Shown: positions 1-64,000 of the stretch, piece after piece
Numbering within the stretch: the first letter of the stretch is position 1
Layout: every line of letters starts with the position of its first letter
Origin: Candidatus Obscuribacter phosphatis
Lineage (GTDB): Bacteria; Cyanobacteriota; Vampirovibrionia; Obscuribacterales; Obscuribacteraceae
Assembly (NCBI GenBank): GCA_001899315.1
Contig: MOYA01000001.1
Coordinates: 869,105 to 933,104, forward strand
Length of the DNA stretch: 64,000 nt
Direction: 5' to 3'
Position numbers and translations under genes: made by a program
The notes under the pieces: model-generated
Seen by the model: only the letters and a program-made list of their open reading frames with translations
Told to the model about the DNA's origin: nothing
Databases searched by the model: none

Positions 1-984
1 AGAAAGTTTGCGCGGCTTCTTCGCTCTCATCCAGTAGTCTCTGGTGAGCAACGAGAAGTCTCCCAGTCTTTCCAGCCCAGCCGCCTCAAGTGCCTCCACC
101 ACCGACTTTTGGAAGTCATAAGCTTTTACGACTACCATGCCTTTCATACCGGCTCGGCGCATTATCGAAAGCACAAAGTTGATCATGTCGGGGGCTGTAT
201 GGGCAAAGCCCGGGTGCACGGCAAACTCTAAATGATAGTCGCCTTCGCGGTGGGCGGTTACCCGGCAGGCTGATGTAATCACTTTTCGCTCCTGGTCTTG
301 CGAAACCCAGAACCAACTACGACGGCGCAGCAACCTTCTTGCTAGAGTGTCCAGACTTTCGACTTTAATTGGAAAGACTCTAAAATCAAGCGGAGTGTGT
401 TGGAAAGTAAGGCGGATATCGGCCGGCAGAATATCTTCGTGCAACTGGTAAAGTCCGATTTGATCTTCGGGCAGCGCCAGGCGGAAGGCTTCTGAATTGA
501 TTTCAGCAGCCTGCAGCTTGAGGTCGCTTGGTACTTGATAATGCGTGATGCGGGCTGATCTTCTAAAGCCACAACTACCGAGCAGCGATAGGGCGGCTGG
601 ATTGCGATCCGACACTTCCGCTATGAAATGGCTGATTCCCTGACTACCAAAGAGAGCACAGGCAAAGCGCAGAAGTTCTTGGGCAATACCTCGACCGCGA
701 TGGTTGGGATGGACCACCAAGTGATCTACCTGCCAACAAGACTTTGATCTGCCAATTGGATGCAGTGAAATCAGCCCCAGAATGAGACCGTCCTCTTTGG
801 CTATATATACAGATGGGGAAACATGCAGGTGGCAGGGCAGCCAATGCTGCCAGAAAGCCAGTCCTGTGATTAAGTAACGTTCTTCGGCACAAAAGCTCTC
901 ATAAGGCACAGGTTCTTCCTGGTAACGCAAAAGTGCCCTTACCTGGGTCGAATCGGTGGCAAATAGAGGCTGGATCTTAATCAT
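1..984 (-). CDS. GNAT-family acetyltransferase, C-terminus cut by window edge
   Basis: Open from an ATG at 984 to the left edge without a stop (328 codons). The first GNAT domain (residues about 1-150) shows the acetyl-CoA pyrophosphate loop as VHPNHRGRGIAQELL (R96-G97-R98-G99). The second half, ending near AGLERLGDF, looks like a second, degenerate GNAT fold, so this is probably a tandem-GNAT protein. GNAT proteins transfer an acetyl group from acetyl-CoA to an amine; the substrate cannot be read here. There is no Shine-Dalgarno. A good promoter (TTGGCA, 16 nt, TATTAT) ends 6 nt before the ATG, so the mRNA is probably leaderless. It is divergent from smpB. Confidence 0.85.
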   Translation of the reverse strand, partial: MIKIQPLFATDSTQVRALLRYQEEPVPYESFCAEERYLITGLAFWQHWLPCHLHVSPSVYIAKEDGLILGLISLHPIGRSKSCWQVDHLVVHPNHRGRGIAQELLRFACALFGSQGISHFIAEVSDRNPAALSLLGSCGFRRSARITHYQVPSDLKLQAAEINSEAFRLALPEDQIGLYQLHEDILPADIRLTFQHTPLDFRVFPIKVESLDTLARRLLRRRSWFWVSQDQERKVITSACRVTAHREGDYHLEFAVHPGFAHTAPDMINFVLSIMRRAGMKGMVVVKAYDFQKSVVEALEAAGLERLGDFSLLTRDYWMRAKKPRKLS

Positions 985-1018
985 ATGAAAATAATACCAC
1001 TTACAGAATGGCTGCCAA
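985..1018 (-). promoter_or_regulatory. Promoter of the GNAT gene, leaderless type
   Basis: On the minus strand, -35 TTGGCA (1018-1013, five of six consensus bases), a 16-nt spacer, then -10 TATTAT (996-991). The -10 is followed by 6 nt and the ATG, so transcription would start at or next to the start codon. Confidence 0.6.
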
Positions 1019-1054
1019 GTGAGCCGCTCTCAAGCTCTACTTCTTATTTACCGC

Positions 1055-1060
1055 TAGAAT
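1055..1060 (+). promoter_or_regulatory. Putative -10 element of smpB
   Basis: TAGAAT lies 7 nt before the smpB ATG and no Shine-Dalgarno is visible. The -35 is not convincing. The spacing matches the leaderless pattern of the GNAT gene on the other strand. Confidence 0.4.
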
Positions 1061-1067
1061 ACTTCGC

Positions 1068-1574
1068 ATGACTAAGCAAGGCAAAGCTCAAAACGAGAAA
1101 AAGAAAGACGGGGACAAACCGGTTTATCGCACTGTCGCCGATAATCGCCGGGCTCGGCACGACTTTGAGATATTAGAGACCCATGAGGCGGGCATCAGTC
1201 TGCTTGGTACCGAAGTTAAGGCGATTCGCGCCGGAAAGGCTAATTTGCAAGACAGTCATATCCGCATAGAGGACGGCGATCTCTGGCTCTATAACTGCCA
1301 TATATCTCCCTACGATTATGGCAATAGATTCAATCATGAGCCAACCAGAAAACGTCGCTTGCTCATGCATTCTAGGCAGATTCTCAAGTTAAAGGCTACA
1401 ACCCAGGAAAAGGGTCTGACCTTGATACCGCTTAAGCTCTACTTCAAAGGAAACTTGGTAAAAGTAGATCTGGCGGTGGTGCGAGGTAAAAAATTGCATG
1501 ATAAGAGAGACACGATTGCCAAGCGCGAAACCAAGCGCCAACTCGATAGAATTACTAAAACAAGCCGCTATTAA
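1068..1574 (+). CDS. smpB: SsrA-binding protein SmpB
   Basis: A 168-residue protein of typical SmpB length. Family hallmarks are the N-terminal NRRARHDFEI, the GTEVKAIRAGKANLQDSH segment, HEPTRKRRLL and the basic C-terminal tail GKKLHDKRDTIAKRETKRQ. SmpB binds the tRNA-like part of tmRNA and brings it to stalled ribosomes for trans-translation. The first 20 residues are a lysine-rich extension. No ssrA gene is seen in the window. Confidence 0.97.
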   Translation: MTKQGKAQNEKKKDGDKPVYRTVADNRRARHDFEILETHEAGISLLGTEVKAIRAGKANLQDSHIRIEDGDLWLYNCHISPYDYGNRFNHEPTRKRRLLMHSRQILKLKATTQEKGLTLIPLKLYFKGNLVKVDLAVVRGKKLHDKRDTIAKRETKRQLDRITKTSRY

Positions 1575-1598
1575 GAAGTAACAGGAGATAGAGCGAAG

Positions 1599-4052
1599 GT
1601 GAAGAAAGTGGGTGTTGTCAGCACGGTTGTTTTGTTCTCGCTTTCCTTTGTGCTTAGTTTACTGGTCAATCTCTGGTCGGCCACTGCAGCTTATGCCGCT
1701 TCTCCTGTCGCTGTGCTGAAAAGTGCGCGAAATGCGGCTGTTTATCAAGATCAACATATAGGCACATTCGAAGATGATTTCAAAGTCTTCAAGTCGACCA
1801 TGGACGGAGCCAACGTTCGTTTTGACGAGTTGAGCGATGCCGATATTGAAGCCGGGCAGAGTAAACTTTCCGGTTATAAGCTTATCGTTGTGCCGCTCTT
1901 GGTCGATATTCCTGCCACTGAAGTAGCCGCCTTGAACGCTTATCAATCAGCCGGCGGTAAATTGCTCATCACCGATGGTGCTGGTGTCGCCGGCAGTGGC
2001 GCCTTGCAACTCATGGCTTTGGCTGGTGTACAAGCTTTAAATAGGGTGACTCTAAAAGAAGTAGGCAATCTCAACTGGCCCCGCGAACCCTTGCCTTTGT
2101 CGGCTGAGTTTGCCATCGCTTCGGTGGTCAGTGAGCTGACTCCCACGGCTTCAGCTAAAGCGCTTGCTTCATGGCAGAATTCGCAAGCCGTAATCACCCG
2201 CAGTGGTAATTGTGCTTTCCTTGGTTGGGCACCGGGCTTGCAAGGTGAAATTTCTTCCAATAGTCAGCTAATCGCCCAGATTCTTGATGAACTGGCGCCT
2301 GGCATTACCCAGCAAGCAGCTGTGCAGATAAGTTATGCCGAGTATCAGACTCTATCAAGCGAATTGGATTATTTGGCCAAGCGCACAGATGAAGCTGTGA
2401 AGACAGCCAAGCAGGCTGACTTTAGCGTTCCACTTAAGACCATTCAAAGCTTTTATGATTCAGGGCTGGAACATGTCAAAGCCTTTAACGAGGCCTATAG
2501 AGACCGTCGTTTCTTGGAAGCCGACGAGAGATTGCAAAAAGCTAGACAAGATTTCGCCATGGCATTTGCTCAAGCCATGCCGGTTAGACCCGTCGAAGCC
2601 CGTTGTATCTGGTTGGACCGCGGCACTATTGTTGCCACCAAGAGTCCTAAAGGCATGGCTGATCTATTTGATAAGTTGAAGTCAGCCGGTATCAACGTCG
2701 TCTATTTCGAGACCAATAATGCCGGCTTCACCATGTATCCATCTAAGATGGCCAGTCAAAATCCCGAGACTTTGGGCTGGGACCCTTTCGGTACCGCCCT
2801 TGCCGAAGCGCGCAAGCGCAAGATGGAGTTTCATGCTTGGTTCTGGATCTTCAACGTGGGAAATGCAAAGCACAATCCGATTATCGGAAAAGAAGCCGAT
2901 TATCCTGGACCGGTTCTCACCAGCCACGATTTTACTTGGGCTCTGACATCGAGTACTGGTTCGCTTTTGCCGCCTAAACAGTTCGAGTACTGGTTGGACC
3001 CGTCCAACCCTGACTGCCGCAGATATTGCAAAGACTTGATTGTTGAAGTGATGAATACTTACAAAGTCGACGGTATTCAGCTCGATTATATTCGCTATCC
3101 TTTCAACAACAAGGGCTCAGAAATGGGCTTCAACTGGCTTGCCCGTCAGAAATTTGAAAGGGAGACAGGTCTCTCTCTAGATAGAATGGATGATGAGACC
3201 AGGCAGATGTGGGTGCACTGGAAAGCTGCGCAGATCACTAGTTTTGTCAAAGAAGTTTCTGATTTGATTAGACCGATGCAGCCGGGAATCCGCATTTCGG
3301 CTGCGGTCTATGCTTTCCCCAGGCGTATGCGCGTCAACGCCATTCAGCAGGAATGGGAGACCTGGGTGGCCAATGGTTGGGTCGATACCATCAATCCGAT
3401 GACTTATGTGGCCGTGCCCAAAGAATTCACTGAACAAGCTTCTTTTGTGAGAGAGTCCACCCAGGACAAAGGTCTGGCTTATCCCGGTCTTTCTATTAGA
3501 CAGCTTGATACTGCCGGTCTAATTGAATTGCTCGATTCTTCTCGTGTGACCGGTACTCTTGGTACAACCATGTTTGCGGCTGCTCACCTTGATGATAAGA
3601 AAGTCAATGTTCTAAAGGTCGGACCCTATAGAAGAGCAACTATATTGACACCACAGGCGGAGCCACTAAAGGCCAGTCGGGTTTTGTTCGATGATTTTGC
3701 CGCAATGGTCAATCGCTATTTGCAAGATCCCAAGAAACGCATTATGTCTGATACCGCCAGCACTAATGATGTGGTCAATCAGATTGATACAGTGCAGAGA
3801 TCGATGCACAATCTAAGTGGCCGAGCCAGCGCCGATGAAATTGATAACCTCCTCAAAGATGTAACCGGTCTGCATTCGACCTTGAAAGAATGGCTCAGGC
3901 TGGAAGCCTTCATTCAGAGAGGTTTTAGAGCACAATATATCGCCAACTATCTCTCGCAAGTGGAAGCTATATTGCAATATGCCGGTACCCGCAGTCGCGC
4001 CCAAGAGAAATCGAATGATGTGGCCGGCGGCAAGTCTGGCTCTGAAAGCTGA
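1599..4052 (+). CDS. Secreted GHL10-type (DUF187) glycoside hydrolase-like protein
   Basis: 817 residues from a GTG start, with AGGAG 12 nt upstream. A signal peptide (hydrophobic residues about 7-33) is followed by a glutamine-amidotransferase-like Rossmann domain (LIVVPLLVDIPATEV and a KLLITDG strand), a helical linker, and a TIM-barrel of the GHL10/family-10-like glycosylhydrolase class from about R335. Family features are the R-x-I-W-L-D start, WDPFGTALAEARKRKMEFHAWFW and the predicted catalytic Asp of LDYIRYP (D496). The C-terminus is helical. It probably acts on polysaccharide or peptidoglycan in the envelope; the substrate is unknown. It follows smpB by 24 bp and could be co-transcribed. 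Confidence 0.85.
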   Translation: MKKVGVVSTVVLFSLSFVLSLLVNLWSATAAYAASPVAVLKSARNAAVYQDQHIGTFEDDFKVFKSTMDGANVRFDELSDADIEAGQSKLSGYKLIVVPLLVDIPATEVAALNAYQSAGGKLLITDGAGVAGSGALQLMALAGVQALNRVTLKEVGNLNWPREPLPLSAEFAIASVVSELTPTASAKALASWQNSQAVITRSGNCAFLGWAPGLQGEISSNSQLIAQILDELAPGITQQAAVQISYAEYQTLSSELDYLAKRTDEAVKTAKQADFSVPLKTIQSFYDSGLEHVKAFNEAYRDRRFLEADERLQKARQDFAMAFAQAMPVRPVEARCIWLDRGTIVATKSPKGMADLFDKLKSAGINVVYFETNNAGFTMYPSKMASQNPETLGWDPFGTALAEARKRKMEFHAWFWIFNVGNAKHNPIIGKEADYPGPVLTSHDFTWALTSSTGSLLPPKQFEYWLDPSNPDCRRYCKDLIVEVMNTYKVDGIQLDYIRYPFNNKGSEMGFNWLARQKFERETGLSLDRMDDETRQMWVHWKAAQITSFVKEVSDLIRPMQPGIRISAAVYAFPRRMRVNAIQQEWETWVANGWVDTINPMTYVAVPKEFTEQASFVRESTQDKGLAYPGLSIRQLDTAGLIELLDSSRVTGTLGTTMFAAAHLDDKKVNVLKVGPYRRATILTPQAEPLKASRVLFDDFAAMVNRYLQDPKKRIMSDTASTNDVVNQIDTVQRSMHNLSGRASADEIDNLLKDVTGLHSTLKEWLRLEAFIQRGFRAQYIANYLSQVEAILQYAGTRSRAQEKSNDVAGGKSGSES

Positions 4053-4098
4053 TGCCATTTGTAAGGACGTTTGCTCTAGTCGTGATTTGGTTTGACTG

Positions 4099-4893
4099 AT
4101 GCCCGAGAGCTGGGAACTATTCAAGATCTTTTCTGACAACGCTGCTCAAAACGGCGACCTTAAGACTGCCGAAGAGTATCTCTGGAAAGCCATAGATGCT
4201 GCCGCTGAGACTAATTCACCACTTAAGCTGATATTGTGTATGGACTCACTCGGTGATTTCTATTACCGATTGAAGCGCTTTAGTGAGGCACAGTCTATCT
4301 ATAGTGATAACCTCGAAAAGCAGATCTCTGGTCTCGGTCTAGACCACCCTGAAGTAGCAAATACTCTCATCAAACTCGGTTCTTGTCAGAACTTTCAAAA
4401 CAGAATGAAAGAAGCCGAAGATAGTTATAAGCAAGCCTTGCTCATTACTATCATTCGCTTTGGTCTGGAAAGTGCGCAAGCTGCAAACATAGTCAGGCAG
4501 CTTAGTGCCGTTTATCAGCGGCAGGGAAAAGTTTTTGATATTAGAGAAGTAACCGGCGGTGCGCCCCCGCCCCCGCCACCTGAACCAATCGAAGCGCAGA
4601 CAATTTGTCGGACCTGTCATCGCCCTTATAAAGGCGCGCAGTGTCCGACTTGTACGCAGTTCAGAATGACTGCCATGAAGCTCGACGAACAAGAGCGTCT
4701 GCAAGTGGTTATCGCCACAAGAGATATCAGACCTGGGACAGTGATCACAATTAGTTCGGTGGCTCTCGATTTTCGCATGGCTTCAAAGTTTGACGCTTAC
4801 TTTGATGTGCGCCATGTCGTAGGCAAGACGGCAGTCAATCTGGTACCGCAGGGTGCGGCTCTCAAGCTCAACGATATTGATTTGAGAAGTTAG
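4099..4893 (+). CDS. TPR - zinc ribbon - SAF domain protein
   Basis: 264 residues with an unusual domain order. Two to three TPR-like repeats (residues about 1-145) precede a proline run and a zinc-ribbon knuckle with two CxxC pairs (CRTCHRPYKGAQCPTC). The end is an SAF/CpaB-like beta-clip domain (RDIRPGTVITISSVALDFR...GKTAVNLVPQGAALKLNDI). SAF domains occur in CpaB pilus proteins, flagellar FlgA and sialic-acid synthases. There is no signal peptide, so it is probably cytoplasmic, unlike CpaB. It may be co-transcribed with the glycosidase 46 bp upstream. The function is unknown. Confidence 0.75.
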   Translation: MPESWELFKIFSDNAAQNGDLKTAEEYLWKAIDAAAETNSPLKLILCMDSLGDFYYRLKRFSEAQSIYSDNLEKQISGLGLDHPEVANTLIKLGSCQNFQNRMKEAEDSYKQALLITIIRFGLESAQAANIVRQLSAVYQRQGKVFDIREVTGGAPPPPPPEPIEAQTICRTCHRPYKGAQCPTCTQFRMTAMKLDEQERLQVVIATRDIRPGTVITISSVALDFRMASKFDAYFDVRHVVGKTAVNLVPQGAALKLNDIDLRS

Positions 4894-4943
4894 TCTCTAA
4901 GCAAATTGATCTGTCCTGAATAATTTCAAAATGGATTTATAGA

Positions 4944-5016
4944 ACCTCAAAAGGATCTATATAACCTCTAAAGGCTCCTTCTATCGAAGGGGATCAAAAC
5001 CTCAAAAGGCTCCTTC
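4944..5016. repeat. Degenerate direct repeats before the terminator
   Basis: Three imperfect copies of AACCTCaAAAGGcTCctt in a row. The second (from about 4963) reads AACCTCTAAAGGCTCCTT and the third (from about 4999) AACCTCAAAAGGCTCCTT. The last copy forms the left arm of the terminator hairpin, so the array looks like partial duplication of a terminator. Confidence 0.6.
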
Positions 5017-5036
5017 TAGCGAAGGAGCCTTTGTTT
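5005..5036. terminator. Bidirectional rho-independent terminator
   Basis: A perfect 12-bp stem, AAAGGCTCCTTC and its complement, with loop TAGC. T-rich tracts lie on both sides on the respective strands. It sits between the convergent TPR/SAF and ribbon-helix-helix genes. Confidence 0.85.
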
Positions 5037-5086
5037 GAAAAAGGAGGAAGAATTAGATTAAATGCCGTGAGGCTATCTAATTATTC

Positions 5087-5668
5087 TTAGTTGTTGTTGT
5101 TGGACCAGTCGGTAACCGGGGTCACAGGAGTGATTACCGGTTGGGCGTAGGTCACTTCGACCACCGGTTGAGCCGGAGGAGCGAAGTTGGTCTGGGGCTG
5201 AGCAGGAGCAGCTGCTTGGGCAGCGGCTTGTTGCTGAGCGTAGGTCTTGAAGGTTTCTTCGATAAGACCGGATTTTTCGCGGAGCAAATACTCTATATAG
5301 TCGCCGCGGCTCATGCGGGAGGCGGCTACTTGCTCATCGAGGAGTCTGTGGGCCATGGGAGTTACGCAAACGGCAGTGGTGGTGCCTCTGTTCTTTCCGA
5401 AGAAGAAAGACTTGGCGCCGCCTTTGGGGCCGGTTTGTTTGGCTTGGGGGGGCAGTCTCAATGGGGGCATGCCGGCACGCTCGCGAATAAGCATTTCAAC
5501 GTAATCACCGTTGGAAACGCCTGCGGCAGCGGCTTGCTCTTTCAAGAGCTGGCGGCCGAGAGCCGTCAGGTTGAAGGAGACCGAACCCGACTCTTTGCCC
5601 GGGAAGCGTGAACGTCTCGGGGAAGAGGCTTTGGCTGGAGCTGGTGTTGTCTGGACCGTTGTATTCAT
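5087..5668 (-). CDS. Tandem ribbon-helix-helix DNA-binding protein
   Basis: 193 residues with two consecutive ribbon-helix-helix-like units. Unit one is near residues 28-66 (GSVSFNLTALGRQLLKEQ...GVSNGDYVEMLIRE). Unit two is near 94-133 (TTAVCVTPMAHRLLDEQ...RMSRGDYIEYLLRE). Each has a beta strand, helix, turn and helix. A single chain with two units could form the usual two-fold RHH DNA-binding core alone, as in TraY-type proteins. A basic N-terminus and a glycine/lysine linker surround unit one. The C-terminal 60 residues are Ala/Gln/Pro-rich, probably disordered, and end in four Asn. The likely role is transcription factor or nucleoid protein. The 5' leader is long and structured. Confidence 0.75.
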   Translation of the reverse strand: MNTTVQTTPAPAKASSPRRSRFPGKESGSVSFNLTALGRQLLKEQAAAAGVSNGDYVEMLIRERAGMPPLRLPPQAKQTGPKGGAKSFFFGKNRGTTTAVCVTPMAHRLLDEQVAASRMSRGDYIEYLLREKSGLIEETFKTYAQQQAAAQAAAPAQPQTNFAPPAQPVVEVTYAQPVITPVTPVTDWSNNNN

Positions 5669-6094
5669 CTAACTTTCGGCAGTGCTACCGGAGTGGTTTC
5701 CCCCGCTCGCTGGTATTTACTCTGCCTTTCCTCCTTTTCTCAGAAAACGGAACCCTACTGGTACGAAATCAAGACTCTGTCTTGTAAATTGCGACGGCTA
5801 AAGCCATCAAGTTTCCAACGCACATCTTTCAGTCGATTAGCAAAAGCTAGTCGACCCGACGACCTGTGTCGTCCTGTTCTTGGAAAGTATACCGTATCTC
5901 TCGACTTATCTCTTGGCTTTTAGCTTATGAGTTATTTAGACAAGTACTCTTTGAAATCGTTTTTTACTTCGCTCTCAAGAGTATGGCAACCCTTTCCAAG
6001 ACCTTGATTATAGAGCAAAGTTACAAGAATGATGCAGTAGTCATGTATTACGATCTTTTCATAACTCTCTAAGCGAGAGCTTCATGACAACCGC
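5669..6094. other. 426-bp intergenic stretch: leader of the RHH gene
   Basis: No convincing gene; small plus-strand ORFs here lack ribosome sites and family resemblance. On the minus strand it is the upstream region of the RHH gene. It holds a TATACT -10-like hexamer near 5890 and, just downstream, two inverted repeats: GTCGATTAGC/GCTAGTCGAC (5832-5855, one mismatch, loop AAAA) and GACGAC/GTCGTC (5858-5873, loop CTGT). A transcript from there would have a structured leader of about 200 nt. Confidence 0.5.
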
Positions 6095-6637
6095 TTAATT
6101 CACGTGCCAGTGCTGACTTATAGCCAAATTATTGAAGCCAAGAGCAATGAGAGATCCAAGAGTTGCTCCAACAAATACTTCTACAGGTGTATGTCCTAGA
6201 AATTCTTTAATACGCTCATGAGATAGCTTTGGGTGATCTGAAAACAATTCGATCATCATCTTATTGAGCACCTTGGCTTGCAGTCCGACCGTTCTTCTTA
6301 CGCCGGCTGCATCGTACATAACAATGAAGGCAAGACAAAGGGCAATGGCAAATGAGACCGAGTTAAAGCCCTCAATTAGACCGACTGAGACAGCCATGCC
6401 CATGGTGCAGCTGGAGTGCGATGAAGGCATACCACCGGTGGTTGCCACCATGCGCATGTCAAGCTTGCCTGTTGTCAGTAGTTTGATGATTACTTTCAAG
6501 ACTTGCGCTATAGAACTGCTCATCAAAGTGACAAGAATTACCTGCCAGCCTCTGCCGTCCAATGAGGGCGTAGCCACATCGGCAAAGATAGGGTCGGCAA
6601 AGATAGAAAAGGAAAGGCTTTGGTAAAGGTAGTCCAT
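6095..6637 (-). CDS. Divergent PAP2 family membrane protein (DUF212/YuiD-like)
   Basis: 180 residues with several hydrophobic segments and the family motif GGMPSSHSS followed by MYDAAGVRR. Divergent PAP2 proteins resemble acid phosphatase/lipid phosphatases acting on prenyl or phospholipid phosphates; for this branch activity is presumed. It starts 11 nt after the stop of the polyprenyl synthase gene. The pairing suggests a role in prenyl-phosphate metabolism, which is inference from position. Confidence 0.88.
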   Translation of the reverse strand: MDYLYQSLSFSIFADPIFADVATPSLDGRGWQVILVTLMSSSIAQVLKVIIKLLTTGKLDMRMVATTGGMPSSHSSCTMGMAVSVGLIEGFNSVSFAIALCLAFIVMYDAAGVRRTVGLQAKVLNKMMIELFSDHPKLSHERIKEFLGHTPVEVFVGATLGSLIALGFNNLAISQHWHVN

Positions 6638-6648
6638 ACTAAACTCGT

Positions 6649-7626
6649 TTATTTTTCTCTATTTATAGAATAGGAAAGCAAAGATTGCAGCGCTGGGTAA
6701 GAAGGGTTGTCAAGCGAGGATTCTTTGATCAGTTCCTTTCCTTCCTTTTCCATTTCTTTCAACTTGGCTTTTGCCCCTTCTACTCCAAAGATACTGACCC
6801 AGGTGGCTTTATTGCTGGCTTGGTCTTTACCCGGAGTTTTGCCGAGGCTTTCGGCACTGCCGGTGACATCAAGCAAATCATCGGTAATTTGAAAGGCTAA
6901 ACCAATAATTTCACCCAGTCGGGCTAATGATTGTAGCTGTCTCTCAGGGGCTTGCAGCAAGGCCCCGCCCGCCCAGAGTGAGAATTTTATAAGGGCACCG
7001 GTCTTACGGGCATGAATGTTGCGCACAACTTCTTCAGAAACGCTTTGCCCGGTAAATTCCATATCGAGAACTTGGCCGCCGACCATGCCACTCGGGCCGG
7101 TGGCACGACAAAGTTCGAGGCTGACTGAAAGTAAGGCACCTTTATCAATTTTCTCGTGGCAATAGCTGAGCAGCACTTCCTGGGCCATGACTAGTAGGCC
7201 GTCGCCGGCCAGAAGTGCCATGGCTTCGCCGAAGACTTTATGATTGGTGGGCTTACCCCTTCTCAGATCGTCATTGTCTAGACAGGGCAGATCGTCATGA
7301 ATCAGACTCATGGCGTGGATCATTTCAATGGCGGCACAGAGAGGCAGAACCAATTCGACCGGGTCCAAGTCTTTAAGCTGCGGGGCTCTCTCCACTGCTT
7401 CGGCTCCTGCAATCGTTAGAGCCGCTCTAAGTCTCTTGCCTCCGGACAAAGCCGAATAGCGCATTGCTTCATATAAGGTAGAAGGCTTCCAATTATTTTT
7501 TTCAAGACTCTCACGACTTTCACTTCTCTCGCTCAAGTAAAAGTCCAGAGCCTTTTCCAATCTCGCTCTTCTCACATCTAAATAAGAAGTGAAATCAAAA
7601 ATGGCTTCCTTATTGGTTTGCTGCAT
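6649..7626 (-). CDS. ispA: Polyprenyl (farnesyl/geranyl) diphosphate synthase
   Basis: 325 residues of the trans-isoprenyl diphosphate synthase family. The first aspartate-rich motif is DDLPCLDNDDLRRGKPTNH and the second is DDLLDVTGSAESLGK; GGKRLRAAL near residue 60 binds isopentenyl diphosphate. The two-residue insertion in the first motif (DDxxxxD) fits bacterial short-chain farnesyl/geranylgeranyl synthases, so ispA is the best symbol. It condenses isopentenyl diphosphate with allylic diphosphates. Third in the leftward operon, 3 nt after the preceding membrane-protein gene. Confidence 0.93.
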   Translation of the reverse strand: MQQTNKEAIFDFTSYLDVRRARLEKALDFYLSERSESRESLEKNNWKPSTLYEAMRYSALSGGKRLRAALTIAGAEAVERAPQLKDLDPVELVLPLCAAIEMIHAMSLIHDDLPCLDNDDLRRGKPTNHKVFGEAMALLAGDGLLVMAQEVLLSYCHEKIDKGALLSVSLELCRATGPSGMVGGQVLDMEFTGQSVSEEVVRNIHARKTGALIKFSLWAGGALLQAPERQLQSLARLGEIIGLAFQITDDLLDVTGSAESLGKTPGKDQASNKATWVSIFGVEGAKAKLKEMEKEGKELIKESSLDNPSYPALQSLLSYSINREK

Positions 7627-7629
7627 TGC

Positions 7630-8244
7630 TTACTTCAGAATTTTTTTCAAGGCTTGAATAAACTTCAAACCTTCAACACCTAGAGTGACGAGGCTTCTTT
7701 CCTTGGCATTCCACAAAGAAAGTAAGGGACCAATTTTCTTAGCCACGTCGATATAGTCGAGGGGGCTAGGGGAGTGACTTTCTTTTGGCATGGTAAGCCT
7801 TTCAGTCAGATCTTCGAGATTATAGCGAGTCGCTTGAATTTGCAGAAAAGCGCGGTCACGTAGAGTGTCGATGAGAGTCTCAGCTTCGGCCAGTTGGGCT
7901 TGCAATTTTTTATGGTTTAGACCAATGACCAGACAACCGAGGGCGAGAACCAAGGCTATACCAGAGATACCGAGCTGAGCCACCCACATCAAAATAGGGC
8001 TGCTTTTGTTTATCATCCAGTAGGCATTTGGCGCAAGCAAGATCAAGGCTAGAGCGGCAAGCAGAAAACCTAATGCTGAATAGAAAAAGCCCACCAAGAG
8101 AATCGTGGTACGAACTTTGTCCATGACCATAAGCAAAGCCTGGCTCGGCAAGACTACAGCCGGAGCGGCCGCTGCTTGAGGCACCGTTGGCGACATCAGA
8201 TAAGTTGATTTAGTTTCAGGTTCAGGTTCAAGTAAATCTGGCAT
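7630..8244 (-). CDS. Two-TM membrane protein, unknown family
   Basis: 204 residues. A Pro/Ala-rich N-terminus (residues 1-40) is followed by two membrane helices (about 47-73 and 85-107), then a cytoplasmic helical part (KLQAQLAEAETLIDTLRDRAFLQIQ) likely to form a coiled coil. The family is not recognised. It lies 11 nt after the acyl-CoA dehydrogenase gene and 3 nt before ispA, so it belongs to this operon. Confidence 0.75.
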   Translation of the reverse strand: MPDLLEPEPETKSTYLMSPTVPQAAAAPAVVLPSQALLMVMDKVRTTILLVGFFYSALGFLLAALALILLAPNAYWMINKSSPILMWVAQLGISGIALVLALGCLVIGLNHKKLQAQLAEAETLIDTLRDRAFLQIQATRYNLEDLTERLTMPKESHSPSPLDYIDVAKKIGPLLSLWNAKERSLVTLGVEGLKFIQALKKILK

Positions 8245-8255
8245 GTTTTTCTCGC

Positions 8256-9461
8256 TTATTTGAGCAAGTCTCTGGCGATGAGCATACGCTGAATTTGGTT
8301 TGTACCCTCATAGATTTGACCGGCTTTGGCATCCCGAAAAATTCTTTCGATAAGAAGATTTGGTTTCAAACCTTCGATACCGATAAGAGACATGGCTTGG
8401 GTGGAGACCTGCATGGCCACGTCGGTGGCCTGGGTCTTGGCCATGGCGGCAATGGTTACCGATGGCTCTCCGGCATCTATTAGACGGGCGGCTTGGTAGG
8501 TCAAAACTCTGGCTGATTCGGTGAGAACAGCCAAGTTTCCGAGGGCCAGGGCTTGACCGTTCAGGTCGGCGCCGCAGTGACCGTCAAGGTAGGCTCTTCT
8601 AAGAGTTTCGGTGCAGGCATCCAAAGCACCCTGCGCCCAGCCTATCGACTGCGCCGCAATTGTCACTCTTCCTTTAGCCAGGCTGGAAAGAGCCACTTTC
8701 CGACCTTCACCATGGGCGCCCAAAAGGTTTGCCTTCGGCACTTTGCAGTCGTCGAAAACTATTTCGCAAGTGGAATAGCCGCGCATGCCCAGCATGTCGA
8801 ATTTTTGACCAATAGAAAAGCCTGGGAAATCTCTTTCGACAATGAAGGAGGTAATCTGGGCTTTTTCGCCACCCAAGAGCTTGGCCATGACTATATAGAA
8901 ATCGGCTGAAGCCCCTGATGTGATAAAGGTTTTAGTGCCATTGAGCAGATAATGATCGTCCATCTCTCGGGCAGTGGTTTCTATAGCCGCAGTATCGGAG
9001 CCGGCATTGGGTTCGGTCAAACCGAAGGCGCCGAGATATTCGCCGGTTGAGGCTTTTGTTAGATATTTCTGCTTTTGCTCGGCTGTGCCAAAGCGATAAA
9101 TCGGCTCCTGACAAAGCACATGCACGCCTAGTGAACTCATAATTGGTACGCAGGTGCGACCAAACTCTTCATTTACCAAGCTAAATGATAAATAGTCGCC
9201 GCCGGCACCGCCATATTCGCCAGGGAAAGGCAGGGCGCCCAGTCCTTCTTTGCAGGCTGCTTGGAAAAGGTCTTTTCTGAACACATTTTCGCTGTCGCTG
9301 GCCATCACCTCGGCCAAAGGAATTCTCTTGGCAAAGGCTTTGGCTTTTTCGAGCCATTTCAACTGGTCCGGCGTGAACTTGCCAGTCTTTGTGCTGGTTT
9401 CGGTGCAAAGACCGGATTGATTTAGTAGCGCCTCTTTATCTAGAGCGTCTTTGTTTATCAT
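8256..9461 (-). CDS. Acyl-CoA dehydrogenase
   Basis: 401 residues, full length. The central LTEPNAGSD FAD/substrate signature, the C-terminal GQIYEGTNQIQRMLIARDLL and the catalytic Glu of the YEGTNQ motif are present. The family removes two hydrogens from acyl-CoA with FAD and passes electrons to an electron-transfer flavoprotein. It begins the four-gene leftward operon. Chain-length specificity cannot be judged. Confidence 0.95.
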   Translation of the reverse strand: MINKDALDKEALLNQSGLCTETSTKTGKFTPDQLKWLEKAKAFAKRIPLAEVMASDSENVFRKDLFQAACKEGLGALPFPGEYGGAGGDYLSFSLVNEEFGRTCVPIMSSLGVHVLCQEPIYRFGTAEQKQKYLTKASTGEYLGAFGLTEPNAGSDTAAIETTAREMDDHYLLNGTKTFITSGASADFYIVMAKLLGGEKAQITSFIVERDFPGFSIGQKFDMLGMRGYSTCEIVFDDCKVPKANLLGAHGEGRKVALSSLAKGRVTIAAQSIGWAQGALDACTETLRRAYLDGHCGADLNGQALALGNLAVLTESARVLTYQAARLIDAGEPSVTIAAMAKTQATDVAMQVSTQAMSLIGIEGLKPNLLIERIFRDAKAGQIYEGTNQIQRMLIARDLLK

Positions 9462-9572
9462 GTTCTTGGCCTTGTTTTTGCCTCTAGTTCAAACAATAGA
9501 TCATAGCATTTCTTATTGCCCCAAAAGCTCAATGCTTATATCTTGAGGCTTACAGTGAGGGCGATTCTGTTT

Positions 9573-9578
9573 TACAAT
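9573..9578 (+). promoter_or_regulatory. Putative -10 element, leaderless type
   Basis: TACAAT ends 6 nt before the GTG start of the first LD-carboxypeptidase gene, which has no Shine-Dalgarno. A weak -35 (CTTACA, 9549-9554) is 18 nt upstream. Confidence 0.4.
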
Positions 9579-9584
9579 TAATCT

Positions 9585-10643
9585 GTGTCAGAGATAGTCA
9601 AGCCTAAAGTTTTGAAGCCGGGCGATACCATCGGGGTGATTGCCCCATCTTCGCCTACTTTCGAGCCGGGCTATCTAGAATCGACCTTGGCTTGGCTTGG
9701 CAAGCTCGGTCTCAAATATAAGCTTGGCAAGAACACCTTTCGCTCTTACAGCAGTTATGCCGGCTCCGACGAAGCTCGTTTGGCCGATTTGCATGAGGCT
9801 TTCGCCGACCAAGCTGTCAGTGCCGTTCTGCCTTTGCGGGGCGGCGCCGGTGCCAGTCGGCTTCTGCTAAAGCTCGACTATGGTCTTTTGGCTGCCAATC
9901 CCAAAATTATTTGTGGATTTAGCGATATCACCGCCTTACTCTTGGCTGTTCATCAAAAGACAGGGCTTGTTACCTTTCATGGACCAACTCTCAATCTCAT
10001 GTATGAAAGTGCCTACACCCATGCTTATTGGCAGAAAGCCTTGATGAAAACTCAGCCAATCGGCCTGATCACCGAACCAGAGGAAAATGACAAGGAGCAA
10101 GGTGATGCCTGGGGGGCTAGTTATCCCTCGCGCATGGTGATAAACCCTGGGCGCGCCTCTGGAAGATTGACCGGCGGCTGTCTGACTCTAATTCGGGGGT
10201 TGATGGGTACACCTTTTGAAATAGAAACCAAAGACAGATTAGTCTTTATCGAAGATGTTGATGAAGAACCGCATGCCATGGATAGAATGCTCACCCAGCT
10301 GGTTTTGGCCGGCAAGTTCAAAGAGGCGCGCGGCATTATTATTGGCGACTGTTCCGGTTGCAGACCGGGCGGCAGCAAAAGAAACAGTCTCACCCTCAAT
10401 CATGCTCTCGAAGAGGTCTTGCGAGAGCGACTTTCTAAGCTCGATATTCCTGTGGTCTATGGCTTTAAAATAGGTCATACAGCCGACAAGATTACCTTGC
10501 CCATCGGGGTGGAAGCCAGTCTTTATGCCAGTGACCAAGCCGGTCTACCCTATCTAAATAGATATAAAAGCGGTCAGTCGGCGGTGCGTTTGAAAATAGA
10601 AGAAGGAGCTTTGTGTGATAAAGCCACCCCATCTAAAAAATAA
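9585..10643 (+). CDS. ldcA: LD-carboxypeptidase (peptidase family S66)
   Basis: 352 residues from GTG. S66 enzymes cut the L,D bond of the terminal D-Ala in recycled murein tetrapeptides. The triad expected from the family is present: Ser113 in CGFSDITALL, Glu223 in LVFIEDVDEEP and His298 in FKIGHTADKI. The oxyanion region PLRGGAGASRLL is also present. There is no signal peptide, matching a cytosolic role in peptidoglycan recycling. Its 3' end overlaps the next gene by 29 nt. Confidence 0.92.
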   Translation: MSEIVKPKVLKPGDTIGVIAPSSPTFEPGYLESTLAWLGKLGLKYKLGKNTFRSYSSYAGSDEARLADLHEAFADQAVSAVLPLRGGAGASRLLLKLDYGLLAANPKIICGFSDITALLLAVHQKTGLVTFHGPTLNLMYESAYTHAYWQKALMKTQPIGLITEPEENDKEQGDAWGASYPSRMVINPGRASGRLTGGCLTLIRGLMGTPFEIETKDRLVFIEDVDEEPHAMDRMLTQLVLAGKFKEARGIIIGDCSGCRPGGSKRNSLTLNHALEEVLRERLSKLDIPVVYGFKIGHTADKITLPIGVEASLYASDQAGLPYLNRYKSGQSAVRLKIEEGALCDKATPSKK

Positions 10644-11541
10644 AGATCTGGTGGCTATCGTCGCCCCTTCTTCGCGTCCGGCTCGTCCTTCCGACTTAAG
10701 GCGCGCCGTGGCTATTATAGAGTCAATGGGTCTGCGGGCTAGACCGGGCAAGAATATCTTCAAGACACATGGCTTTAGCGCCGGTACCGACCAAGAGCGG
10801 CTTTCTGATTTAGTCGAAGCCTTTACTGATGACGAAGTCAGGGCTGTCTGGAGCATCACCGGCGGTTATGGTGCTCTGCCTCTTTTGCCTCATCTGCCAT
10901 ATGAGTCAATCAAGAAAAATCCCAAGCTGGTTATAGGCTTTGATGACTTCAGTCATCTCAGTTTGGCTGTTCACGTCAAGACCGGGTTAGTCACCCTCCA
11001 CGGTCCCAATTTAGATAAAGTGAATAATAAAGAGACTTTTGAGCGGGTGAAGCGCAGCCTGACGCATTCTGAGTATGAGCCCTTGCAGACTACCGATGCC
11101 GTGCTTGGTGATTTTGGCTTTCCAGCGGTTGAGGGTTTGGGCAAAGGCAAGCTGATAGCCGCCAATCTCACTGCCTTGGTGTCGCTTTTCGGCACCGAGT
11201 TCGAGCCAGATCTTGGCGGTGCGGTGCTGGTCTTGGATGATTACAAAGAAAGAAATGATATTCTCGATCGTTGGTTCAATACCCTTTATCTTTCAGGGAA
11301 AATGTCCAGTTTAGCCGCTCTTGCCCTTGGCTGTTTTGATGCTTGCGATAGCCGCGGTGCTTTCAATATGCTTTCTTTCGAAGAGCTGGCTATGGATAGA
11401 TTGATAGAAATGGGCTTGCCTTCTTGTTTCAATTTGCCCTCGGGAAATGGAGCCGGCACCGTGCTCGCCCTTGGGGTGGAAGTATCTTTAGACAGCCTAG
11501 CTGGCAGGCTGACTTATTTGGAGTCTGTGCTTAGCAAGTAA
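10615..11541 (+). CDS. S66-family paralogue lacking the catalytic triad
   Basis: 308 residues from a GTG with GAAGGAG a few nt upstream, inside the end of the first S66 gene. The fold aligns along its length with the upstream copy (IVAPSSRPARPSDL, TGGYGALPLLPHL). All three catalytic positions differ: Ser is Asp110 (IGFDDFSHLS), Glu is Asp208 (VLVLDDYKE) and His is Asn278 (LPSGNGAG). It is probably a pseudoenzyme, perhaps a partner or regulator of the active copy with which it is translationally coupled. An altered activity cannot be excluded. Confidence 0.85.
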   Translation: MIKPPHLKNKDLVAIVAPSSRPARPSDLRRAVAIIESMGLRARPGKNIFKTHGFSAGTDQERLSDLVEAFTDDEVRAVWSITGGYGALPLLPHLPYESIKKNPKLVIGFDDFSHLSLAVHVKTGLVTLHGPNLDKVNNKETFERVKRSLTHSEYEPLQTTDAVLGDFGFPAVEGLGKGKLIAANLTALVSLFGTEFEPDLGGAVLVLDDYKERNDILDRWFNTLYLSGKMSSLAALALGCFDACDSRGAFNMLSFEELAMDRLIEMGLPSCFNLPSGNGAGTVLALGVEVSLDSLAGRLTYLESVLSK

Positions 11542-12785
11542 CCAAGACTGGCAGCTCTGCTTTTGTCTTTCTGGGCCTGACCATTGAGACCGAGGGCGGC
11601 ATTGGCAAAGGCTCTATAGTAAAAAGCCTGACCGCATTCAGGATCAATAGTGAGGGCGGCAGTGGCATCCTTAATTGCTTTATCGAATTTACCAAGCAGG
11701 TTATTAAGTCGAGCTCTTCTTAGATAGTTGAATTCATCATCTTCATTGAGGCTGATGCTGAGATTGTAGGCTTGCATCGCTTCTTTGTAATTTTGCAGGG
11801 TGGTATAGGCATCACCTTTGTAGGCATAAGCCATGGCTTGGTCTGGTTCAATCTTTAGCACTCTATCGCATTGATTGAGGCAATCTAGAGGTTTGTCATA
11901 GTGCAAATAAACATAGGCAGTCATGCAGCCGAGGTCGGGATCGTTCGGGAATTTTTTCAGGGCGGCTGAGCAGGCGCTCAGTGCTTCCTGATACTTGCCG
12001 CTATAGGTGAGCGCTTCAATATAATTCAAGGTGTTTTCCAGATCGGGCTCTGCTTGAAAGGCTTGCTCACTCAATTCCAGGAAGCTCTTATCATCGCCGA
12101 GTCTTCTTGCTGCTCTAACTGCCAGGGTGAGATATTTTGTTTCTCCCGGTTCTAGGCTGCAGAGCAGACTTAGATCTTTTGCTGCTTGCTTGACCGACAA
12201 AAGATCGTTCATGGCCAAGCAGGCTCTGCCTCTACTGGCCAGGGCTTCTTTGTCTTGAGGATTTTCCTGAAGTTTGACCGTGCTCGCTTTTATAGTTTCT
12301 TTGATGCGCTCTTTGTCGTCGAAGCGACTGCTTGAATGTAGAACTCTAGGATCAAAGGAAAAATAAATGCTGACTGGATCATCCATGAAGGCTGGCGGTT
12401 TTGGCAGCGGTCTTGCTGCCTCTACTGCTAGTATCATGGCTCGATTGATTTCAGGGTTGACGCCCTTTACTATTTTGACTCTATTTGGTCGACCATTGCC
12501 ATCGATTTCAAAAGAGATGATGCCGAATTGGGCGCTGGCAAGAGTAGGATGAAACTTAGACTTGATATGTTCTTGCAGGTCTTTGACATAGCGTCTGATT
12601 TCGATTTGATGAGCAGCCCTTTCGCTCTTTTCTCTTTCTCTTCTTTGCTCTCTACTTTTGGCTTCCTTTTCTCTATCTTCGGCTGACATTTCTTTTTCTT
12701 CACGGCAGCCGCTAAGCGAATGACAGAGCGTCAAAGAAAGAAGCAGAGTGAGGGCGCAATTTCTAATTGATTGGTTTGCCAACAT
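11514..12785 (-). CDS. TPR lipoprotein with TonB-C-like domain
   Basis: The start is set at the ATG at 12785, 1 nt after the stop of the nnrDE gene, because it gives a clean lipoprotein signal peptide (ALTLLLSLTLCHSLSGC). That yields 423 residues. After a highly charged helix (EDREKEAKSREQRREREKSER) comes a TonB-C-like domain (HPTLASAQFGIISFEIDGNG...VEAARPLPKPP...IYFSFDPR), then about seven TPR units to the end. It is probably an envelope-anchored scaffold. The 3' end overlaps the S66 paralogue on the other strand by 28 bp. Confidence 0.8.
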   Translation of the reverse strand: MLANQSIRNCALTLLLSLTLCHSLSGCREEKEMSAEDREKEAKSREQRREREKSERAAHQIEIRRYVKDLQEHIKSKFHPTLASAQFGIISFEIDGNGRPNRVKIVKGVNPEINRAMILAVEAARPLPKPPAFMDDPVSIYFSFDPRVLHSSSRFDDKERIKETIKASTVKLQENPQDKEALASRGRACLAMNDLLSVKQAAKDLSLLCSLEPGETKYLTLAVRAARRLGDDKSFLELSEQAFQAEPDLENTLNYIEALTYSGKYQEALSACSAALKKFPNDPDLGCMTAYVYLHYDKPLDCLNQCDRVLKIEPDQAMAYAYKGDAYTTLQNYKEAMQAYNLSISLNEDDEFNYLRRARLNNLLGKFDKAIKDATAALTIDPECGQAFYYRAFANAALGLNGQAQKDKSRAASLGYLLSTDSK

Positions 12786-12786
12786 T

Positions 12787-14454
12787 TTAGAGACCTGAAA
12801 TAGACTGAGCCAGCCTTTCTTCCAAGTATGAGACTTCACCGCTGACGATGCTTGCCATAGCCTTAGGTAATTGCGAGATAAGGTCGGAAGCAATCAAGAT
12901 CGGATTCGGATTGTTCTCTTCCCCTCGGGCAGCCAGGTCGCCGGCTCTTCCATGAATATAGACAGCGGCGCAGGCGGCATCGAAAGTATCCAGCCCCTGG
13001 GCGGCTAGTCCGCCGATGATGCCCGAGAGTACGTCGCCGGCTCCGGCGGTGGCCATGCCGGGGTTGCCGGTGGGATTGATAAAGACCCTTCCGCCCGGCT
13101 CGGCTATCACCGTATAAGCGCCCTTCAACACAACTACGGCATTAAACCTGGTCGCTGCTTCGAGGGCATGGCTAATTCTATCTGCTTGGATTGCTTCAGT
13201 CTCTTTGCCAAGCAGGCGAGCCAATTCGCGAGGGTGCGGGGTCAAAATAAAGTTCTTACCACCGCAGAATTTGTTTGGATTTTTTGCAATACAGTTGAGT
13301 GCATCGGCATCGATGACGCAGCTGATTCCGAGCATTTCAGTAAAGCCAAAGACTAGTTCCACACTGTCGGAGCCTTGAGAAAGTCCTGGTCCGATGATGC
13401 AAGCTTTGACTGAACCCAGCAGTTCAGATAGTTCGCCGAGAGCTTCGGCACTGATTGATTGTTTGCTGGTTTCGCTCAAAGGTTTATAAACAATTTCGCA
13501 GGCCGGCAGCCCGGCAATGAGAGAACGAGGCGTGGCCAGATAAGAAAGGCCGGCCCCTGACTTGAGGGCGCTTTTGGCTGCCATAACGGCAGCACCGCTC
13601 ATACCCAAACTGCCGGCCACGGTCAATACTTGGCCGAAAGTGCCTTTATGCGCATCAAGCGGGCGCAGAGGCAAGAGCCCTTGCACCGCACCACAGGTGG
13701 TGAGATAGATTTTGCGATCGGCCGTTAGGTTATAGATGTCCTCTTTGGCGTCGTCAAAGTCGGGTAAGCCGATATCGACCAAACTCATATCGCCGGCAAA
13801 TTCAGCCCCCGGATAAGAAAGGTGCCCCGGCTTTAGATGGGCGAAGGTAATTGTATGATCAGCTCTTACCGCCACCCCCATGACGGCACCACTGTCTGAA
13901 TTGATGCCTGAGGGAAGGTCTATAGATAGAACCGGTCTGGCGCTATTGTTTATTGCTTCGATTACCTTGCGGTGCAGACCTTCAACCGGTCTAGTTAAAC
14001 CGGTGCCGAAGATGGCGTCGATGATCACGCTAGCCCCGCCGGTGATACTATCGAGGGTCTCCTCCAACTCTTGGTCGAGATAGTCTTCGGTGAGGCTTAC
14101 AGTTTCAATATCCAAGGCTTGCAATAGATTCTTCATTGTTTTGGTCTCGGCTGAAAATCTTTCATCGTCGAGACTTCCCAAAATAAAAACCGAAGCAGGA
14201 ATGCCCCAGAGATTGAGATAGCGAGCCGCTACCATTCCGTCTCCGCCATTATTGCCTGTGCCTGCAAAAATGGCCACATGACCGGGACTGCTGTTCCAAA
14301 GAGGCAAAAGGCAGTGGGCTACCGCTCTTCCTGCAATCTCCATAAGGGATTGGCCCCAGTCGGCTCCGGTTTTTTCTTTGACAAAATCGATATAGTTTTT
14401 CTCAAGCTCTCTAATTTGAGCGGTGGTTGGTATGCGCAAATTACTTGAGATCAT
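12787..14454 (-). CDS. nnrDE: Bifunctional NAD(P)H-hydrate epimerase / ADP-dependent dehydratase
   Basis: 555 residues, the fused YjeF_N plus YjeF_C (ribokinase-like) architecture. The N-terminal epimerase shows GTGNNGGDGMVAARYL, DAIFGTGLTRPVEG and VLSIDLPSGINSDSG. The C-terminal dehydratase shows HKGTFGQVLTVAGS, GPGLSQG, LTPHPRELARLLG and NPGMATAGAGDVLSGIIGG. It repairs damaged NADH/NADPH hydrates. Its start overlaps the end of the ABC ATPase gene by 14 nt, so the two are translationally coupled. Confidence 0.96.
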   Translation of the reverse strand: MISSNLRIPTTAQIRELEKNYIDFVKEKTGADWGQSLMEIAGRAVAHCLLPLWNSSPGHVAIFAGTGNNGGDGMVAARYLNLWGIPASVFILGSLDDERFSAETKTMKNLLQALDIETVSLTEDYLDQELEETLDSITGGASVIIDAIFGTGLTRPVEGLHRKVIEAINNSARPVLSIDLPSGINSDSGAVMGVAVRADHTITFAHLKPGHLSYPGAEFAGDMSLVDIGLPDFDDAKEDIYNLTADRKIYLTTCGAVQGLLPLRPLDAHKGTFGQVLTVAGSLGMSGAAVMAAKSALKSGAGLSYLATPRSLIAGLPACEIVYKPLSETSKQSISAEALGELSELLGSVKACIIGPGLSQGSDSVELVFGFTEMLGISCVIDADALNCIAKNPNKFCGGKNFILTPHPRELARLLGKETEAIQADRISHALEAATRFNAVVVLKGAYTVIAEPGGRVFINPTGNPGMATAGAGDVLSGIIGGLAAQGLDTFDAACAAVYIHGRAGDLAARGEENNPNPILIASDLISQLPKAMASIVSGEVSYLEERLAQSISGL

Positions 14455-15472
14455 CGACAGCCTCGTCTTTCTTTTGGTCTTTTTTGTCAGCCCGATCTTT
14501 ATCTACTAAGAAACAACGCACCACATGCTCGCTGCCGCTTCCTGCCGCCAAAGATTTCACTTCTAAGGGCGGCACAAGCTGGCTGCATTCGGCTTTCTTT
14601 TCAAAATGGCAGCGGTCTTCAAAGCGGCAGCCTTTAGGTAATTCGGTTAAGCTAGGCGGCTGGCCATCAATTGGCTTGAGGCGCTTTGACTCTTTGCGTG
14701 GAATGGAATTGAGTAATCCTATTGTGTAGGGATGCTTAGGGTTCTGGAAGAGCTCTTTCACATCGGCATATTCGACAACGGAGCCGGCGTACATCACCGC
14801 AACCTGGTCGCACATTTCGGCCACCACCCCCAGGTCGTGGGTGATTAAGACAACGGCGGTACCCCGTTCTTTCTGGATATCGCGCAAGAGGTCGAGTATC
14901 TGCGCCTGTACAGTTACATCTAGAGCTGTGGTGGGCTCGTCGGCAATGAGCAAGGTCGGCTCGCAGGCAAGGGCCATGGCAATCATGACACGTTGTCTCA
15001 TACCGCCCGAGAACTGGTGAGGATAGTCGTCTATGCGACTTTTAGCTTCGGGGATACGCACGCTCTCCAGTGCTTCAATAGCCTTTAGTTTTGCCTCCTT
15101 ATAAGAAAGCTTTTGATGCAGTTCGATGGCTTCAATTATCTGGTCGCCGATTTTATAGACCGGATTTAGTGAAGTCATAGGGTCTTGGGGAATGAGGGCG
15201 ATTCGATTGCCCCTAATTGCTCTCATCTGAGCTTCGTCCAAACTCAAGAGGTCGACACCGTCAAAGATAATCTTGCCGGCGGCAATTTTGCCCGGGGGCG
15301 GCACCAGCCGCAAAATTGAAAGAGATGTAATCGACTTGCCGCAACCACTCTCGCCTACGATGCCAAGCACTTCTCCGCGGTCCACCGATAAGGTCACATC
15401 GTCGACTGCACGTGCCTCTCCTGCTTGGGTTGGGAAGGTTGTGGCTAGATTCTGGATCTCAAGAAGTGGCAT
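14441..15472 (-). CDS. Oligopeptide/dipeptide ABC transporter ATP-binding protein
   Basis: 343 residues. Walker A is GESGCGKS, the Q-loop is [11 protein letters not shown], the signature is FSGGMRQRV, Walker B is [12 protein letters not shown], and [11 protein letters not shown] carries the switch His. The C-terminal extension with cysteines ([15 protein letters not shown]) is that of OppD/DppD-type subunits. The ATG has a good AAAGGG site. No permease or binding protein is encoded nearby, so its partners lie elsewhere. First gene of the coupled leftward set. Confidence 0.93.
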
Positions 15473-15537
15473 GTAACCCTTTCAAATAGTTGCTGACAGG
15501 CATGATTTTAGACTGTATAAATATAAAGGAGGATGAA

Positions 15538-15891
15538 ATGTCTACTGATTCATCAAATAACACTAAAGATATATCTGTTCTGCAACTGCTCACCAAGCTA
15601 GTCAAGGAGACCGATCGTTTGGTTAGACTAGCCGACGACATTGATACCCATGCCTCCACGCCGCAAGCCAAGGCGGCATTCAATCTAATCGGTTCGGAAG
15701 TGAGCAATATATTGGCCATAATGAAGTCTTCTCTCGACCCGCTCTACAGGCTTTATGATCTTGATCCGGGCATGAAAAATCTTGATAGAAACAGACGAAA
15801 TGCCACCATCAAAGAGTTTACTGTGGCCACCGAAGCTGATGACAGCTATGATGAGCAGTCTCTTTGGAACGACATCAAAGCCAAAGAATAA
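15538..15891 (+). CDS. Small helical protein, unknown
   Basis: 117 residues. The ATG at 15538 is chosen because AAGGAGG lies 5 nt before it. The sequence is mostly helical and acidic (LLTKLVKETDRLVRLADDIDTH, FNLIGSEVSNILAIMKSSLD), with no cysteines or membrane segments. The family is not recognised. It is divergent from the ABC operon; TATAAA-like sequence precedes the ribosome site. Confidence 0.75.
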   Translation: MSTDSSNNTKDISVLQLLTKLVKETDRLVRLADDIDTHASTPQAKAAFNLIGSEVSNILAIMKSSLDPLYRLYDLDPGMKNLDRNRRNATIKEFTVATEADDSYDEQSLWNDIKAKE

Positions 15892-15929
15892 GTCTGTCAA
15901 GCCGGGCCAATCAAAGCTTTATCTAGTTT

Positions 15930-16769
15930 TTATTCGAGATTTTGAGGACGGCTGGCTTGCAATCTGCTGTTGCTGTCATGATCGGCACCGGCTGACAATG
16001 AAGCTTGTATAGCCCGGTCGCTCTTTATGGCTTTGGAAAGCAATCTGACATTTTCTTGTTTGCTGAAGGATGCCACCATATTTTTCAGGTTTTGAAACCA
16101 TGGTTTGAAATGGTGCTCTCTCATTTCTTGATAGGTACGGTCAAAACTCCATTTATCTTGGGTGAGGCGCATAATGCCGAAAAGCGTACCGGTTCTATCG
16201 GCGCCGTGCCGACAGTGGACAAAGACTGGCTGATTTTTCTTGTCTTGAATGATGTTCATGAAATGAGCCACTTTGTCCAAAGATGGTTTGTTGAAAGTCA
16301 GCGGCATATGCACATAATTGAGACCAAGCTCTTTCGCTTCTCTTTCTTCCATCAATGTGCCAAGACCATTCATGCGCAGATCGACCACGGTCTTAAAACC
16401 GGTGGCGGCCAGTCTGGCCATGCCGTCGTGACCGGGGGCGGCTCCTCGAAAGACCGAACCGGATACTTGATCGAAATTGGCTATGCTGGTACCCATTTTG
16501 GCTTTGATGATCGAGCCGTCCAAGGGCGCAAGCGCCTTGTCGGCACTCGTGGTTGTATCAGTTAAGGGCAGGGGATCGTGCAGAGTGAGCAAGCAATTTG
16601 GATTGCTTGACTTTTCACTTTCTTGACCCAAAGCTGGTGCTGTAAAAAAGACGGTGACGGCAAGCCAGGATATCGAAAAAAGCTTGATACCGCTTATGGT
16701 GTCATGGGCGGCATATTTCGATTTACCGAATTTATCGAGCTTGCTCACAAAAAGAAGAATCGCACTCAA
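15930..16769 (-). CDS. Secreted dual-specificity / tyrosine phosphatase-like protein
   Basis: Up to 279 residues from a TTG; the exact start is uncertain. A hydrophobic stretch (ISWLAVTVFFTAPALGQ) looks like a signal peptide with cleavage before ESEKSS. The catalytic domain has the Cys-x5-Arg loop HCRHGADRTG and an upstream DLRMNG strand, as in dual-specificity phosphatases (DSP/PTP-like). It probably dephosphorylates phosphoprotein or another phosphorylated molecule outside the cytoplasm. Its 5' end lies head to head with the RCK gene. Confidence 0.82.
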   Translation of the reverse strand: MSAILLFVSKLDKFGKSKYAAHDTISGIKLFSISWLAVTVFFTAPALGQESEKSSNPNCLLTLHDPLPLTDTTTSADKALAPLDGSIIKAKMGTSIANFDQVSGSVFRGAAPGHDGMARLAATGFKTVVDLRMNGLGTLMEEREAKELGLNYVHMPLTFNKPSLDKVAHFMNIIQDKKNQPVFVHCRHGADRTGTLFGIMRLTQDKWSFDRTYQEMREHHFKPWFQNLKNMVASFSKQENVRLLSKAIKSDRAIQASLSAGADHDSNSRLQASRPQNLE

Positions 16770-16835
16770 GTATCTCTATATAGACAAGGATATCACTCAG
16801 CCATCTTTACAATCAAGGCTGATTTCCATTTTAGG

Positions 16836-16841
16836 TATACT
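16836..16841 (+). promoter_or_regulatory. Putative -10 element of the RCK gene, leaderless type
   Basis: TATACT ends 6 nt before the GTG at 16848. No Shine-Dalgarno precedes the GTG and no clear -35 is seen. Confidence 0.4.
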
Positions 16842-16847
16842 AAGCCT

Positions 16848-17957
16848 GTGGATTTCAGGGCGCAAACTTTACATTATCTGGAGGATTACGACTACGCCAG
16901 AAGGCGTAGCCGACGACTCATCCTTTTGCTGAAAGTCCTCTTGAGAGAGTTCAAGGGGTTCCTGATTTCGATGGGCCTGGCTTTTTCGGTTTCAGTAGGG
17001 TTGCTATACAGCTTTTACCCAGCAGCTGAACTGGGCGGTCACAAAATGACTCTCACCCAGGCTGCTTACTACACCCTGCTGATGATTTTCTTTGAGAGCC
17101 CGCTCAACTATGTGGAAGACCCACGCCTTTCACCAATCTTTTTTGTCTTGCCCATCTTGGGTTTGATCATAATCGCTGAAGGGGTGGTGCATCTTGGGAA
17201 TCTACTTTTTCAACATAAACGTTATTCGAAGGAGTGGCAGTCGATGATTGCTGAGACTATGGAAGATCATGTGGTGGTTTGCGGTCTGGGCAATGTGGGG
17301 GTGCGGGTGGTTGAACACCTGCGCCGTTTTGCCGAAGATGTGGTCGCCATAGAGAGCAATGAGTCTGCGCGTTTTGTCGCCGAGGTGGGCGGTCTTGATG
17401 TTCCTGTTCTCTTTGGCGATGTGCGAGATTCGGCCGCCCTGGTTAAAGCCTCGGTGCGTAAAGCCAAGGCCATAATTTGTGTCACCGATAATGACCTAGC
17501 CAATCTTGAGGCGGCCTTGACGGCAAGAGAGTTGAATCCCGACATCAGGGTGGTGATTCGAATGTTCGACCAAAATTTGGCCAAGAAAGTCGAGAAGTCG
17601 ATGGGTATTCAGGGAGCCTATAGCTCGTCGGCGCGTTCAGCCCGTCTCTTTGCCCAGGCTGCTATATCAGGCGACATACTCGACAGTTTTGAGTTTGGTG
17701 GCACAGTTATCAATGCTGTGCAGCTGACAGTTGAGCCTAACACCATTTTGGTGGGGCACGATATCGACTATTTACGCGGCAACTATGAAGTGACCATACT
17801 CTGCCATGAAAAGTCCGACGGTGTAGTGGATTGGAACCCAGCTCCCAGTAATCCTTTAGGTGTCGGTGATCGACTTTTGATTATGACTGATAGAGCCGGT
17901 CTTGAGCGCCTCAAGCCTCTATCTTCCAAGCTTGCCTTGCCTAGAGATACTCACTAA
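16848..17957 (+). CDS. RCK/TrkA-N protein with degenerate two-TM channel-like domain
   Basis: The frame is open from further upstream, but the GTG at 16848 after a TATACT box gives a sensible 369-residue protein starting at DFRAQTLHYLEDYDY. Two membrane helices flank a pore-like loop that lacks the TVGYG potassium filter; in its place is LLMIFFESPLNYVEDPRLSP. The cytoplasmic part is a full RCK_N domain (CGLGNVGVRVVEHL, FGDVRD, CVTDNDLANLEAALTAR) and RCK_C domain. RCK domains bind nucleotides or ligands and gate potassium channels. Here the pore may have another selectivity or none, making this a membrane-tethered sensor. Confidence 0.8.
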   Translation: MDFRAQTLHYLEDYDYARRRSRRLILLLKVLLREFKGFLISMGLAFSVSVGLLYSFYPAAELGGHKMTLTQAAYYTLLMIFFESPLNYVEDPRLSPIFFVLPILGLIIIAEGVVHLGNLLFQHKRYSKEWQSMIAETMEDHVVVCGLGNVGVRVVEHLRRFAEDVVAIESNESARFVAEVGGLDVPVLFGDVRDSAALVKASVRKAKAIICVTDNDLANLEAALTARELNPDIRVVIRMFDQNLAKKVEKSMGIQGAYSSSARSARLFAQAAISGDILDSFEFGGTVINAVQLTVEPNTILVGHDIDYLRGNYEVTILCHEKSDGVVDWNPAPSNPLGVGDRLLIMTDRAGLERLKPLSSKLALPRDTH

Positions 17958-18146
17958 GTCTGGATCGGCACCAAATTAAAAAAAGACAAGCCGGTACAGA
18001 TTGGCGCCAGGTCAAATTTAGTTAAGGCTGTCAAGATGTTGCGAAATTGCAAATATGCGTAACATGCCTACAAAGTACAACTTGATAAGGGGCATTCTCA
18101 GTAAGCTAATTAAGGTTGTAAGTTGTAAGGGAAGTGCCGACCTTAA

Positions 18147-19247
18147 ATGTTTGGTCTCAAGCTGAATGGAGCCGATCATAGTGATGAGCAGCAGCTAGCT
18201 CGTCTTGCCCGCAAGATTGCGGCAAGCATGACCCATTCCTGGCAAATCATGGAAGTGTCGGGCGAACTTACTTCAACAATGCTCAGGCATGATCTTTTCC
18301 GTTATCTTCCGCCTGATCTGAAAATCGTTCATGGACCTGGTTGCGCAGTGGCTTCAGTGCCGGTGCATATTTATGACCGAGCCATTTCTATCGCCCAAGA
18401 ACCCGATGTGATTTTTTGCGCAACTGCTGAACTTTTGCGCATCCCCGGCAGCACTAAAGATTTGCTTGAAGTGAAAGCCCAGGGTTTTGATGTTCGTGTT
18501 GTTTATTCTTCGATTGAATGTATCGGCATTGCCCGCAGCAATCCTGACAAGAAAGTTGTTCTATTTAATGTCGGCTTTGAGAGCAGTGTACAGATGGATG
18601 CCCTGGCCGTTTGGCAGGCAAGAAGATTGGGCGTAAGCAATTTCTATTTGCTCAGCGATCATGCCAATCTGCCCCCGGTTGTATCGAGAGTGCTGGCCGA
18701 TCGGGATAGCCAAGTCAATGCTGTTTTGGTTCCCGGTCAACTGGCTTGTATTTCGGGCTTTGAAGATTATGAGCCTATAGCCGAAACAATGCGTCGACCG
18801 ATTGTGGTTACCGGTTTTGAACCGACCGATATTTTGGAAGGCATTCTAAAAGCGGTCAATTTGCTTGAATACGGCAAGGCCGCGGTCGAGAATCAGTATA
18901 AAAGAGCGGCTAATCGTCAGGGTAATTTAGAAGTACGGGCTCTCATTTCCGAAGTTTTTGAAGTATGTCAGCGCGAATGGCGTGGATTGGGCGTCGTGCC
19001 AGCCGGCGGCTACGCCCTCAAACCTGAGTTCTCTGCTTTTGATGCCCATAAAGTTTTTGCTCCCTTGGGGGCTTGCGATATAGAGGGCACCGGCTGTATT
19101 TCTTCTGAGATATGGCTTGGTCTCAAGTCTCCTCTGCAATGTCCTCTCTTTGGCAAAACTTGTAAGCCCGATAGTCCCCAGGGGGCGACCATGGTCTCGA
19201 CGGCGGGCACTTGTGCCGCCTATTTCAAGCACCAGTTCAAAAAATAG
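18147..19247 (+). CDS. HypD-like protein lacking key active-site residues
   Basis: 366 residues, HypD-like over the whole length. HypD is the iron-sulfur scaffold that builds the Fe(CN)2CO unit of NiFe hydrogenases. The family motif MEVCGGHT is MEVSGELT here (S38, E40, L41), and GPGCPVC is GPGCAVA (C66 kept, A69). In the C-terminal cluster region CPLFGKTCKPDSP is kept, but GxCMVSSEG is GATMVSTAG and the CxCG element is GCISSE. No other hyp or hydrogenase gene is near. It probably has a different role. AAGGGAAG upstream serves as ribosome site. Confidence 0.82.
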   Translation: MFGLKLNGADHSDEQQLARLARKIAASMTHSWQIMEVSGELTSTMLRHDLFRYLPPDLKIVHGPGCAVASVPVHIYDRAISIAQEPDVIFCATAELLRIPGSTKDLLEVKAQGFDVRVVYSSIECIGIARSNPDKKVVLFNVGFESSVQMDALAVWQARRLGVSNFYLLSDHANLPPVVSRVLADRDSQVNAVLVPGQLACISGFEDYEPIAETMRRPIVVTGFEPTDILEGILKAVNLLEYGKAAVENQYKRAANRQGNLEVRALISEVFEVCQREWRGLGVVPAGGYALKPEFSAFDAHKVFAPLGACDIEGTGCISSEIWLGLKSPLQCPLFGKTCKPDSPQGATMVSTAGTCAAYFKHQFKK

Positions 19248-19300
19248 TTCTCAAATCTAGAATTAGATTTCAGTCTCTATATCTTTCTTCTTAGACTGGT

Positions 19301-21046
19301 TTAGGGCGCGCCCTGTCTTACCATGGCACCTAAAAAGCCCATTACCAAGACCACAATAACTATCACTGCCTGCGACTTGAGAAAGACTCGACTGAGACCT
19401 ACATAGTTGAGATAGAGAGTCCAAAAGAGCGAGACATAGAGTCCGATTTCAAATTTGCCTAGGGCGATAAAGGAAATCAGAATGGGCGCGCGGCTATAGC
19501 AGAGTACTCTCAGCACGCCGTTGAAGTCGCCTTTACCGAAGATTCTCTCGAAGACGAAATTGACCAGGCAGGCGCCCACCAAGGTGGAAACCAAGCCGAA
19601 GGTCAGCTCACCAAAGAGGGGAAAAAGGCTGAATTTGAAGAGGCAGCGCAAAAGAGCGGTAGCAAATTCAATTGATAGCAGAAAGAAAATCGGTTCGGCG
19701 TTGGAGCCGTCTAGGGGCAGACGATCAAAAAAGTCGCGGGGATCTTTCAAGACGTTGCGGGCGATCATTATATTCAGTGCGGCAATACCGAAAACGTCGC
19801 CCCGTCCAATCCGTGCCGCCTCACTATAGTCTTTCCCATCATCTTCTTTGCGTTCAGTGATACCGGCTCTTCTAAGAGCCGCAGCACCTCTGGAAACTTC
19901 TTTCTCCGGCGCCTTTTTCAGGGCTTCATTTAGGGCTGATTCTTGCTTCTTTCTAATTGGTTCCGGCGCCTGATTATTCTGCTTGGCGCGGTTGAGAGCC
20001 TCTTCATATTCTCTGGCGAATTTTTCACGGTCGCTACCGGGAGGTCTTAGATCTGTTCTTTTGATGGGCTGTGCTTGTTCAGTCAGCTCTTCCTTTTTTA
20101 GGGCGTTTAGGTCGTTCAGGGCGTTCAGTTTGTTATTGGTTTGGCCGGGTTTGGGACCCCAATTGGGGTCAAGACTAGACTTCTGGGCGGCATTGGTATT
20201 AGCGGCGGTGCGTTCAAAAGTACGCGAAGCCTCGTTCATGGCTGCGATTTCTTCACTAGTCGGCATGGGGCTATTGAAGCTATTGTCCTGACCGACTGTT
20301 TCATTGCGTCTGACATACGGAGCCGGACTAAGCTCGCGGCGTGGTTCGTTTTTTGTTGGTAGGGGCGGTAACTGTAGTTTGGGAAAATTACTACTGTCTT
20401 CCGGCTTGAATTCGAGGGGACGATAGCTTGGCGCACCGTCGTCAGCCTTCTTTTCGATTTGATTTTCTTGCTGTCTTGCTTCCGGCTTAGCTGAATTAGC
20501 TGAATTAGCTGTACTAACTGCACTAGCTGGGTCGCCATTTTTGCGTTTCAATTCGCCCTGCGGCCACTGCGGCTCAGCCTTTTCTATTTTGACCGGGCTT
20601 GTGAAATCGCCGGCAAGGGCATGTTTGATTACTTCTTCAGCCAGGCTCAGACCTTGGTTGGCATAGGGTTGTCCCGCTTCAACCTGTCTGGGCGAAGCAA
20701 GGCTTTCGCCGGCGCCAGCTCTGGCATTATTTGAATGATTAGGATTGCCAGAGCTGCTAGAACTACTAGAATTACTTGGTGAAGTTTGCCCGGGCCAAGC
20801 GCAGGCATCTATTTCAGAGGGCTTATAGTTTAGTCCGGCAAAGAGGTCGGGATGTCTGCCTGAGGTTTCCACATCTTCTGATATGTCCGAGCTATTGGCC
20901 TGTAAAGGCGCTTGCCCAGTACCAGATTTGGTGGCTTCCTGCTTGCTTTTCTCTTCTTCTTGCTTGTCTGCCACTGTTTGGGTGCCTGGATTGACCAGAC
21001 AATATTGTATATGTAGATTGCTCTTTTGGATGACAAGCGTGCTCAA
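19301..21046 (-). CDS. Low-complexity protein with C-terminal Yip1-like membrane domain
   Basis: 581 residues from a TTG (alternatives not excluded). Residues 1 to about 400 are Ser/Asn/Pro/Glu/Lys-rich and probably disordered, with short repeats (SSNSSSSSSSGNPNHSNN; tandem leucine/asparagine codons in LNALNDLNALKKEE). The last 170 residues form about five membrane helices typical of the Yip1 family (IMIARNVLKDPRDFFDRLP...CYSRAPILISF). The role is unknown. It converges on the HypD-like gene. Confidence 0.75.
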   Translation of the reverse strand: MSTLVIQKSNLHIQYCLVNPGTQTVADKQEEEKSKQEATKSGTGQAPLQANSSDISEDVETSGRHPDLFAGLNYKPSEIDACAWPGQTSPSNSSSSSSSGNPNHSNNARAGAGESLASPRQVEAGQPYANQGLSLAEEVIKHALAGDFTSPVKIEKAEPQWPQGELKRKNGDPASAVSTANSANSAKPEARQQENQIEKKADDGAPSYRPLEFKPEDSSNFPKLQLPPLPTKNEPRRELSPAPYVRRNETVGQDNSFNSPMPTSEEIAAMNEASRTFERTAANTNAAQKSSLDPNWGPKPGQTNNKLNALNDLNALKKEELTEQAQPIKRTDLRPPGSDREKFAREYEEALNRAKQNNQAPEPIRKKQESALNEALKKAPEKEVSRGAAALRRAGITERKEDDGKDYSEAARIGRGDVFGIAALNIMIARNVLKDPRDFFDRLPLDGSNAEPIFFLLSIEFATALLRCLFKFSLFPLFGELTFGLVSTLVGACLVNFVFERIFGKGDFNGVLRVLCYSRAPILISFIALGKFEIGLYVSLFWTLYLNYVGLSRVFLKSQAVIVIVVLVMGFLGAMVRQGAP

Positions 21047-21248
21047 AGACGAAGCTCTTGACAGCTGCCTAGATTAATTCTGCCCGTCTGCATGATGTCG
21101 CAATTGGTGGCGGAAACATTTTCTAGCAATCTCTGTCTCTAAGAAAGTGAGCAATGCTAGAGGCTTCTGCCAATGCCTGTTTTAGAAATTGAGAATCGAC
21201 AGGAAAAATCTTGGCAAGCACGGCACTGCAATCAGACCTTAATCAGTC

Positions 21249-21277
21249 TTGCTCTGTAACATCTTGTCATGCATAAT
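21249..21277 (+). promoter_or_regulatory. Promoter of the 21327 gene
   Basis: -35 TTGCTC (21249-21254), 17-nt spacer, -10 CATAAT (21272-21277). It is followed by a 5' leader of about 45 nt with GAGGT before the ATG. Confidence 0.5.
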
Positions 21278-21326
21278 ATTGTCGTGCCAAGAGCTTTTCT
21301 GACGCTCTATTAATGAGGTAACAAAA

Positions 21327-21671
21327 ATGTCGACCAAAGCCCTGATGAGAGCTACGGACCATTCGATAATCAAGCAAAAGCTATCCGGAGATGAAAACAG
21401 TCAGGAAGATAGTCCAGTCAAGGTCGACATAACAGCCGGCTATCGGGCTCTTATGCGCGACAATACTTTGGCTGGGCGTCATGCCTCCCGTGCCTTCCGT
21501 AACGGCGAAAAGGAAGAAAGCAGTTCCCGTCTTAGAATGGTCTCGCGTTTGAGGCAGAAAGAATCTTGGTTGATTTGGCGCGATATAGTGCGCGACCTTG
21601 ACCGTTCTTTCGGTAGTCTCTTGCAGCGTATTTCGCCGGCCATGTGGTTGAAGGAAAGTAAGCCTTCTTAA
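21327..21671 (+). CDS. Basic small protein, unknown
   Basis: 114 residues, rich in Arg/Lys and Ser, with no membrane segment. A promoter-like pair and GAGGTAAC precede the ATG, supporting a real gene. It contains RMVSRLRQKESWLIWRDIVRDLDRSFGSLLQR, a likely amphipathic helix pair. The family is not recognised. A bidirectional terminator follows. Confidence 0.65.
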   Translation: MSTKALMRATDHSIIKQKLSGDENSQEDSPVKVDITAGYRALMRDNTLAGRHASRAFRNGEKEESSSRLRMVSRLRQKESWLIWRDIVRDLDRSFGSLLQRISPAMWLKESKPS

Positions 21672-21759
21672 GCGAATTATAGATAGTTAAGACCACACAA
21701 GCACTAAAAGACAGGAAAAATACCCACAAGAAAAGTATTTAGCCAGTCGAGAGAATTTG

Positions 21760-21785
21760 AAAGAGCCCCTATCAGGGGCTCTTTC
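21760..21785. terminator. Bidirectional terminator
   Basis: An 11-bp stem, AAAGAGCCCCT / AGGGGCTCTTT, with loop ATC and T tracts on both strands. It lies between the convergent genes ending at 21671 and 21787. Confidence 0.85.
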
Positions 21786-21786
21786 T

Positions 21787-22590
21787 TTAGCTGTGATTGT
21801 TTGAGTCTTCGGTTTTAAGGCCTAGCTGGTTTTCGAAAATCAATTTGTCTACTTTGAGGGCATCGGCACCCACTTGCAGATCGCCCGAAAACGGCGCGCC
21901 GAATAAGACCACCAGATAGAGATTGAGTGATATCAAAAGCGATACCATACTTGTCATCACCACTTGTGCTGCCAGGCTCTCAATGGCAAAGAAGTAAGTA
22001 AAGACCACAGTGACGATGCCACCCAAGATCAAAACAAACCATTCCACCGGCGGCACACCGTAGGTGGCAAGATTGGTGCGGGCGCGTCGGTTATCCCAGA
22101 CCTGGCAGGCCTCTTGTACGATTATTGGATAAATTGCCTTTTGGTTTTCGTTTACCGGTTCAAATGAAATCACTTCTTTCATGAGATTGACCACATCACG
22201 TCTGGCCGCTCTGTCGATTTCGCCTTTGCCCATAGCCGGCCACTCACGTTCTATCACTTCGGTGGCATAGGTATGGCAGAGCCCTCTTATTGAATTTGCC
22301 TTGGGCTGAGGCAATTTCTCTGCCAATAGGAAAACATCAGCCAAGCTATTTGCTTCGGTCTCTACAACAGCGCGGGCATTTTGAAACTTGGTCATAGCGT
22401 CTACCACAACCAGACCAAGTAAGACTGCATACATAGTGCCAACCACTGAAAGCAGATAGCCGCCCACTTCATGGCATTGCTTCAGTTTCTCGAGGTGAAA
22501 ATACTTTCTCACCAAAAGTAAGCCCGCCACCGAGCTTAGAGAAACACCCAAAATCAAGGCAGCGCCAGTTAGGTATGAGTCTATATTCAC
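21787..22590 (-). CDS. DUF4239 (bestrophin-like) membrane protein
   Basis: 267 residues from a GTG with AAGAGGT upstream. Two N-terminal membrane helices, the motif GGYLLSVVGTMYAVLLGLVVVDAM, a cytoplasmic helical part (EREWPAMGKGE) and two C-terminal helices match DUF4239. Members are distantly related to bestrophin-like channels; the function is not established. A paralogue is at 58431-59228. Confidence 0.85.
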   Translation of the reverse strand: MNIDSYLTGAALILGVSLSSVAGLLLVRKYFHLEKLKQCHEVGGYLLSVVGTMYAVLLGLVVVDAMTKFQNARAVVETEANSLADVFLLAEKLPQPKANSIRGLCHTYATEVIEREWPAMGKGEIDRAARRDVVNLMKEVISFEPVNENQKAIYPIIVQEACQVWDNRRARTNLATYGVPPVEWFVLILGGIVTVVFTYFFAIESLAAQVVMTSMVSLLISLNLYLVVLFGAPFSGDLQVGADALKVDKLIFENQLGLKTEDSNNHS

Positions 22591-22644
22591 GCCAGTACCT
22601 CTTAAATTGAGTCAATTTAGGTGACTGAGCGTTAGTTTACAGCT

Positions 22645-22779
22645 TTAACGGCCAAAAGGTCTCATGTGCAAGAGATCTAGAGCCCTGTCTAGAAAAGCTG
22701 TAACTTCGTCGTGGGCGATTGTATAGAGGAAAACCGCCAGGAAAGTGAAGACCACTGAATAAAAAAGTATGCTGACCAT
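22645..22779 (-). CDS. Possible small one-TM protein
   Basis: From an ATG at 22779 the frame gives 44 residues: one membrane helix (ILFYSVVFTFLAVFLYTIA) and a short charged tail. A TTG at 22860 would add 27 hydrophilic residues encoded partly by a GGTT-repeat tract. No convincing ribosome site. Small bacterial membrane proteins look like this, but proof is lacking. Confidence 0.35.
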   Translation of the reverse strand: MVSILFYSVVFTFLAVFLYTIAHDEVTAFLDRALDLLHMRPFGR

Positions 22780-22925
22780 ATTTTTTGTTGATCTGGTTGG
22801 TTGGTTAGTTGGTTGTTTTGTCGTTGAATTGGACGCTAACGACACATAGTATCTTGCCAAGTGGTTTAAGGGTAGGTTAAGAAAAGGTCTCTCCTGGCTA
22901 AAATCAGACTCATTGTCGGCTTTTG

Positions 22926-23408
22926 CTAATGCTTGCAGTTCTCATGCCCGCCACTGTGGCTATGACCAAGAAAACTACCGGTAGTGAAACGTCTATTCAA
23001 AAGATGAGTACCTACCAAAAGTAGGTTACCGAAGGCAATCAAGGGTAATTCCAGGCGTTCCGAAACAAGAGTGTCGCGTCCGAAAGCGACACTCAATACG
23101 GTTACCATGCCAATTACCAAGCCAACCAAGGCGATTACTTTCTTATGTCTGAAATAGCCGGGCACGATTGCAAAAACAGCAAAGGCAACAATGGCGCCAA
23201 TGAGGGTGTTTTCAACCCATGGTTCTTCCAAAAATTTGAGGTTAAACCCGATGAAAGGAACAGCTGCTATCAAGACGGGCAGGGCTAAGCAGTGAATTAG
23301 GCAAGCAATAGAGGCGAAAATGCCGAGATTATCCAGAGATAAGATAGCTTTGTCCTGACCTAGATCGATTGGATCAGGAATATCTTGGTTAGTCTTATTT
23401 TCGGTCAC
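22926..23408 (-). CDS. MerC-domain membrane protein
   Basis: 160 residues, four membrane helices. The MerC signature lies in helix one to two (GIFASIACLIHCLALPVLIAAVPF), with paired cysteines (ACLIHC). The C-terminus is His-rich (GHSHSGGHENCKH) and could bind metal. MerC proteins move mercury or other soft/transition metals. A Fur-family regulator is encoded 26 bp upstream on the same strand, suggesting metal-controlled expression, perhaps zinc. No other mer genes are present. Confidence 0.82.
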   Translation of the reverse strand: MTENKTNQDIPDPIDLGQDKAILSLDNLGIFASIACLIHCLALPVLIAAVPFIGFNLKFLEEPWVENTLIGAIVAFAVFAIVPGYFRHKKVIALVGLVIGMVTVLSVAFGRDTLVSERLELPLIAFGNLLLVGTHLLNRRFTTGSFLGHSHSGGHENCKH

Positions 23409-23434
23409 TATTCAGGACCTCCGGACTTCTTTCA

Positions 23435-23860
23435 TTAGTCGCGCGATTCTTTATTGGCGCAATCTTGGCATATGCCGAATAGTTCAAGCATATGACTTTT
23501 GATTTGAAAACCGTGGCTTTTCTTGATTGTTTCTTCGAACTGTTCGATCAAGCATTCGTCGAGGTGGACGCTTTTGCTGCAGTTTTGGCAGACCAGATGG
23601 TGGTGATGTTCACCGGGATGCACCACCTCATAGCGCTTTTCGCCGTCGCCCAGCATTACTTCTTGCACTAGACCCTGCAAGACTAGGGCTTCCAGTGAAC
23701 GGTAGACTGTTGTCAATCCGGGCGCCTTAGCGTCTTCAGTACGCATTAGGCCATAGATATCCTGGGCTGATGAAAGGTCGTCCAGCCTTTTCAGGTATTC
23801 AAGGACTTTCTTGCAGCCCTTGGTTAGCTTTGTTTTCTCGTTTCCTAGGTGTAGATTCAT
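23435..23860 (-). CDS. Fur-family metalloregulator
   Basis: 141 residues from ATG. A winged-helix N-terminal domain (TKGCKKVLEYLKRLDDLSSAQDIYGLM...GLTTVYRSLEALVLQGLV) precedes the metal-binding domain (HPGEHHHHLVCQNCSK...ELFGICQDCANK) with two CxxC pairs forming the structural zinc site. This pattern fits Zur/Fur/PerR-type proteins; which metal is sensed is not clear from sequence. It probably heads an operon with the MerC gene. Confidence 0.9.
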   Translation of the reverse strand: MNLHLGNEKTKLTKGCKKVLEYLKRLDDLSSAQDIYGLMRTEDAKAPGLTTVYRSLEALVLQGLVQEVMLGDGEKRYEVVHPGEHHHHLVCQNCSKSVHLDECLIEQFEETIKKSHGFQIKSHMLELFGICQDCANKESRD

Positions 23861-24036
23861 CAATCAGTCTAAAGTCAGTTAAACAAAAAATCGCCCATCT
23901 GAACAGGTAATAAATAGGATAGCAGGACATCCATAATCCTAGCTTTTTACTTGCTTTAGGAATCGCAAAGAGTCTTTGTAATTTCTTGCTCGCTTTCTTG
24001 GGCAAATGCTAGACTAAGTCTTCTTGCGTTCGGCAA

Positions 24037-24108
24037 GGGCGATTAGCTCAATGGTGGAGCACCTCGTTTACACCGAGGGGGTTGGGAGTTCGAGTCTCTC
24101 ATCGCCCA
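24037..24108 (+). tRNA. tRNA-Val (anticodon UAC)
   Basis: A 72-nt cloverleaf. Acceptor arms GGGCGAT / ATCGCCC, D arm TTAGCTCAATGGTGGAGC, anticodon stem CCTCG / CGAGG with loop TTTACAC (anticodon TAC), and T arm GGGAGTTCGAGTCTCTC. The 3' CCA is not encoded. Confidence 0.95.
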
Positions 24109-24139
24109 AATTTTATAAGTCACAACTTAATCAAGGCCT

Positions 24140-25201
24140 ATGCCGATGAAACTGCCCAGAGAAGAGCTTTGTCAGGTGCTTTCTCTTCAGTCTTTTGTGG
24201 CGCAGTCTCACGATGTATTCGCCAGCCTGCTTGCGCCGGGAGAGCGGTTCATAGGCGTTTATTTGAATGAGAGTGACGACTTTTTTTTATTAACCGATAT
24301 CGGTTTGCATTACATAAAAGGCGAAATCGCCCGTTTTGTTCCCTTTACATCCCTGGCTGCGATCGAGCTGAATGTCAGTCCAGAACTGGTTCTTAGGCTC
24401 AAAGACGGCAGTAAAGTAACTATCCAGGTGCGCAATTTCACCGAAGAGTGCGCCGATATTTTAGTCGTCAAGTCATTTCTCGAATCTGTACTAAAGTTTT
24501 TAGAGGTGCCTCAGCAGAGTGAGATAGGAAAGATAAGCAATGCTGAAGACTTAAAACGGTTTCTTGTAACTTACAGAGGCTTGCCTTCGGATCTCGTCTT
24601 AAGAAGCCTTGCCGGAGCCCTAGCTAGTGAAGAGCTTCCTGAAATCTTGGCAAGAGCTGGAATCGCTCGCAGTTTTTCCTCAGAGCCTCAGCTATGGCAG
24701 GCTCTTGCTGTTCTCCTCACCTGCCGCAGCGCTGAATCTCTCAAGTCCGAGCTTTCTGGTCTCGAGGCTTCTTTACCGATATCAAAAAATCAACCGATAT
24801 CGGCTGATGATGGCAAATTAGCCGAGCCATCAATTGAAACCTTGTCTCTGCTTGACGAAGGCTGTCTGCGCGTATTGGCTGATGCCATCGAAGCAGTCAA
24901 GCAAGCCGGTCTCGGTGTTCTTACCGCCGAATATCTCCTCTTCAGTTTGGCCAGAGCCTATCCTGATTCGGTAAGAGAATCATTTGGCGAGAGTTTTGAT
25001 ATTCAAAAACTAAAGCGAAGTCTGCCTAAAGAAAATGAGACTAAATCTTATGCTGGCGGCAAGACTATCTTTTATTCTCGTACCACCGTAGCAGTTTTAG
25101 AGCAAGCTCGCAGTCTCTCCTTAACTGAAGGTGATGGGCGCATCTCAGCCACAGATCTTGCTTTTGCTGCTCAGATCATCCTAGAGAAAGCTTACAGCTA
25201 A
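24140..25201 (+). CDS. Unknown protein with PH-like N-terminus and Clp-N-like C-terminus
   Basis: 353 residues, soluble. The N-terminal 115 residues read like a bacterial PH-type domain (FIGVYLNESDDFFLLTDIGLHYIKGEIARFVPFTSLAAIEL). The C-terminal 110 residues resemble a Clp N-domain repeat (LRVLADAIEAVKQAGLGVLTAEYLLFSLARA...FYSRTTVAVLEQARSLSL...ISATDLAFAAQII). These are similarities by eye. It starts 31 bp after tRNA-Val and reads towards the baeRF gene. Two copies of the AACCGATATCGG core lie inside the gene. Confidence 0.6.
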   Translation: MPMKLPREELCQVLSLQSFVAQSHDVFASLLAPGERFIGVYLNESDDFFLLTDIGLHYIKGEIARFVPFTSLAAIELNVSPELVLRLKDGSKVTIQVRNFTEECADILVVKSFLESVLKFLEVPQQSEIGKISNAEDLKRFLVTYRGLPSDLVLRSLAGALASEELPEILARAGIARSFSSEPQLWQALAVLLTCRSAESLKSELSGLEASLPISKNQPISADDGKLAEPSIETLSLLDEGCLRVLADAIEAVKQAGLGVLTAEYLLFSLARAYPDSVRESFGESFDIQKLKRSLPKENETKSYAGGKTIFYSRTTVAVLEQARSLSLTEGDGRISATDLAFAAQIILEKAYS

Positions 25202-25307
25202 ACCAAAATTTCAGCCTTTAGATACTGGCTTGCATCATCCTGCTGGCTGATATAGCCGACCCGCCTTCCCAGCTAAGATCTGACCACAGATTTGGAGATG
25301 GCACTTT

Positions 25308-26309
25308 ATGGCAAACAGCATTATTCAGAAACAGTCCCCTGCTTTTACCTTCGTCTTTCGCACCCATGGCGGATCGGAGAAACAACTTCATGACCGTTCT
25401 CATATAAAGTCGGCTTGTCGCGAGATTCTTAAGCGCCATACTGCTGATAACACTGATAACTATGAGGCTCTAGCGGCAAAATGTGAGAGCCTAATTGACA
25501 AAATTGATTTTCAGAGCGGTGCAAGTTCGCTTGCTCTTTTTGTCAGCACCGAAAAGGCTGAAGCTGAAACCTTTTATCTTTTCTTGCCCGAGGTCTTTTA
25601 TTGCGGCGAGAATTTCTCCTCTCTAGAGTCTACCTACGCCAGGCAGATATCGGCACCCTATCTTTATTTCAATTTTAGTCCAGCCGGTGTGGATGTTTAT
25701 CTGGGTAGGGGTCTGCATACCGAAATGCTCGACAAGAGTGAGGAGCTACAGCACTTCCAAGCTGTCTACAGTAAGCGTCCGATTGCAAAATGCGATAAGG
25801 ACGGTAGAAAGTCGGAAGGCTTTGATCATCATTTTCATAGTGAATTGTTCGATGCCTGGAAGAAATTAGCCTACAAGCATGCTTATCCCTGCTATGCAAC
25901 CGGCCTAGAGTTGATCGGCGTTAGCCTCGATGAGGTCAAATCTTTCGGTATCGATATGCTTTATGGTACAGGGCACAGTGCTGCTAAAGGCGATCTCAAG
26001 GCAGTTCTATCGACTCTCAAAGAAGAACATAGAAATGCTTTGGCCAAAACCTACGCTGAGCGGCTTGAGACTGCTCAGGGTGCCCATAAGCTTGTGTTAT
26101 CGTCTGAAGAAATCTTAGATTTGGCAAAAGCCGGACAAGGCGAGACCTTACTGTTGGAAGATCCAGAGTGGATGGTAGAAAAAGAACAGCAGTTCTCCAC
26201 TATTCATGAAGCTATTGCCGAAGTGGTCAAGTTCCACGGTAAAGTAGAGTTTATGCCGAAGTCCAGCTTGGCTAAGTGGGGTGGACAGGCTCTGATTCTG
26301 AGATATTAA
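25308..26309 (+). CDS. Bacterial archaeo-eukaryotic release factor-like protein (baeRF family)
   Basis: 333 residues. The C-terminal half matches the eRF1 domain-3-like end of bacterial baeRF proteins: LVLSSEEILDLAKAGQGETLLLEDPEW, EAIAEVVKFHGKVEFMP, and the closing GGQALILRY. baeRF proteins are predicted to act at ribosomes in stress or rescue, without a canonical stop-codon reader; their biochemistry is little known. There is no GGQ catalytic motif in the usual middle-domain setting; the GGQ near the end belongs to the terminal beta strand. It lies between two uncharacterised genes on the same strand. Confidence 0.7.
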   Translation: MANSIIQKQSPAFTFVFRTHGGSEKQLHDRSHIKSACREILKRHTADNTDNYEALAAKCESLIDKIDFQSGASSLALFVSTEKAEAETFYLFLPEVFYCGENFSSLESTYARQISAPYLYFNFSPAGVDVYLGRGLHTEMLDKSEELQHFQAVYSKRPIAKCDKDGRKSEGFDHHFHSELFDAWKKLAYKHAYPCYATGLELIGVSLDEVKSFGIDMLYGTGHSAAKGDLKAVLSTLKEEHRNALAKTYAERLETAQGAHKLVLSSEEILDLAKAGQGETLLLEDPEWMVEKEQQFSTIHEAIAEVVKFHGKVEFMPKSSLAKWGGQALILRY

Positions 26310-26387
26310 AACTATCAGGCGGCGTCGGGGTTCCTAATTTTTGCCGACTTGTTGTAGTCCTAGAGCATTTGCTTGAAGGAGCACAAG

Positions 26388-29300
26388 ATGGAGATCGTTC
26401 GTCCAAAGGGAGTCCCCGACGCTGCAACCTGGAACAAAGATGATAAGCTTTGGCAACTTGGAGCTTTCAGTCCGAAATTCAAAAAAAAGCAAGTACCGAG
26501 CGGACAATGGCATTATTGGAGCAAGACAGGCTCTTTAGTTTGTATTGCTCATTTTGATGAGAACGGCAGTTATGACGGCTCTATAGAGTGTTTTCATCCA
26601 GATGGTAGCCTAGCCAGCCGTGGATTTTGGAAGAATGGCAGTCGTTGTGGTCACTTCGTCTTTATTAGATGTGAGGGCGAGACTGATCAGGCGTATCCTG
26701 CCAATCATGAAACCTGGCGCTATGAATTCGATAGCAATGCCAACTGGGAAGAGCACGATGAGCACTGGTACCTGAAGGACGGTACCGAATGCACATCGGA
26801 TGGTCGGCCACTCGCTGAAGCATTTGACCTTGATGATTTTTTTCTGAACGCCGATCCGGATAATTTCGTTCAGATGAAACTGCCTGAATTTGCCAGGCTC
26901 TATCAGTCTTCTCTGGCTTCTCAGTCTTCTCAGTCTTCTCAGTCTTCTCAGTCTGAGCTAGCTGAGAGTTTTCATAAAATAGAGAGAGAAAGAGAAACTC
27001 TAGTTCAGAACCTGCAAGAAATATGGGGAGTGGCGCCGCCCTCTCTCGTTGACACACTTTACTGGCTTGGTCAAGTTCAAGATGACCAGTGTCTTCAAAC
27101 AAACGGTCCGGCTACAGTGCGTAGCTTCGATGGGAATATTTGGCAGGCATTAATCACCAATCCCTATGAGAATATAAACGAGGAGATTGCCGGAGCCTTT
27201 ATGGGGGCTGTTAAGTTAGGTAGAACTGGCGACAGCGATGGAATTTGGGGGACGCTTTTCTCGAAAGCGTCGGGTCTGCCCCATGAAGCAATCTACCAAT
27301 GGAGTCACGATACTTATTGTATCGATGATGTTTTGGCTCTTGGCTATGATGATTTTGCCTTCCAAGTAGCGCTCTGCCAGGGCTCAGTAAGCGAGCGCGT
27401 TTCGCTAGCATGTGAAGAGCAAGGCTGGGCGAAATTGGCAGGACGAGTAGCTACTCCTTATCATCTTTCCGGGCGCATCACCGATAGTGACGCAATTGAT
27501 TTCGAAGTTGCGAAACATGACAGAGACAATCTCTATCGCCGCAATTTCTGGCGCTCTTATTGGATAATCGAACTTCTTAAGGCGCCAAGTTATTTCAAGC
27601 TTTCGCAGTTCAAAGAAGCCCTCACTCCCGGTTGCTTTGATATCACTGGCGGTGCGCCATCATTTTCTCAAGGTCTTGCCCTTGGTCTAGAGATACCTCC
27701 GATAGCGATCAACATTTTATTTACTCTCTTTTTCTTGGCTGAAGAAGAGAGACTAAAGGAAGCTGCGGCAGTCTTTAAAGGCAGTAAAGCCAAGATTGTG
27801 CGAGACCTTGTAGAGCTATTGGATGAGGTCGGCGAAGGGCTTGTTCTAGACTCTTACGGAGAAAAGATAGATTTGCTTGAGAGACGCAAGCTGATCAATA
27901 AGCAAGACGCAATCGAGTCCTGCCATGGCGAAGTGCAGACAGAAGATCCGCTCTGCGACCTTTCTCCCCTAAATAGGCTTGTCCTATCTTACCTTTTGGA
28001 AAATAACAAAAATGTCGGTCAAGCAGGGCAGCAAGCTAATTTTCAGGAAGCTCTTTGGTTTTTGCAAGAAAGAGATAGTCAAGCTATAGAAGAGTTTGAG
28101 CGGGCATTTTGGCGACTTCTTGAGCAAGGAAAACCGGCACCGCTAGGGCTCTGCTTTGCCATATCAGATAAAGGTTGTTTGACGCCTACACCAGATTTGC
28201 AAAATGCAGTAAGACAATTTTTTGCACTGACAAATGTTACTGATCAGTATTTCATCAAGCGCACCATCGCTTGTCTGGTGATAGCGGCGGGCCGAGACCC
28301 GTTTTTACTTAGTTATGCCGGTCGTCTAATCAAAGAAATTGAGGCTGAATGCGCAGGGCTCAAAGATTTCGAAGCTCGAATGGCGCTATCCAGTTACGAC
28401 CAGATCTTAAAAGAGCTTATGAAGGGGATTCGATATGTTCTGCCGTTTCTTGAAGAGAAGCAAATCGAAGAGAGCGGCTTGACTTGCAAGAATCTTCTAG
28501 CGCTGCAAAGTTTGTATCTTAAAAACTATAGTTTTGAGAACGCTGCCGAATTGCTAGTTACTCTTATAGCCTTGGGGGCAGACGCCGATCAGCTTCTTCG
28601 TTCAATAAGCGCTCTTTTGTCTGCTAACGATAGCCCCCCTCAGATAGCAGCACTCTTAGCCATAGAAGATTTGATTGACAGGTTTAGTGAAGAAAATCTG
28701 CGTGAATTTGCCACTCTGAGCTTTAGAAATCCGGACGAGAACGATAGTGCTGTCACTCTTGCTTATGGGCGGGCTGTTCTTGCCTTAAGCAAACGTTTCC
28801 CTGAGCTTTTTCAGTCTTTTGCTATCGAAGAGATTCTAGAGAATATTGCCGAACTCTCTTGTTATGGTGAAGAAAGATGGCTTGATTTTCGCCTCTTACT
28901 TTGCGATACAGCGCTAAAGCATCAAGACTTATCTCTTGATAAGGTTGAGCCGCTCTTGCTTTTGCCTTTTGCCGGTGCTTCATTGCATCGCGCCTGGCAA
29001 AAGGTTCTAGACTCTCGTCAGTCAGTAAAGCAAGCATCGGTTTCGACTGTTGTCAGCCTGCCATTTCTTGTATGTCATGGTCTAGAGCAGCTTGCCAGAA
29101 AACAGCCTGGCTCAAAACAGCCTGATCCAAAACAGCCTGATCCAAAACAGCCTGATCTGGCGCAGTTTGAAGGGGATATATTGAAAGACCCTCAGTTCTT
29201 AGAGTCACTTTTGCCTCTTTTAGATAGAGATGATTTAGTTGGTCTCGACCTTCTCTTTGACCTACTTGGCGAAGCTCCGCTTAGAAAGGCGTTGTTTCCT

Positions 29301-29744
29301 TTGCAGCAAATGGTTCTCAAGCTGAGGTCTCATTTTAGCGCCATCGATCCTGGTTCCTCTCTGCCTCAAGTACTCAGTTCTGCCATAAGAGCATTGACCA
29401 GACATATCGCTTTGTTCTCTAAGGAAGAGGCAGATTCCCCGCAATTGGGACTTTCTAGTGGGGGGGCGGAATTCCTTCTTGAACTGCTTGGAAATGAACA
29501 ACTAGCTGAGCCGGTCCTGCAGGAAGTGTCGTATCTGTCGATTTCTTCCCTTGCCAGTGAGATTGCTCCGCGCTTGGTTGAGGCGCTTATTGAGATTGCT
29601 CTTGGCGATAGGGGCTGGCGTCGTTATAAGATTGCCGTTTGGTTGAGCGATCAGTATGTCGCCGTTTCTAATCACCCTGGTATCAGTAAAATACTGAGCA
29701 AATATAAGGTCGACCAGCGTAAACTAAAGACTTGGCAAAAATAG
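26388..29744 (+). CDS. Very large MORN-like / helical-repeat protein
   Basis: 1118 residues. The ATG at 26388 is chosen over a TTG 15 nt earlier because GAAGGAG lies 6 nt before it. Residues about 20-130 contain YwqK/MORN-like units (GQWHYWSKTGSLVCIAHFD, GSLASRGFWKNGSRCGHFVF). A Ser/Gln repeat (SSQ units) follows, then about 900 residues of helices like HEAT/ARM arrays (LESLLPLLDRDDLVGLDLLFDLLG). Near residue 910 is a KQPDP tandem repeat. There is no signal peptide. No enzyme motif is seen; a scaffold is likely. Confidence 0.7.
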   Translation: MEIVRPKGVPDAATWNKDDKLWQLGAFSPKFKKKQVPSGQWHYWSKTGSLVCIAHFDENGSYDGSIECFHPDGSLASRGFWKNGSRCGHFVFIRCEGETDQAYPANHETWRYEFDSNANWEEHDEHWYLKDGTECTSDGRPLAEAFDLDDFFLNADPDNFVQMKLPEFARLYQSSLASQSSQSSQSSQSELAESFHKIERERETLVQNLQEIWGVAPPSLVDTLYWLGQVQDDQCLQTNGPATVRSFDGNIWQALITNPYENINEEIAGAFMGAVKLGRTGDSDGIWGTLFSKASGLPHEAIYQWSHDTYCIDDVLALGYDDFAFQVALCQGSVSERVSLACEEQGWAKLAGRVATPYHLSGRITDSDAIDFEVAKHDRDNLYRRNFWRSYWIIELLKAPSYFKLSQFKEALTPGCFDITGGAPSFSQGLALGLEIPPIAINILFTLFFLAEEERLKEAAAVFKGSKAKIVRDLVELLDEVGEGLVLDSYGEKIDLLERRKLINKQDAIESCHGEVQTEDPLCDLSPLNRLVLSYLLENNKNVGQAGQQANFQEALWFLQERDSQAIEEFERAFWRLLEQGKPAPLGLCFAISDKGCLTPTPDLQNAVRQFFALTNVTDQYFIKRTIACLVIAAGRDPFLLSYAGRLIKEIEAECAGLKDFEARMALSSYDQILKELMKGIRYVLPFLEEKQIEESGLTCKNLLALQSLYLKNYSFENAAELLVTLIALGADADQLLRSISALLSANDSPPQIAALLAIEDLIDRFSEENLREFATLSFRNPDENDSAVTLAYGRAVLALSKRFPELFQSFAIEEILENIAELSCYGEERWLDFRLLLCDTALKHQDLSLDKVEPLLLLPFAGASLHRAWQKVLDSRQSVKQASVSTVVSLPFLVCHGLEQLARKQPGSKQPDPKQPDPKQPDLAQFEGDILKDPQFLESLLPLLDRDDLVGLDLLFDLLGEAPLRKALFPLQQMVLKLRSHFSAIDPGSSLPQVLSSAIRALTRHIALFSKEEADSPQLGLSSGGAEFLLELLGNEQLAEPVLQEVSYLSISSLASEIAPRLVEALIEIALGDRGWRRYKIAVWLSDQYVAVSNHPGISKILSKYKVDQRKLKTWQK
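26896..26952 (+). repeat. Intragenic 9-bp tandem repeat
   Basis: Several copies of TCTTCTCAG in a row within the large gene, encoding Ser-Ser-Gln units. The length can vary by slippage without breaking the frame. Confidence 0.75.
29103..29162 (+). repeat. Intragenic 15-bp tandem repeat
   Basis: Near-identical copies of CCAAAACAGCCTGAT encoding Lys-Gln-Pro-Asp-Pro units in the large gene, in frame. Confidence 0.75.
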
Positions 29745-29785
29745 AGCTAGTAAGAATATGGAACCAAAATAAAGACTAAATGAGA

Positions 29786-29862
29786 AAATAAGACCAGTCC
29801 AAAATAAGAACAGTCAAAAGAAAGAACAGTCAAAAGAAAGATCAATTAAAAGAAAGAGCAGG
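29786..29862. repeat. Intergenic degenerate tandem repeat
   Basis: Copies of a 15-18 bp unit close to AGAACAGTCAAAAGAAAG, A-rich, between the large gene and the TPR-caspase gene. It decays at both sides. Confidence 0.6.
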
Positions 29863-29923
29863 AAAATTAGGCTGCAGTCTATAAATCTTGTATCTTAGCT
29901 TGATAAACAATAAGGATAGACAG

Positions 29924-32449
29924 TTGAAAGCTTTTTCAGTTTTTTGTACCGACCGCAAAGCAAGCTTGCGTGTGGGGGCTTCTGCCGATGTGCTTCTTTC
30001 TGAGAAACTTGTTTTTGTTTCCGGGAATCTAAAGCTCGCTGCTTCATTAGTCATTTCATTGTCCGCTATTATGCCGACTTTAGCGGCGGAGCCTCTTTAC
30101 TCCACTTATTTTGAGGCTGGGCAGAAATATTTCAATGAAAATCGTTATGTCGATAGTTTGAAGCAACTGGAAACTGCCCTGGAAAATGCCGAACATTTGC
30201 CGCCCCAAGGGGCAAAAATAGCCGATCTTTATGATTTGCTCGGCCAGGCTTATAGTCATACCGGTAATCAAAGAAAAGCGCAGGAATTTCTCGGTCGTGC
30301 TCTTGAGATTCGCGAGAATAATCCGGCCCTAAAAAAGGATGACATAAAGCTTTTCGGCACAATTATGCTGCTCGGCACGGTCTATCGCAATCAAAATAAG
30401 TTTGCTGAGTCAGAGACGCTCTATAAGAAAGGGCTGGCTTTATTTCAAGGCAATGGACCAATCAAGTATCTTTGTCAATCTACTGTTCTATACGCCCTCG
30501 GCACACTTTATCTAGAGAGAGCCAAAGGCAGCGAGGCTGAAGTAGCTTTGAAAGAAGCTCTTAGATTGAGAGACAAGACCATTTTGAAAGCGGCATTGAA
30601 AGAGCAAGGGATTTTTGATGCCCTAGGCCGTGCTTATCAGATGCAAGGGCGCTTGAGCGAAGCTGAAACGATCTTGAAGAAGGCTCTAGAGATAGCAAAA
30701 AGCAAGAAGGATGAAAGTGGAGTCTTCTATAGTCAAGCTAATTTAGCTTTGGTCTATATCGAACAGAGCCGTTATAAAGAAGCCCGCGAATTGATTCAAG
30801 CTTCAATCAATATGGTCGATTCTCTTTATGGGCAAGAGAGTAATCAGATGGCTACACTTTATTCAAATTTGGCCGAAGTAGCCATTGCTCAAGATCGATA
30901 CGAAGAAGCCGAGTCTTTGCTGAATAAGGCTCTGGCTATTCATGTGAAGCAGCTGGGCGATAGTCATACATCTGTCGGTTTTGACAAAAGCAAGATTGTC
31001 AGTGTGCTGCGCAATCAGGGGCGCTATGGCGATGCCGAAAATGTCGCTCGCAGCTGTATCACTATCTTTAGCACCGCCCTTGGTGCAGATAATCAAAATA
31101 CGGGTCAGGCATATAAGCTATTGGCTGATGTCCTAATAGATCAGAAGCGCTATGATGAAGCCCTGCAATATCAAGAAAAAGCTCTTAAGTGTCTTGAAGC
31201 CGCCGGTCTCAATCAAGAAAAAGCTGAGACTTTAATGAGCATGGCTGAAGTGAAGGTGGTCCAAGGAAAGACCGAGGAAGCCCTGTCTTTATATAGTACC
31301 GCTGCCGGTATTATGGAAAGCGGCAAAGACAGCGAGCCTGTAGCTTTGGCCAGGCTGTGGAGTGATTTGGCCCAGCTTAAAGAAAGTAGCGGCGATCAAT
31401 TGCTTTGCGCGCAGTATTTGCAGAAAGCCCTTGCCGTAAGAGAAAAGGTATTCGGCTTAGAAAGCCCCAGAACTGTAGCCGATCTGAAGCAGTTGATCAA
31501 AGTCTTGCACAAACTAGGGAAAGAAGATGAGATTCAGCCTTTGCAAGCAAGACTGGATGCAATTTTAGCCAAGAATCCTGATTTGAAGGGCAAGAATTTT
31601 GCCAATTTGAACATGCCGATCAAATCTCAGAACGACCCCACTTCGCCCAAGTTTCCTGTAAAGAGCAAATGGGCGCTTGTGATTGGCATATCAAATTTTC
31701 AAGACTCTCAGATCAACCTTAAGTATGCCGCTAAAGACGCTACTGATTTTTCGCAATATCTGATCAAAGAAGCCGGCTTTGCCTCTGACCATGTAAAACT
31801 TTTGACCGATAAAGATGCCACCAGAGAGAACATAATCAAGCAATTGGGCGGTGACTGGTTGGGGCGCAGGGCCGCCAGCGACGATTTGGTGGTGGTCTAT
31901 ATTTCAAGTCATGGCAGCACCTCTAAAAGTGAAGCTGGGGGAGTGAACTTTTTAGTCGCTCATGACACTCAACCGGAGGCTTTACTGAGTAGTGGTATCC
32001 CTATGCAATGGCTCTCTCAGATGATTAAGGAACAAGTGCATGCCAGAAGAGTAATTCTAGTTTTGGATGTTTGTCATAGTGGCGCGGTGCACGGCACTGG
32101 CGGTACTGGAGCCTCCGGTGCCAACGGTGAGAAGGGTCTGGTCCGGCAGGCTTCTTTCGATCTTGAGAAAGTTGCACTCGGTGAAGGTCAGGCAATTATT
32201 TGTTCCAGTGCCCCAGAGCAAGTCTCTTGGGAGTCGAAGACTTATCCCAATTCGGTTTTTACCCGCAAGCTTATCGAGTCCCTTCGTCTTAATGGCGGTA
32301 AGGTCAATCTCAACGAGGCTTTTGATAACTTGAAAGAATCTGTGGAGCGAGAAGTCTTGAGCGATCGCGGTAAACTTCAGACACCGGTTTATTTCAGCAA
32401 AGGCTGGCAGGGTCCGCCGCCGGTTTTGTCAGTACCAGTAAAAGAATAA
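29924..32449 (+). CDS. Secreted TPR protein with C-terminal caspase-like (C14) domain
   Basis: The TTG at 29924 is preceded by AAGGAT at 6 nt spacing, giving 841 residues. A signal peptide (LAASLVISLSAIMPTLAAEP) is followed by about ten TPR units of the kinesin-light-chain type (residues about 60-540), then a caspase-like domain (KWALVIGISNFQDSQINLKYAAKDATDF). The catalytic dyad is intact: His663 in SSHGST and Cys717 in LDVCHSGA. Bacterial orthocaspases usually prefer basic residues; specificity is not established here. The signal peptide places it in the envelope. A related protein is at 42388-43821. Confidence 0.85.
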   Translation: MKAFSVFCTDRKASLRVGASADVLLSEKLVFVSGNLKLAASLVISLSAIMPTLAAEPLYSTYFEAGQKYFNENRYVDSLKQLETALENAEHLPPQGAKIADLYDLLGQAYSHTGNQRKAQEFLGRALEIRENNPALKKDDIKLFGTIMLLGTVYRNQNKFAESETLYKKGLALFQGNGPIKYLCQSTVLYALGTLYLERAKGSEAEVALKEALRLRDKTILKAALKEQGIFDALGRAYQMQGRLSEAETILKKALEIAKSKKDESGVFYSQANLALVYIEQSRYKEARELIQASINMVDSLYGQESNQMATLYSNLAEVAIAQDRYEEAESLLNKALAIHVKQLGDSHTSVGFDKSKIVSVLRNQGRYGDAENVARSCITIFSTALGADNQNTGQAYKLLADVLIDQKRYDEALQYQEKALKCLEAAGLNQEKAETLMSMAEVKVVQGKTEEALSLYSTAAGIMESGKDSEPVALARLWSDLAQLKESSGDQLLCAQYLQKALAVREKVFGLESPRTVADLKQLIKVLHKLGKEDEIQPLQARLDAILAKNPDLKGKNFANLNMPIKSQNDPTSPKFPVKSKWALVIGISNFQDSQINLKYAAKDATDFSQYLIKEAGFASDHVKLLTDKDATRENIIKQLGGDWLGRRAASDDLVVVYISSHGSTSKSEAGGVNFLVAHDTQPEALLSSGIPMQWLSQMIKEQVHARRVILVLDVCHSGAVHGTGGTGASGANGEKGLVRQASFDLEKVALGEGQAIICSSAPEQVSWESKTYPNSVFTRKLIESLRLNGGKVNLNEAFDNLKESVEREVLSDRGKLQTPVYFSKGWQGPPPVLSVPVKE

Positions 32450-32508
32450 GCGAACATATAGACAAACAAACATATAGAACGAGCAGGCAGAAAGAATCAA
32501 AAGGGCAG

Positions 32509-33168
32509 ATGATGAAGGAAAGTAGCATTCTTGGTGGCAAAGAGCTTATTGGCTATATGGTCGTGGCATCACTTTGCTTCAATTTGATTTGGCTCCCGGC
32601 CGCCCAAGCCGATAAGACAACTTCTCAAGCTTCAGCCGCGGGCCACTCTCTAGTAATTGCCGATAATTTTACTAATGCTCGCGGCAAAGCCGATGATAGT
32701 GCTGCCTGTCGACAATTTGTTGTTGATTTCTATAAATGGTATGTGCCCAAACATACCTTGGAAGATGCTGTGAAAGTAAGAGGCAGGCAGTTCTCCGCCA
32801 AGCTCTATAAGGCGCTCAAGAAAGATATAGACGCCGCTAGTAAGTCTCCTGGTGAAATAGTAGGTTTAGACTTTGATCCAATAGTAAATGGTCAAGATGT
32901 AGCCGATAGATACAGAGTCGGTCAGTGTCGAAAGAAAGATGGAAAGTTTTTTGTCGATGTCTATGCTGAGTGGAAGGAGCCATCTGTGCCAAAGAGCAAG
33001 GGACCGGACATCGTGGCTGAGCTCTCAGCGCAAGAGGGGCGCTATGTCTTTGAGAATTTTCACTATGGCGAAACAAAATTCAAAGAGAACGAAAATTTGC
33101 TCAGTATATTGAAGGTATTAGAGAATGACCGTCTGAAATATAGCAATAAGGCTCCGAAGAAGCCCTGA
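32509..33168 (+). CDS. Secreted DUF3828-like protein
   Basis: 219 residues with a signal peptide (YMVVASLCFNLIWLPAAQA). The domain FVVDFYKWYVPKH...KLYKALKKDIDAA...GLDFDPIVNGQDVADRYRVG...VYAEW resembles DUF3828, a small alpha/beta domain of unknown role. AAGGG precedes the start. It follows the TPR-caspase gene by 59 bp and may share its transcript. Confidence 0.7.
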   Translation: MMKESSILGGKELIGYMVVASLCFNLIWLPAAQADKTTSQASAAGHSLVIADNFTNARGKADDSAACRQFVVDFYKWYVPKHTLEDAVKVRGRQFSAKLYKALKKDIDAASKSPGEIVGLDFDPIVNGQDVADRYRVGQCRKKDGKFFVDVYAEWKEPSVPKSKGPDIVAELSAQEGRYVFENFHYGETKFKENENLLSILKVLENDRLKYSNKAPKKP

Positions 33169-33246
33169 TGCAGGTTTCAGTTTGCAGACAGCAGGGGAGA
33201 CTGCTAATATATTCGGCGCGGATGATCAGTAAAGTGAGGAAGCTAG

Positions 33247-33459
33247 ATGGCTAAAGTAGTTGATGAAGACGCACCCAAGTCGCTCATTCTTGAATTCAAG
33301 ACACCGCAAGGTGAAGTCTGGGCTACAATGACCGCTGAAGCGAAAGAATTTAAGACCGGTTCGGTCGGTTTTTACGCCAACGGTAAACTGAAGAATCCTA
33401 AGAATGGTCTGCCCTATCAAGTTGGTTGCAATATCATTCTGGTCGGTTCTAAAGAATAG
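33247..33459 (+). CDS. Small beta-rich protein, unknown
   Basis: 70 residues, no signal peptide. GAGGAAG lies just before the ATG. Predominantly beta pattern (SLILEFKTPQGEVWATMTAEAKEFKTGSVGFYANGKL, YQVGCNIILVGS). Family not recognised; the good ribosome site and compact composition support a real gene. Confidence 0.65.
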   Translation: MAKVVDEDAPKSLILEFKTPQGEVWATMTAEAKEFKTGSVGFYANGKLKNPKNGLPYQVGCNIILVGSKE

Positions 33460-33539
33460 TTTCAGTAAAAATCGTTTTCCAGCAATCACAGTTCTAGAGA
33501 AGCTAGTTCTTTTCGTATTTGTCCCAGAGACTTTAATTG

Positions 33540-33598
33540 AAAGCCTCGCTATTTTATTACCGGTATCCATAGGGCCGGGAAATTAGCGAGGCTTTTGA
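33540..33598 (+). terminator. Terminator-like inverted repeat
   Basis: 12-bp perfect arms AAAGCCTCGCTA (33540-33551) and TAGCGAGGCTTT (33584-33595), with a 32-nt loop that can form an inner CCGG stem, followed by TTTTGATTT. It ends just before the TTG proposed for the next gene. Confidence 0.65.
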
Positions 33599-33599
33599 T

Positions 33600-34364
33600 T
33601 TGGAGCCGCAACGTAAAGAAGGTCTTGAAAGAAAAGACCAAGCTTTTGCAAACGCCGAAAATGCAGAAGAACCTGGACTTTCATATCTTTCAATTTTGCA
33701 AGAGAAAGTGAAAGTGGTGAAAGAGCATCCGGTGGAATCCGCCTTGGCGGCGACCGCTCTTTTGGGGGCGGGGGCTTTTGCTAAACGGGCGATAGGTCGT
33801 TATCTGGCTTCAGGGGCTGGTCACGGTGTCCTGCTTGTGGAAGACACGCCTTACACTGGTAAGGCTTTGAAGGCGGCATTAGAGCTTGAAGGTGAGCAGG
33901 TCACTTGGCTTCGCGGTGTCAAAAGAGCAGACGGCTTACCTCATCAATTGAAAGGTATCGGTGCTTCTGGTGAGGAAGTATTGCTTGATACTCGTAAATT
34001 TAAAGGAGCCCTGGTGGACGGCGAACTAGAGGGTAGCTATTTGCAAGGGGCTCATGTGGTGGATGCCCTCAAGAAGGGACATTTGCCATCCATAGGCATA
34101 TCTAGTGATGCTGAGACCAATGCCTTGTTGCGTCGCACTGGTGCGGCGGCATCGGCTGAAAAGCCGACGGCGCTTGCGGCTATCTTGGCCCATAAGGTCG
34201 ATTTTGCCTTGCTAAAGAGAAATCCTGCCGCTCTGCAACGTGGCATGGATGGCGTCGGCCGCGAAATTTCAGCCTATTACAAAGAGAGACTGCCTCTACA
34301 AGGTGATACCGCCCGTGCTCATGAGCAAGGCGAGATGCTCTTGCGTCGATTTTTGAGCGAGTGA
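33600..34364 (+). CDS. Unknown protein with TM-like segment
   Basis: Up to 254 residues from TTG 33600; because a terminator-like hairpin ends immediately before it, the true start may be further in. A charged N-terminus precedes a short hydrophobic stretch (ALAATALLGAGAFAKRAIG), then an alpha/beta region resembling a receiver- or DsrE-like fold (GVLLVEDTPYTGKALKAALELEGEQVTWL), without clear catalytic residues. The phrase LLVEDTPYTGKAL recalls response regulators, but the phosphoacceptor Asp is not evident. The family is not established. Confidence 0.6.
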   Translation: MEPQRKEGLERKDQAFANAENAEEPGLSYLSILQEKVKVVKEHPVESALAATALLGAGAFAKRAIGRYLASGAGHGVLLVEDTPYTGKALKAALELEGEQVTWLRGVKRADGLPHQLKGIGASGEEVLLDTRKFKGALVDGELEGSYLQGAHVVDALKKGHLPSIGISSDAETNALLRRTGAAASAEKPTALAAILAHKVDFALLKRNPAALQRGMDGVGREISAYYKERLPLQGDTARAHEQGEMLLRRFLSE

Positions 34365-34382
34365 TTGGTATCATAAGCACTC

Positions 34383-35444
34383 ATGAAAGAAATGGATTTT
34401 AAACAAGGTCGTCTCGCCTTTAATGAAGAGACTTTGACTATGCTCCCCTGTCTGCCGGATCAGGTGGAAATGCGAGTCAGGTTATATCTTGTCGATGCTG
34501 ATGGATTGAGAGAGACTGGTTTTTTCGACTTTAAGCAATTGCCAGAGATGTTGGTATCAAATAAGGTGCTATGGCTGCATCTATCGGGCACACTCAGTTC
34601 TGATTTTTGGAGAGAATTGAAAGACTTTCTTGATCTCACCGATGAACAGATTAAGCATATTCGCAGCCCTCATAGTAAGGCGGTTTTTGAAGACTTTCAT
34701 AACGGCATGTTTCTTTCTCTGCCCCGCCCTTCGGTGAGCGAGAGGGTCGATGCCATAGAAGACGTCAATTTGTTCTTTCAGAAGAATGTGCTTGTCACAA
34801 GACAATTCAGTCATGATAACGCCTTTTCTCTGGTCACTCACAGGCTTATGGAGAGAGGCGAATTCTTTTCACCGGAACGCGCCGATAGATTGGCGGCGGA
34901 ACTGATTCACGATGTGGTGGAGGCTTACTTTGCCCTCTTACAATTGGGCGGTACGCGGTTGGAAGATATTCAGAACCGTATCATTCAGAAACCGGGAAAG
35001 AAGGAACTAGCGCTGATCAACCGCGCCCAGCAGGTTATCTGGATCTTTCTCAACTTTGTCTGGCCCATCGAAACTTCACTTCAGATAATGCACCGCTCGG
35101 CTAATCCGGTGCTTTCGGAAGAAGGGCGAGTGCAATTAGCTTTCAGGCAAGACGAGGCGGCCGCCATAGTACGCCTCTTTGAGACCTACCGCGCCATGTC
35201 ATACAACCTAATGGATGTATATGTCTCGGGGCTCAGTTTGCGTACAAACGATACCACCATAATACTGACTGTCATAGCCACTCTTTTCTTGCCGCCCAGT
35301 CTCATTGCCGGCATCTACGGCATGAATTTCAACATCCCGGAAGTGCATATCCCGGCTGGCTATTACTTCTGCCTGGCCAGTATGTTTTTTGTTTCAGGTG
35401 GACTTTTGTTCTGGCTGAAAAGACGAGGCTTTATCGACCTCTAG
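34383..35444 (+). CDS. CorA-family divalent metal transporter
   Basis: 353 residues. A large cytoplasmic domain is followed by a long helix and two C-terminal membrane helices. The CorA signature is YGMNFNIPEVHIPAGYYF after TM1 (TVIATLFLPPSLIAG). CorA/ZntB pentamers carry Mg2+, Co2+ or Zn2+. Replacement of the usual E-L-x-W/E part of the loop makes it hard to tell magnesium from zinc transport. No Shine-Dalgarno; TATCAT ends 8 nt before the ATG. The 3' end overlaps the convergent helicase gene by 14 bp. Confidence 0.9.
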   Translation: MKEMDFKQGRLAFNEETLTMLPCLPDQVEMRVRLYLVDADGLRETGFFDFKQLPEMLVSNKVLWLHLSGTLSSDFWRELKDFLDLTDEQIKHIRSPHSKAVFEDFHNGMFLSLPRPSVSERVDAIEDVNLFFQKNVLVTRQFSHDNAFSLVTHRLMERGEFFSPERADRLAAELIHDVVEAYFALLQLGGTRLEDIQNRIIQKPGKKELALINRAQQVIWIFLNFVWPIETSLQIMHRSANPVLSEEGRVQLAFRQDEAAAIVRLFETYRAMSYNLMDVYVSGLSLRTNDTTIILTVIATLFLPPSLIAGIYGMNFNIPEVHIPAGYYFCLASMFFVSGGLLFWLKRRGFIDL

Positions 35445-36993
35445 CAGGCTTGAACTTGCTTTTGCCCATTGATTGCTTGGTGCCGCTTTGGAAACCGCCT
35501 TTATAGCCGCCTCTCGCGCCTCTAGATTCTCCTCTAGATTCGGGTCTAGATTCTCCTCTAGCTTCTCCTCTAGCTTCGCTATGAGGTCCGCGCCCTTTGA
35601 CACCGGCTTTAGCAAAAGACTTACCGAAAGATTTACCGAAAGATTTTTCAGAAGAAGAGCCGGCAATTTTTTCTCTGCCGAATTGACTGTCTCTACCGCC
35701 TGTTGCTCTTTGTGATTGTGGGCGGGCGCCGCCACGGCGTCTATCGGCACCCTTGGCGCCGCCATGACGTTGTCTGCCTTTCCTGCCGTCACCCAACTGT
35801 CTGCCTACCAGAGTCTCAATCTCATCCAGCAAATCCAGTTCTCTTCTAGTGACGAAAGAGTGAGCTTCACCGCTTCTGCCGGCTCTTCCTGTTCTGCCAA
35901 TGCGGTGAACATAGTCGGGGGCGCAAAGCGGCAAGTCGTAATTGACCACCAAGTTGAGGTCTTTGATGTCTAAGCCGCGAGCGGCTACATCGGTGGCGAT
36001 TAGAGTTCTAATTTCGCCTGTTTTGAAGCGCTGTAGAGTTTTTTCTCTTTGCTTCTGGCGCACATCGCCGTGAATTTCTTCGGCCTTGATATTGCTAGCC
36101 CGCAGTCTTTGGGTCAGCTCGCTTGCTTTTATCTTGGTTTGAGTAAAGACTAAACTGGCGCCTGCGCCTTCCTGGGCGATAAGCAACTCCATGAGCTTGC
36201 TTTCTTTTTCGTATTCTTCTAGATAATGAATGGATTGGGTAATGGTCTTGGGCTCGATGCGCTTGCCCTGAATCTTGATTATCTGTGGATTCTTCTGATA
36301 AGAATTGGCGAGTTCAGCCACCTGTTTGTCTATTGTGGCGGAAAAGACCAGAGTTTGTCTGTTTTCAGAGGGAGGCAGAAAGGGAAGTACTTCATTGATT
36401 TGAATGCTGAAGCCCAGATCGAGTAGGCGATCGGCTTCATCTAGGACCACTGTTTTGACCTGGTCAAGCTTGGCTAGTCCTTTATTGAGATAGTCTATAA
36501 GGCGTCCGGGTGTGGCGACAATAACATGGGCGCCGCGCTTGAGGGCGCGCATTTGTTTCTCATAGTCTGAGCCACCATAGAGTGCCACTACATGCAGTGC
36601 ACGATTGGGGTTGAGCAATAAGAACTGCTCTTTGACTTGCTGTGCCAGTTCTCTTGTGGGGGCAATGACCAGGGCTTGGGTATGAATAGGTTCGAACTTG
36701 AAGCATTTCATTTTCTGCCAGCGCGGCATTTTGCGCATTGATTTTCCGATTGCTTCAAAAGCGTCTTTATCAAAAGTCTTTTTTACCGCCTCGGTGTCTT
36801 TCATTGCTTCCAAAATTGGCAATGCATAGGCGGCAGTCTTTCCCGAGCCGGTCTCAGCCGAGACTATCAAGTCTCTGCCGGTTAGCGCTTCCGGTATGGT
36901 GGCTTCCTGCACCTGTGTAGGAGTCTCGAAGCCAAGCTGTGTAAGCGCTTCCAGTATTTGCTCGGAAAGACCGAGATCTTTAAAAGTGGTCAA
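35431..36993 (-). CDS. DEAD-box RNA helicase
   Basis: The TTG at 36993 with AAGGA 7 nt upstream gives 520 residues starting TTFKDLGLSEQI. Q motif (GFETPTQVQEATIP), motif I SAETGSGKT, Ia PTRELAQQ, II DEAD, III SAT, V RGLDIKD and VI HRIGRTGRAGR are all present. An unusual acidic/basic insertion lies between motifs I and Ia (AVKKTFDKDAFEAIGKSMRK). The C-terminal 130 residues are Arg/Gly/Ser-rich with RGE/RGES repeats, as in RNA-binding tails. Likely role in ribosome assembly or mRNA handling. Confidence 0.94.
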   Translation of the reverse strand: MTTFKDLGLSEQILEALTQLGFETPTQVQEATIPEALTGRDLIVSAETGSGKTAAYALPILEAMKDTEAVKKTFDKDAFEAIGKSMRKMPRWQKMKCFKFEPIHTQALVIAPTRELAQQVKEQFLLLNPNRALHVVALYGGSDYEKQMRALKRGAHVIVATPGRLIDYLNKGLAKLDQVKTVVLDEADRLLDLGFSIQINEVLPFLPPSENRQTLVFSATIDKQVAELANSYQKNPQIIKIQGKRIEPKTITQSIHYLEEYEKESKLMELLIAQEGAGASLVFTQTKIKASELTQRLRASNIKAEEIHGDVRQKQREKTLQRFKTGEIRTLIATDVAARGLDIKDLNLVVNYDLPLCAPDYVHRIGRTGRAGRSGEAHSFVTRRELDLLDEIETLVGRQLGDGRKGRQRHGGAKGADRRRGGARPQSQRATGGRDSQFGREKIAGSSSEKSFGKSFGKSFAKAGVKGRGPHSEARGEARGESRPESRGESRGARGGYKGGFQSGTKQSMGKSKFKPARGR

Positions 36994-37139
36994 AATGATG
37001 TCCTTATATAGCCGGAAAATCGGCAGAATCTGGAGTATGGCACATGGCTTGCGGGATGTCAAAAGGACTGGGGCTTATGTAAAGTGACCCTCTATTTGTT
37101 TCACTTAATCTTTTTAGGCTTGAATGGTAATCTTTATAA

Positions 37140-38375
37140 ATGCACTATTCGAACCATTTGGGTGATATCAGTTTCGATGCCGAAAGCCTGCGGGCTGAAA
37201 GAGGCCAGTTGAGCTGTGAGCTTTCGCTCGATGAGTTGCATGTGCTCGAAACCGCCTGTAAGTATCCCAACTGGCAGGCTACTTCCCTTGAGCTTGCCCA
37301 GGCGGTCTCCACCGATGAGCATCCGGTGGATGAATTAAGACTATCTCAGATTATTCTTTCGCTCCGCCAGAAATTAGATCCGATGGCTGAGATAGTTTTT
37401 CCTCATCTTTTCTCAAGCACTGAGACCGCTACTTTCTCTCGTCAAAAAGACCCCTATATCGGTAGGCTTCTAAACGAGCGTTATGTGCTCACTCGTTATA
37501 TTGGCGGAGGCAGCTCTAGTATCGTCTATCAAGGACTGCGCCGTGAGGACGACTACCCAGTGGCAGTGAAAATGTTGATTATTCACTCCCGCACCAATGC
37601 CGAGACCAAGGCGCGTTTCGATCGCGAAGCCAGGCTGAACAGCGAATTGATTCATCCAAATATTGTGCGAGTTCTAGATTTTGGCATAGATACAGGCAAT
37701 CAGCCCTTTCTAGTTATGGAACTTTTGGATGGCGCCAGTCTTTTAGAAATCGTCAATAAGCATGGTGCTCCTTCCACCAAAGAACTCTTGGGTTTTCTCA
37801 TGCAGGTTTTGGAGGGGCTTTCATATGCACATGCGCGGGGAATTGTGCACCGCGATATCAAACCCAGCAATATGATGCTCACCGGCAGTGATGATGCGGG
37901 CTTTATCGTAAAGATAGTCGACTTTGGTCTGGCTCGTATGGCTGAAAATGAGCCCCAGAACACTGAAGTCACCCAAAGCGGTCAGGTGGTCGGCAGTCCG
38001 CCATATATGAGCCCCGAGCAATGTCGTGGCGAGACAGTAGATCACCGCTCCGATCTTTATTCATTTGGATGCAGTCTTTATGAGCTTTTGCAAGGATGTC
38101 TGCCCTTTAGTGCCGATGAGCCTGTGGGCGTGATGCTGAAACATTTGAAAGAGCCTGTGCCAAAGCTTGAGGTCAGAGGTCTGGAGGGCGAGGCTCTAAA
38201 TCGTCTAAATAAAGTTGTTGCCGGTTGTCTGGCCAAAGATAGAGAGAAGCGCTATCAGTCGGCCCAGGATGCTCAAAAAGATCTGCGCGCCGCTTTCGAT
38301 GTTCTCGACAAAGGACAGCAATGGGAACCCAAGAATAAAGTGCTCAGCTGGCTGGCGGCGCGCTTTCGGCAGTAA
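37140..38375 (+). CDS. Winged-helix - Ser/Thr protein kinase fusion
   Basis: 411 residues. Residues 1-95 (FDAESLRAERGQLSCELSLDELHVLETACKYPNWQATSLELAQAV...LSQIILSLRQKLDP) look like an OmpR-type winged helix, including the beta-hairpin/recognition-helix pattern. A complete Hanks-type kinase follows: GGGSSSIVYQG glycine loop, VAVKML lysine, HRDIKPSN catalytic loop, VDFGLA and PPYMSPEQ. There is no transmembrane segment, so it is cytosolic, which is unusual for PknB-type kinases. It may bind DNA and phosphorylate partners. No Shine-Dalgarno; TAATCT ends 6 nt before the ATG. Confidence 0.85.
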   Translation: MHYSNHLGDISFDAESLRAERGQLSCELSLDELHVLETACKYPNWQATSLELAQAVSTDEHPVDELRLSQIILSLRQKLDPMAEIVFPHLFSSTETATFSRQKDPYIGRLLNERYVLTRYIGGGSSSIVYQGLRREDDYPVAVKMLIIHSRTNAETKARFDREARLNSELIHPNIVRVLDFGIDTGNQPFLVMELLDGASLLEIVNKHGAPSTKELLGFLMQVLEGLSYAHARGIVHRDIKPSNMMLTGSDDAGFIVKIVDFGLARMAENEPQNTEVTQSGQVVGSPPYMSPEQCRGETVDHRSDLYSFGCSLYELLQGCLPFSADEPVGVMLKHLKEPVPKLEVRGLEGEALNRLNKVVAGCLAKDREKRYQSAQDAQKDLRAAFDVLDKGQQWEPKNKVLSWLAARFRQ

Positions 38376-38402
38376 AGCCTAAGGCTCCCAAGGCTAATTT
38401 AG

Positions 38403-39197
38403 TTAAATGTTTTTCCGTGTGCGTCCTGCGTAGTCTTTCTTTGTTTCTTTTAGGTCGGGCGAAAGAGCAATACGGTCATCAAAGACGAAACACTCCCCCT
38501 GCCAGTGGCTGCCGCCCACTTTGTCGAAATAGCCAAGAATCCCGCCGTCAAGTTGATAGACCTTGGGCAAATCAAGCTCTTGCAAATATAGAGCGGCTTT
38601 TTCACAGCGTATGCCACCGGTACAGAAAGAAACAATTGTTTTTTCTTTCAGGCTGGGCTGGTTTTCCACCAATTCCTTGATCGCTTCAGGAAACTGACTG
38701 AACTTGTCGATATTCAGATATTCTGCCTGGTCGAAAGTGCCTATCTCTACTTCAAAAAGATTGCGGGTATCGAGCATGACTATCTCTCTACCTTCATCGT
38801 CTTTGCCCTTGTCCAGCCATTCTTTCAATTTTTCAGGCTGCACCCAAGGGGCTCTTTCACTCTCGGGAGCTATGCCAGGTACACGCATGGTGATGATTTC
38901 TTTCACCAAGCGCACCCCCATACGCCCAAAAGGTTGATAGTTTGTGTAGCCGACCACTAATTTCTTGGCGAAATCGCTACCCAAATAAGACTCTTGTCTG
39001 AGAAAGTCGAGAAACTGGTTGAGATCGTCTGCCGGTGCCGCTAGAAAGAGATTTATCCCTTCTTTGGAAAGCAGTATTGTCCCTTTCAAAGAAAGCTCTT
39101 CGGCTTTCTCTTTCAAGATAGGCAGCCATTTTTCCGGCTCTTCTATCTGTCTAAACATATAGGCAGAAATATTTTGAATTTGAGTTTGAATTTCCAT
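38403..39197 (-). CDS. trhO: tRNA uridine(34) hydroxylase, rhodanese family
   Basis: 264 residues. TrhO (YceA) uses oxygen to form 5-hydroxyuridine at tRNA position 34. The N-terminal ferredoxin-like domain (ISAYMFRQIEEPEKWLPILKEKAEELSLKGTILLSKEGINLFLA) and the rhodanese domain with the active-site loop FCTGGIRCEKA are typical. The cysteine of CTGGIRC is the expected catalytic residue. A short gap separates it from the convergent kinase gene. Confidence 0.93.
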   Translation of the reverse strand: MEIQTQIQNISAYMFRQIEEPEKWLPILKEKAEELSLKGTILLSKEGINLFLAAPADDLNQFLDFLRQESYLGSDFAKKLVVGYTNYQPFGRMGVRLVKEIITMRVPGIAPESERAPWVQPEKLKEWLDKGKDDEGREIVMLDTRNLFEVEIGTFDQAEYLNIDKFSQFPEAIKELVENQPSLKEKTIVSFCTGGIRCEKAALYLQELDLPKVYQLDGGILGYFDKVGGSHWQGECFVFDDRIALSPDLKETKKDYAGRTRKNI

Positions 39198-39251
39198 ATG
39201 CTTATCAAGCTTGCTCTCTGGGCAATTATATCTAAGTAGAGGTGATCTTAG

Positions 39252-40103
39252 ATGGCTCAGCCCAGCCGACAGTTAACAGTTATTCTTGTTTGCCTAGTTT
39301 GCTTTTGTTTGGCTTGTTTGGCGCCTGGCCCTCTTGCCGTTTACGGCGCCAATGGTGCCGGAAATTCGCACTATGAGCTGGCCGGTCGCTATATGTCCTC
39401 AAGGAATAACTTGCACAAAGCGCTCGGTTCGATTGAGCGGGCACTGGCCATCGAACCTGAAAATGCCAATTATTTGGTGCGCAAAGCTGAGATAGTCTAT
39501 GAGATTTCAGAGGACGAGAAAACCTCTTTTGGGCTGCTTGATAAAGCTCTCAAGCTTAGTCCGCGTAATCGCCAGGCTCTCACCTTGAAAGCAAAATTGG
39601 CTGCCCAGCGGGGGGACCAAGATTTGGCTGTTTCTACGGCACGCTTGATCTATGAAGGGGCGCCTGCCGATGCCGATGCTCGCATCGCTTATGGTCGGGC
39701 TTTAGTGGGGGCCGGCAAGTATATAGAAGGCGCCCAAATTTTGGAGCCGGTTTTGAAAGAGCAGCCTCGCAACCCAGTGGTGCTTGATTTAATGGCTCTA
39801 GTGGATGAGAAAAGGCAGAACTGGAGTCGAGCTATTTCCCATATCAATGGGCTTCTTGAGGTTTTGCACGGTACTCCTTATGCTCGTTCCGAATTAATTG
39901 CCAGGCGCTCGCTTGCCTATGAAAGATTGGGTAAGACCGACCTGGCCCTGTCTGGGCTGAGGGAAGCTGTGAAACTAGGTCCGACTAATCACAAATTTCG
40001 TCTAGAACTAATCTCAATTTTGAAGAAGACCGGAGATATTGCCGGCGCTCAGAAAGAAGAAACCGCCCTGAAGAAACTTGAGGCGGACATGCTTCCCTTT
40101 TAA
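39252..40103 (+). CDS. Secreted TPR protein
   Basis: 283 residues with a signal peptide (LTVILVCLVCFCLACLAPGPLAVYG) and about six TPR units (HKALGSIERALAIEPENANYLVRKAEIVYE, LSGLREAVKLGPTNHKFRLELISIL). GAGGTGA precedes the ATG. It is probably an envelope protein-protein interaction scaffold; partner unknown. Confidence 0.82.
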   Translation: MAQPSRQLTVILVCLVCFCLACLAPGPLAVYGANGAGNSHYELAGRYMSSRNNLHKALGSIERALAIEPENANYLVRKAEIVYEISEDEKTSFGLLDKALKLSPRNRQALTLKAKLAAQRGDQDLAVSTARLIYEGAPADADARIAYGRALVGAGKYIEGAQILEPVLKEQPRNPVVLDLMALVDEKRQNWSRAISHINGLLEVLHGTPYARSELIARRSLAYERLGKTDLALSGLREAVKLGPTNHKFRLELISILKKTGDIAGAQKEETALKKLEADMLPF

Positions 40104-40151
40104 AGGTTAAAATAGCGCTTCTATGAGCCGCTATTTCTAGACAAAGCTGAA

Positions 40152-40754
40152 ATGAAATTTGCCGATTTTCTCAATTTCTTCCTCAAGCCCTATGGGGATA
40201 CTCTCTATCAAGTCGACGTCGAGTTGAGCCCGGAGGAGCTTCTTGCGGTACTGAAAGATAATACCGCCAGTGGTATCTTTGCCGCCCAAAGCGGGAAACG
40301 TTTTTGCGGTAGGCTCAGCAGTCGTGAGTTCCATCTGCGATGGATATTCTCCAAACTAAGAAATTCCTGGGGACCGATAGCCTCCGGTTGCTTTGTCGAA
40401 ACAGGCGAGAGCGGCTCGTCCCTCAGTGGGGAGCATGCCGGAGCACATGCCGGAGGACATAGTAGATTAGAGTTTCGTATAGTGATGAGCCCGGCTGTGC
40501 AGCTGCTTGTGCCGGTGGTTATGCTTTGTCTTTTGCTTGTAATGATTGTCGGCTTTTCTGAAATCTTTGTCGATTGGCGTCGCGCCATTCTGATCATGTT
40601 GCCGCTAATTTTAATGCCGTCTTTTGTCTCTCTGGTGGCTGTTTTGGGCGTGAAGCTCGGGCAAAGGGATGCTCGCCAGATGTTGGCTTATTTCGAAAGT
40701 CTGCCTGGTGCCACCCTAAAGGAAGCGCCAAAAGTGAAGCACTTTATCACTTAG
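40152..40754 (+). CDS. Two-TM membrane protein, unknown family
   Basis: 200 residues: an N-terminal mixed alpha/beta domain (residues 1-110, including TASGIFAAQSGKRFCGRLSSREFHLRW) and two membrane helices (AVQLLVPVVMLCLLLVMIVGFSEIF; RAILIMLPLILMPSFVSLVAVLGV). A histidine/glycine repeat (GEHAGAHAGGH) lies before the helices. Family not recognised. The 3' end overlaps the convergent barrel pseudogene by 4 bp. Confidence 0.65.
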   Translation: MKFADFLNFFLKPYGDTLYQVDVELSPEELLAVLKDNTASGIFAAQSGKRFCGRLSSREFHLRWIFSKLRNSWGPIASGCFVETGESGSSLSGEHAGAHAGGHSRLEFRIVMSPAVQLLVPVVMLCLLLVMIVGFSEIFVDWRRAILIMLPLILMPSFVSLVAVLGVKLGQRDARQMLAYFESLPGATLKEAPKVKHFIT

Positions 40755-41484
40755 AATTTTACTCGAAACTGAGCGGCGCAGACGGCTGATACTCCACCTA
40801 TTGGTGGTATGCAGGTGAGGTCGGCGGCTATGTGTTTACCTTCAATTGTAGCCAAGGGTAAGAGCATCGGTGTCGGAAGACCCTTTAGAGCCTTATAGCC
40901 TGAAATTGCTCCCACCTGCATGCCCAGTTTGACTGGACCCAGTTCGTAAGGGGTGTAATGATAAGCGGCATAGAAACTGTCTTTGTCTAGACTATTGCGA
41001 TAGTAGCCGACTGCAAATGCCGACTGATCATCAAGTCGGCGCAAAATGCCAATGCCATAGTTTGTCTCCCGGTAATTTGCTTCTCTATTCTGGTGATACG
41101 ACAGCGCTCCGAGCTGCAACCAGGTATCATGCTTGTTTTCGAGATCAAATTTCAGCTTGCCGTCTTCCTTGTTGAAGCTAATACCGGCGTCTTTGAATTT
41201 TTCTTTGCTTCCATTCTTATCCAGCAAAGCCCATGATTGATTCGACAAGGCTTGCTTATCGAAATCGGCAGGCAAACTGAGATTGAGCGGTGCCTCTTCT
41301 AGTTTATCGGGTGCTTTTTCGGCAACTTTATCAGTCAAGATTAGGGCCTCTTTTTCGCTTGGGGGTGGCCCCCACAATATGGCCGTGCCTGGACGCTCAC
41401 AATGGGAGAAACACTAATTAGGGTCTATTGTGAGAAAGCCCTATACAAGATGGCAAACTTATGGCGGAAAAATGGCAAAATCAT
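40751..41484 (-). pseudogene. Disrupted gene for a PagP-like outer membrane beta-barrel
   Basis: From TTG 41377 the frame encodes 208 residues ending like an outer-membrane barrel: alternating strands (YRETNYGIGILRRLDDQSAFAVGYYRNSL), the PagP-like PTPMLLPLATIEG, and terminal aromatic RVKF. No signal peptide precedes it. One nucleotide after the upstream gene stop, an ATG at 41484 opens another frame that reads MILPFFRHKFAILYRAFSQ, a TAG, then TLISVSPIVSVQARP: a possible broken signal peptide. A stop plus a frameshift between about 41360 and 41430 would have inactivated export. The reading is uncertain; sequencing error at the G/C runs is possible. Confidence 0.5.
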
Positions 41485-41485
41485 G

Positions 41486-42214
41486 TCAGCTTTTCAGACC
41501 GGTGAAAACCGGAAGATGCTTGTAAGAATTACCTCCCTGTGAGGCTATTTGATCGGCTGCCAGGTTGGCGTTCTCAATGAGTTGAGTAATATTCTGCCAA
41601 TTTTTTCTGCTCGCATCTCTGTTTAGATCGAGAAAGCTGGAGGCGCCCACACTTGGTATCAAATATAGTGGCTGTCCAAAAGCATGGAAGCATTGGTTAT
41701 TGAAGTACATGCCGATGCGATTAGCAAAATTGGTCAATGCCACTTCGCTCGTGTTGCAAAGCAAGATACCGAGTTTTTCATTTGTGAGTGTGACCAATTT
41801 CTCACCGGCATTTAACATTGAAGTAACAGTACCGAGGGCGAATTGTTTAGCCATCAAGAGTGTCTCCTGCCCGAATACTTGGGCTAGACTTTCCAGACCA
41901 GGAAAATAGATTATGACAAGAGCCGGTGACTGGCCCTGCTCTACTGCGGCTCTTAGATGGAGAGGCAGGTCCTCGGCTTGGAGCACTTTCTCTTCTTTTT
42001 CGTTACTTATGTTCGGGTTTAGAAGGGCTGGTATATTTTGCAATGTGGCTAGATGTCTCTTGTTCAGTTCGGACTTTTCACTGAGATTGCGGTTGCGTCT
42101 GACTTCTTGCAACGCTTCCTTATCGGGCAGGTTCATTTGTGAGAGCGTTCTTGTGAAGCAGTTATCTTTCATATGCGACTCCTCTGTTTGCAAGCTTTTG
42201 TCTGTTTGACCCAT
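41486..42214 (-). CDS. Degenerate GGDEF-domain protein
   Basis: The ATG at 42214 has AAGGTG 6-7 nt upstream and gives 242 residues starting GQTDKSLQ. After a charged helix, residues about 95-240 have the order of strands and helices of a GGDEF fold (PALVIIYFPGLESLAQVFGQETLLMAKQFALGTVTSML...KLVTLTNEKLGILLCNTS...PSVGASSFLD...NANLAADQIASQGGNSY). The GGDEF signature position reads TNEKL, so diguanylate cyclase activity is not expected. It may bind a ligand or partner. Sequence similarity to the family is low but its pattern is good. Confidence 0.65.
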   Translation of the reverse strand: MGQTDKSLQTEESHMKDNCFTRTLSQMNLPDKEALQEVRRNRNLSEKSELNKRHLATLQNIPALLNPNISNEKEEKVLQAEDLPLHLRAAVEQGQSPALVIIYFPGLESLAQVFGQETLLMAKQFALGTVTSMLNAGEKLVTLTNEKLGILLCNTSEVALTNFANRIGMYFNNQCFHAFGQPLYLIPSVGASSFLDLNRDASRKNWQNITQLIENANLAADQIASQGGNSYKHLPVFTGLKS

Positions 42215-42387
42215 ATATTTCACCTTAGCTTTCACTTGTGACGAAATTGTGCAGAGGCGCCGGGCATGTAAATTATGTATAGGCAAACTTTGTATAGACA
42301 GGGAAGAGGCAAGCCTAATTTGTCTTCTGCTTTGGTAGGTCAGGCAAGTGTAAAATAGAGCTTGAAATTGAGCATTTAGGGGGAGAA

Positions 42388-43821
42388 ATGGAGCAAAGGG
42401 GAGATAGAGGAAAGCCGGTAAAGCAGGTCTACAGGATCGCCTTGGTGACCTTGGTGTCTCTATTGACCGGGCTTTTCAGTCTTCAGCCTCCGGCTGTGGC
42501 GGCTGAGGAAGCCGTCAGCGCCAAAGATGCAAAGGAGACCCTGAGCGCCCAGGTGAATAGACCTGTCGGAGATAAATGGGCCTTGATTTTCGGTATCGGC
42601 GACTTTGCCGATGCCAAGATTCCTAAGTTGAAGTATGCCAGTAAGGATGCCCAAGATTTCTATCAATACTTAGTGAAAGAAGCCCGCTTCGCCCCCGACC
42701 ATGTGCGTATTTTCTTAGACGAAAAGGCGACACAGAGGCGCATACTCTCCGAACTGGGCAGCCATGGGCTGCCTCGCCTGGTCAAACCCGATGATCTTGT
42801 CGTCATCTTTTTCTCTACCCATGGCAGTCCTTCGCAGCTGGACAGTAAAGGCGCCAATTACATTGTTGCTTATGATTCCGACCCCGACGATCTTTATGTG
42901 TCTGGTGTCGATATGAAGCAGATTTTTGCCAGGCTCAAGGAGCGGACCGAAGCCAATCGCATCATCTTGATTATGGATGCCTGTCACAGTGGCAGCACTG
43001 CTGCCGGAGGCAAGGGAATCGTGCGCACTGGTAACTTCGACGCCAAGGCTCTAGCCGAGGGGCTAGGGCAGATGGTTATCTGCTCCAGTCAGACCGAAGA
43101 GAGGTCCTGGGAGTCGAAGCGCTATAAGAATGGTGTCTTCACCCATAACCTTATTGAAGGACTGCGAAGTAATCCAGGGGCAACGGTTTCTGAGGTTTTT
43201 CAAAAAATCTGCGGCATGGTCTCTGACGAAGTAAAGGAAGATTATGCCGGTGCTGAACAGAATCCTGTTTTGCATACCAAATGGGAAGGTAGCGATGTTC
43301 GTTTGGCTGCCGTCCCCTCTGCACCGCGCATAATTCCTGAGACTGTTTCTCTCGATCTGGAACCTGATAGTTCTGCCTTGGTTGGCAAACCAGCCAAACT
43401 CGCCGCTAGAAAGAACGCCAACGATAAGAATACTTTGGTCAAGCCCGGTGGCTTAGCTGAAGAGTTTAGGTCCACCTATGTGGGCGATTCCAAAGTTTTG
43501 ACTTTGACCCAAGCTTACTTTTGCAATGAAAGCGATCCCCGCAGGGCTTACCAGGAAGCCTGCGCTCAACAGGCGGCACACTTCAATGAGCCTGAATATT
43601 ACTTTCGTAAAGCCAAGATACTGATTCAGCTGGGTAATTTTTCTAAAGCCGATCAAGAGTTGAAGGGGCTTCTCGTCGACAATCCCAATAATTCGGCCTA
43701 TCATCTGGCTCGTGCCTATTGCTATCACCGCTTGGGCAACAGAATCGCTGCAGAAGACCATTTGAACATGGCTAAGTTCCACGATCTGACCTTGCCAAAG
43801 CAGATCGTTTTCGGCGACTGA
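42388..43821 (+). CDS. Secreted caspase-like (C14) protein with C-terminal TPRs
   Basis: 477 residues; GGGGGAG just before the ATG. The signal peptide (IALVTLVSLLTGLFSLQPPAVAAEE) is followed by a caspase-like domain (KWALIFGIGDFADAKIPKLKYASKDAQDFYQYL) with His145 (STHGSP) and Cys199 (MDACHSGS) intact. After a Pro/Lys-rich linker come two to three TPRs. Clearly homologous to the C-terminal part of the protein at 29924-32449, but with the order of TPR and protease reversed. Upstream TGTAAAAT (42349-42356) could be an extended -10 site. Confidence 0.87.
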   Translation: MEQRGDRGKPVKQVYRIALVTLVSLLTGLFSLQPPAVAAEEAVSAKDAKETLSAQVNRPVGDKWALIFGIGDFADAKIPKLKYASKDAQDFYQYLVKEARFAPDHVRIFLDEKATQRRILSELGSHGLPRLVKPDDLVVIFFSTHGSPSQLDSKGANYIVAYDSDPDDLYVSGVDMKQIFARLKERTEANRIILIMDACHSGSTAAGGKGIVRTGNFDAKALAEGLGQMVICSSQTEERSWESKRYKNGVFTHNLIEGLRSNPGATVSEVFQKICGMVSDEVKEDYAGAEQNPVLHTKWEGSDVRLAAVPSAPRIIPETVSLDLEPDSSALVGKPAKLAARKNANDKNTLVKPGGLAEEFRSTYVGDSKVLTLTQAYFCNESDPRRAYQEACAQQAAHFNEPEYYFRKAKILIQLGNFSKADQELKGLLVDNPNNSAYHLARAYCYHRLGNRIAAEDHLNMAKFHDLTLPKQIVFGD

Positions 43822-43839
43822 TGCGACTTTCTTGTTTTG

Positions 43840-43884
43840 TCTGAGACTTACTCAGAGAGACTTACTTAGAAAGGCTTACTTAGT
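43840..43884. repeat. Intergenic 14-15 bp tandem repeat
   Basis: Three degenerate copies of AGAGACTTACTTAG follow the caspase gene; they drift to AAGGCTTACTTAG at the right end. Confidence 0.6.
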
Positions 43885-43919
43885 AGATCTTTAGTCTTCT
43901 TTGTTGGCTCTTTTTATCT

Positions 43920-44888
43920 TCACATGCCTCCTGGATGAACGTGGGGGCGGAAGTCTACATCAAAGCCGTCATCGGGCTTATAGCCCCGTGCTTCCGCCTC
44001 TTCTTGCTTGAGTTCATCGAGGTCTTCGTCGCTTAGAATCTCGCGGGTAATCAGCACCGAACATGGTGCATAGATAGAAACTGACTGCGAAACACTACCG
44101 AGCAACAGTTTGGTCAAGCCTGTTTTACCATGTGAGCCCATGACGATTAGATCGGCTTGCCAGTCGTCGGCTAGTTCGATAATTACATCGCGGGGATCGC
44201 CGTCAGCTATATGGCGTGTGATATTGGCTGCTCCAAATGCCGCCAAAAGCGGCTGCGCCGCCTCTTCCATTTCTTGATGTGCGGCTCTTCGCAAGTGCTC
44301 GGGATCGATCTCAATATCGGTATCGGCGATACTAAGCAGACGCTCTTTTGTTTCTTGCAAGACCGAAACCAATTTGAAGCGAGTCGAAGAGGGAAAGCCC
44401 AGTCGGCTTAGCCAGCGAGTTGTGGCCCGGCTGTAAATACTGCCGTCGGTGGCAACGATGACACTATGAAAACTGCGGTTCAGTTGCTGGGCCAAATCCT
44501 TCAGGTGAGGCTTGAGCAAGAGCACCGGACAATGGGCTTGGGAAAGTACGCCTTGAGAGACGCTGCCGGTGAGAAGAAGCTCGATGCCTCGGTAGCCCCG
44601 GCTGCCCAAGATAAGCAGGTCGGCCTTCCACTTGCGAGCTTCTTTGATGATGGCATCTTTTGCCTCACCATGGGCGATATCATAAAAGACGCGGCAATGA
44701 GAGAGCTCATTTTGAATATACTGGGCAAGCGCCGCCAGTCGCTCAAGAATTGCGGCATCGTCTTTTCTTAGGGCTGTGAAAATATTGATTTCGGTGCCGT
44801 CAGGCCAGCTCATGCCCAAAATTGTATCGAGAATCTCAATGATGGTTGAGTCTTTACTCTTGGTGTCGATAGCGACCAGAATTCTCAT
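43920..44888 (-). CDS. Tandem universal stress protein (two Usp domains)
   Basis: 322 residues with two UspA-like domains, the first at about 1-130 and the second at about 145-290. Both keep the ATP-binding loop pattern: ILGSRGYRGIELLLTGSVSQGVL and VMGSHGKTGLTKLLLGSVSQSVS. The first strand starts MRILVAIDTKSKDS and the second VIVATDGSIYSRAT. ATP-binding Usp proteins respond to starvation and stress. The start is 1 nt after the stop of the methyltransferase gene, so they form an operon. Confidence 0.92.
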   Translation of the reverse strand: MRILVAIDTKSKDSTIIEILDTILGMSWPDGTEINIFTALRKDDAAILERLAALAQYIQNELSHCRVFYDIAHGEAKDAIIKEARKWKADLLILGSRGYRGIELLLTGSVSQGVLSQAHCPVLLLKPHLKDLAQQLNRSFHSVIVATDGSIYSRATTRWLSRLGFPSSTRFKLVSVLQETKERLLSIADTDIEIDPEHLRRAAHQEMEEAAQPLLAAFGAANITRHIADGDPRDVIIELADDWQADLIVMGSHGKTGLTKLLLGSVSQSVSIYAPCSVLITREILSDEDLDELKQEEAEARGYKPDDGFDVDFRPHVHPGGM

Positions 44889-45671
44889 CTATTTTTCTGT
44901 CTTTTCTTGATTTGCAGATTGGCAAGAGAGAATTAGTCCGTACTGTCTCGGCAGATCAAAACTCTTCTCTAGGGTGAAGCCGGCTCTACCCATTTCATCC
45001 AAGGCCTTTTCTTTGCTGATACGCATCTTTATGGGCGGACCTTCTGGACTTTCGGGCTTAAAGTCGACGATCACAACTTTAGCCTGGTTCGGCAGTTGTG
45101 ACTTCAGTCTCTCGAAGTAAGCCGTGCGATAGTCTAAGTGATGATAGGTGTTGACAATCAAAACCAAGTCGATTTTCTCTGGCAACTTAGGCTGTTGACT
45201 GTCCACAAGCTCTACTTTTAGATTGTTCAAGCCTCTTTTGCTGGCCAGTTCTTTCAGAAACTGCACCATATCAGGTTGGCTATCGAGGGCGTAAACTTCT
45301 CCGTTCTTGAGCTTTTCAGCCAGGCGCCAGGCAAAATAGCCCGTGCCTGCGCCGAGGTCGGCGATTCGCTCATCACCCCTGAGTGCGAGGGCGTCTATAA
45401 CCTGTTCAGGCTTTTGCCAAAGGTCTCTTTTTTTGTCGTCGAACTTGCTTGACCAGTGGTGCGCATTGGAAAAGTCTTTGTGATAACCCTGACCGGCTCC
45501 CTCAATATCAATAGCAAGGGCTGCCGGTTTTGATAAAAGGGCAAGATAGAAGAGTAAAAGGGCTGTCTGACCCAAGGCTACCATGGTCTTCCGGGGCTTT
45601 TCTGAGTCTAGCCGCCTGCAAACTAGGATTTTCATAACTGACTGGCTGATTGGTTTCATTTGCAATTTCAT
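44889..45671 (-). CDS. Class I SAM-dependent methyltransferase with N-terminal hydrophobic segment
   Basis: 260 residues. The SAM-binding motif ADLGAGTGYFAWRLAEKL, the acidic strand VYALDSQPDM and LVLIVNTYHHLDYR are class I. A hydrophobic stretch (ALGQTALLLFYLALLSKPAALAID) precedes the domain and looks like a signal peptide or anchor. Cytosolic methyltransferases rarely have one, so either the enzyme is exported or the true start is internal. The likely substrate is unknown. Usp is encoded directly downstream. Confidence 0.82.
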   Translation of the reverse strand: MKLQMKPISQSVMKILVCRRLDSEKPRKTMVALGQTALLLFYLALLSKPAALAIDIEGAGQGYHKDFSNAHHWSSKFDDKKRDLWQKPEQVIDALALRGDERIADLGAGTGYFAWRLAEKLKNGEVYALDSQPDMVQFLKELASKRGLNNLKVELVDSQQPKLPEKIDLVLIVNTYHHLDYRTAYFERLKSQLPNQAKVVIVDFKPESPEGPPIKMRISKEKALDEMGRAGFTLEKSFDLPRQYGLILSCQSANQEKTEK

Positions 45672-45744
45672 TCTTCTGGACGAGACGCTGCCGACCTGAA
45701 GATTTTAATATAGTCAAAGCAATTCAGTAAATTATGAGACAAAC

Positions 45745-46974
45745 ATGCTGAAAGTTATCTATGCCCGACTATCTAAAGCAGCCGGTTCATTCTGGGCTCT
45801 CTCTCTGGGTTTTCTTCTCTTCTGTTCATTCAGTTGGGTTGCCGCTAGACCCGGTACGGCGCCAGAGATAGAGCAGTCGGCGTCTGCAGATAAAGACGAC
45901 TATTTTTATCTGCCCAGTAAGACTTATAAAGCCGCCTTTCCTACTTTAGACAGCCAAGCCGGTGAGAAAGTCTTCAAAAGCCGCGGATGTATGAATTGTC
46001 ATTCTCTATTTGATGGGGGCAAGCTAAAGGGTGGCAAGATAGGACCAATGTTGTCAGGCATAGGGGCTCATTTGACTTGCGATCAAATAATCGCTCGTAT
46101 TTCGGAAAAGCGAGAGCATACTCTCATGGAAAGTATTCAAATGAGTCATGTATTGCTGAGTTCAGCCGATGCCCGCTTAATTGCTTCTTACTTGCTCACC
46201 TTGCCCGAGCCGGACCGCGAACTATTGGTGCAGTCACATTTACCAGCTAAAACTTCAGGAGCTAAAGCTTCAGGAGATAAAGCTTCAGGTAAATCAAAGA
46301 ACAGCTCAACAGACAAGATTTCAGATAAGTCAGCTAAAGATATGTCAGCTTCAGATAAGTCTTTGGTGGAGTCTCAAGAGCGGTCTTCGCCGATGCAAGC
46401 TAAAGTTACTGCTCAATCAATTGAAAAGGGTGCCAAGCTTTTCTTTGAGAAAGGCTGTATGGCTTGTCACAGCGTGGAGGGCAGAGGCGGAAGGTTCGCG
46501 CCGCCCCTGGACGGGGTGTCTAAGTTGGGACGGAGCCTTGTCGAGCGGAAGATAGGAGCAGGAGCTAATTTGACCAAAACCAGCAAAGCTGGCTTGGTGA
46601 AAATGCCTGCTTTTGCCCTGAAGACCGATGAACTGAAATCATTGACCGACTATCTTATTTCTTTGCCGCCGTTAGAGTATCAAGCGGCGCCGCAATCAAA
46701 GAGGTCGGAAGAAGGGCGGGCTCTTTTTGCCAAATATCAATGCAGTGGCTGTCATGCCATTTCTGGTGGTGACAGCAAGCTGGGACCGAATCTCGCCGGT
46801 ATAGGCGGGCACAGGGGGCGGCAGTGGCTTACTTTTCGCTTGCTCAGTCCGGAAGAACAAAGTAAGCAGTTCCCTGAGATTTTCGGCAGTGGCAGGGCTG
46901 GTGCCTTGATGCCGCACCAAGCCATATCTAAAGATGAAGCAGAAAAGATAGTCGATTATCTCTTCACTCTCTAG
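45745..46974 (+). CDS. Triheme c-type cytochrome
   Basis: 409 residues with a signal peptide (WALSLGFLLFCSFSWVAA) and three cytochrome c domains, each with one heme site: CMNCH (C82-H86), CMACH (C238-H242) and CSGCH (C333-H337). Domains one and two are separated by a low-complexity Lys/Ser/Asp linker (about 160-205) with SGDKASGKS-type repeats. It probably shuttles electrons in the periplasm. No oxidase genes lie nearby. A TATGAG hexamer ends 6 nt before the ATG; no Shine-Dalgarno. Confidence 0.92.
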   Translation: MLKVIYARLSKAAGSFWALSLGFLLFCSFSWVAARPGTAPEIEQSASADKDDYFYLPSKTYKAAFPTLDSQAGEKVFKSRGCMNCHSLFDGGKLKGGKIGPMLSGIGAHLTCDQIIARISEKREHTLMESIQMSHVLLSSADARLIASYLLTLPEPDRELLVQSHLPAKTSGAKASGDKASGKSKNSSTDKISDKSAKDMSASDKSLVESQERSSPMQAKVTAQSIEKGAKLFFEKGCMACHSVEGRGGRFAPPLDGVSKLGRSLVERKIGAGANLTKTSKAGLVKMPAFALKTDELKSLTDYLISLPPLEYQAAPQSKRSEEGRALFAKYQCSGCHAISGGDSKLGPNLAGIGGHRGRQWLTFRLLSPEEQSKQFPEIFGSGRAGALMPHQAISKDEAEKIVDYLFTL

Positions 46975-46985
46975 CTAATTGCAGG

Positions 46986-47741
46986 CTATTTCTTTTCTTT
47001 GTCGTCGAGCAGCATGGGCACATTGTCATCTACAACTTCGGCGTCGATAGCATCATCAGCTGAGTTTTGAACAATTAGCTTGGGCTTGCCTTCGTCTTTA
47101 GATTCAACTTTGGCTTTGAGCAAGGCTAACTCTTGGTCGACCTCACTCAGCTGGTCAAGGGCTTTCAGCTGTTCCATATTGGTTGAAATGCCTCGCATTT
47201 CCTGTAGGGCTTCATTCTTAATTTCTTTAGCCCTGATTTTTTCTTCCCATTTGTCCATGCTTGAGGTGCCTGTGCCGCTAGCCAGCTCATTGGCTTTAGC
47301 GATGGCATCCGAACCTTTCGACCGCGCTTGCATGGCTTGTTTCTTACGCTGGAAATCTTTTTGCTGCAGTTCCAATTCACCATAACGGCGCTTCAGATCG
47401 GCTGATGCTTTCTTTTGCTCTGTGAGCTGGGCTGTGAGACTTTCTTGATGTTTGGTCAACTCGACCTTCTTCAAGATACATTGTCTAGCTACTTCATCGT
47501 TGTTTTGCCCGACTGCCAAGGCGGCACGTTTTTCCCAGCTTTGCTTTTCTTCTTCCGCTTTCTTGAGCTGCTGTTCCAGCATCTTTTCATTGGTTATAGA
47601 AGCGGTGAGAGCCTCTTGTACTTTCTTCACACTCGAATCCAGTTCCATCTGGGCTTGCTCAGCCAGAATCTCCGGTGTTTCCATCTTGCTGACACCGGCA
47701 TTGAACATGGCTTTGAATATATTCATGAGGCGGTCGAACAC
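46986..47741 (-). CDS. PspA/IM30 family protein
   Basis: 251 residues, nearly all helical coiled coil, with the PspA start MFDRLMNIFKAMFNAGVSKMETPEILAEQAQMEL. PspA/Vipp1 proteins assemble on inner membranes and protect them under stress. The C-terminal 40 residues are acidic (DDAIDAEVVDDNVPMLLDDKEKK). It converges on the cytochrome gene and is 12 nt after the PPK2 gene, so it shares that operon. Confidence 0.9.
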   Translation of the reverse strand: MFDRLMNIFKAMFNAGVSKMETPEILAEQAQMELDSSVKKVQEALTASITNEKMLEQQLKKAEEEKQSWEKRAALAVGQNNDEVARQCILKKVELTKHQESLTAQLTEQKKASADLKRRYGELELQQKDFQRKKQAMQARSKGSDAIAKANELASGTGTSSMDKWEEKIRAKEIKNEALQEMRGISTNMEQLKALDQLSEVDQELALLKAKVESKDEGKPKLIVQNSADDAIDAEVVDDNVPMLLDDKEKK

Positions 47742-47753
47742 AATCCTTCTCCT

Positions 47754-48671
47754 TTATTTCTTCTCCGACTGGAGCATCAATTTTGCTTTCTCTAAGTTCT
47801 TGAGCTGATCCTTCTCCAACTGTGGATATCTGAGATCAAGTTTTTCCAGGGTTTTAACTATGGCTGCAATAACAACCAAGCGTGTAAACCACTTATTGTC
47901 TGCCGGCACGACATACCAGGGTGCCTCTTCGCTTGCGGTTCCGGCAATCGCCTCTTGATAGGCTTTAGCATAGTCCTTCCAGTATCCTCTCTCTTCGACG
48001 TCGGCGGAGGAGAATTTCCAATTCTTTTCAGGTACATCGATACGAGCGAGAAACCGTTTCTTTTGTTCTTGCTTACTGAGATTGAGATAGAACTTGAGGA
48101 CAACAACACCATTGCGACTCAAATAACGTTCGAAGGCTTTTATGTCTTGCAGTCTCTCATCCCAAATTTTCTTTGTTATCAGTCGCTCGGGGATTTTTTC
48201 CTTTTGCAAAAGCTGATCATGCACCCGAACCACCAAAACTTCTTCATAATAAGAGCGATTGAAAATACCGATTCGTCCCCTCTCAGGCAGGCATTTCATA
48301 TAGCGCCACATGAAATCATGGTCCAGATCTTCGCTGCTCGGCTGCTTAAAAGAGTAGACTTGGCAGCCTTGGGGATTGACCCCTGACATTACATGCTTGA
48401 TTGTGCCGTCTTTACCGGCTGCGTCCATAGCTTGGAAGACGCACAGCAAGGCGTACTTGTCCTGGGCATAGAGTCTGTCCTGAAGTTCTGATAACCAGTC
48501 GACTCCTCTGACAAGCAGTTCTTGCGCTCTTTCCTTACCCTCTTCCATTCCGTCTGTGCTGGAAGGGTCGAAATCCTGCAGTTTGAAGCCATCTCCCGAG
48601 TCTACGCGGTAGTTTACTAGGAGTTTTTCCAGGTCTTTGAGATGAGCTTTTCGGTCTTTTCCTTTGGACAT
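47754..48671 (-). CDS. ppk2: Polyphosphate kinase 2 family, polyphosphate:nucleotide phosphotransferase
   Basis: 305 residues, single-domain PPK2. Walker A is FQAMDAAGKDGTIKHV, the second motif GRIGIFNRSYYEEVLVVRVH, and the lid-region arginines are present. The MSGVNPQGCQV start after Walker A resembles class III-like enzymes that phosphorylate AMP/ADP with polyphosphate. It uses polyphosphate to make nucleoside di- or triphosphates. It heads a two-gene operon with pspA. ATG with a GGA-rich region upstream. Confidence 0.92.
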   Translation of the reverse strand: MSKGKDRKAHLKDLEKLLVNYRVDSGDGFKLQDFDPSSTDGMEEGKERAQELLVRGVDWLSELQDRLYAQDKYALLCVFQAMDAAGKDGTIKHVMSGVNPQGCQVYSFKQPSSEDLDHDFMWRYMKCLPERGRIGIFNRSYYEEVLVVRVHDQLLQKEKIPERLITKKIWDERLQDIKAFERYLSRNGVVVLKFYLNLSKQEQKKRFLARIDVPEKNWKFSSADVEERGYWKDYAKAYQEAIAGTASEEAPWYVVPADNKWFTRLVVIAAIVKTLEKLDLRYPQLEKDQLKNLEKAKLMLQSEKK

Positions 48672-48858
48672 TTGGTCCTCCCAGTTTGCTATGCCTCGCC
48701 TGGGCGCTCGCTAACCTAAATAGTATTAGATTAAAGGAGATAATTAAGCGTCGGATTATCGGCTGGCAATTGTGGGTATTGGTTAAAAGGAAAAGGAGGC
48801 AAGCGCGAAGCTTTGGGGGCGGTAGAGTCCGAAAAGATAGATGGAAGCTTAAGGCAGA

Positions 48859-50463
48859 ATGTACAGACCAAAGAAAGACAATACATTGCCTCCTCTCCGG
48901 ATGGATCCGCTCTCTAGGATGCCGGATGTAGAACACTTGACTGAGGCTCTAGACCAGGCTCGAAACAACGAAGGTCGCCTGGTGGAATTAACCTGGCCAA
49001 AGCCCGGGCATAATTTGCAGCTCTTGCTTACTGTCATTTTCATTGCCGGAGGTGGAGACCCACTCTGGACCTTTGGTGAGCGTGAAATTCGTCAGCCCAT
49101 CAATGAACTGTGGCGTTATGCCTCAGGAGATCCTACCTTGATTTACAATTTGGTGTTGGCGGAATGCACCGGTGAGGTCGTTGCTAACGACGACGGGTCG
49201 CAGCAGGTGGTTCTAGACGCTTCCAAGTTCACTTCCAACACAACCAGCTCTTACAGCACTTCCTTGCTCGGTATGCAGGCAACATCGGGCACTCGCTATC
49301 CTGTGGTCAATACAAGCAAGTCGACTCGAGATGCCACTATGGAAGGGCAGCTCGAAGACATGTCCATTCCCAACCTTTTGCAATCGATAGTGATGGCTAA
49401 AATGACTGGACGTCTATTTGTCGATGCCGGCAATGCTGCTTCCGAACTCTTCTTTGAAGATGGTGTGCTCCTGCATGCCAGCGCCCTTGATGTGGCTGGG
49501 GATCAGGCTCTTATGGAACTAGTCACTTGGGAAAAGGGCAAGTTCTACTTTTATCGCGACGAGAAAACAATTCAGCGCACCATCGGTCGCAGACTTGATG
49601 CCATATTGATGGAAGGCATCACCCTTCTAGACCAGAGTAAGTTCCTCATGGAACAGGGACTGAAGATGGAGTCGTATCTAGATAAGAAGTATCCCAATCT
49701 CAGCGAGTCGGAATTTGATGGACGTGTCAGTGCTGGAGCGCCCGTGCCGGCTGAACTGCAGAAACAGTTCTATATAGCCCTTGACGGTTGCACCAGCCTT
49801 TTTGATTTACTGCGCCGCAAACCAATGGTCAAAAAAGACTGGGTCGCTATTATCTTCAACTTGGTACAGTGCGATCTAATCACTATTGCCAAAAAGCCTT
49901 CCAAGATAGATAAGACCTCATTCCTCGAGTCTTCCTTAATTGATAAAGCCGCTATAGAAAGAGTGCGCACTCTTCTTGCTCGACCTGAAACCGGCATTGT
50001 GTCCTATCCAAATTTTCACTTCTTTCTTGATCAGGAATTCACTCGCTATCAGTTATATAAGGTGCCTTGTTCACTTATAGTATTCGAACTGCGCATGCTT
50101 TTACCAAATAGTCTTGAACCACTTTCGATACCAGCGATGAAAGAAGCTGCTTCTCGGATTCGGGGAATGCTCAGTCCCTTGGACGTTTTTGCTCATTTTG
50201 AGACGATCTCTTATGCAATTTTGCTGCCGAATACCGAACCTGCCTCGGCTGCGATGCTGGCTCATAGAATTCTTGAGAATCTTCGCGGTCCTTTGCTGCC
50301 AGGTGTAGATAATCTGGCGATGGCTTTTGGTGTAGCAGGTATTCCTGAGGATTGCAGAGATATGGGTCTTTTGGTCAGCGCAGCCAAGGCGTCTAAACTG
50401 GTGGCTCAAAGAAACAACTATCCCATCGTGATGTTCAAGGATATGCAGGCTCCCAACGCCTGA
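48859..50463 (+). CDS. DUF4388 (PATAN-type) protein with degenerate GGDEF-like C-terminus
   Basis: 534 residues. The N-terminal 150 residues have no recognised family. Residues about 160-260 are a DUF4388/PATAN domain (GQLEDMSIPNLLQSIVMAKMTGRLFVDAGNAASELFFEDGVLLHA, ALMELVTWEKGKFYFYRDE). A helical middle follows. The last 150 residues resemble a GGDEF fold (CSLIVFELRMLLPNS...SYAILLPNTEPASAAMLAHRILENL...AFGVAGIPEDC) with FAHFETIS in place of GGDEF. PATAN domains occur in cyanobacterial response-regulator (PatA) proteins. Probably a cytosolic signalling protein. Its 5' end is divergent from ppk2. Confidence 0.75.
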   Translation: MYRPKKDNTLPPLRMDPLSRMPDVEHLTEALDQARNNEGRLVELTWPKPGHNLQLLLTVIFIAGGGDPLWTFGEREIRQPINELWRYASGDPTLIYNLVLAECTGEVVANDDGSQQVVLDASKFTSNTTSSYSTSLLGMQATSGTRYPVVNTSKSTRDATMEGQLEDMSIPNLLQSIVMAKMTGRLFVDAGNAASELFFEDGVLLHASALDVAGDQALMELVTWEKGKFYFYRDEKTIQRTIGRRLDAILMEGITLLDQSKFLMEQGLKMESYLDKKYPNLSESEFDGRVSAGAPVPAELQKQFYIALDGCTSLFDLLRRKPMVKKDWVAIIFNLVQCDLITIAKKPSKIDKTSFLESSLIDKAAIERVRTLLARPETGIVSYPNFHFFLDQEFTRYQLYKVPCSLIVFELRMLLPNSLEPLSIPAMKEAASRIRGMLSPLDVFAHFETISYAILLPNTEPASAAMLAHRILENLRGPLLPGVDNLAMAFGVAGIPEDCRDMGLLVSAAKASKLVAQRNNYPIVMFKDMQAPNA

Positions 50464-50510
50464 GATTGATCTTGACTAGATAAATTTCGATTTACCCTCT
50501 CTAAATCTTT

Positions 50511-50563
50511 CTTGCTTGTTGTTGATGCCCTTGTGAGGGGAGCCTTAACAACTAAGCAAGGAG
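50511..50563 (+). promoter_or_regulatory. Predicted 5' leader hairpin overlapping the ribosome site
   Basis: Left arm CTTGCTTGTTGTT (50511-50523) can pair with right arm AACAACTAAGCAAG (50547-50560) with one bulged A; an inner CCC/GGG pairing is possible. The right arm overlaps the AAGGAG site (50558-50563) of the subtilase gene, so opening the stem could be needed for translation. Confidence 0.45.
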
Positions 50564-50573
50564 TAATTCTTAT

Positions 50574-51920
50574 ATGTTTCGCAGGAAAGTGTCAGTTTTT
50601 GTTGCAGGTATTCTTGCTCTTTCATCCAGTTTGCCGGCTCTTTGCGCAGATATACAGCTAAAGAATCCGACTAACAAACCTTTTAACAGACCTAAAGTCC
50701 AGGCTCCAACCTGGCAGGACGACATATTACTAGTCATGCCTGATATGAAGGCTGATAAAGACGAAGTAAATGAAGCGCTACAAGATGTCCACGGTACCGT
50801 CGTGGCTACACTCGGCGACGCGCGCCTGAAGATGTTAGTAGTCAAATGCGAAAAAGGTCAGTTCGCCAAAACAGAAGAAAAACTGACCAAAGACAAGAAG
50901 CATTTCAAGGCAATAGGTAGGAATTATAGATTCGCTGCTAATGTCGTTCCCAACGATCCTCAGTTTCCCAATAGTTGGCATTTGACCGCGATGAATTGCC
51001 CCAAGGCTTGGGATACATCCAAGGGTGGCGCCAAAATCGCCGTTCTAGATTCGGGCTGTCAGGCTGCAGTTGCAGACCTCTCTGGAAAGGTTGAGAAGGG
51101 TTTCGACGCAAATACACCAGCTGCAAAAGCTCTTGGCGCCATACTTATGGCTTCCGGCAGTCTTCCCGGCGTAACCGATCTTGCCGGCGCCATCGCTGCT
51201 GAGGCTTCATCAGGCGCTAATACCGATCAGAATGGCCATGGTACATGGGTTGCATCTGCCGCTGTTGCCGCCATGAATAATAATGCTGTTACTGCGGGAA
51301 TTGCTCCCAATTCAACAGTCTATCCTATAAGAATCGCTGATGCTGCATATGGTGGCACCGCAATGACCGATGATCTTTCAGTCGCCTGCGCCATGTTCAA
51401 GGTGTTCACTTCTGGAGCGAGAATTGTCAATCTGTCCTATGGTGGACCGTACTACGGCTTTCATAATCCAGCAATCCATGCACCGTTGCATCAAATTTTC
51501 TCTGAGTTTTATTATGCCAGGCAGGGTTTGATATTCCTGTCAGCTGGCAACGATGCCATATTTGATGGTACTCCCAATTGTCCTTATATAAATATGGTTT
51601 CTGCTATTGACAGCAGCGGAACACTCGCAAACTTTTCCAACTACGGCACCATGGTTGATTTTACTGCTCCTGGTAAAGGAATCGTGGTTAGCGATGTGAA
51701 TGGTTCAGACAAGACAGTAGATGGCACTTCTTTCTCCAGTCCAATCGTTGCTGGTGTTGCCGCTCTGATACTGAGCAAGAATCCACTTCTTCCTAACGTG
51801 GCAGTGGAGCAAATCTTGCGTAAGAGTTGTGTCAATTCGACGCCTGGGTGGAATCCTTACTTCGGCTGGGGTATGCCAGATGCCAAAAAAGCAGTGGAAA
51901 TGGCTACGTTAGGACTCTAG
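50574..51920 (+). CDS. Secreted subtilisin-like serine protease (S8)
   Basis: 448 residues with a signal peptide (VSVFVAGILALSSSLPALCAD), an I9-like propeptide region (QDVHGTVVATLGDARLKMLVVKCEKGQ) and a subtilase domain. Catalytic residues: Asp159 (VLDSGC), His222 (GHGTWVAS) and Ser386 (GTSFSSP). Predicted to be processed and act in the envelope or outside. AAGGAG is 10 nt before the ATG and lies in a foldable leader. A strong terminator follows. Confidence 0.95.
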   Translation: MFRRKVSVFVAGILALSSSLPALCADIQLKNPTNKPFNRPKVQAPTWQDDILLVMPDMKADKDEVNEALQDVHGTVVATLGDARLKMLVVKCEKGQFAKTEEKLTKDKKHFKAIGRNYRFAANVVPNDPQFPNSWHLTAMNCPKAWDTSKGGAKIAVLDSGCQAAVADLSGKVEKGFDANTPAAKALGAILMASGSLPGVTDLAGAIAAEASSGANTDQNGHGTWVASAAVAAMNNNAVTAGIAPNSTVYPIRIADAAYGGTAMTDDLSVACAMFKVFTSGARIVNLSYGGPYYGFHNPAIHAPLHQIFSEFYYARQGLIFLSAGNDAIFDGTPNCPYINMVSAIDSSGTLANFSNYGTMVDFTAPGKGIVVSDVNGSDKTVDGTSFSSPIVAGVAALILSKNPLLPNVAVEQILRKSCVNSTPGWNPYFGWGMPDAKKAVEMATLGL

Positions 51921-51944
51921 GTTTTTCCCGTGAGAGACGCCAGC

Positions 51945-51973
51945 AGAGGAGGGCTTAATCGCCCTCCTCTTTG
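51945..51973 (+). terminator. Rho-independent terminator of the subtilase gene
   Basis: Ten-bp stem AGAGGAGGGC / GCCCTCCTCT with loop TTAATC, then TTT. Confidence 0.85.
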
Positions 51974-52026
51974 CATTGGGGCGAATCAACTGGAAGAGAA
52001 AATTTCGAAGGAAAATTCAGTATTTC

Positions 52027-52052
52027 AAAACAAACCGATATCGGTTTGTTTT
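52027..52052. promoter_or_regulatory. 26-bp perfect palindrome upstream of the transposase-derived gene
   Basis: Half-site AAAACAAACCGAT followed by its exact complement ATCGGTTTGTTTT. It lies 84 bp before the start at 52136. The core ACCGATATCGGT is shared with 54864-54889; the flank CAA replaces TGA symmetrically. It may be an operator or an RNA hairpin. Confidence 0.6.
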
Positions 52053-52135
52053 TGCACATAAATTCTCCGAAAATTTTTGAACTTTTTGCCCTCCGATTAC
52101 GTTTATAGATATGTGAGGGTTCGGAGACTATCTAT

Positions 52136-53470
52136 ATGAAATCTGACGATCTTGATCGTTTTAGTCGGCTTAAGATCTTTCTTTCTGACGAGTACGCAGC
52201 GCGTCGACAATGTCTACTTGATAAGTTTAATTCCGACTATCCTGATGAACCCTCATGCTGGAAGTACATAATTTCCAAATTGAGAGTGTTGGGCTTATTG
52301 AATTGCCGAATTTGTGGTTCGCCTGATGTCATTGTGTCTGATGATTTTAGAGTGCTTTTCTGTCAAGATTGCGCCGCAGAAAGTCGTTCTACTGCGGGCA
52401 CGTTTTTTCATGGCGTGAGGAAAGTTAGAGCTTGGCTTTTCTCTATTTGGATATCTGAACACGGCTTTTATGTCAGTTCGAAGTGGTTTGCCTCTGCTAT
52501 TTCTATAGCGCAGTCCTCTGCTCTTCATATTATTAAGTCCACTCTCCTTGCCGCAGAAAGGAACTTTGATGTTGTTGCATCCCTTGAAGTCCCCCTCTCT
52601 AATCTAAATCGTTTTTTCGCAAAGCGCACAATACTTACTCCTGCTCTGCTTAAGCCGAGTCAAGAATTAGATGAATCATTTGTCTACGACACTCACTCGC
52701 AGAGCAAACCAAATGATGATGGAAGAGAATCAGAGTCAGGAAAGAATGACTATACTGAGATTGTTGACGTGGACTTCGAAGCTATCGATACGTCTATGAA
52801 CGCAGCATCTATGAAAGATTCAGCTGCTTCCAGTTTTGACTCAGAGGCTTTGTCATCATCATCATCTTCTTCTTCTTCTTCTTCACCTCTTGAGTTTGAG
52901 GTTTCATCAGCAGTCGAGTCTGCTAACGAATGCTGCAGCTTAGATGGTCAAGAGGAGAATTTTGAAAATCATAGATTGTCCTCTGTCTATCGCTCACTAG
53001 GATCAACTCCACTTACAGTTGACCAAATCTCTGCAATAACTGGATTGGACTGGCAGGAGATTCTAGCGGCATTGACAGAACTTGAGTTTGACGGCTTAGT
53101 GACAGGGCTGGCAGGGGGCTCGTATATCTTGAGCAATGATAACGTGGACGGTGTTGTGCTCAGGTCCGAGAATTTCGCAAGTGAACAATCTAAGGGATTT
53201 GACGCTAAAGCAGACGCTGAATATACTCGCGAGAATTTCTACATTTCGGTGCGATGCTTTTTTCGTGTGATTCTTGATATCGCACACGGAGTGAGTCGTA
53301 AGTATATGTCTCTTTATCTTGCTTGCGCCAATCATCTCGTCATCGCTGATCTAGACGAAAGCTTCATGGAGATTTGCCTGCGGACTGGATATCTTGGGCG
53401 CAAGGTCCTTCGGTCATATATTGCGCCAGCCTTTCTCAAATTCGCCCCGCTAGAAGTTCCCGATAGATAA
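52136..53470 (+). CDS. IS1595-like transposase-derived zinc-ribbon/winged-helix protein
   Basis: 444 residues. Residues about 55-140 match the N-terminal zinc ribbon and helix of IS1595/ISXO2 transposases (CRICGSPD...LFCQDCAAESRSTAGTFFHGVRKVRAWLFSIWI). A Ser-rich linker follows. Near 300-345 is a DprA-C-like winged helix (LTVDQISAITGLDWQEILAALTELEFDGLVTGLAGGSYIL). The end has a transposase-like GVSRKYMSLYLACANHL. The DDE catalytic core between ribbon and end is absent and there are no terminal repeats or target duplications, so it is probably a domesticated DNA-binding protein. The upstream palindrome may be its target (hypothesis). Confidence 0.7.
   Translation: MKSDDLDRFSRLKIFLSDEYAARRQCLLDKFNSDYPDEPSCWKYIISKLRVLGLLNCRICGSPDVIVSDDFRVLFCQDCAAESRSTAGTFFHGVRKVRAWLFSIWISEHGFYVSSKWFASAISIAQSSALHIIKSTLLAAERNFDVVASLEVPLSNLNRFFAKRTILTPALLKPSQELDESFVYDTHSQSKPNDDGRESESGKNDYTEIVDVDFEAIDTSMNAASMKDSAASSFDSEALSSSSSSSSSSSPLEFEVSSAVESANECCSLDGQEENFENHRLSSVYRSLGSTPLTVDQISAITGLDWQEILAALTELEFDGLVTGLAGGSYILSNDNVDGVVLRSENFASEQSKGFDAKADAEYTRENFYISVRCFFRVILDIAHGVSRKYMSLYLACANHLVIADLDESFMEICLRTGYLGRKVLRSYIAPAFLKFAPLEVPDR
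52853..52887 (+). repeat. Trinucleotide repeat encoding poly-Ser
   Basis: TCA and TCT units in a row within the transposase-derived gene, coding for about ten Ser; slippage here could change linker length in frame. Confidence 0.8.
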
Positions 53471-53593
53471 GGAGGCAGTACTGCAAGAGCTTTATCGCCA
53501 TACTTCTAGCCTTTAGTGGGTTCAACCCTAATTTCTTGTCCCTTTTAGTTCTTATTTTGTGAGTAAGGCAAGTGGGCAAGGGTGAGTGCAATT

Positions 53594-54202
53594 ATGTTTT
53601 GGTCAAAAGAAAAAAGAGAATTTCTGCTAAGGGGGTCCGCAATTTGTTTCGTTTCTATGCTTCTTTGGCAGGGCTGCGCGCAAGCCGAGCTGGTTAGCTA
53701 TCCCTACGACTGGACAATTGAGATAAAGAGTAAGCCATTGATTCGCCAGTTTCAGTTTTCTGGATCTCAACTGAAGCAGGTCGAGAAGCTTGATATTCAT
53801 TATCATCCAGCCAAGGACAATGAGACCAAGACTCAATATGAGTATCTCTGGTATAGCAAGGGTAAGGCGCTCGGTCTTGAGAAGAAACGCAAGTTTGATT
53901 TGCCTGAGGGCGAAGGTGTTGCCATTCGGGTTACTCATAGTGCAGTGCCTACAGAAGGCGAGAAGAAGGCTTGTGCTGGAGCTGTCCTTAGAGTTGCGCT
54001 TGATGCTTTCCTAAACAAGAATCCAGTAGTGCAAGTAAGATTACCGCATTCTTCATTTAACGACATCGCCAATCGACTTGAAGAGCTGGGTATGCAGGTG
54101 GCTCCTGATAGTCCTGATGATTTTTCCGGCGGTTATAGTTCAAACCTCACACTCTATCTCTATTCTGAGCCGGACGGATTGAAGAGGGTTCTATATCGAT
54201 AG
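53594..54202 (+). CDS. Secreted protein of unknown family
   Basis: 202 residues from the ATG at 53594, chosen for GGTGAG 7 nt upstream; a GTG 12 nt earlier is possible. A signal peptide (SAICFVSMLLWQGCAQA) precedes a beta-rich domain (YDWTIEIKSKPLIRQFQFSGSQLKQVEKLDIHYHPAKD). No family recognised and no catalytic motif seen. It lies between the transposase-derived gene and pilin-like genes, ending in a terminator. Confidence 0.65.
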   Translation: MFWSKEKREFLLRGSAICFVSMLLWQGCAQAELVSYPYDWTIEIKSKPLIRQFQFSGSQLKQVEKLDIHYHPAKDNETKTQYEYLWYSKGKALGLEKKRKFDLPEGEGVAIRVTHSAVPTEGEKKACAGAVLRVALDAFLNKNPVVQVRLPHSSFNDIANRLEELGMQVAPDSPDDFSGGYSSNLTLYLYSEPDGLKRVLYR

Positions 54203-54218
54203 TTAAGTGAAACAACAA

Positions 54219-54256
54219 GAAAGAGGGTCTCATTCAAATGAGACCCTCTTTCCATT
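54219..54256. terminator. Bidirectional terminator
   Basis: A 15-bp perfect stem (GAAAGAGGGTCTCAT with loop TCAA) and T/A tracts. Shared by the secreted-protein gene and the convergent TadE-like gene. Confidence 0.85.
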
Positions 54257-54349
54257 TTTCTAAGATTTTGAGCTAGTGCCAAGAATAGATCTGAGTTTTT
54301 ATAATTCTTGAAAATTCTTCCTTCTTCGTTATTTTGATGTCTCTGAGAA

Positions 54350-54829
54350 CTATCCATCAGATTTCATGACATAGGTGATTGGTACTTTGTGGCTTGAGCT
54401 AAGTGATACGCCACCCATAATGGCTCCAACTAGAAAAGGTGGATAGATATCGATAGTGGTCGTAATTGCAACATCTCCATCTATTGCGCCACCCGTGCTG
54501 TTTGGTGGAATGTCGCGAACAGTTTCCACAGCCACTAGTGTATTTCTAATCTTTGCCGGAAAATTAGTTGAATAGAGTTTTGTTGCAACCGATAGCGCTC
54601 TTTGGTAAGGGGCTTTATCCGGAGTAAGGTTTCTTGAATCTCCGAGAGAAAATTCTGAAGGTGGACCGGATGCGGCTGCTCTTGCTGCATCTCTGCATAT
54701 AGAGTCATTGATTGCGGCGCCGATTGCCAAAATTCCAAGGTCGATTGCGGTTAGGACAATTGGAACTAGTAGCACTAGAGCTCCTACTAGTTCCGCAACG
54801 CCTTGTCCTCTAGTTTTTCTTCTTGTCAT
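54350..54829 (-). CDS. TadE-like pilus-assembly / minor pilin-like protein
   Basis: 159 residues. The ATG at 54829 gives the usual TadE start (RKTRGQGVAELVGALVLLVPIVLTAIDLGILAIGAAINDSICRDAARAAA): basic residues, a Glu after a short polar stretch, one long membrane helix and an Arg-Ala-Ala-rich region. The C-terminal part is beta-rich. TadE/F proteins assist Flp pilus assembly. Upstream, a 26-bp palindrome sits in the divergent promoter with the pilin-like gene at 55053. Confidence 0.8.
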   Translation of the reverse strand: MTRRKTRGQGVAELVGALVLLVPIVLTAIDLGILAIGAAINDSICRDAARAAASGPPSEFSLGDSRNLTPDKAPYQRALSVATKLYSTNFPAKIRNTLVAVETVRDIPPNSTGGAIDGDVAITTTIDIYPPFLVGAIMGGVSLSSSHKVPITYVMKSDG

Positions 54830-54863
54830 AATAATTTGCCATTTTGAAAACTTCGGGTTTTGC

Positions 54864-54889
54864 AAAATGAACCGATATCGGTTCATTTT
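54864..54889. promoter_or_regulatory. 26-bp perfect palindrome in the divergent pilin promoter region
   Basis: Half-site AAAATGAACCGAT and its exact complement. It lies 35 bp from the minus-strand ATG (54829) and 163 bp from the plus-strand GTG (55053). It has the same length, the same A4/T4 ends and the same core as the palindrome at 52027-52052. Confidence 0.6.
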
Positions 54890-55052
54890 TAACCCTTGAG
54901 TGCTGACTTCAAAATCTTGCTTATTAGGAAGATTATTCATACAGCCTGCGCGCTGGAAAATTGCCAATCTTGCTCCTAAATCTCTTCTGCATTTCAGTTT
55001 CCTATTGGCGAGAGGCAATTTTGGTTATTTCGCATAAAGGGGAGAATTTACT

Positions 55053-55586
55053 GTGAGAGCCGTACGAAGAAAGTCTGGGCATGCAATTAGTGAGTTTGCT
55101 GCTGCTCTTATCGTTTTGGTGACCTTTGTTTTTGCTCCATTGATTAATGTTGGTATCGTGCCTATTAGATATCTCATGGCGCAAGGTGTTCTCACTGAGC
55201 TTTGTCACCGAGTGGTTCTTTCGGAGCGAAGGTCTGAAGCGATTTCCCTTTTCACAAACGAGCTTTGGTCTAAGTCCGTTCTGCAGAAATGCGGGGTAGA
55301 AGTCTCCAATGCCAAGATTGGGTTAACAGTTTTGGGTAAAGACAACAGCAAGTTAAGTATTGTTGGTGCGGAGCCGATTCCAAGTGAGTGGTTGCCAGGC
55401 GGAAGCATGGAAGCTTCTGTCTTCAGCTTAGAAATTTCAGTTGATTGCGCGATCGCTCCGTTGTTCCAAACTAGCCCGGGGTTGCCGGGTTTTACCAGTC
55501 CAGTGGTGATGAAGCTAAAGGCTAGCTCACCGTGGGAGAACTTTGGTATTGATCCAGTATCGCAGGAGTATTTCGTCAATGAGTAG
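55053..55586 (+). CDS. Pilin-like / TadE-like membrane protein
   Basis: 177 residues from a GTG with AAAGGGGAG upstream. N-terminus RRKSGHAISEFAAALIVLVTFVFAPLINVGIVPIRYL: short basic leader, Ile-Ser-Glu and a single membrane helix as in pilin-like/TadE proteins. A periplasmic domain with two cysteines follows. It overlaps the next gene by 8 nt. It probably belongs to a Tad-type minor pilin set. Confidence 0.72.
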   Translation: MRAVRRKSGHAISEFAAALIVLVTFVFAPLINVGIVPIRYLMAQGVLTELCHRVVLSERRSEAISLFTNELWSKSVLQKCGVEVSNAKIGLTVLGKDNSKLSIVGAEPIPSEWLPGGSMEASVFSLEISVDCAIAPLFQTSPGLPGFTSPVVMKLKASSPWENFGIDPVSQEYFVNE

Positions 55587-56481
55587 GCGCTGCCGCACTG
55601 CAATCAGCAAATTTGTGAACGTGTCGCCCAAGAGACGAGCCAGAGGATCAGTGTTGGTTCTTGGATCTTTCCTAATGGCGTTTCTCGCTTTGGCTCTTTT
55701 GATTGGCTATAGCTATGGTGGGTTGTTTTTCGAGCATAATCGACTTCAGGCTTCTGCTAACGAGGTTGCTTTAGCTGGCGCACGCAAGCTAAACGAATTT
55801 GATCGACTTGGGCAGATGAATAATATGGTTGCTCGTTCCAGACAATTGGTGTTTGAAGGACGCAGGCAGCTAGAGGAAGCGAACGACAAGTATCCAGGGA
55901 TTGCTGCTCTTGCTAATGAGCTTCTCGATGAGGCTCACGAATCGGCAGTTTTACTAGAAAATCAGAGAAGTCTATTGAACGTTGTAGCCAGATCTGAGGC
56001 AAATATAGCAGTGCAGAGTAAGTTCGACGAAGTGAAAGGATCTTACGCCATGTTTCTTCCTTGGATGAAAGTTGAGACTCCCGAACTAGCTGGCTATCAG
56101 TGTGGTCGCTGTACCGGTGTGGAATCTAACGTGGAGTTTATGGCGACCTTGAGCGGCTTGGCTAGTTTTGATAAGGAAAAAGGTTATGTCGTTGGCGATC
56201 TGCATCCTTACTATAAGAGTCATGTAAATGCCAAGCTAAGCGGACCTGATAGTGATTTGGACTTTAAAATTTCGAGCCTTGCAGCCACGGTGAAGAACTC
56301 TACTCCGCCAGCACGAATTATTTTGCCTGGTAATTTTCATTCAATAGCATCGGGCGACCTACCATCAGTTTGCCGAGTCAAGCTTTGGCTTCCTGTCTCT
56401 ACCGGTTATGGACCGTATGCGGGCGGCAAGATGAGCTGTGTCGGCGCGGCTGCTGCCACTGGCGGTTTGCCGCAGCAATAG
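55579..56481 (+). CDS. TadG-like protein
   Basis: 300 residues from the ATG at 55579 that overlaps the previous stop. N-terminal RARGSVLVLGSFLMAFLALALLIGYSYGGLFFEHNRLQASANEVALAGARKLNEF: basic leader and one helix, then a long, partly helical extracytoplasmic part. The N-terminal pattern is that of TadG/TadE-like (Flp pilus) proteins; the usual C-terminal vWA-like domain is not evident. Two CxxC cysteines occur (CGRC). Confidence 0.68.
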   Translation: MSRRCRTAISKFVNVSPKRRARGSVLVLGSFLMAFLALALLIGYSYGGLFFEHNRLQASANEVALAGARKLNEFDRLGQMNNMVARSRQLVFEGRRQLEEANDKYPGIAALANELLDEAHESAVLLENQRSLLNVVARSEANIAVQSKFDEVKGSYAMFLPWMKVETPELAGYQCGRCTGVESNVEFMATLSGLASFDKEKGYVVGDLHPYYKSHVNAKLSGPDSDLDFKISSLAATVKNSTPPARIILPGNFHSIASGDLPSVCRVKLWLPVSTGYGPYAGGKMSCVGAAAATGGLPQQ

Positions 56482-56589
56482 GCAAAGATTTCGATTCTGT
56501 GTCTAACGCTACTGCGAAATTTGGCTCATCTGCGATAATCTATGCGTCTATGATTGCTGATGTTTCTATCTAAATTGCCTGAGGTTATG

Positions 56590-56943
56590 ATGAGTAAAGG
56601 AATTACTCTCTACGAGAAGCCCACATGTTCCAAGTGTCGCGAAGCCGTAAAGTTGCTTAAGAGTAAGGGCGTCGAGTTCGAGAAGGTCAATTATTTTGAA
56701 ACGCCTATCGATGAAGCCAAGCTGACCGAGCTTCTCAAGAAAATGAAGCTGCCTGCCCGTGACTTGCTACGTAAGTCGGAGGCTAGATATAAGGAGCTGA
56801 AGCTTTCTGAGGCTAAGATGGCAGATTCTGAGGTGATTCGGCTTATGGTCCAATATCCTGAGCTCATGCAAAGACCAATAGTCGAGAAAGGTTCGCGCGC
56901 TGTACTGGGTCGCCCAACCGAGAATATCGAAGAGCTTCTCTAA
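56590..56943 (+). CDS. arsC: ArsC/Spx-family arsenate reductase-like protein
   Basis: 117 residues. The start at 56590 is preceded by GAGG at 5 nt. The ArsC/Spx thioredoxin-like fold is marked by TLYEKPTCSKCREAVKLLKSKGVEFEKVNYFETPI and the closing PIVEKGSRAVLGRPTENIEELL. The catalytic cysteine is the first of CSKC. The family reduces arsenate with glutathione or thioredoxin, or regulates transcription (Spx). No ars operon partners nearby, so arsenic is not certain. Confidence 0.85.
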   Translation: MSKGITLYEKPTCSKCREAVKLLKSKGVEFEKVNYFETPIDEAKLTELLKKMKLPARDLLRKSEARYKELKLSEAKMADSEVIRLMVQYPELMQRPIVEKGSRAVLGRPTENIEELL

Positions 56944-57030
56944 GAATAGATTGCTCGCCAGATAAACATATGGGCGGTACCGTTATCGCTCGCAGCAGGC
57001 TTTGAAAAGCTTAATCTCCTGCTGGAATCA

Positions 57031-57170
57031 GAGAAAGAGCCTATCTCTTGAGAAAGAGCCTATCTCTTGAGAAAGCACCTATCTCTAGAGATAGCGCCCA
57101 TCTCTAGAGAAAGCGCCCATTTCTAGATAAATCACCCATCAATAGAAAAGTCACTCAACTAGATAAGTCT
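57031..57170. repeat. 19-bp tandem repeat array
   Basis: Six units of 19 bp (first GAGAAAGAGCCTATCTCTT) plus shorter ones. Units one and two are identical and they drift steadily to the right (for example GATAAATCACCCATCAATA). Spacer-less and degenerate, so not CRISPR. Lies between the ArsC-like and the convergent saccharopine-dehydrogenase-like gene. Confidence 0.8.
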
Positions 57171-57220
57171 TTGAGGCGGTGTGACAGGCTAAAACAGAGC
57201 CGCCCAAGCTGCGGTTGTCA

Positions 57221-58303
57221 TTAGTTGCTGCCTACCAATTCGTGTGACTTCACGCCTCTTTCAGCCAGGTCCTCAAGCAGAGCCGAAACGATTGTTTTGT
57301 CTTTGCCCAATACTTCAGGTGCATGCACACCCGGCTGTGTGAACTGACCCCGGGCTAGGATCATAGCCGTAGCGGCGGTTGTAAATCCGGTAGTGCGGCT
57401 CATTGCTGAGATATTGTCGGTGTGTTTGTCTAGGAGACGATAGGTCTTAGTTTTGTTGCCCTTTCTGGCCATAACTGTCATCAGTAGGCAATCTTCGAAC
57501 TTACTAGCCGGGTAGCTTTCATTGAGCACTCTGGCTGTTTGCGGAATGTGATCATCGGCGAAGAAACCCATTTGCCATAAGCTTTTCATAGTCTCTAGGT
57601 GCCCAGCCCAGCGCAGAGTGCGTTCGCTCATTTCCGGAATATCGGGGAAGCTGGTTAAAAGGGAGCGCAAACCGTCGGAGAGAAAGGCTTCCATCTCGCC
57701 TAGTTCTTTGTCTTTGAATGGTTCGATTTCGGCTTCTAGTGGATGTGGGGCTATATCTTGTCCCTTCACTCTGGCCCTTGCCGGTCTTACATACTCGGCA
57801 ATAAGGTCTTGCGGATTGAAATAAATTGCATGATTGAAGACATCTGCCGGCTTCTGCGGCACGCCGCCTACATAGATTTTGGCTTCGTCCAAGCCACCTA
57901 GCTCTGTATAGGCATGGCTGACCAGAATATGCGAAAGCCCTGGTGCGATGCCGCAATCTACGACACAACAGGAGCCAGATTGAAGGGCTTCGTCATTTAG
58001 TGAAAGCGGGGGATCTGGTGTAAAGCTAACGTCTACGACTGGTTTGCCGCATTTGAGCAAGTTTTTGAGACTCTCATGAGCAATGGCGCTGGGCACGGCT
58101 AAGATGCAAACATCGGCATTTTCAGCCACTTCTTTCACTTGTGCGAGGTTGAGAACATCGACTTTTTTATGAGTGATTTGGCCAGACTTTTCTTCTTTGG
58201 CGACTATGTCGGCGATTACTATTTGCGGCTTTTCCGGTCTTGCCGCCAAGTTATCGGCAATTACCTTACCCTGAAGACCGCCGCCAAAAATAACTATCTT
58301 CAT
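57221..58303 (-). CDS. Saccharopine dehydrogenase-like oxidoreductase
   Basis: 360 residues. The N-terminal Rossmann fold has GGGLQGKVIADNL and VVDVSFTPDPP; the C-terminal catalytic part has DCGIAPGLSHILVSHAYTELGG and a long substrate-binding region. This matches saccharopine-dehydrogenase-family (LYS1/carboxynorspermidine-type) NAD(P) enzymes, for which substrates include lysine precursors. The real substrate is unknown. GGAGTGG precedes the ATG. Confidence 0.88.
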   Translation of the reverse strand: MKIVIFGGGLQGKVIADNLAARPEKPQIVIADIVAKEEKSGQITHKKVDVLNLAQVKEVAENADVCILAVPSAIAHESLKNLLKCGKPVVDVSFTPDPPLSLNDEALQSGSCCVVDCGIAPGLSHILVSHAYTELGGLDEAKIYVGGVPQKPADVFNHAIYFNPQDLIAEYVRPARARVKGQDIAPHPLEAEIEPFKDKELGEMEAFLSDGLRSLLTSFPDIPEMSERTLRWAGHLETMKSLWQMGFFADDHIPQTARVLNESYPASKFEDCLLMTVMARKGNKTKTYRLLDKHTDNISAMSRTTGFTTAATAMILARGQFTQPGVHAPEVLGKDKTIVSALLEDLAERGVKSHELVGSN

Positions 58304-58394
58304 AAATCCACTCCGCTATGCGCCAACCGAATTACAGCACTGACTTGAGGTAAGCATAAACAAAAGTAAACAATGGCACCTTAGAACTAACTTC

Positions 58395-58423
58395 TTTGAA
58401 GGCGCTCTCATTATTGTTATTCT
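58395..58423 (+). promoter_or_regulatory. Promoter of the DUF4239 gene, leaderless type
   Basis: TTGAAG (58396-58401), 16-nt spacer, TATTCT (58418-58423), then 7 nt to the ATG. No Shine-Dalgarno. Confidence 0.5.
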
Positions 58424-58430
58424 CTTCATA

Positions 58431-59228
58431 ATGAATTCACTAGCTCATGCTCTACTGCTTATAGTCGTTTTTGTCTGCATGGCCTTGCTCGGTCAGGTAC
58501 TGGTCAATCGCTTCGTCAAGCGCGAAGTGCTTGAAGTGCACCATAGCGCAGGCGAAGCCATGATGGGCGTGGTTGGCACACTCTTTTCGGTGCTGCTCGG
58601 TTTTATGGTGGCGTCGGCAATGGATAAATATAACGACGCCCGCATGCACGACGAACTGGAAGCTAGTAATGTCGCCAGTGTTTTTCGCGTGGCGCGCGGC
58701 TTGTCCGATATTGATCGACCTCGCATCAGGCAGCTCTGTCGTGAGTATGTCGACGATGTCATCAATTCTGAGTGGCCCAAGATGGAGAAAGGCGTCAAGA
58801 TCAACCATGGCTGGGAGACTTATCAGAAGCTCTGGGAAGCAGTGGTGGCAAGCGTTCCAGAGAATGACCGCCAGAGTAATCTGCAGCAGGGCCTGATCGC
58901 ATCTATGCAAAGTCTCGGAGAAAATAGAAGGGCGCGTATTTTGCTTGCCCAGACCGGCCTTCAGGCTAGCTTGTGGTTGATTGTCGGCTTCGGCGCGGTC
59001 ATCACTGTTTTGTTAAGCTATGTCTTTGCTTCTCAGTTCCCCAAGGTGCAAGGCTTTATGACTACTTTGGTGGCAACGGCCTTGGCTCTCAATATTTGGT
59101 TGCTCTCAGCGTACAGCCACCCTTACACGGGTGAGCTTAGAATACGCCCTAATATGTTCGAGCTTCTCAAAGAAAATGTTCTAAATGTTCCAGATGGTCC
59201 GTCGCGCTATTTGCATGATGCTAAATAG
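58431..59228 (+). CDS. DUF4239 (bestrophin-like) membrane protein
   Basis: 265 residues with the same architecture as the protein at 21787-22590: two N-terminal helices, GEAMMGVVGTLFSVLLGFMVASAMDKYNDAR, a charged cytoplasmic part (SEWPKMEKG) and two C-terminal helices. Function unknown; possible ion channel by distant relation. Preceded by a promoter-like pair with no ribosome site. Confidence 0.86.
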   Translation: MNSLAHALLLIVVFVCMALLGQVLVNRFVKREVLEVHHSAGEAMMGVVGTLFSVLLGFMVASAMDKYNDARMHDELEASNVASVFRVARGLSDIDRPRIRQLCREYVDDVINSEWPKMEKGVKINHGWETYQKLWEAVVASVPENDRQSNLQQGLIASMQSLGENRRARILLAQTGLQASLWLIVGFGAVITVLLSYVFASQFPKVQGFMTTLVATALALNIWLLSAYSHPYTGELRIRPNMFELLKENVLNVPDGPSRYLHDAK

Positions 59229-59320
59229 AGAAGTTTGTCTTTCTTTGATATTTTAAATAATCTAGAGAAATAGCTGGTCTTCTATGAGGGGTCTCTAGAA
59301 AGAAACAAATTGAGCAGTTT

Positions 59321-60403
59321 ATGCATCTTAGAGAACCAGTCAACAGGTATTGTCCAGGAGTTCTTCTTTTGACAGAGTTTGAGCACTATTTCCTTACAGA
59401 CCGTAAACTTGAGCGCTCTGGCAAGTATTCGAATAAGAGTTCCGGTTTGGGTTCGCTAAACTTCGGCAAGATAAGAAAAGAAGCCGGTGGACCTCTGAAT
59501 TTCATTTCTTTGCCTTCTTACAGACAATTGTTTGAAGAACTGGAAGAGAAGTTCTTGCAAGGTTATGAACTTCTGATCTTCGTGCACGGTTATTCTCATT
59601 CTTTCAATAAGTTGCTAGGTTCTGCTGAGCGGCTTCATAGACTTTATGGCGGTGATAAATTTGTCATCCTTGTCTATAGCTGGCCTTCGCTCGGTCTTCC
59701 GGCGTTTTACGCTGCTGATAGAAAGGCGGCAGAGGAGAGTGCAAGAAATTTCGCCATATTTCTTGCAGACCTCAAGAATTATGCCAAGACAGCTAGATCT
59801 GAATCGCGATTTCTCGAGCGCATTAATCTAGTGGCTGTCTCTATGGGCAATTACCTTCTCGATTTAGCCCTAAAAGAACTGGTGCTTGATAGCAATGCTT
59901 TAGCCGATGCGCTTTTAGACGCCTCAGATAAAGTCGCCAATGGACAGTCGGGTTCTGAGAAGTCTGGCAAAAATAAGGTCTTTAATGAAATTGTGCATAT
60001 GGCGGCTGACCTAGATGAGAATTCGGAACAGCTCTATAGCCTTGATAGTGGCTTTGCTCGCAGGGTGCACATTTATGGAAACAAGACCGATGTCTTGCTT
60101 TCAATCTCAACTGGCATTCATAGAAGGAAAAGGCTTGGTCTAAAGCCCGATCCGCTTCATTTTGGCGAGTATTTGAGTAAGAGCAGGAACCCGCTTAAAC
60201 CAGATGAAACCGATTTGCATTTGGTCGATACCACTGCTGTTAGTATCAGACAGTTTTTCAGTCCTTCCACTTTTTCTATTGAAGAGCTTTCTTACTCGAC
60301 CTTGCACAACTATATGTTTAGGGTCGACTCGGTCATTCAAGATCTACGAATGGTGCTACAGCACCAACCGTTTGAAGCAGACTTTAGGAAGCTTACTTAC
60401 TGA
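59321..60403 (+). CDS. Alpha/beta hydrolase, DUF900 type
   Basis: 360 residues. The beta-strand/oxyanion loop LLIFVHGYSHSFNKLL, the nucleophile elbow VSMGN with Ser, and acid/base candidates MAADLDEN and VHIYGNKTD fit DUF900 esterase-like hydrolases. No signal peptide. A 60-residue N-terminal extension precedes the fold. Substrate unknown. Confidence 0.85.
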   Translation: MHLREPVNRYCPGVLLLTEFEHYFLTDRKLERSGKYSNKSSGLGSLNFGKIRKEAGGPLNFISLPSYRQLFEELEEKFLQGYELLIFVHGYSHSFNKLLGSAERLHRLYGGDKFVILVYSWPSLGLPAFYAADRKAAEESARNFAIFLADLKNYAKTARSESRFLERINLVAVSMGNYLLDLALKELVLDSNALADALLDASDKVANGQSGSEKSGKNKVFNEIVHMAADLDENSEQLYSLDSGFARRVHIYGNKTDVLLSISTGIHRRKRLGLKPDPLHFGEYLSKSRNPLKPDETDLHLVDTTAVSIRQFFSPSTFSIEELSYSTLHNYMFRVDSVIQDLRMVLQHQPFEADFRKLTY

Positions 60404-60409
60404 ACTTGT

Positions 60410-61663
60410 TTAGCCCTTAAGCAGGCGCAGATTTTCTTGCGCTTTGAAGCCTGGAAAGATTGTTTCGGCTTGTTTTTGACTGAGTCCCATATGTTCCGCC
60501 ACCGTGGTCTTCAAGACGCCTCTAAAGTCGGAGTAGACAGGTAGATCTCGCCCTTCGTATAGATTTTTCTGGGCTATGCCGTTCCATTTGCCGAAGATCT
60601 TGCCGCCTTCCACAGGACCGCCAAGCAGCCAGATGAAGTTGCCATGTCCGTGGTCTGTGCCGCCGTTGCCATTCTCTTTGACAGTACGTCCGAACTCAGA
60701 CATGACTACAATAAGTGTGCGCTCAAAACTTGAACCAAGACTGTTGGCCAGTTCTGCCAGACCTCTTCCCACCACATTGAGATTGTTGGCCAGTGGTCCT
60801 TGTGCCGCACCCTGGTTGACATGGGTATCAAAGCCGCCCAGGTCGACAAAAGCAACCTGAATCTTTGGTTCTTCTCTAATAAGCTTACCGACTTGTTTAC
60901 CAAAGCCGCTGAATTTATTAGCCTGTACCGCCCCTTGGTCGGCGGCGGTCATAGTATCGGAGAGTTTCTCGTTGATTGTGGCTCTTGCTTCCATACCTTC
61001 TCTAAAGGCTTGTCCCAGATCGTCTTTTCGATCTTCATACATTTTCTCGAAGGCGCGGGCGATATAGGGGCTTTCGATGGCGCTCACTTTTTTGCGGTTA
61101 GAAGGTGCGTACGTGGCACAGGCTATTGGTCCTTGCAGTATGCGCGGTGTAGTGGTGCCCACATTGAGAGCTCTTACCGGTGAGCCGTTATCGGGCAGTT
61201 CTTTGAGCAGGCGGTTTAACCAGCCGGTGCTGCCTGCTTTGACGCCGGGTAGACCGCTCTCCATATAATCTTGGGCGTCGAAGTGTGAACGGGTTGGGTC
61301 AGGTGAACCTGAGTTAGCCACAAAAGCTAGATTTTTGTTTTGCCAAAAGGAAAGCAGCGGGGCGAGATTGGGATGGAGTCCGAAGTCCCCGTCTAATTTG
61401 AGGACACCGCCTTCTTGTCCTGGTTTGGGAATAGCAATCTTAGGGCGGAGGCTGTAATACTGCGGGTCTGAATAGGGCACTACGGCGCTCAAGCCGTCTA
61501 GGGCGCCTCTTAAAAATACCACTACTAATTTATTGGCGCTCTGGGTGCTGCGGCTGCGGTCGAGAGCAAACGCCGATATTGAAGAGGAAAAGGGAAGATC
61601 AAGTATTCCCGAGTTGAGCATGGCCGCTCCGGCTATTGTTTTTAGGAAGTCTCTTCTATTCAT
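60410..61663 (-). CDS. Tat-exported DUF1501 protein
   Basis: 417 residues with a twin-arginine leader (NRRDFLKTIAGAAML). DUF1501 proteins belong to the alkaline-phosphatase-like/sulfatase-like fold; here the GGFDTHVNQG and FGRTVKENGNGGTDHGHG motifs (conserved in the family) are present. The gene is 69 bp after the DUF1800 gene and forms the usual DUF1800/DUF1501 operon. The function is not known; the pair is thought to be extracytoplasmic. Confidence 0.92.
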   Translation of the reverse strand: MNRRDFLKTIAGAAMLNSGILDLPFSSSISAFALDRSRSTQSANKLVVVFLRGALDGLSAVVPYSDPQYYSLRPKIAIPKPGQEGGVLKLDGDFGLHPNLAPLLSFWQNKNLAFVANSGSPDPTRSHFDAQDYMESGLPGVKAGSTGWLNRLLKELPDNGSPVRALNVGTTTPRILQGPIACATYAPSNRKKVSAIESPYIARAFEKMYEDRKDDLGQAFREGMEARATINEKLSDTMTAADQGAVQANKFSGFGKQVGKLIREEPKIQVAFVDLGGFDTHVNQGAAQGPLANNLNVVGRGLAELANSLGSSFERTLIVVMSEFGRTVKENGNGGTDHGHGNFIWLLGGPVEGGKIFGKWNGIAQKNLYEGRDLPVYSDFRGVLKTTVAEHMGLSQKQAETIFPGFKAQENLRLLKG

Positions 61664-61688
61664 ATTTTCAGCCTTTATATTGGAGCCT

Positions 61689-61730
61689 TTTTCAGATAAG
61701 TCTTTTCAGATAAGCCTTTTCAGATAAGCC
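61689..61730. repeat. 14-bp tandem repeat
   Basis: Three copies of TTTTCAGATAAGCC (the first with GTC) between the DUF1800 stop codon and the DUF1501 start, lengthening the operon spacer. Confidence 0.85.
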
Positions 61731-61732
61731 TT

Positions 61733-63463
61733 TTAGTAGACCATAAACTCTGGACTGCCCAAGACAAGCGGGGCTTTTAAGTTTTGCGGCGCCTCTTTCA
61801 CTGCTTGAATGGTGCGGGAGGAGAGGTCTTGCGTGCAGGCATCGGCAATCATAGCTGGGTCTGTGTGTCCAATTTTCACTCCGGGGCAGCGTCCGGTACC
61901 AAGGGCAGTGGCATAGTTCAAGCGGTTGAGCAGATTGTCCGGATTGAGCCAGGCTTCTTTAGTATTCTTGTAGCCATCGGGTGTCAGGCACTGATATAGA
62001 GGCATACCGGTTTGCTTGAGAAAGCCTAATATCAATTTTGGATCTTCAACCTTTGAATTGGTTGCCCTCAATGAAGAGAGCAGATAGCGATAAGGTGATT
62101 TGAACTTAGCACCGCGATATTTCTTTTCGTAGAACTCGCTTGAATGAAAGAGAGTATCAAGCGTAGCCGCTATATCTCCGTCGCTATCGAGAAAACGCTT
62201 GGACATTTTTTCGACCAGGCTCTTGGGCGGGCTATCGGCTACAAAGTACTGCGCCAGTTTGTAGCTGATATGACGAGCTGTGGCTGGATGGCGGGCGAGC
62301 AGGTCTAAGACCTTTTCTATCTCAGCTTCGCCTTCACCCTTAATTACTTGTCCCAGCAAAACCTTGTCGCCAAAGTCATGTCTGTTTTTGTCAAAGTAAT
62401 AGCCCAATTCTCGGTTTCCCTTAATCTGGGGAGGTGGACCGTATTCACGCACGAGGCGCCGACGAGTCCTCTCCGGCTGAGCGGCGCCGCCAATCTCTGC
62501 CAATCGGTCTCTTCCTGTCTTGGAGAGCATAGCCTGACCGGCCATGCCCATGGCTGTGATGTCGGCGCTGTTTTTGAGATTGCCGCCGCCCCCGGCTCCC
62601 GGGGGCAAGCCCAATCCGGTCAATACTCTAGCCAGTTCTTGCACATCTTTTTGGGTATAGCCGCCATCCACCCCAAGGGTATGCAATTCCATCAGTTCTC
62701 TGGCGTAGTTCTCGTTGATTCCAGAGAAACGACCTCGCTTCTTACCTTCAAGTTCGTTTGCCGGCGCAGAACTGCCTGGATCTTTGGTGTTTTGCCAGTT
62801 ATCTAGATAAAAGAGCATGCCCGAGTGGTGTGCAGTGGCACCGAGCATGTCTCTAAACTTGCTGAGTACAAAGGGTCTGATCGCTCTTTCTTCGTAAGAG
62901 CCTATCCAGACATGGTCCAAGCCCTTTTCTTGGGAGATGTTGAAATGATTGAACCAGAAATCGGTCATCACTTCTTTCAGCTCTTGAGGGCTTTCGGTGG
63001 CCCGTTTGATTCTGGTCAGTGCACTTTCTTCGTAGAGCTTGCGCTGGTATTCACCTATCACTTTCTTGACTGCTTCGTCTTCTTTGGGTGAGCCGTTTTG
63101 ATTGCCTTTGGCTAGCGCCATCAAAGCCGGTCTTCCATAGTTGAGAAAGAGATAGACTGGGTCTTTTGCTCTAGCTTCAACCTTGCCTAATTTTTCAATT
63201 TCTTCTGAAAGAGTTATTTTTTCGGGATGCAGTTGCCGGGTTAGATAGTTCTCCAGCCCTTCCTCTTCTACTTCCTCAATCTGTCCAGGTTTGGCGCCAA
63301 AAGTAAGCCGACTGAGGACATGGGCTACTTTGCCTTCTATGTCCACGTCGGTTTTCTCGTCTTTTGACTGTACTGCCGGGGCAAATGAGGTGATTAGAGC
63401 GCCGGCCAGGGCGGCCAGGCAAAGAGAGGCTATATGGCCGGGGCGAACTCTTTTCTCTGTCAT
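61733..63463 (-). CDS. DUF1800 protein
   Basis: 576 residues from the ATG at 63463 with a signal peptide (HIASLCLAALAGALITSFAPAVQS). The family signature HVLSRLTFGAKPGQIEEV opens the domain, and FWFNHFNI, GINENYARELMELHTLGVDGGYTQKDV and AGLLPNPDNLLNRLNYATAL-like segments follow. DUF1800 proteins are large, secreted, helical and of unknown function, almost always beside DUF1501. First gene of the operon. Confidence 0.92.
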   Translation of the reverse strand: MTEKRVRPGHIASLCLAALAGALITSFAPAVQSKDEKTDVDIEGKVAHVLSRLTFGAKPGQIEEVEEEGLENYLTRQLHPEKITLSEEIEKLGKVEARAKDPVYLFLNYGRPALMALAKGNQNGSPKEDEAVKKVIGEYQRKLYEESALTRIKRATESPQELKEVMTDFWFNHFNISQEKGLDHVWIGSYEERAIRPFVLSKFRDMLGATAHHSGMLFYLDNWQNTKDPGSSAPANELEGKKRGRFSGINENYARELMELHTLGVDGGYTQKDVQELARVLTGLGLPPGAGGGGNLKNSADITAMGMAGQAMLSKTGRDRLAEIGGAAQPERTRRRLVREYGPPPQIKGNRELGYYFDKNRHDFGDKVLLGQVIKGEGEAEIEKVLDLLARHPATARHISYKLAQYFVADSPPKSLVEKMSKRFLDSDGDIAATLDTLFHSSEFYEKKYRGAKFKSPYRYLLSSLRATNSKVEDPKLILGFLKQTGMPLYQCLTPDGYKNTKEAWLNPDNLLNRLNYATALGTGRCPGVKIGHTDPAMIADACTQDLSSRTIQAVKEAPQNLKAPLVLGSPEFMVY

Positions 63464-63552
63464 AACTTTTGTCCAGTTTTGTAGGGCCGTAATTAGATAA
63501 CGTAATTTGGCTCCAAAAAGTTCAATTTTTCGGCACAATTTAATCTAAGAAA

Positions 63553-63762
63553 TTAAAGGTCGATATCGTGCCTGATTAAAAAGATGACTCCGCCGAAAAT
63601 AAAGCAGATGCTGCCGACAGCAATCAAGATGTAAAAGGCAATGGTGCCGATTGGATCGCTGCCTACGGCAGTTTCATGCAAATACCAAGCCAGACCAAGG
63701 AAGGCAATGGAGACTATAAGCACACCCAGTATAAATATGGTCTTTAGCTTGCTTGGTTCCAT
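63553..63762 (-). CDS. Small two-TM protein
   Basis: 69 residues from the ATG at 63762 (GGAG 8 nt upstream); an ATG at 63810 would add 16 residues. Two membrane helices (TIFILGVLIVSIAFLGLAWYL; IAFYILIAVGSICFIFGGVIFLI) with short ends. No family recognised. Confidence 0.6.
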   Translation of the reverse strand: MEPSKLKTIFILGVLIVSIAFLGLAWYLHETAVGSDPIGTIAFYILIAVGSICFIFGGVIFLIRHDIDL

Positions 63763-63866
63763 ATAGAGTGCTCCACACAGCGTGCTGCCATAACTGTTGC
63801 TTGCTGTCATCTTATTAGCTTCTTCCGAAACTAGTCCTATTCTAGCCCCAATCTCAGTAAGTGCTC

Positions 63867-64000
63867 CTATATATTTCGCGCACCGGCATTGATATAGTCC
63901 TGCAAAATAGAAATGATTTCGTCCTTACCAGAGCGGCGGGCATCATCTATTGGCTTGTTCCCAAAGCGGTCGGCGCGGTTTGGATCTACGCCAATACTAA
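63867..64000 (-). CDS. Ankyrin-repeat protein, C-terminal end only
   Basis: The minus strand from the right edge reads GVDPNRADRFGNKPIDDARRSGKDEI...LQDYINAGARN then a stop (TAG at 63869-63867). The DPNxADxxGxxPIxxA-x-x-G-x-x-x-I pattern is an ankyrin repeat. Only the end is inside the window, so role and full length cannot be given. Confidence 0.7.
   Translation of the reverse strand, partial: SIGVDPNRADRFGNKPIDDARRSGKDEIISILQDYINAGARNI

Follow-up and report, generated by a model that had tools for sequence, protein, structure and literature searches.

Two perfect 26-bp palindromes in the 64,000-nucleotide stretch of the Candidatus Obscuribacter phosphatis genome analysed here (the window) are predicted double-stranded DNA sites of the protein encoded at 52136-53470, which would bind them as a dimer, regulate its own gene and play an architectural role locally. 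We put the probability of this reading at about 0.5. A wider picture, which is more tentative, is that about twenty neighbourhoods of about 60 kb across part of the chromosome may each be organised by a dead-transposase paralogue of their own, acting through a private palindrome that is written by selection even into core coding genes, with little cross-talk. If true, a transposase domesticated by bacteria would serve as a multi-paralogue set of DNA-binding proteins, each acting mainly around its own gene. Whether many distinct protein-palindrome pairs organise or regulate bacterial chromosome segments by proximity is a testable question, for which there are dozens of natural protein-site pairs with a specificity readable from covariation.

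Palindromes of the window and their conservation

The sites in the window are the following:

52027..52052, no strand: palindrome 1, perfect, 26 bp, AAAACAAACCGATATCGGTTTGTTTT; centre 96 bp 5' of the family gene
54864..54889, no strand: palindrome 2, perfect, 26 bp, AAAATGAACCGATATCGGTTCATTTT; between divergent pilin-like genes
24292..24305, no strand: intragenic 14-bp copy inside ORF 24140-25201 (encodes TDIG), 27.8 kb upstream
24792..24803, no strand: partial intragenic copy AACCGATATCGG in the same ORF 24140-25201, one arm mismatched

Both perfect 26-bp palindromes were found where the original prediction had placed them. No other perfect palindrome of the window comes near them in length, the next one measuring 16 bp, and they share as core the 14-mer AACCGATATCGGTT. 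The palindrome at 52027-52052 is presumed to be the own (autoregulatory) site of the 52136 gene; the one at 54864-54889 lies 2.7 kb downstream. Their flanks were thought to differ in three symmetric bases: the differences are symmetric, but there are two such positions (CA vs TG). The two intragenic copies are also real, the one at 24292 being a full 14-mer and the one at 24792 consisting of AACCGATATCGG followed by C, and the copy number is, as had been supposed, above chance. With up to two mismatches ACCGATATCGGT occurs 7 times in the window (0.92 expected; 7 was reached by none of 100 shuffles), and in the host genome (5.49 Mb) there are 50 occurrences of AACCGATATCGGTT vs 0 of the reversed control, and 100 of CCGATATCGG vs 15 of the control. 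The inverted repeat at 54219-54252, with a 16-bp stem and a T run after the small ORF 53582-54202, is an ordinary intrinsic-terminator-like element and has no relation to the 26-bp palindromes.

Comparison of the flanks of 67 copies (52 independent ones once array members were removed) showed that the core is kept and the arms are variable. The claim that symmetry is maintained was borne out by the 52 independent sites, in which the left and right arms covary symmetrically to about ±16 bp, beyond the shuffled expectation, with z values of 3-6 at offsets 9-12.

The sites are strongly conserved in the sister species (G002, dS about 0.9): in the alignable blocks 29/29 host-genome sites are fully conserved, against a background of 0.24 and flanks that are 77% identical. 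The conserved sites include an array, three intragenic copies spaced by 66 bp, the core of the window palindromes 52027-52052 and 54864-54889, the 24292 copy (identical, in a context of 88% identity overall) and the partial 24792 copy. The original prediction named random intragenic copies, or arms unconserved in relatives, as the outcome that would count against it; intragenic copies do exist, but they are kept in the sister species. A site in the triosephosphate isomerase (TPI) gene reads TTA ACC GAT ATC GGT TTA in the host and in the sister species, and CTC ACC CAT CTA GGT GTG in a third species of the genus (G001). None of the 18 aligned relatives has an indel in this region, thus the site arose by substitution and not by insertion, and the substitutions altered amino acids too. 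We therefore rejected mobile insertion as the origin of the sites, given also that the orthologous sites are fully shared with the sister species.

The third species lacks the 52136 gene together with the two palindromes of the window, and the neighbouring genes are otherwise syntenic. The 14-mer was found in 20 of the 36 genomes of the bacterial family (f1) and in none of the 24 other genomes searched in the order (Candidatus Obscuribacterales) and class (Melainabacteria/Vampirovibrionia) of the host. Within f1 it occurs in 20 of the 26 genomes with a match to the protein family and in 0 of the 10 without a match (3e-5 before allowing for relatedness). A class-wide search with the 65-member alignment gave matches of about 1e-12 in most genomes, usually one in each; we assume that these are DprA itself, matched through the winged helix, and because of this assumption the protein family is taken to be restricted to f1.

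The protein family and its relation to IS1595 transposases

The gene at 52136-53470 and the parts of its product are as follows:

52136..53470, plus strand: family gene, 444 aa; IS1595 shell without the catalytic core, with a DprA-type winged helix
52208..52561, plus strand: N-terminal zinc ribbon and HTH, residues 25-142; hhalign probability 99.6, E 4.5e-25
52736..52948, plus strand: disordered Ser/Asp/Glu-rich linker, residues 201-271; AlphaFold pLDDT < 50; occupies the place of the DDE core
52985..53119, plus strand: DprA-type winged helix, residues 284-328; PF17782, E 6.7e-12
53207..53467, plus strand: C-terminal segment, residues 358-444; hhalign probability 97, E 7.6e-11 against the C-terminal end of IS1595

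The hhalign comparison was done with IS1595 transposases from related genomes, and its E-values refer to a single profile pair. The C-terminal segment proved collinear with the end of the transposases, and nothing outside the N-terminus and the final ~75 positions was aligned. The same end was identified independently by the NCBIfam profile transpos_IS1595, which matched the C-terminus of another member (L080) with an E-value of 4.2e-5; apart from this fragment NCBIfam gave no named family. All 65 aligned members have the PF17782 winged helix, and 12 of the 65 match the IS1595 zinc ribbon PF12760 at E <= 0.1. There is no convincing DDE domain in the family: PF12762 is matched, weakly, by only 2 of the 65 members (best 0.076), and the host genome has no match to the IS1595 DDE domain. 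As judged from these profile comparisons, the family descends from an IS1595 transposase, which lost the catalytic core and gained the winged helix.

The AlphaFold model of the 52136 protein consists of three ordered parts and the disordered linker. Foldseek returned only weak winged-helix matches; Pfam and Foldseek together gave matches to the zinc ribbon and the winged helix only, with no ParB fold or CTPase domain, and the protein has no HuH motif. Two other readings were considered and rejected. No relative was found in viral contigs, which speaks against phage origin; in PHROGs phrog_25593 (unknown function) matches the N-terminal domain only, with a best E-value of 1.8e-8. As to a defence system, the PADLOC matches were limited to weak ones of the winged helix, with Csa3 and MkoB.

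A profile built from six paralogues and searched in the host genome and 50 family genomes identified about 19 paralogue loci in the host, the 52136 gene among them, and members in 39 of the 50 genomes. Over 17 orthologue pairs with the sister species dN/dS is 0.13-0.27 and dS is 0.73-1.07; the value of dN/dS for the 52136 gene is 0.18.

Palindromes at and around the family genes

Several palindromes of the host genome are placed 85-115 bp 5' of genes for paralogues of the 52136 protein. Of the 66 family genes, about 46 are preceded by a palindrome or its core: 35 have a long inverted repeat (score >=12; 0/66 in shuffles, 3/66 elsewhere) and about ten others the short core, whereas about 18-20 show no obvious palindrome. 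In most cases the centre is located 80-130 bp 5' of the conserved start, and in several other genera the upstream palindromes are perfect over 40-60 bp. At four loci (L080 at G008 C9:390223, L083, L081 and L082) single genes are preceded by loop-free palindromes that are perfect over 52-60 bp, longer than what a dimer operator usually needs.

The paralogues vary in both the core and the arms of the upstream palindrome, cores differing from the usual one being AACCGTTAACGGTT, AACCGAATTCGGTT, TATCGATATCGATA, TTCCGAATTCGGAA, AAGCGATATCGCTT and AATCCGATATCGGATT. In the host, TATCGATATCGATA is the core at C1:2415297 and AACCGAATTCGGTT that at C1:1274188. In a comparison of 33 members, differences in the core are correlated with those in the N-terminal domain (r 0.36, permutation p < 0.001), with no such relation to the winged helix (r -0.04). 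Differences in the arms are correlated with those in the middle, winged-helix and C-terminal parts (r 0.26-0.31) and, to a lesser degree, with those in the N-terminus (r 0.18). All of these values are possibly inflated by shared ancestry. Paralogues that have the common core ACCGATATCGGT might cross-bind.

Further copies of a motif are mostly found within ±30 kb of the gene it belongs to, and motifs are specific to their loci. The surroundings of 15 genes (50-80 kb each) were scanned with the 22-bp motifs of the individual genes, the ±40-kb span setting the bounds of the neighbourhood estimate, and own-motif matches predominated: 11 vs a mean of 0.6 for the other motifs on contig C10 of genome G007, 6 vs 0 for every other motif on C104 of G006, and 3 vs 0 at C1:2415297 of the host. 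The pooled density of sites, 0.109/kb at <=5 kb from the gene, drops to 0.054/kb between 20 and 30 kb and to 0.013/kb between 30 and 40 kb. Around the genes on G008 C9 and G003 C1 there was no second copy within 40 kb, thus local copies are not obligatory. For most of the relatives the genome is a metagenome assembly interrupted by contig breaks. In the host genome 19 of the 36 non-upstream 14-mer sites have a cognate-type gene at <=30 kb, where 4.4 would be expected, a count reached in none of 2000 simulations. The remaining 17, the array at C1:2873773 among them, are >30 kb from any such gene and could mark lost or divergent family genes. This orphan array (L029, C1:2873773-2874001), far from the family genes found, consists of five intergenic copies at intervals of 45-57 bp.

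On C232 of G025 (1-50248, L246-L248), 50 kb hold about 26 TCAACCGATATCGGTTGA-type sites, which are often paired or tripled within one intergenic gap and are more symmetric than the gene's own upstream copy.

The data establish how genes and sites are organised, that motifs are specific to loci, that the sites are conserved, that the proteins have a transposase ancestor, and that gene and sites are missing together at one locus; binding itself, dimerisation, bridging and purpose we infer. Most likely, the 52136 protein binds its palindrome as a dimer, with one subunit on each half-site. From the covariation, the N-terminal zinc ribbon/HTH would read the core, and the winged helix and C-terminal parts would contribute to recognition of the arms. 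The site upstream of its own gene probably serves autoregulation. The remaining copies extend over about ±30 kb without regard to promoters, and through them the protein would most likely bridge or coat this stretch of the chromosome; bridging would be in keeping with two DNA-binding modules that are connected by a long flexible linker. Divergent paralogues with different palindromes would limit cross-talk between neighbourhoods.

Alternative explanations and known systems

The main rival, which we think rather unlikely, is that the paralogues are local transcription regulators, each repressing or activating a neighbouring regulon, with the intragenic sites acting by roadblock or looping. The fairly constant position of the palindrome at -80 to -130 of most family genes fits such a role, as do the second window site (54864-54889) in a divergent promoter region, the tandem operator-like arrays and the over-representation of sites between genes relative to coding space. 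However, among 20 classified intergenic sites of G025, 8 are in convergent gaps (8 are in tandem and 4 in divergent ones), 8 of the 11 sites on G007 C10 are in coding sequence, and sites occur inside the TPI and XthA-like genes. As sites also fall inside coding genes and into convergent gaps, the palindromes are not simply promoter elements, and an operator confined to promoters is rejected as their sole role; in view of these copies and the tandem arrays, the promoter-specific role originally proposed is not supported. The placement, which does not follow promoters, favours a locally acting, autoregulating, bridging or coating factor, and is the main ground for proposing architecture. In two coding genes the palindrome lies within in-frame tandem repeats (5 x 45 bp in L037 5238-6443, at C2:680.6 kb of the host, and 3 x 66 bp in L016 6181-7578), thus the DNA site was repeated at the price of an added repeated peptide.

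It is improbable that the system is a selfish, REPtron-like one, in which the protein of transposase descent, or a partner of it, would place copies of the palindrome nearby and clusters would form by local hopping. Transposase ancestry, local clustering, tandem arrays and patchy distribution would agree with it, but there is neither a catalytic domain nor a HuH motif, the TPI site formed without an indel, no common flank extends beyond the arms, and the 29/29 sites shared with the sister species at dS about 0.9 show that the palindromes have not moved recently. We find it quite improbable that the symmetry of the arms is created and preserved by template switching at quasi-palindromes, with an incidental link to the protein: hairpin-templated repair could yield symmetric covariation and very long perfect palindromes, and may contribute to the 40-60 bp arms, but the conserved core, the locus-specific sequences, the local clustering and the correlation with protein domains would be left unexplained. 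RNA hairpins or transcription terminators seem very unlikely. The flanking A- and T-tracts would suit them, and a hairpin could form from each strand; against them, the sites are placed independently of transcription and its direction, within genes and upstream of starts, have perfect two-fold symmetry through the centre, match no Rfam family and are tied to a DNA-binding protein family. Of the two readings first offered, RNA hairpin and dimeric DNA-binding protein, the latter appears to be the best, and the 52136 protein the right candidate.

None of the known systems compared is a match. As expected of a dimeric transcription factor, the position and symmetry of the palindrome 5' of its own gene are those of a putative operator, but the other sites are not concentrated in promoters, being found in coding, convergent, tandem and divergent positions. 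REPtrons (PMC8266576) also combine a domesticated transposase gene beside its cognate palindrome with dispersed palindromes and protein/palindrome covariation. TnpA_REP (RAYT) is an active HuH/Y1 nuclease, usually present in one copy per genome, and REPs are genome-wide, mostly intergenic and GTAG-tagged (PMC8266576). Here, in contrast, there are about 19 paralogues with local sets of sites and an IS1595-derived fold lacking the catalytic core, sites arise also within coding sequence, by substitution, and many of them are intragenic and locally concentrated. The copies have no common GTAG-type tag outside the arms.

Like many of the sites described here, parS sites lie near the gene of their protein. 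ParB-parS and Noc-NBS (PMC8494293, PMC8429893) resemble the present system in having a sequence-specific protein and several palindromic sites of roughly 16 bp, but here the domain matches include no ParB fold or CTPase domain, there are many paralogues with different motifs, and the neighbourhoods are all over the chromosome and not in a single origin region. HIP1 and alternate HIPs (PMC4390886) are also over-represented palindromes of a cyanobacterial lineage that occur in coding sequence as well; they are linked to DNA methyltransferases, genome-wide and of high frequency, whereas our palindrome is rare and local and goes with a family of DNA-binding proteins. A literature search found no mention of the 14-mer AACCGATATCGGTT and no paper on palindromes of Obscuribacterales. 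Locally confined protein-palindrome pairs look like a previously undescribed way to mark stretches of a bacterial chromosome.

IS1595 transposases share with the family the homologous N-terminal zinc ribbon/HTH and the C-terminal end. They differ in that the family has the linker and winged helix instead of the DDE core, is found at syntenic loci with dN/dS about 0.17, and has sites unlike the one clear terminal repeat of the local IS1595 elements. Terminal repeats of these elements were rejected as the source of the palindrome, since the only clear long repeat found (L199) does not resemble it and most loci yielded none. In Bacteroidota (Algoriphagus, Echinicola and others; L180-L188) an IS1595-type zinc ribbon and HTH are located at the C-terminus of proteins with an N-terminal region that we take to be 7TM/7TM-DISM-like; that these proteins carry the same DNA-binding end suggests a separate domestication of the IS1595 zinc ribbon and HTH.
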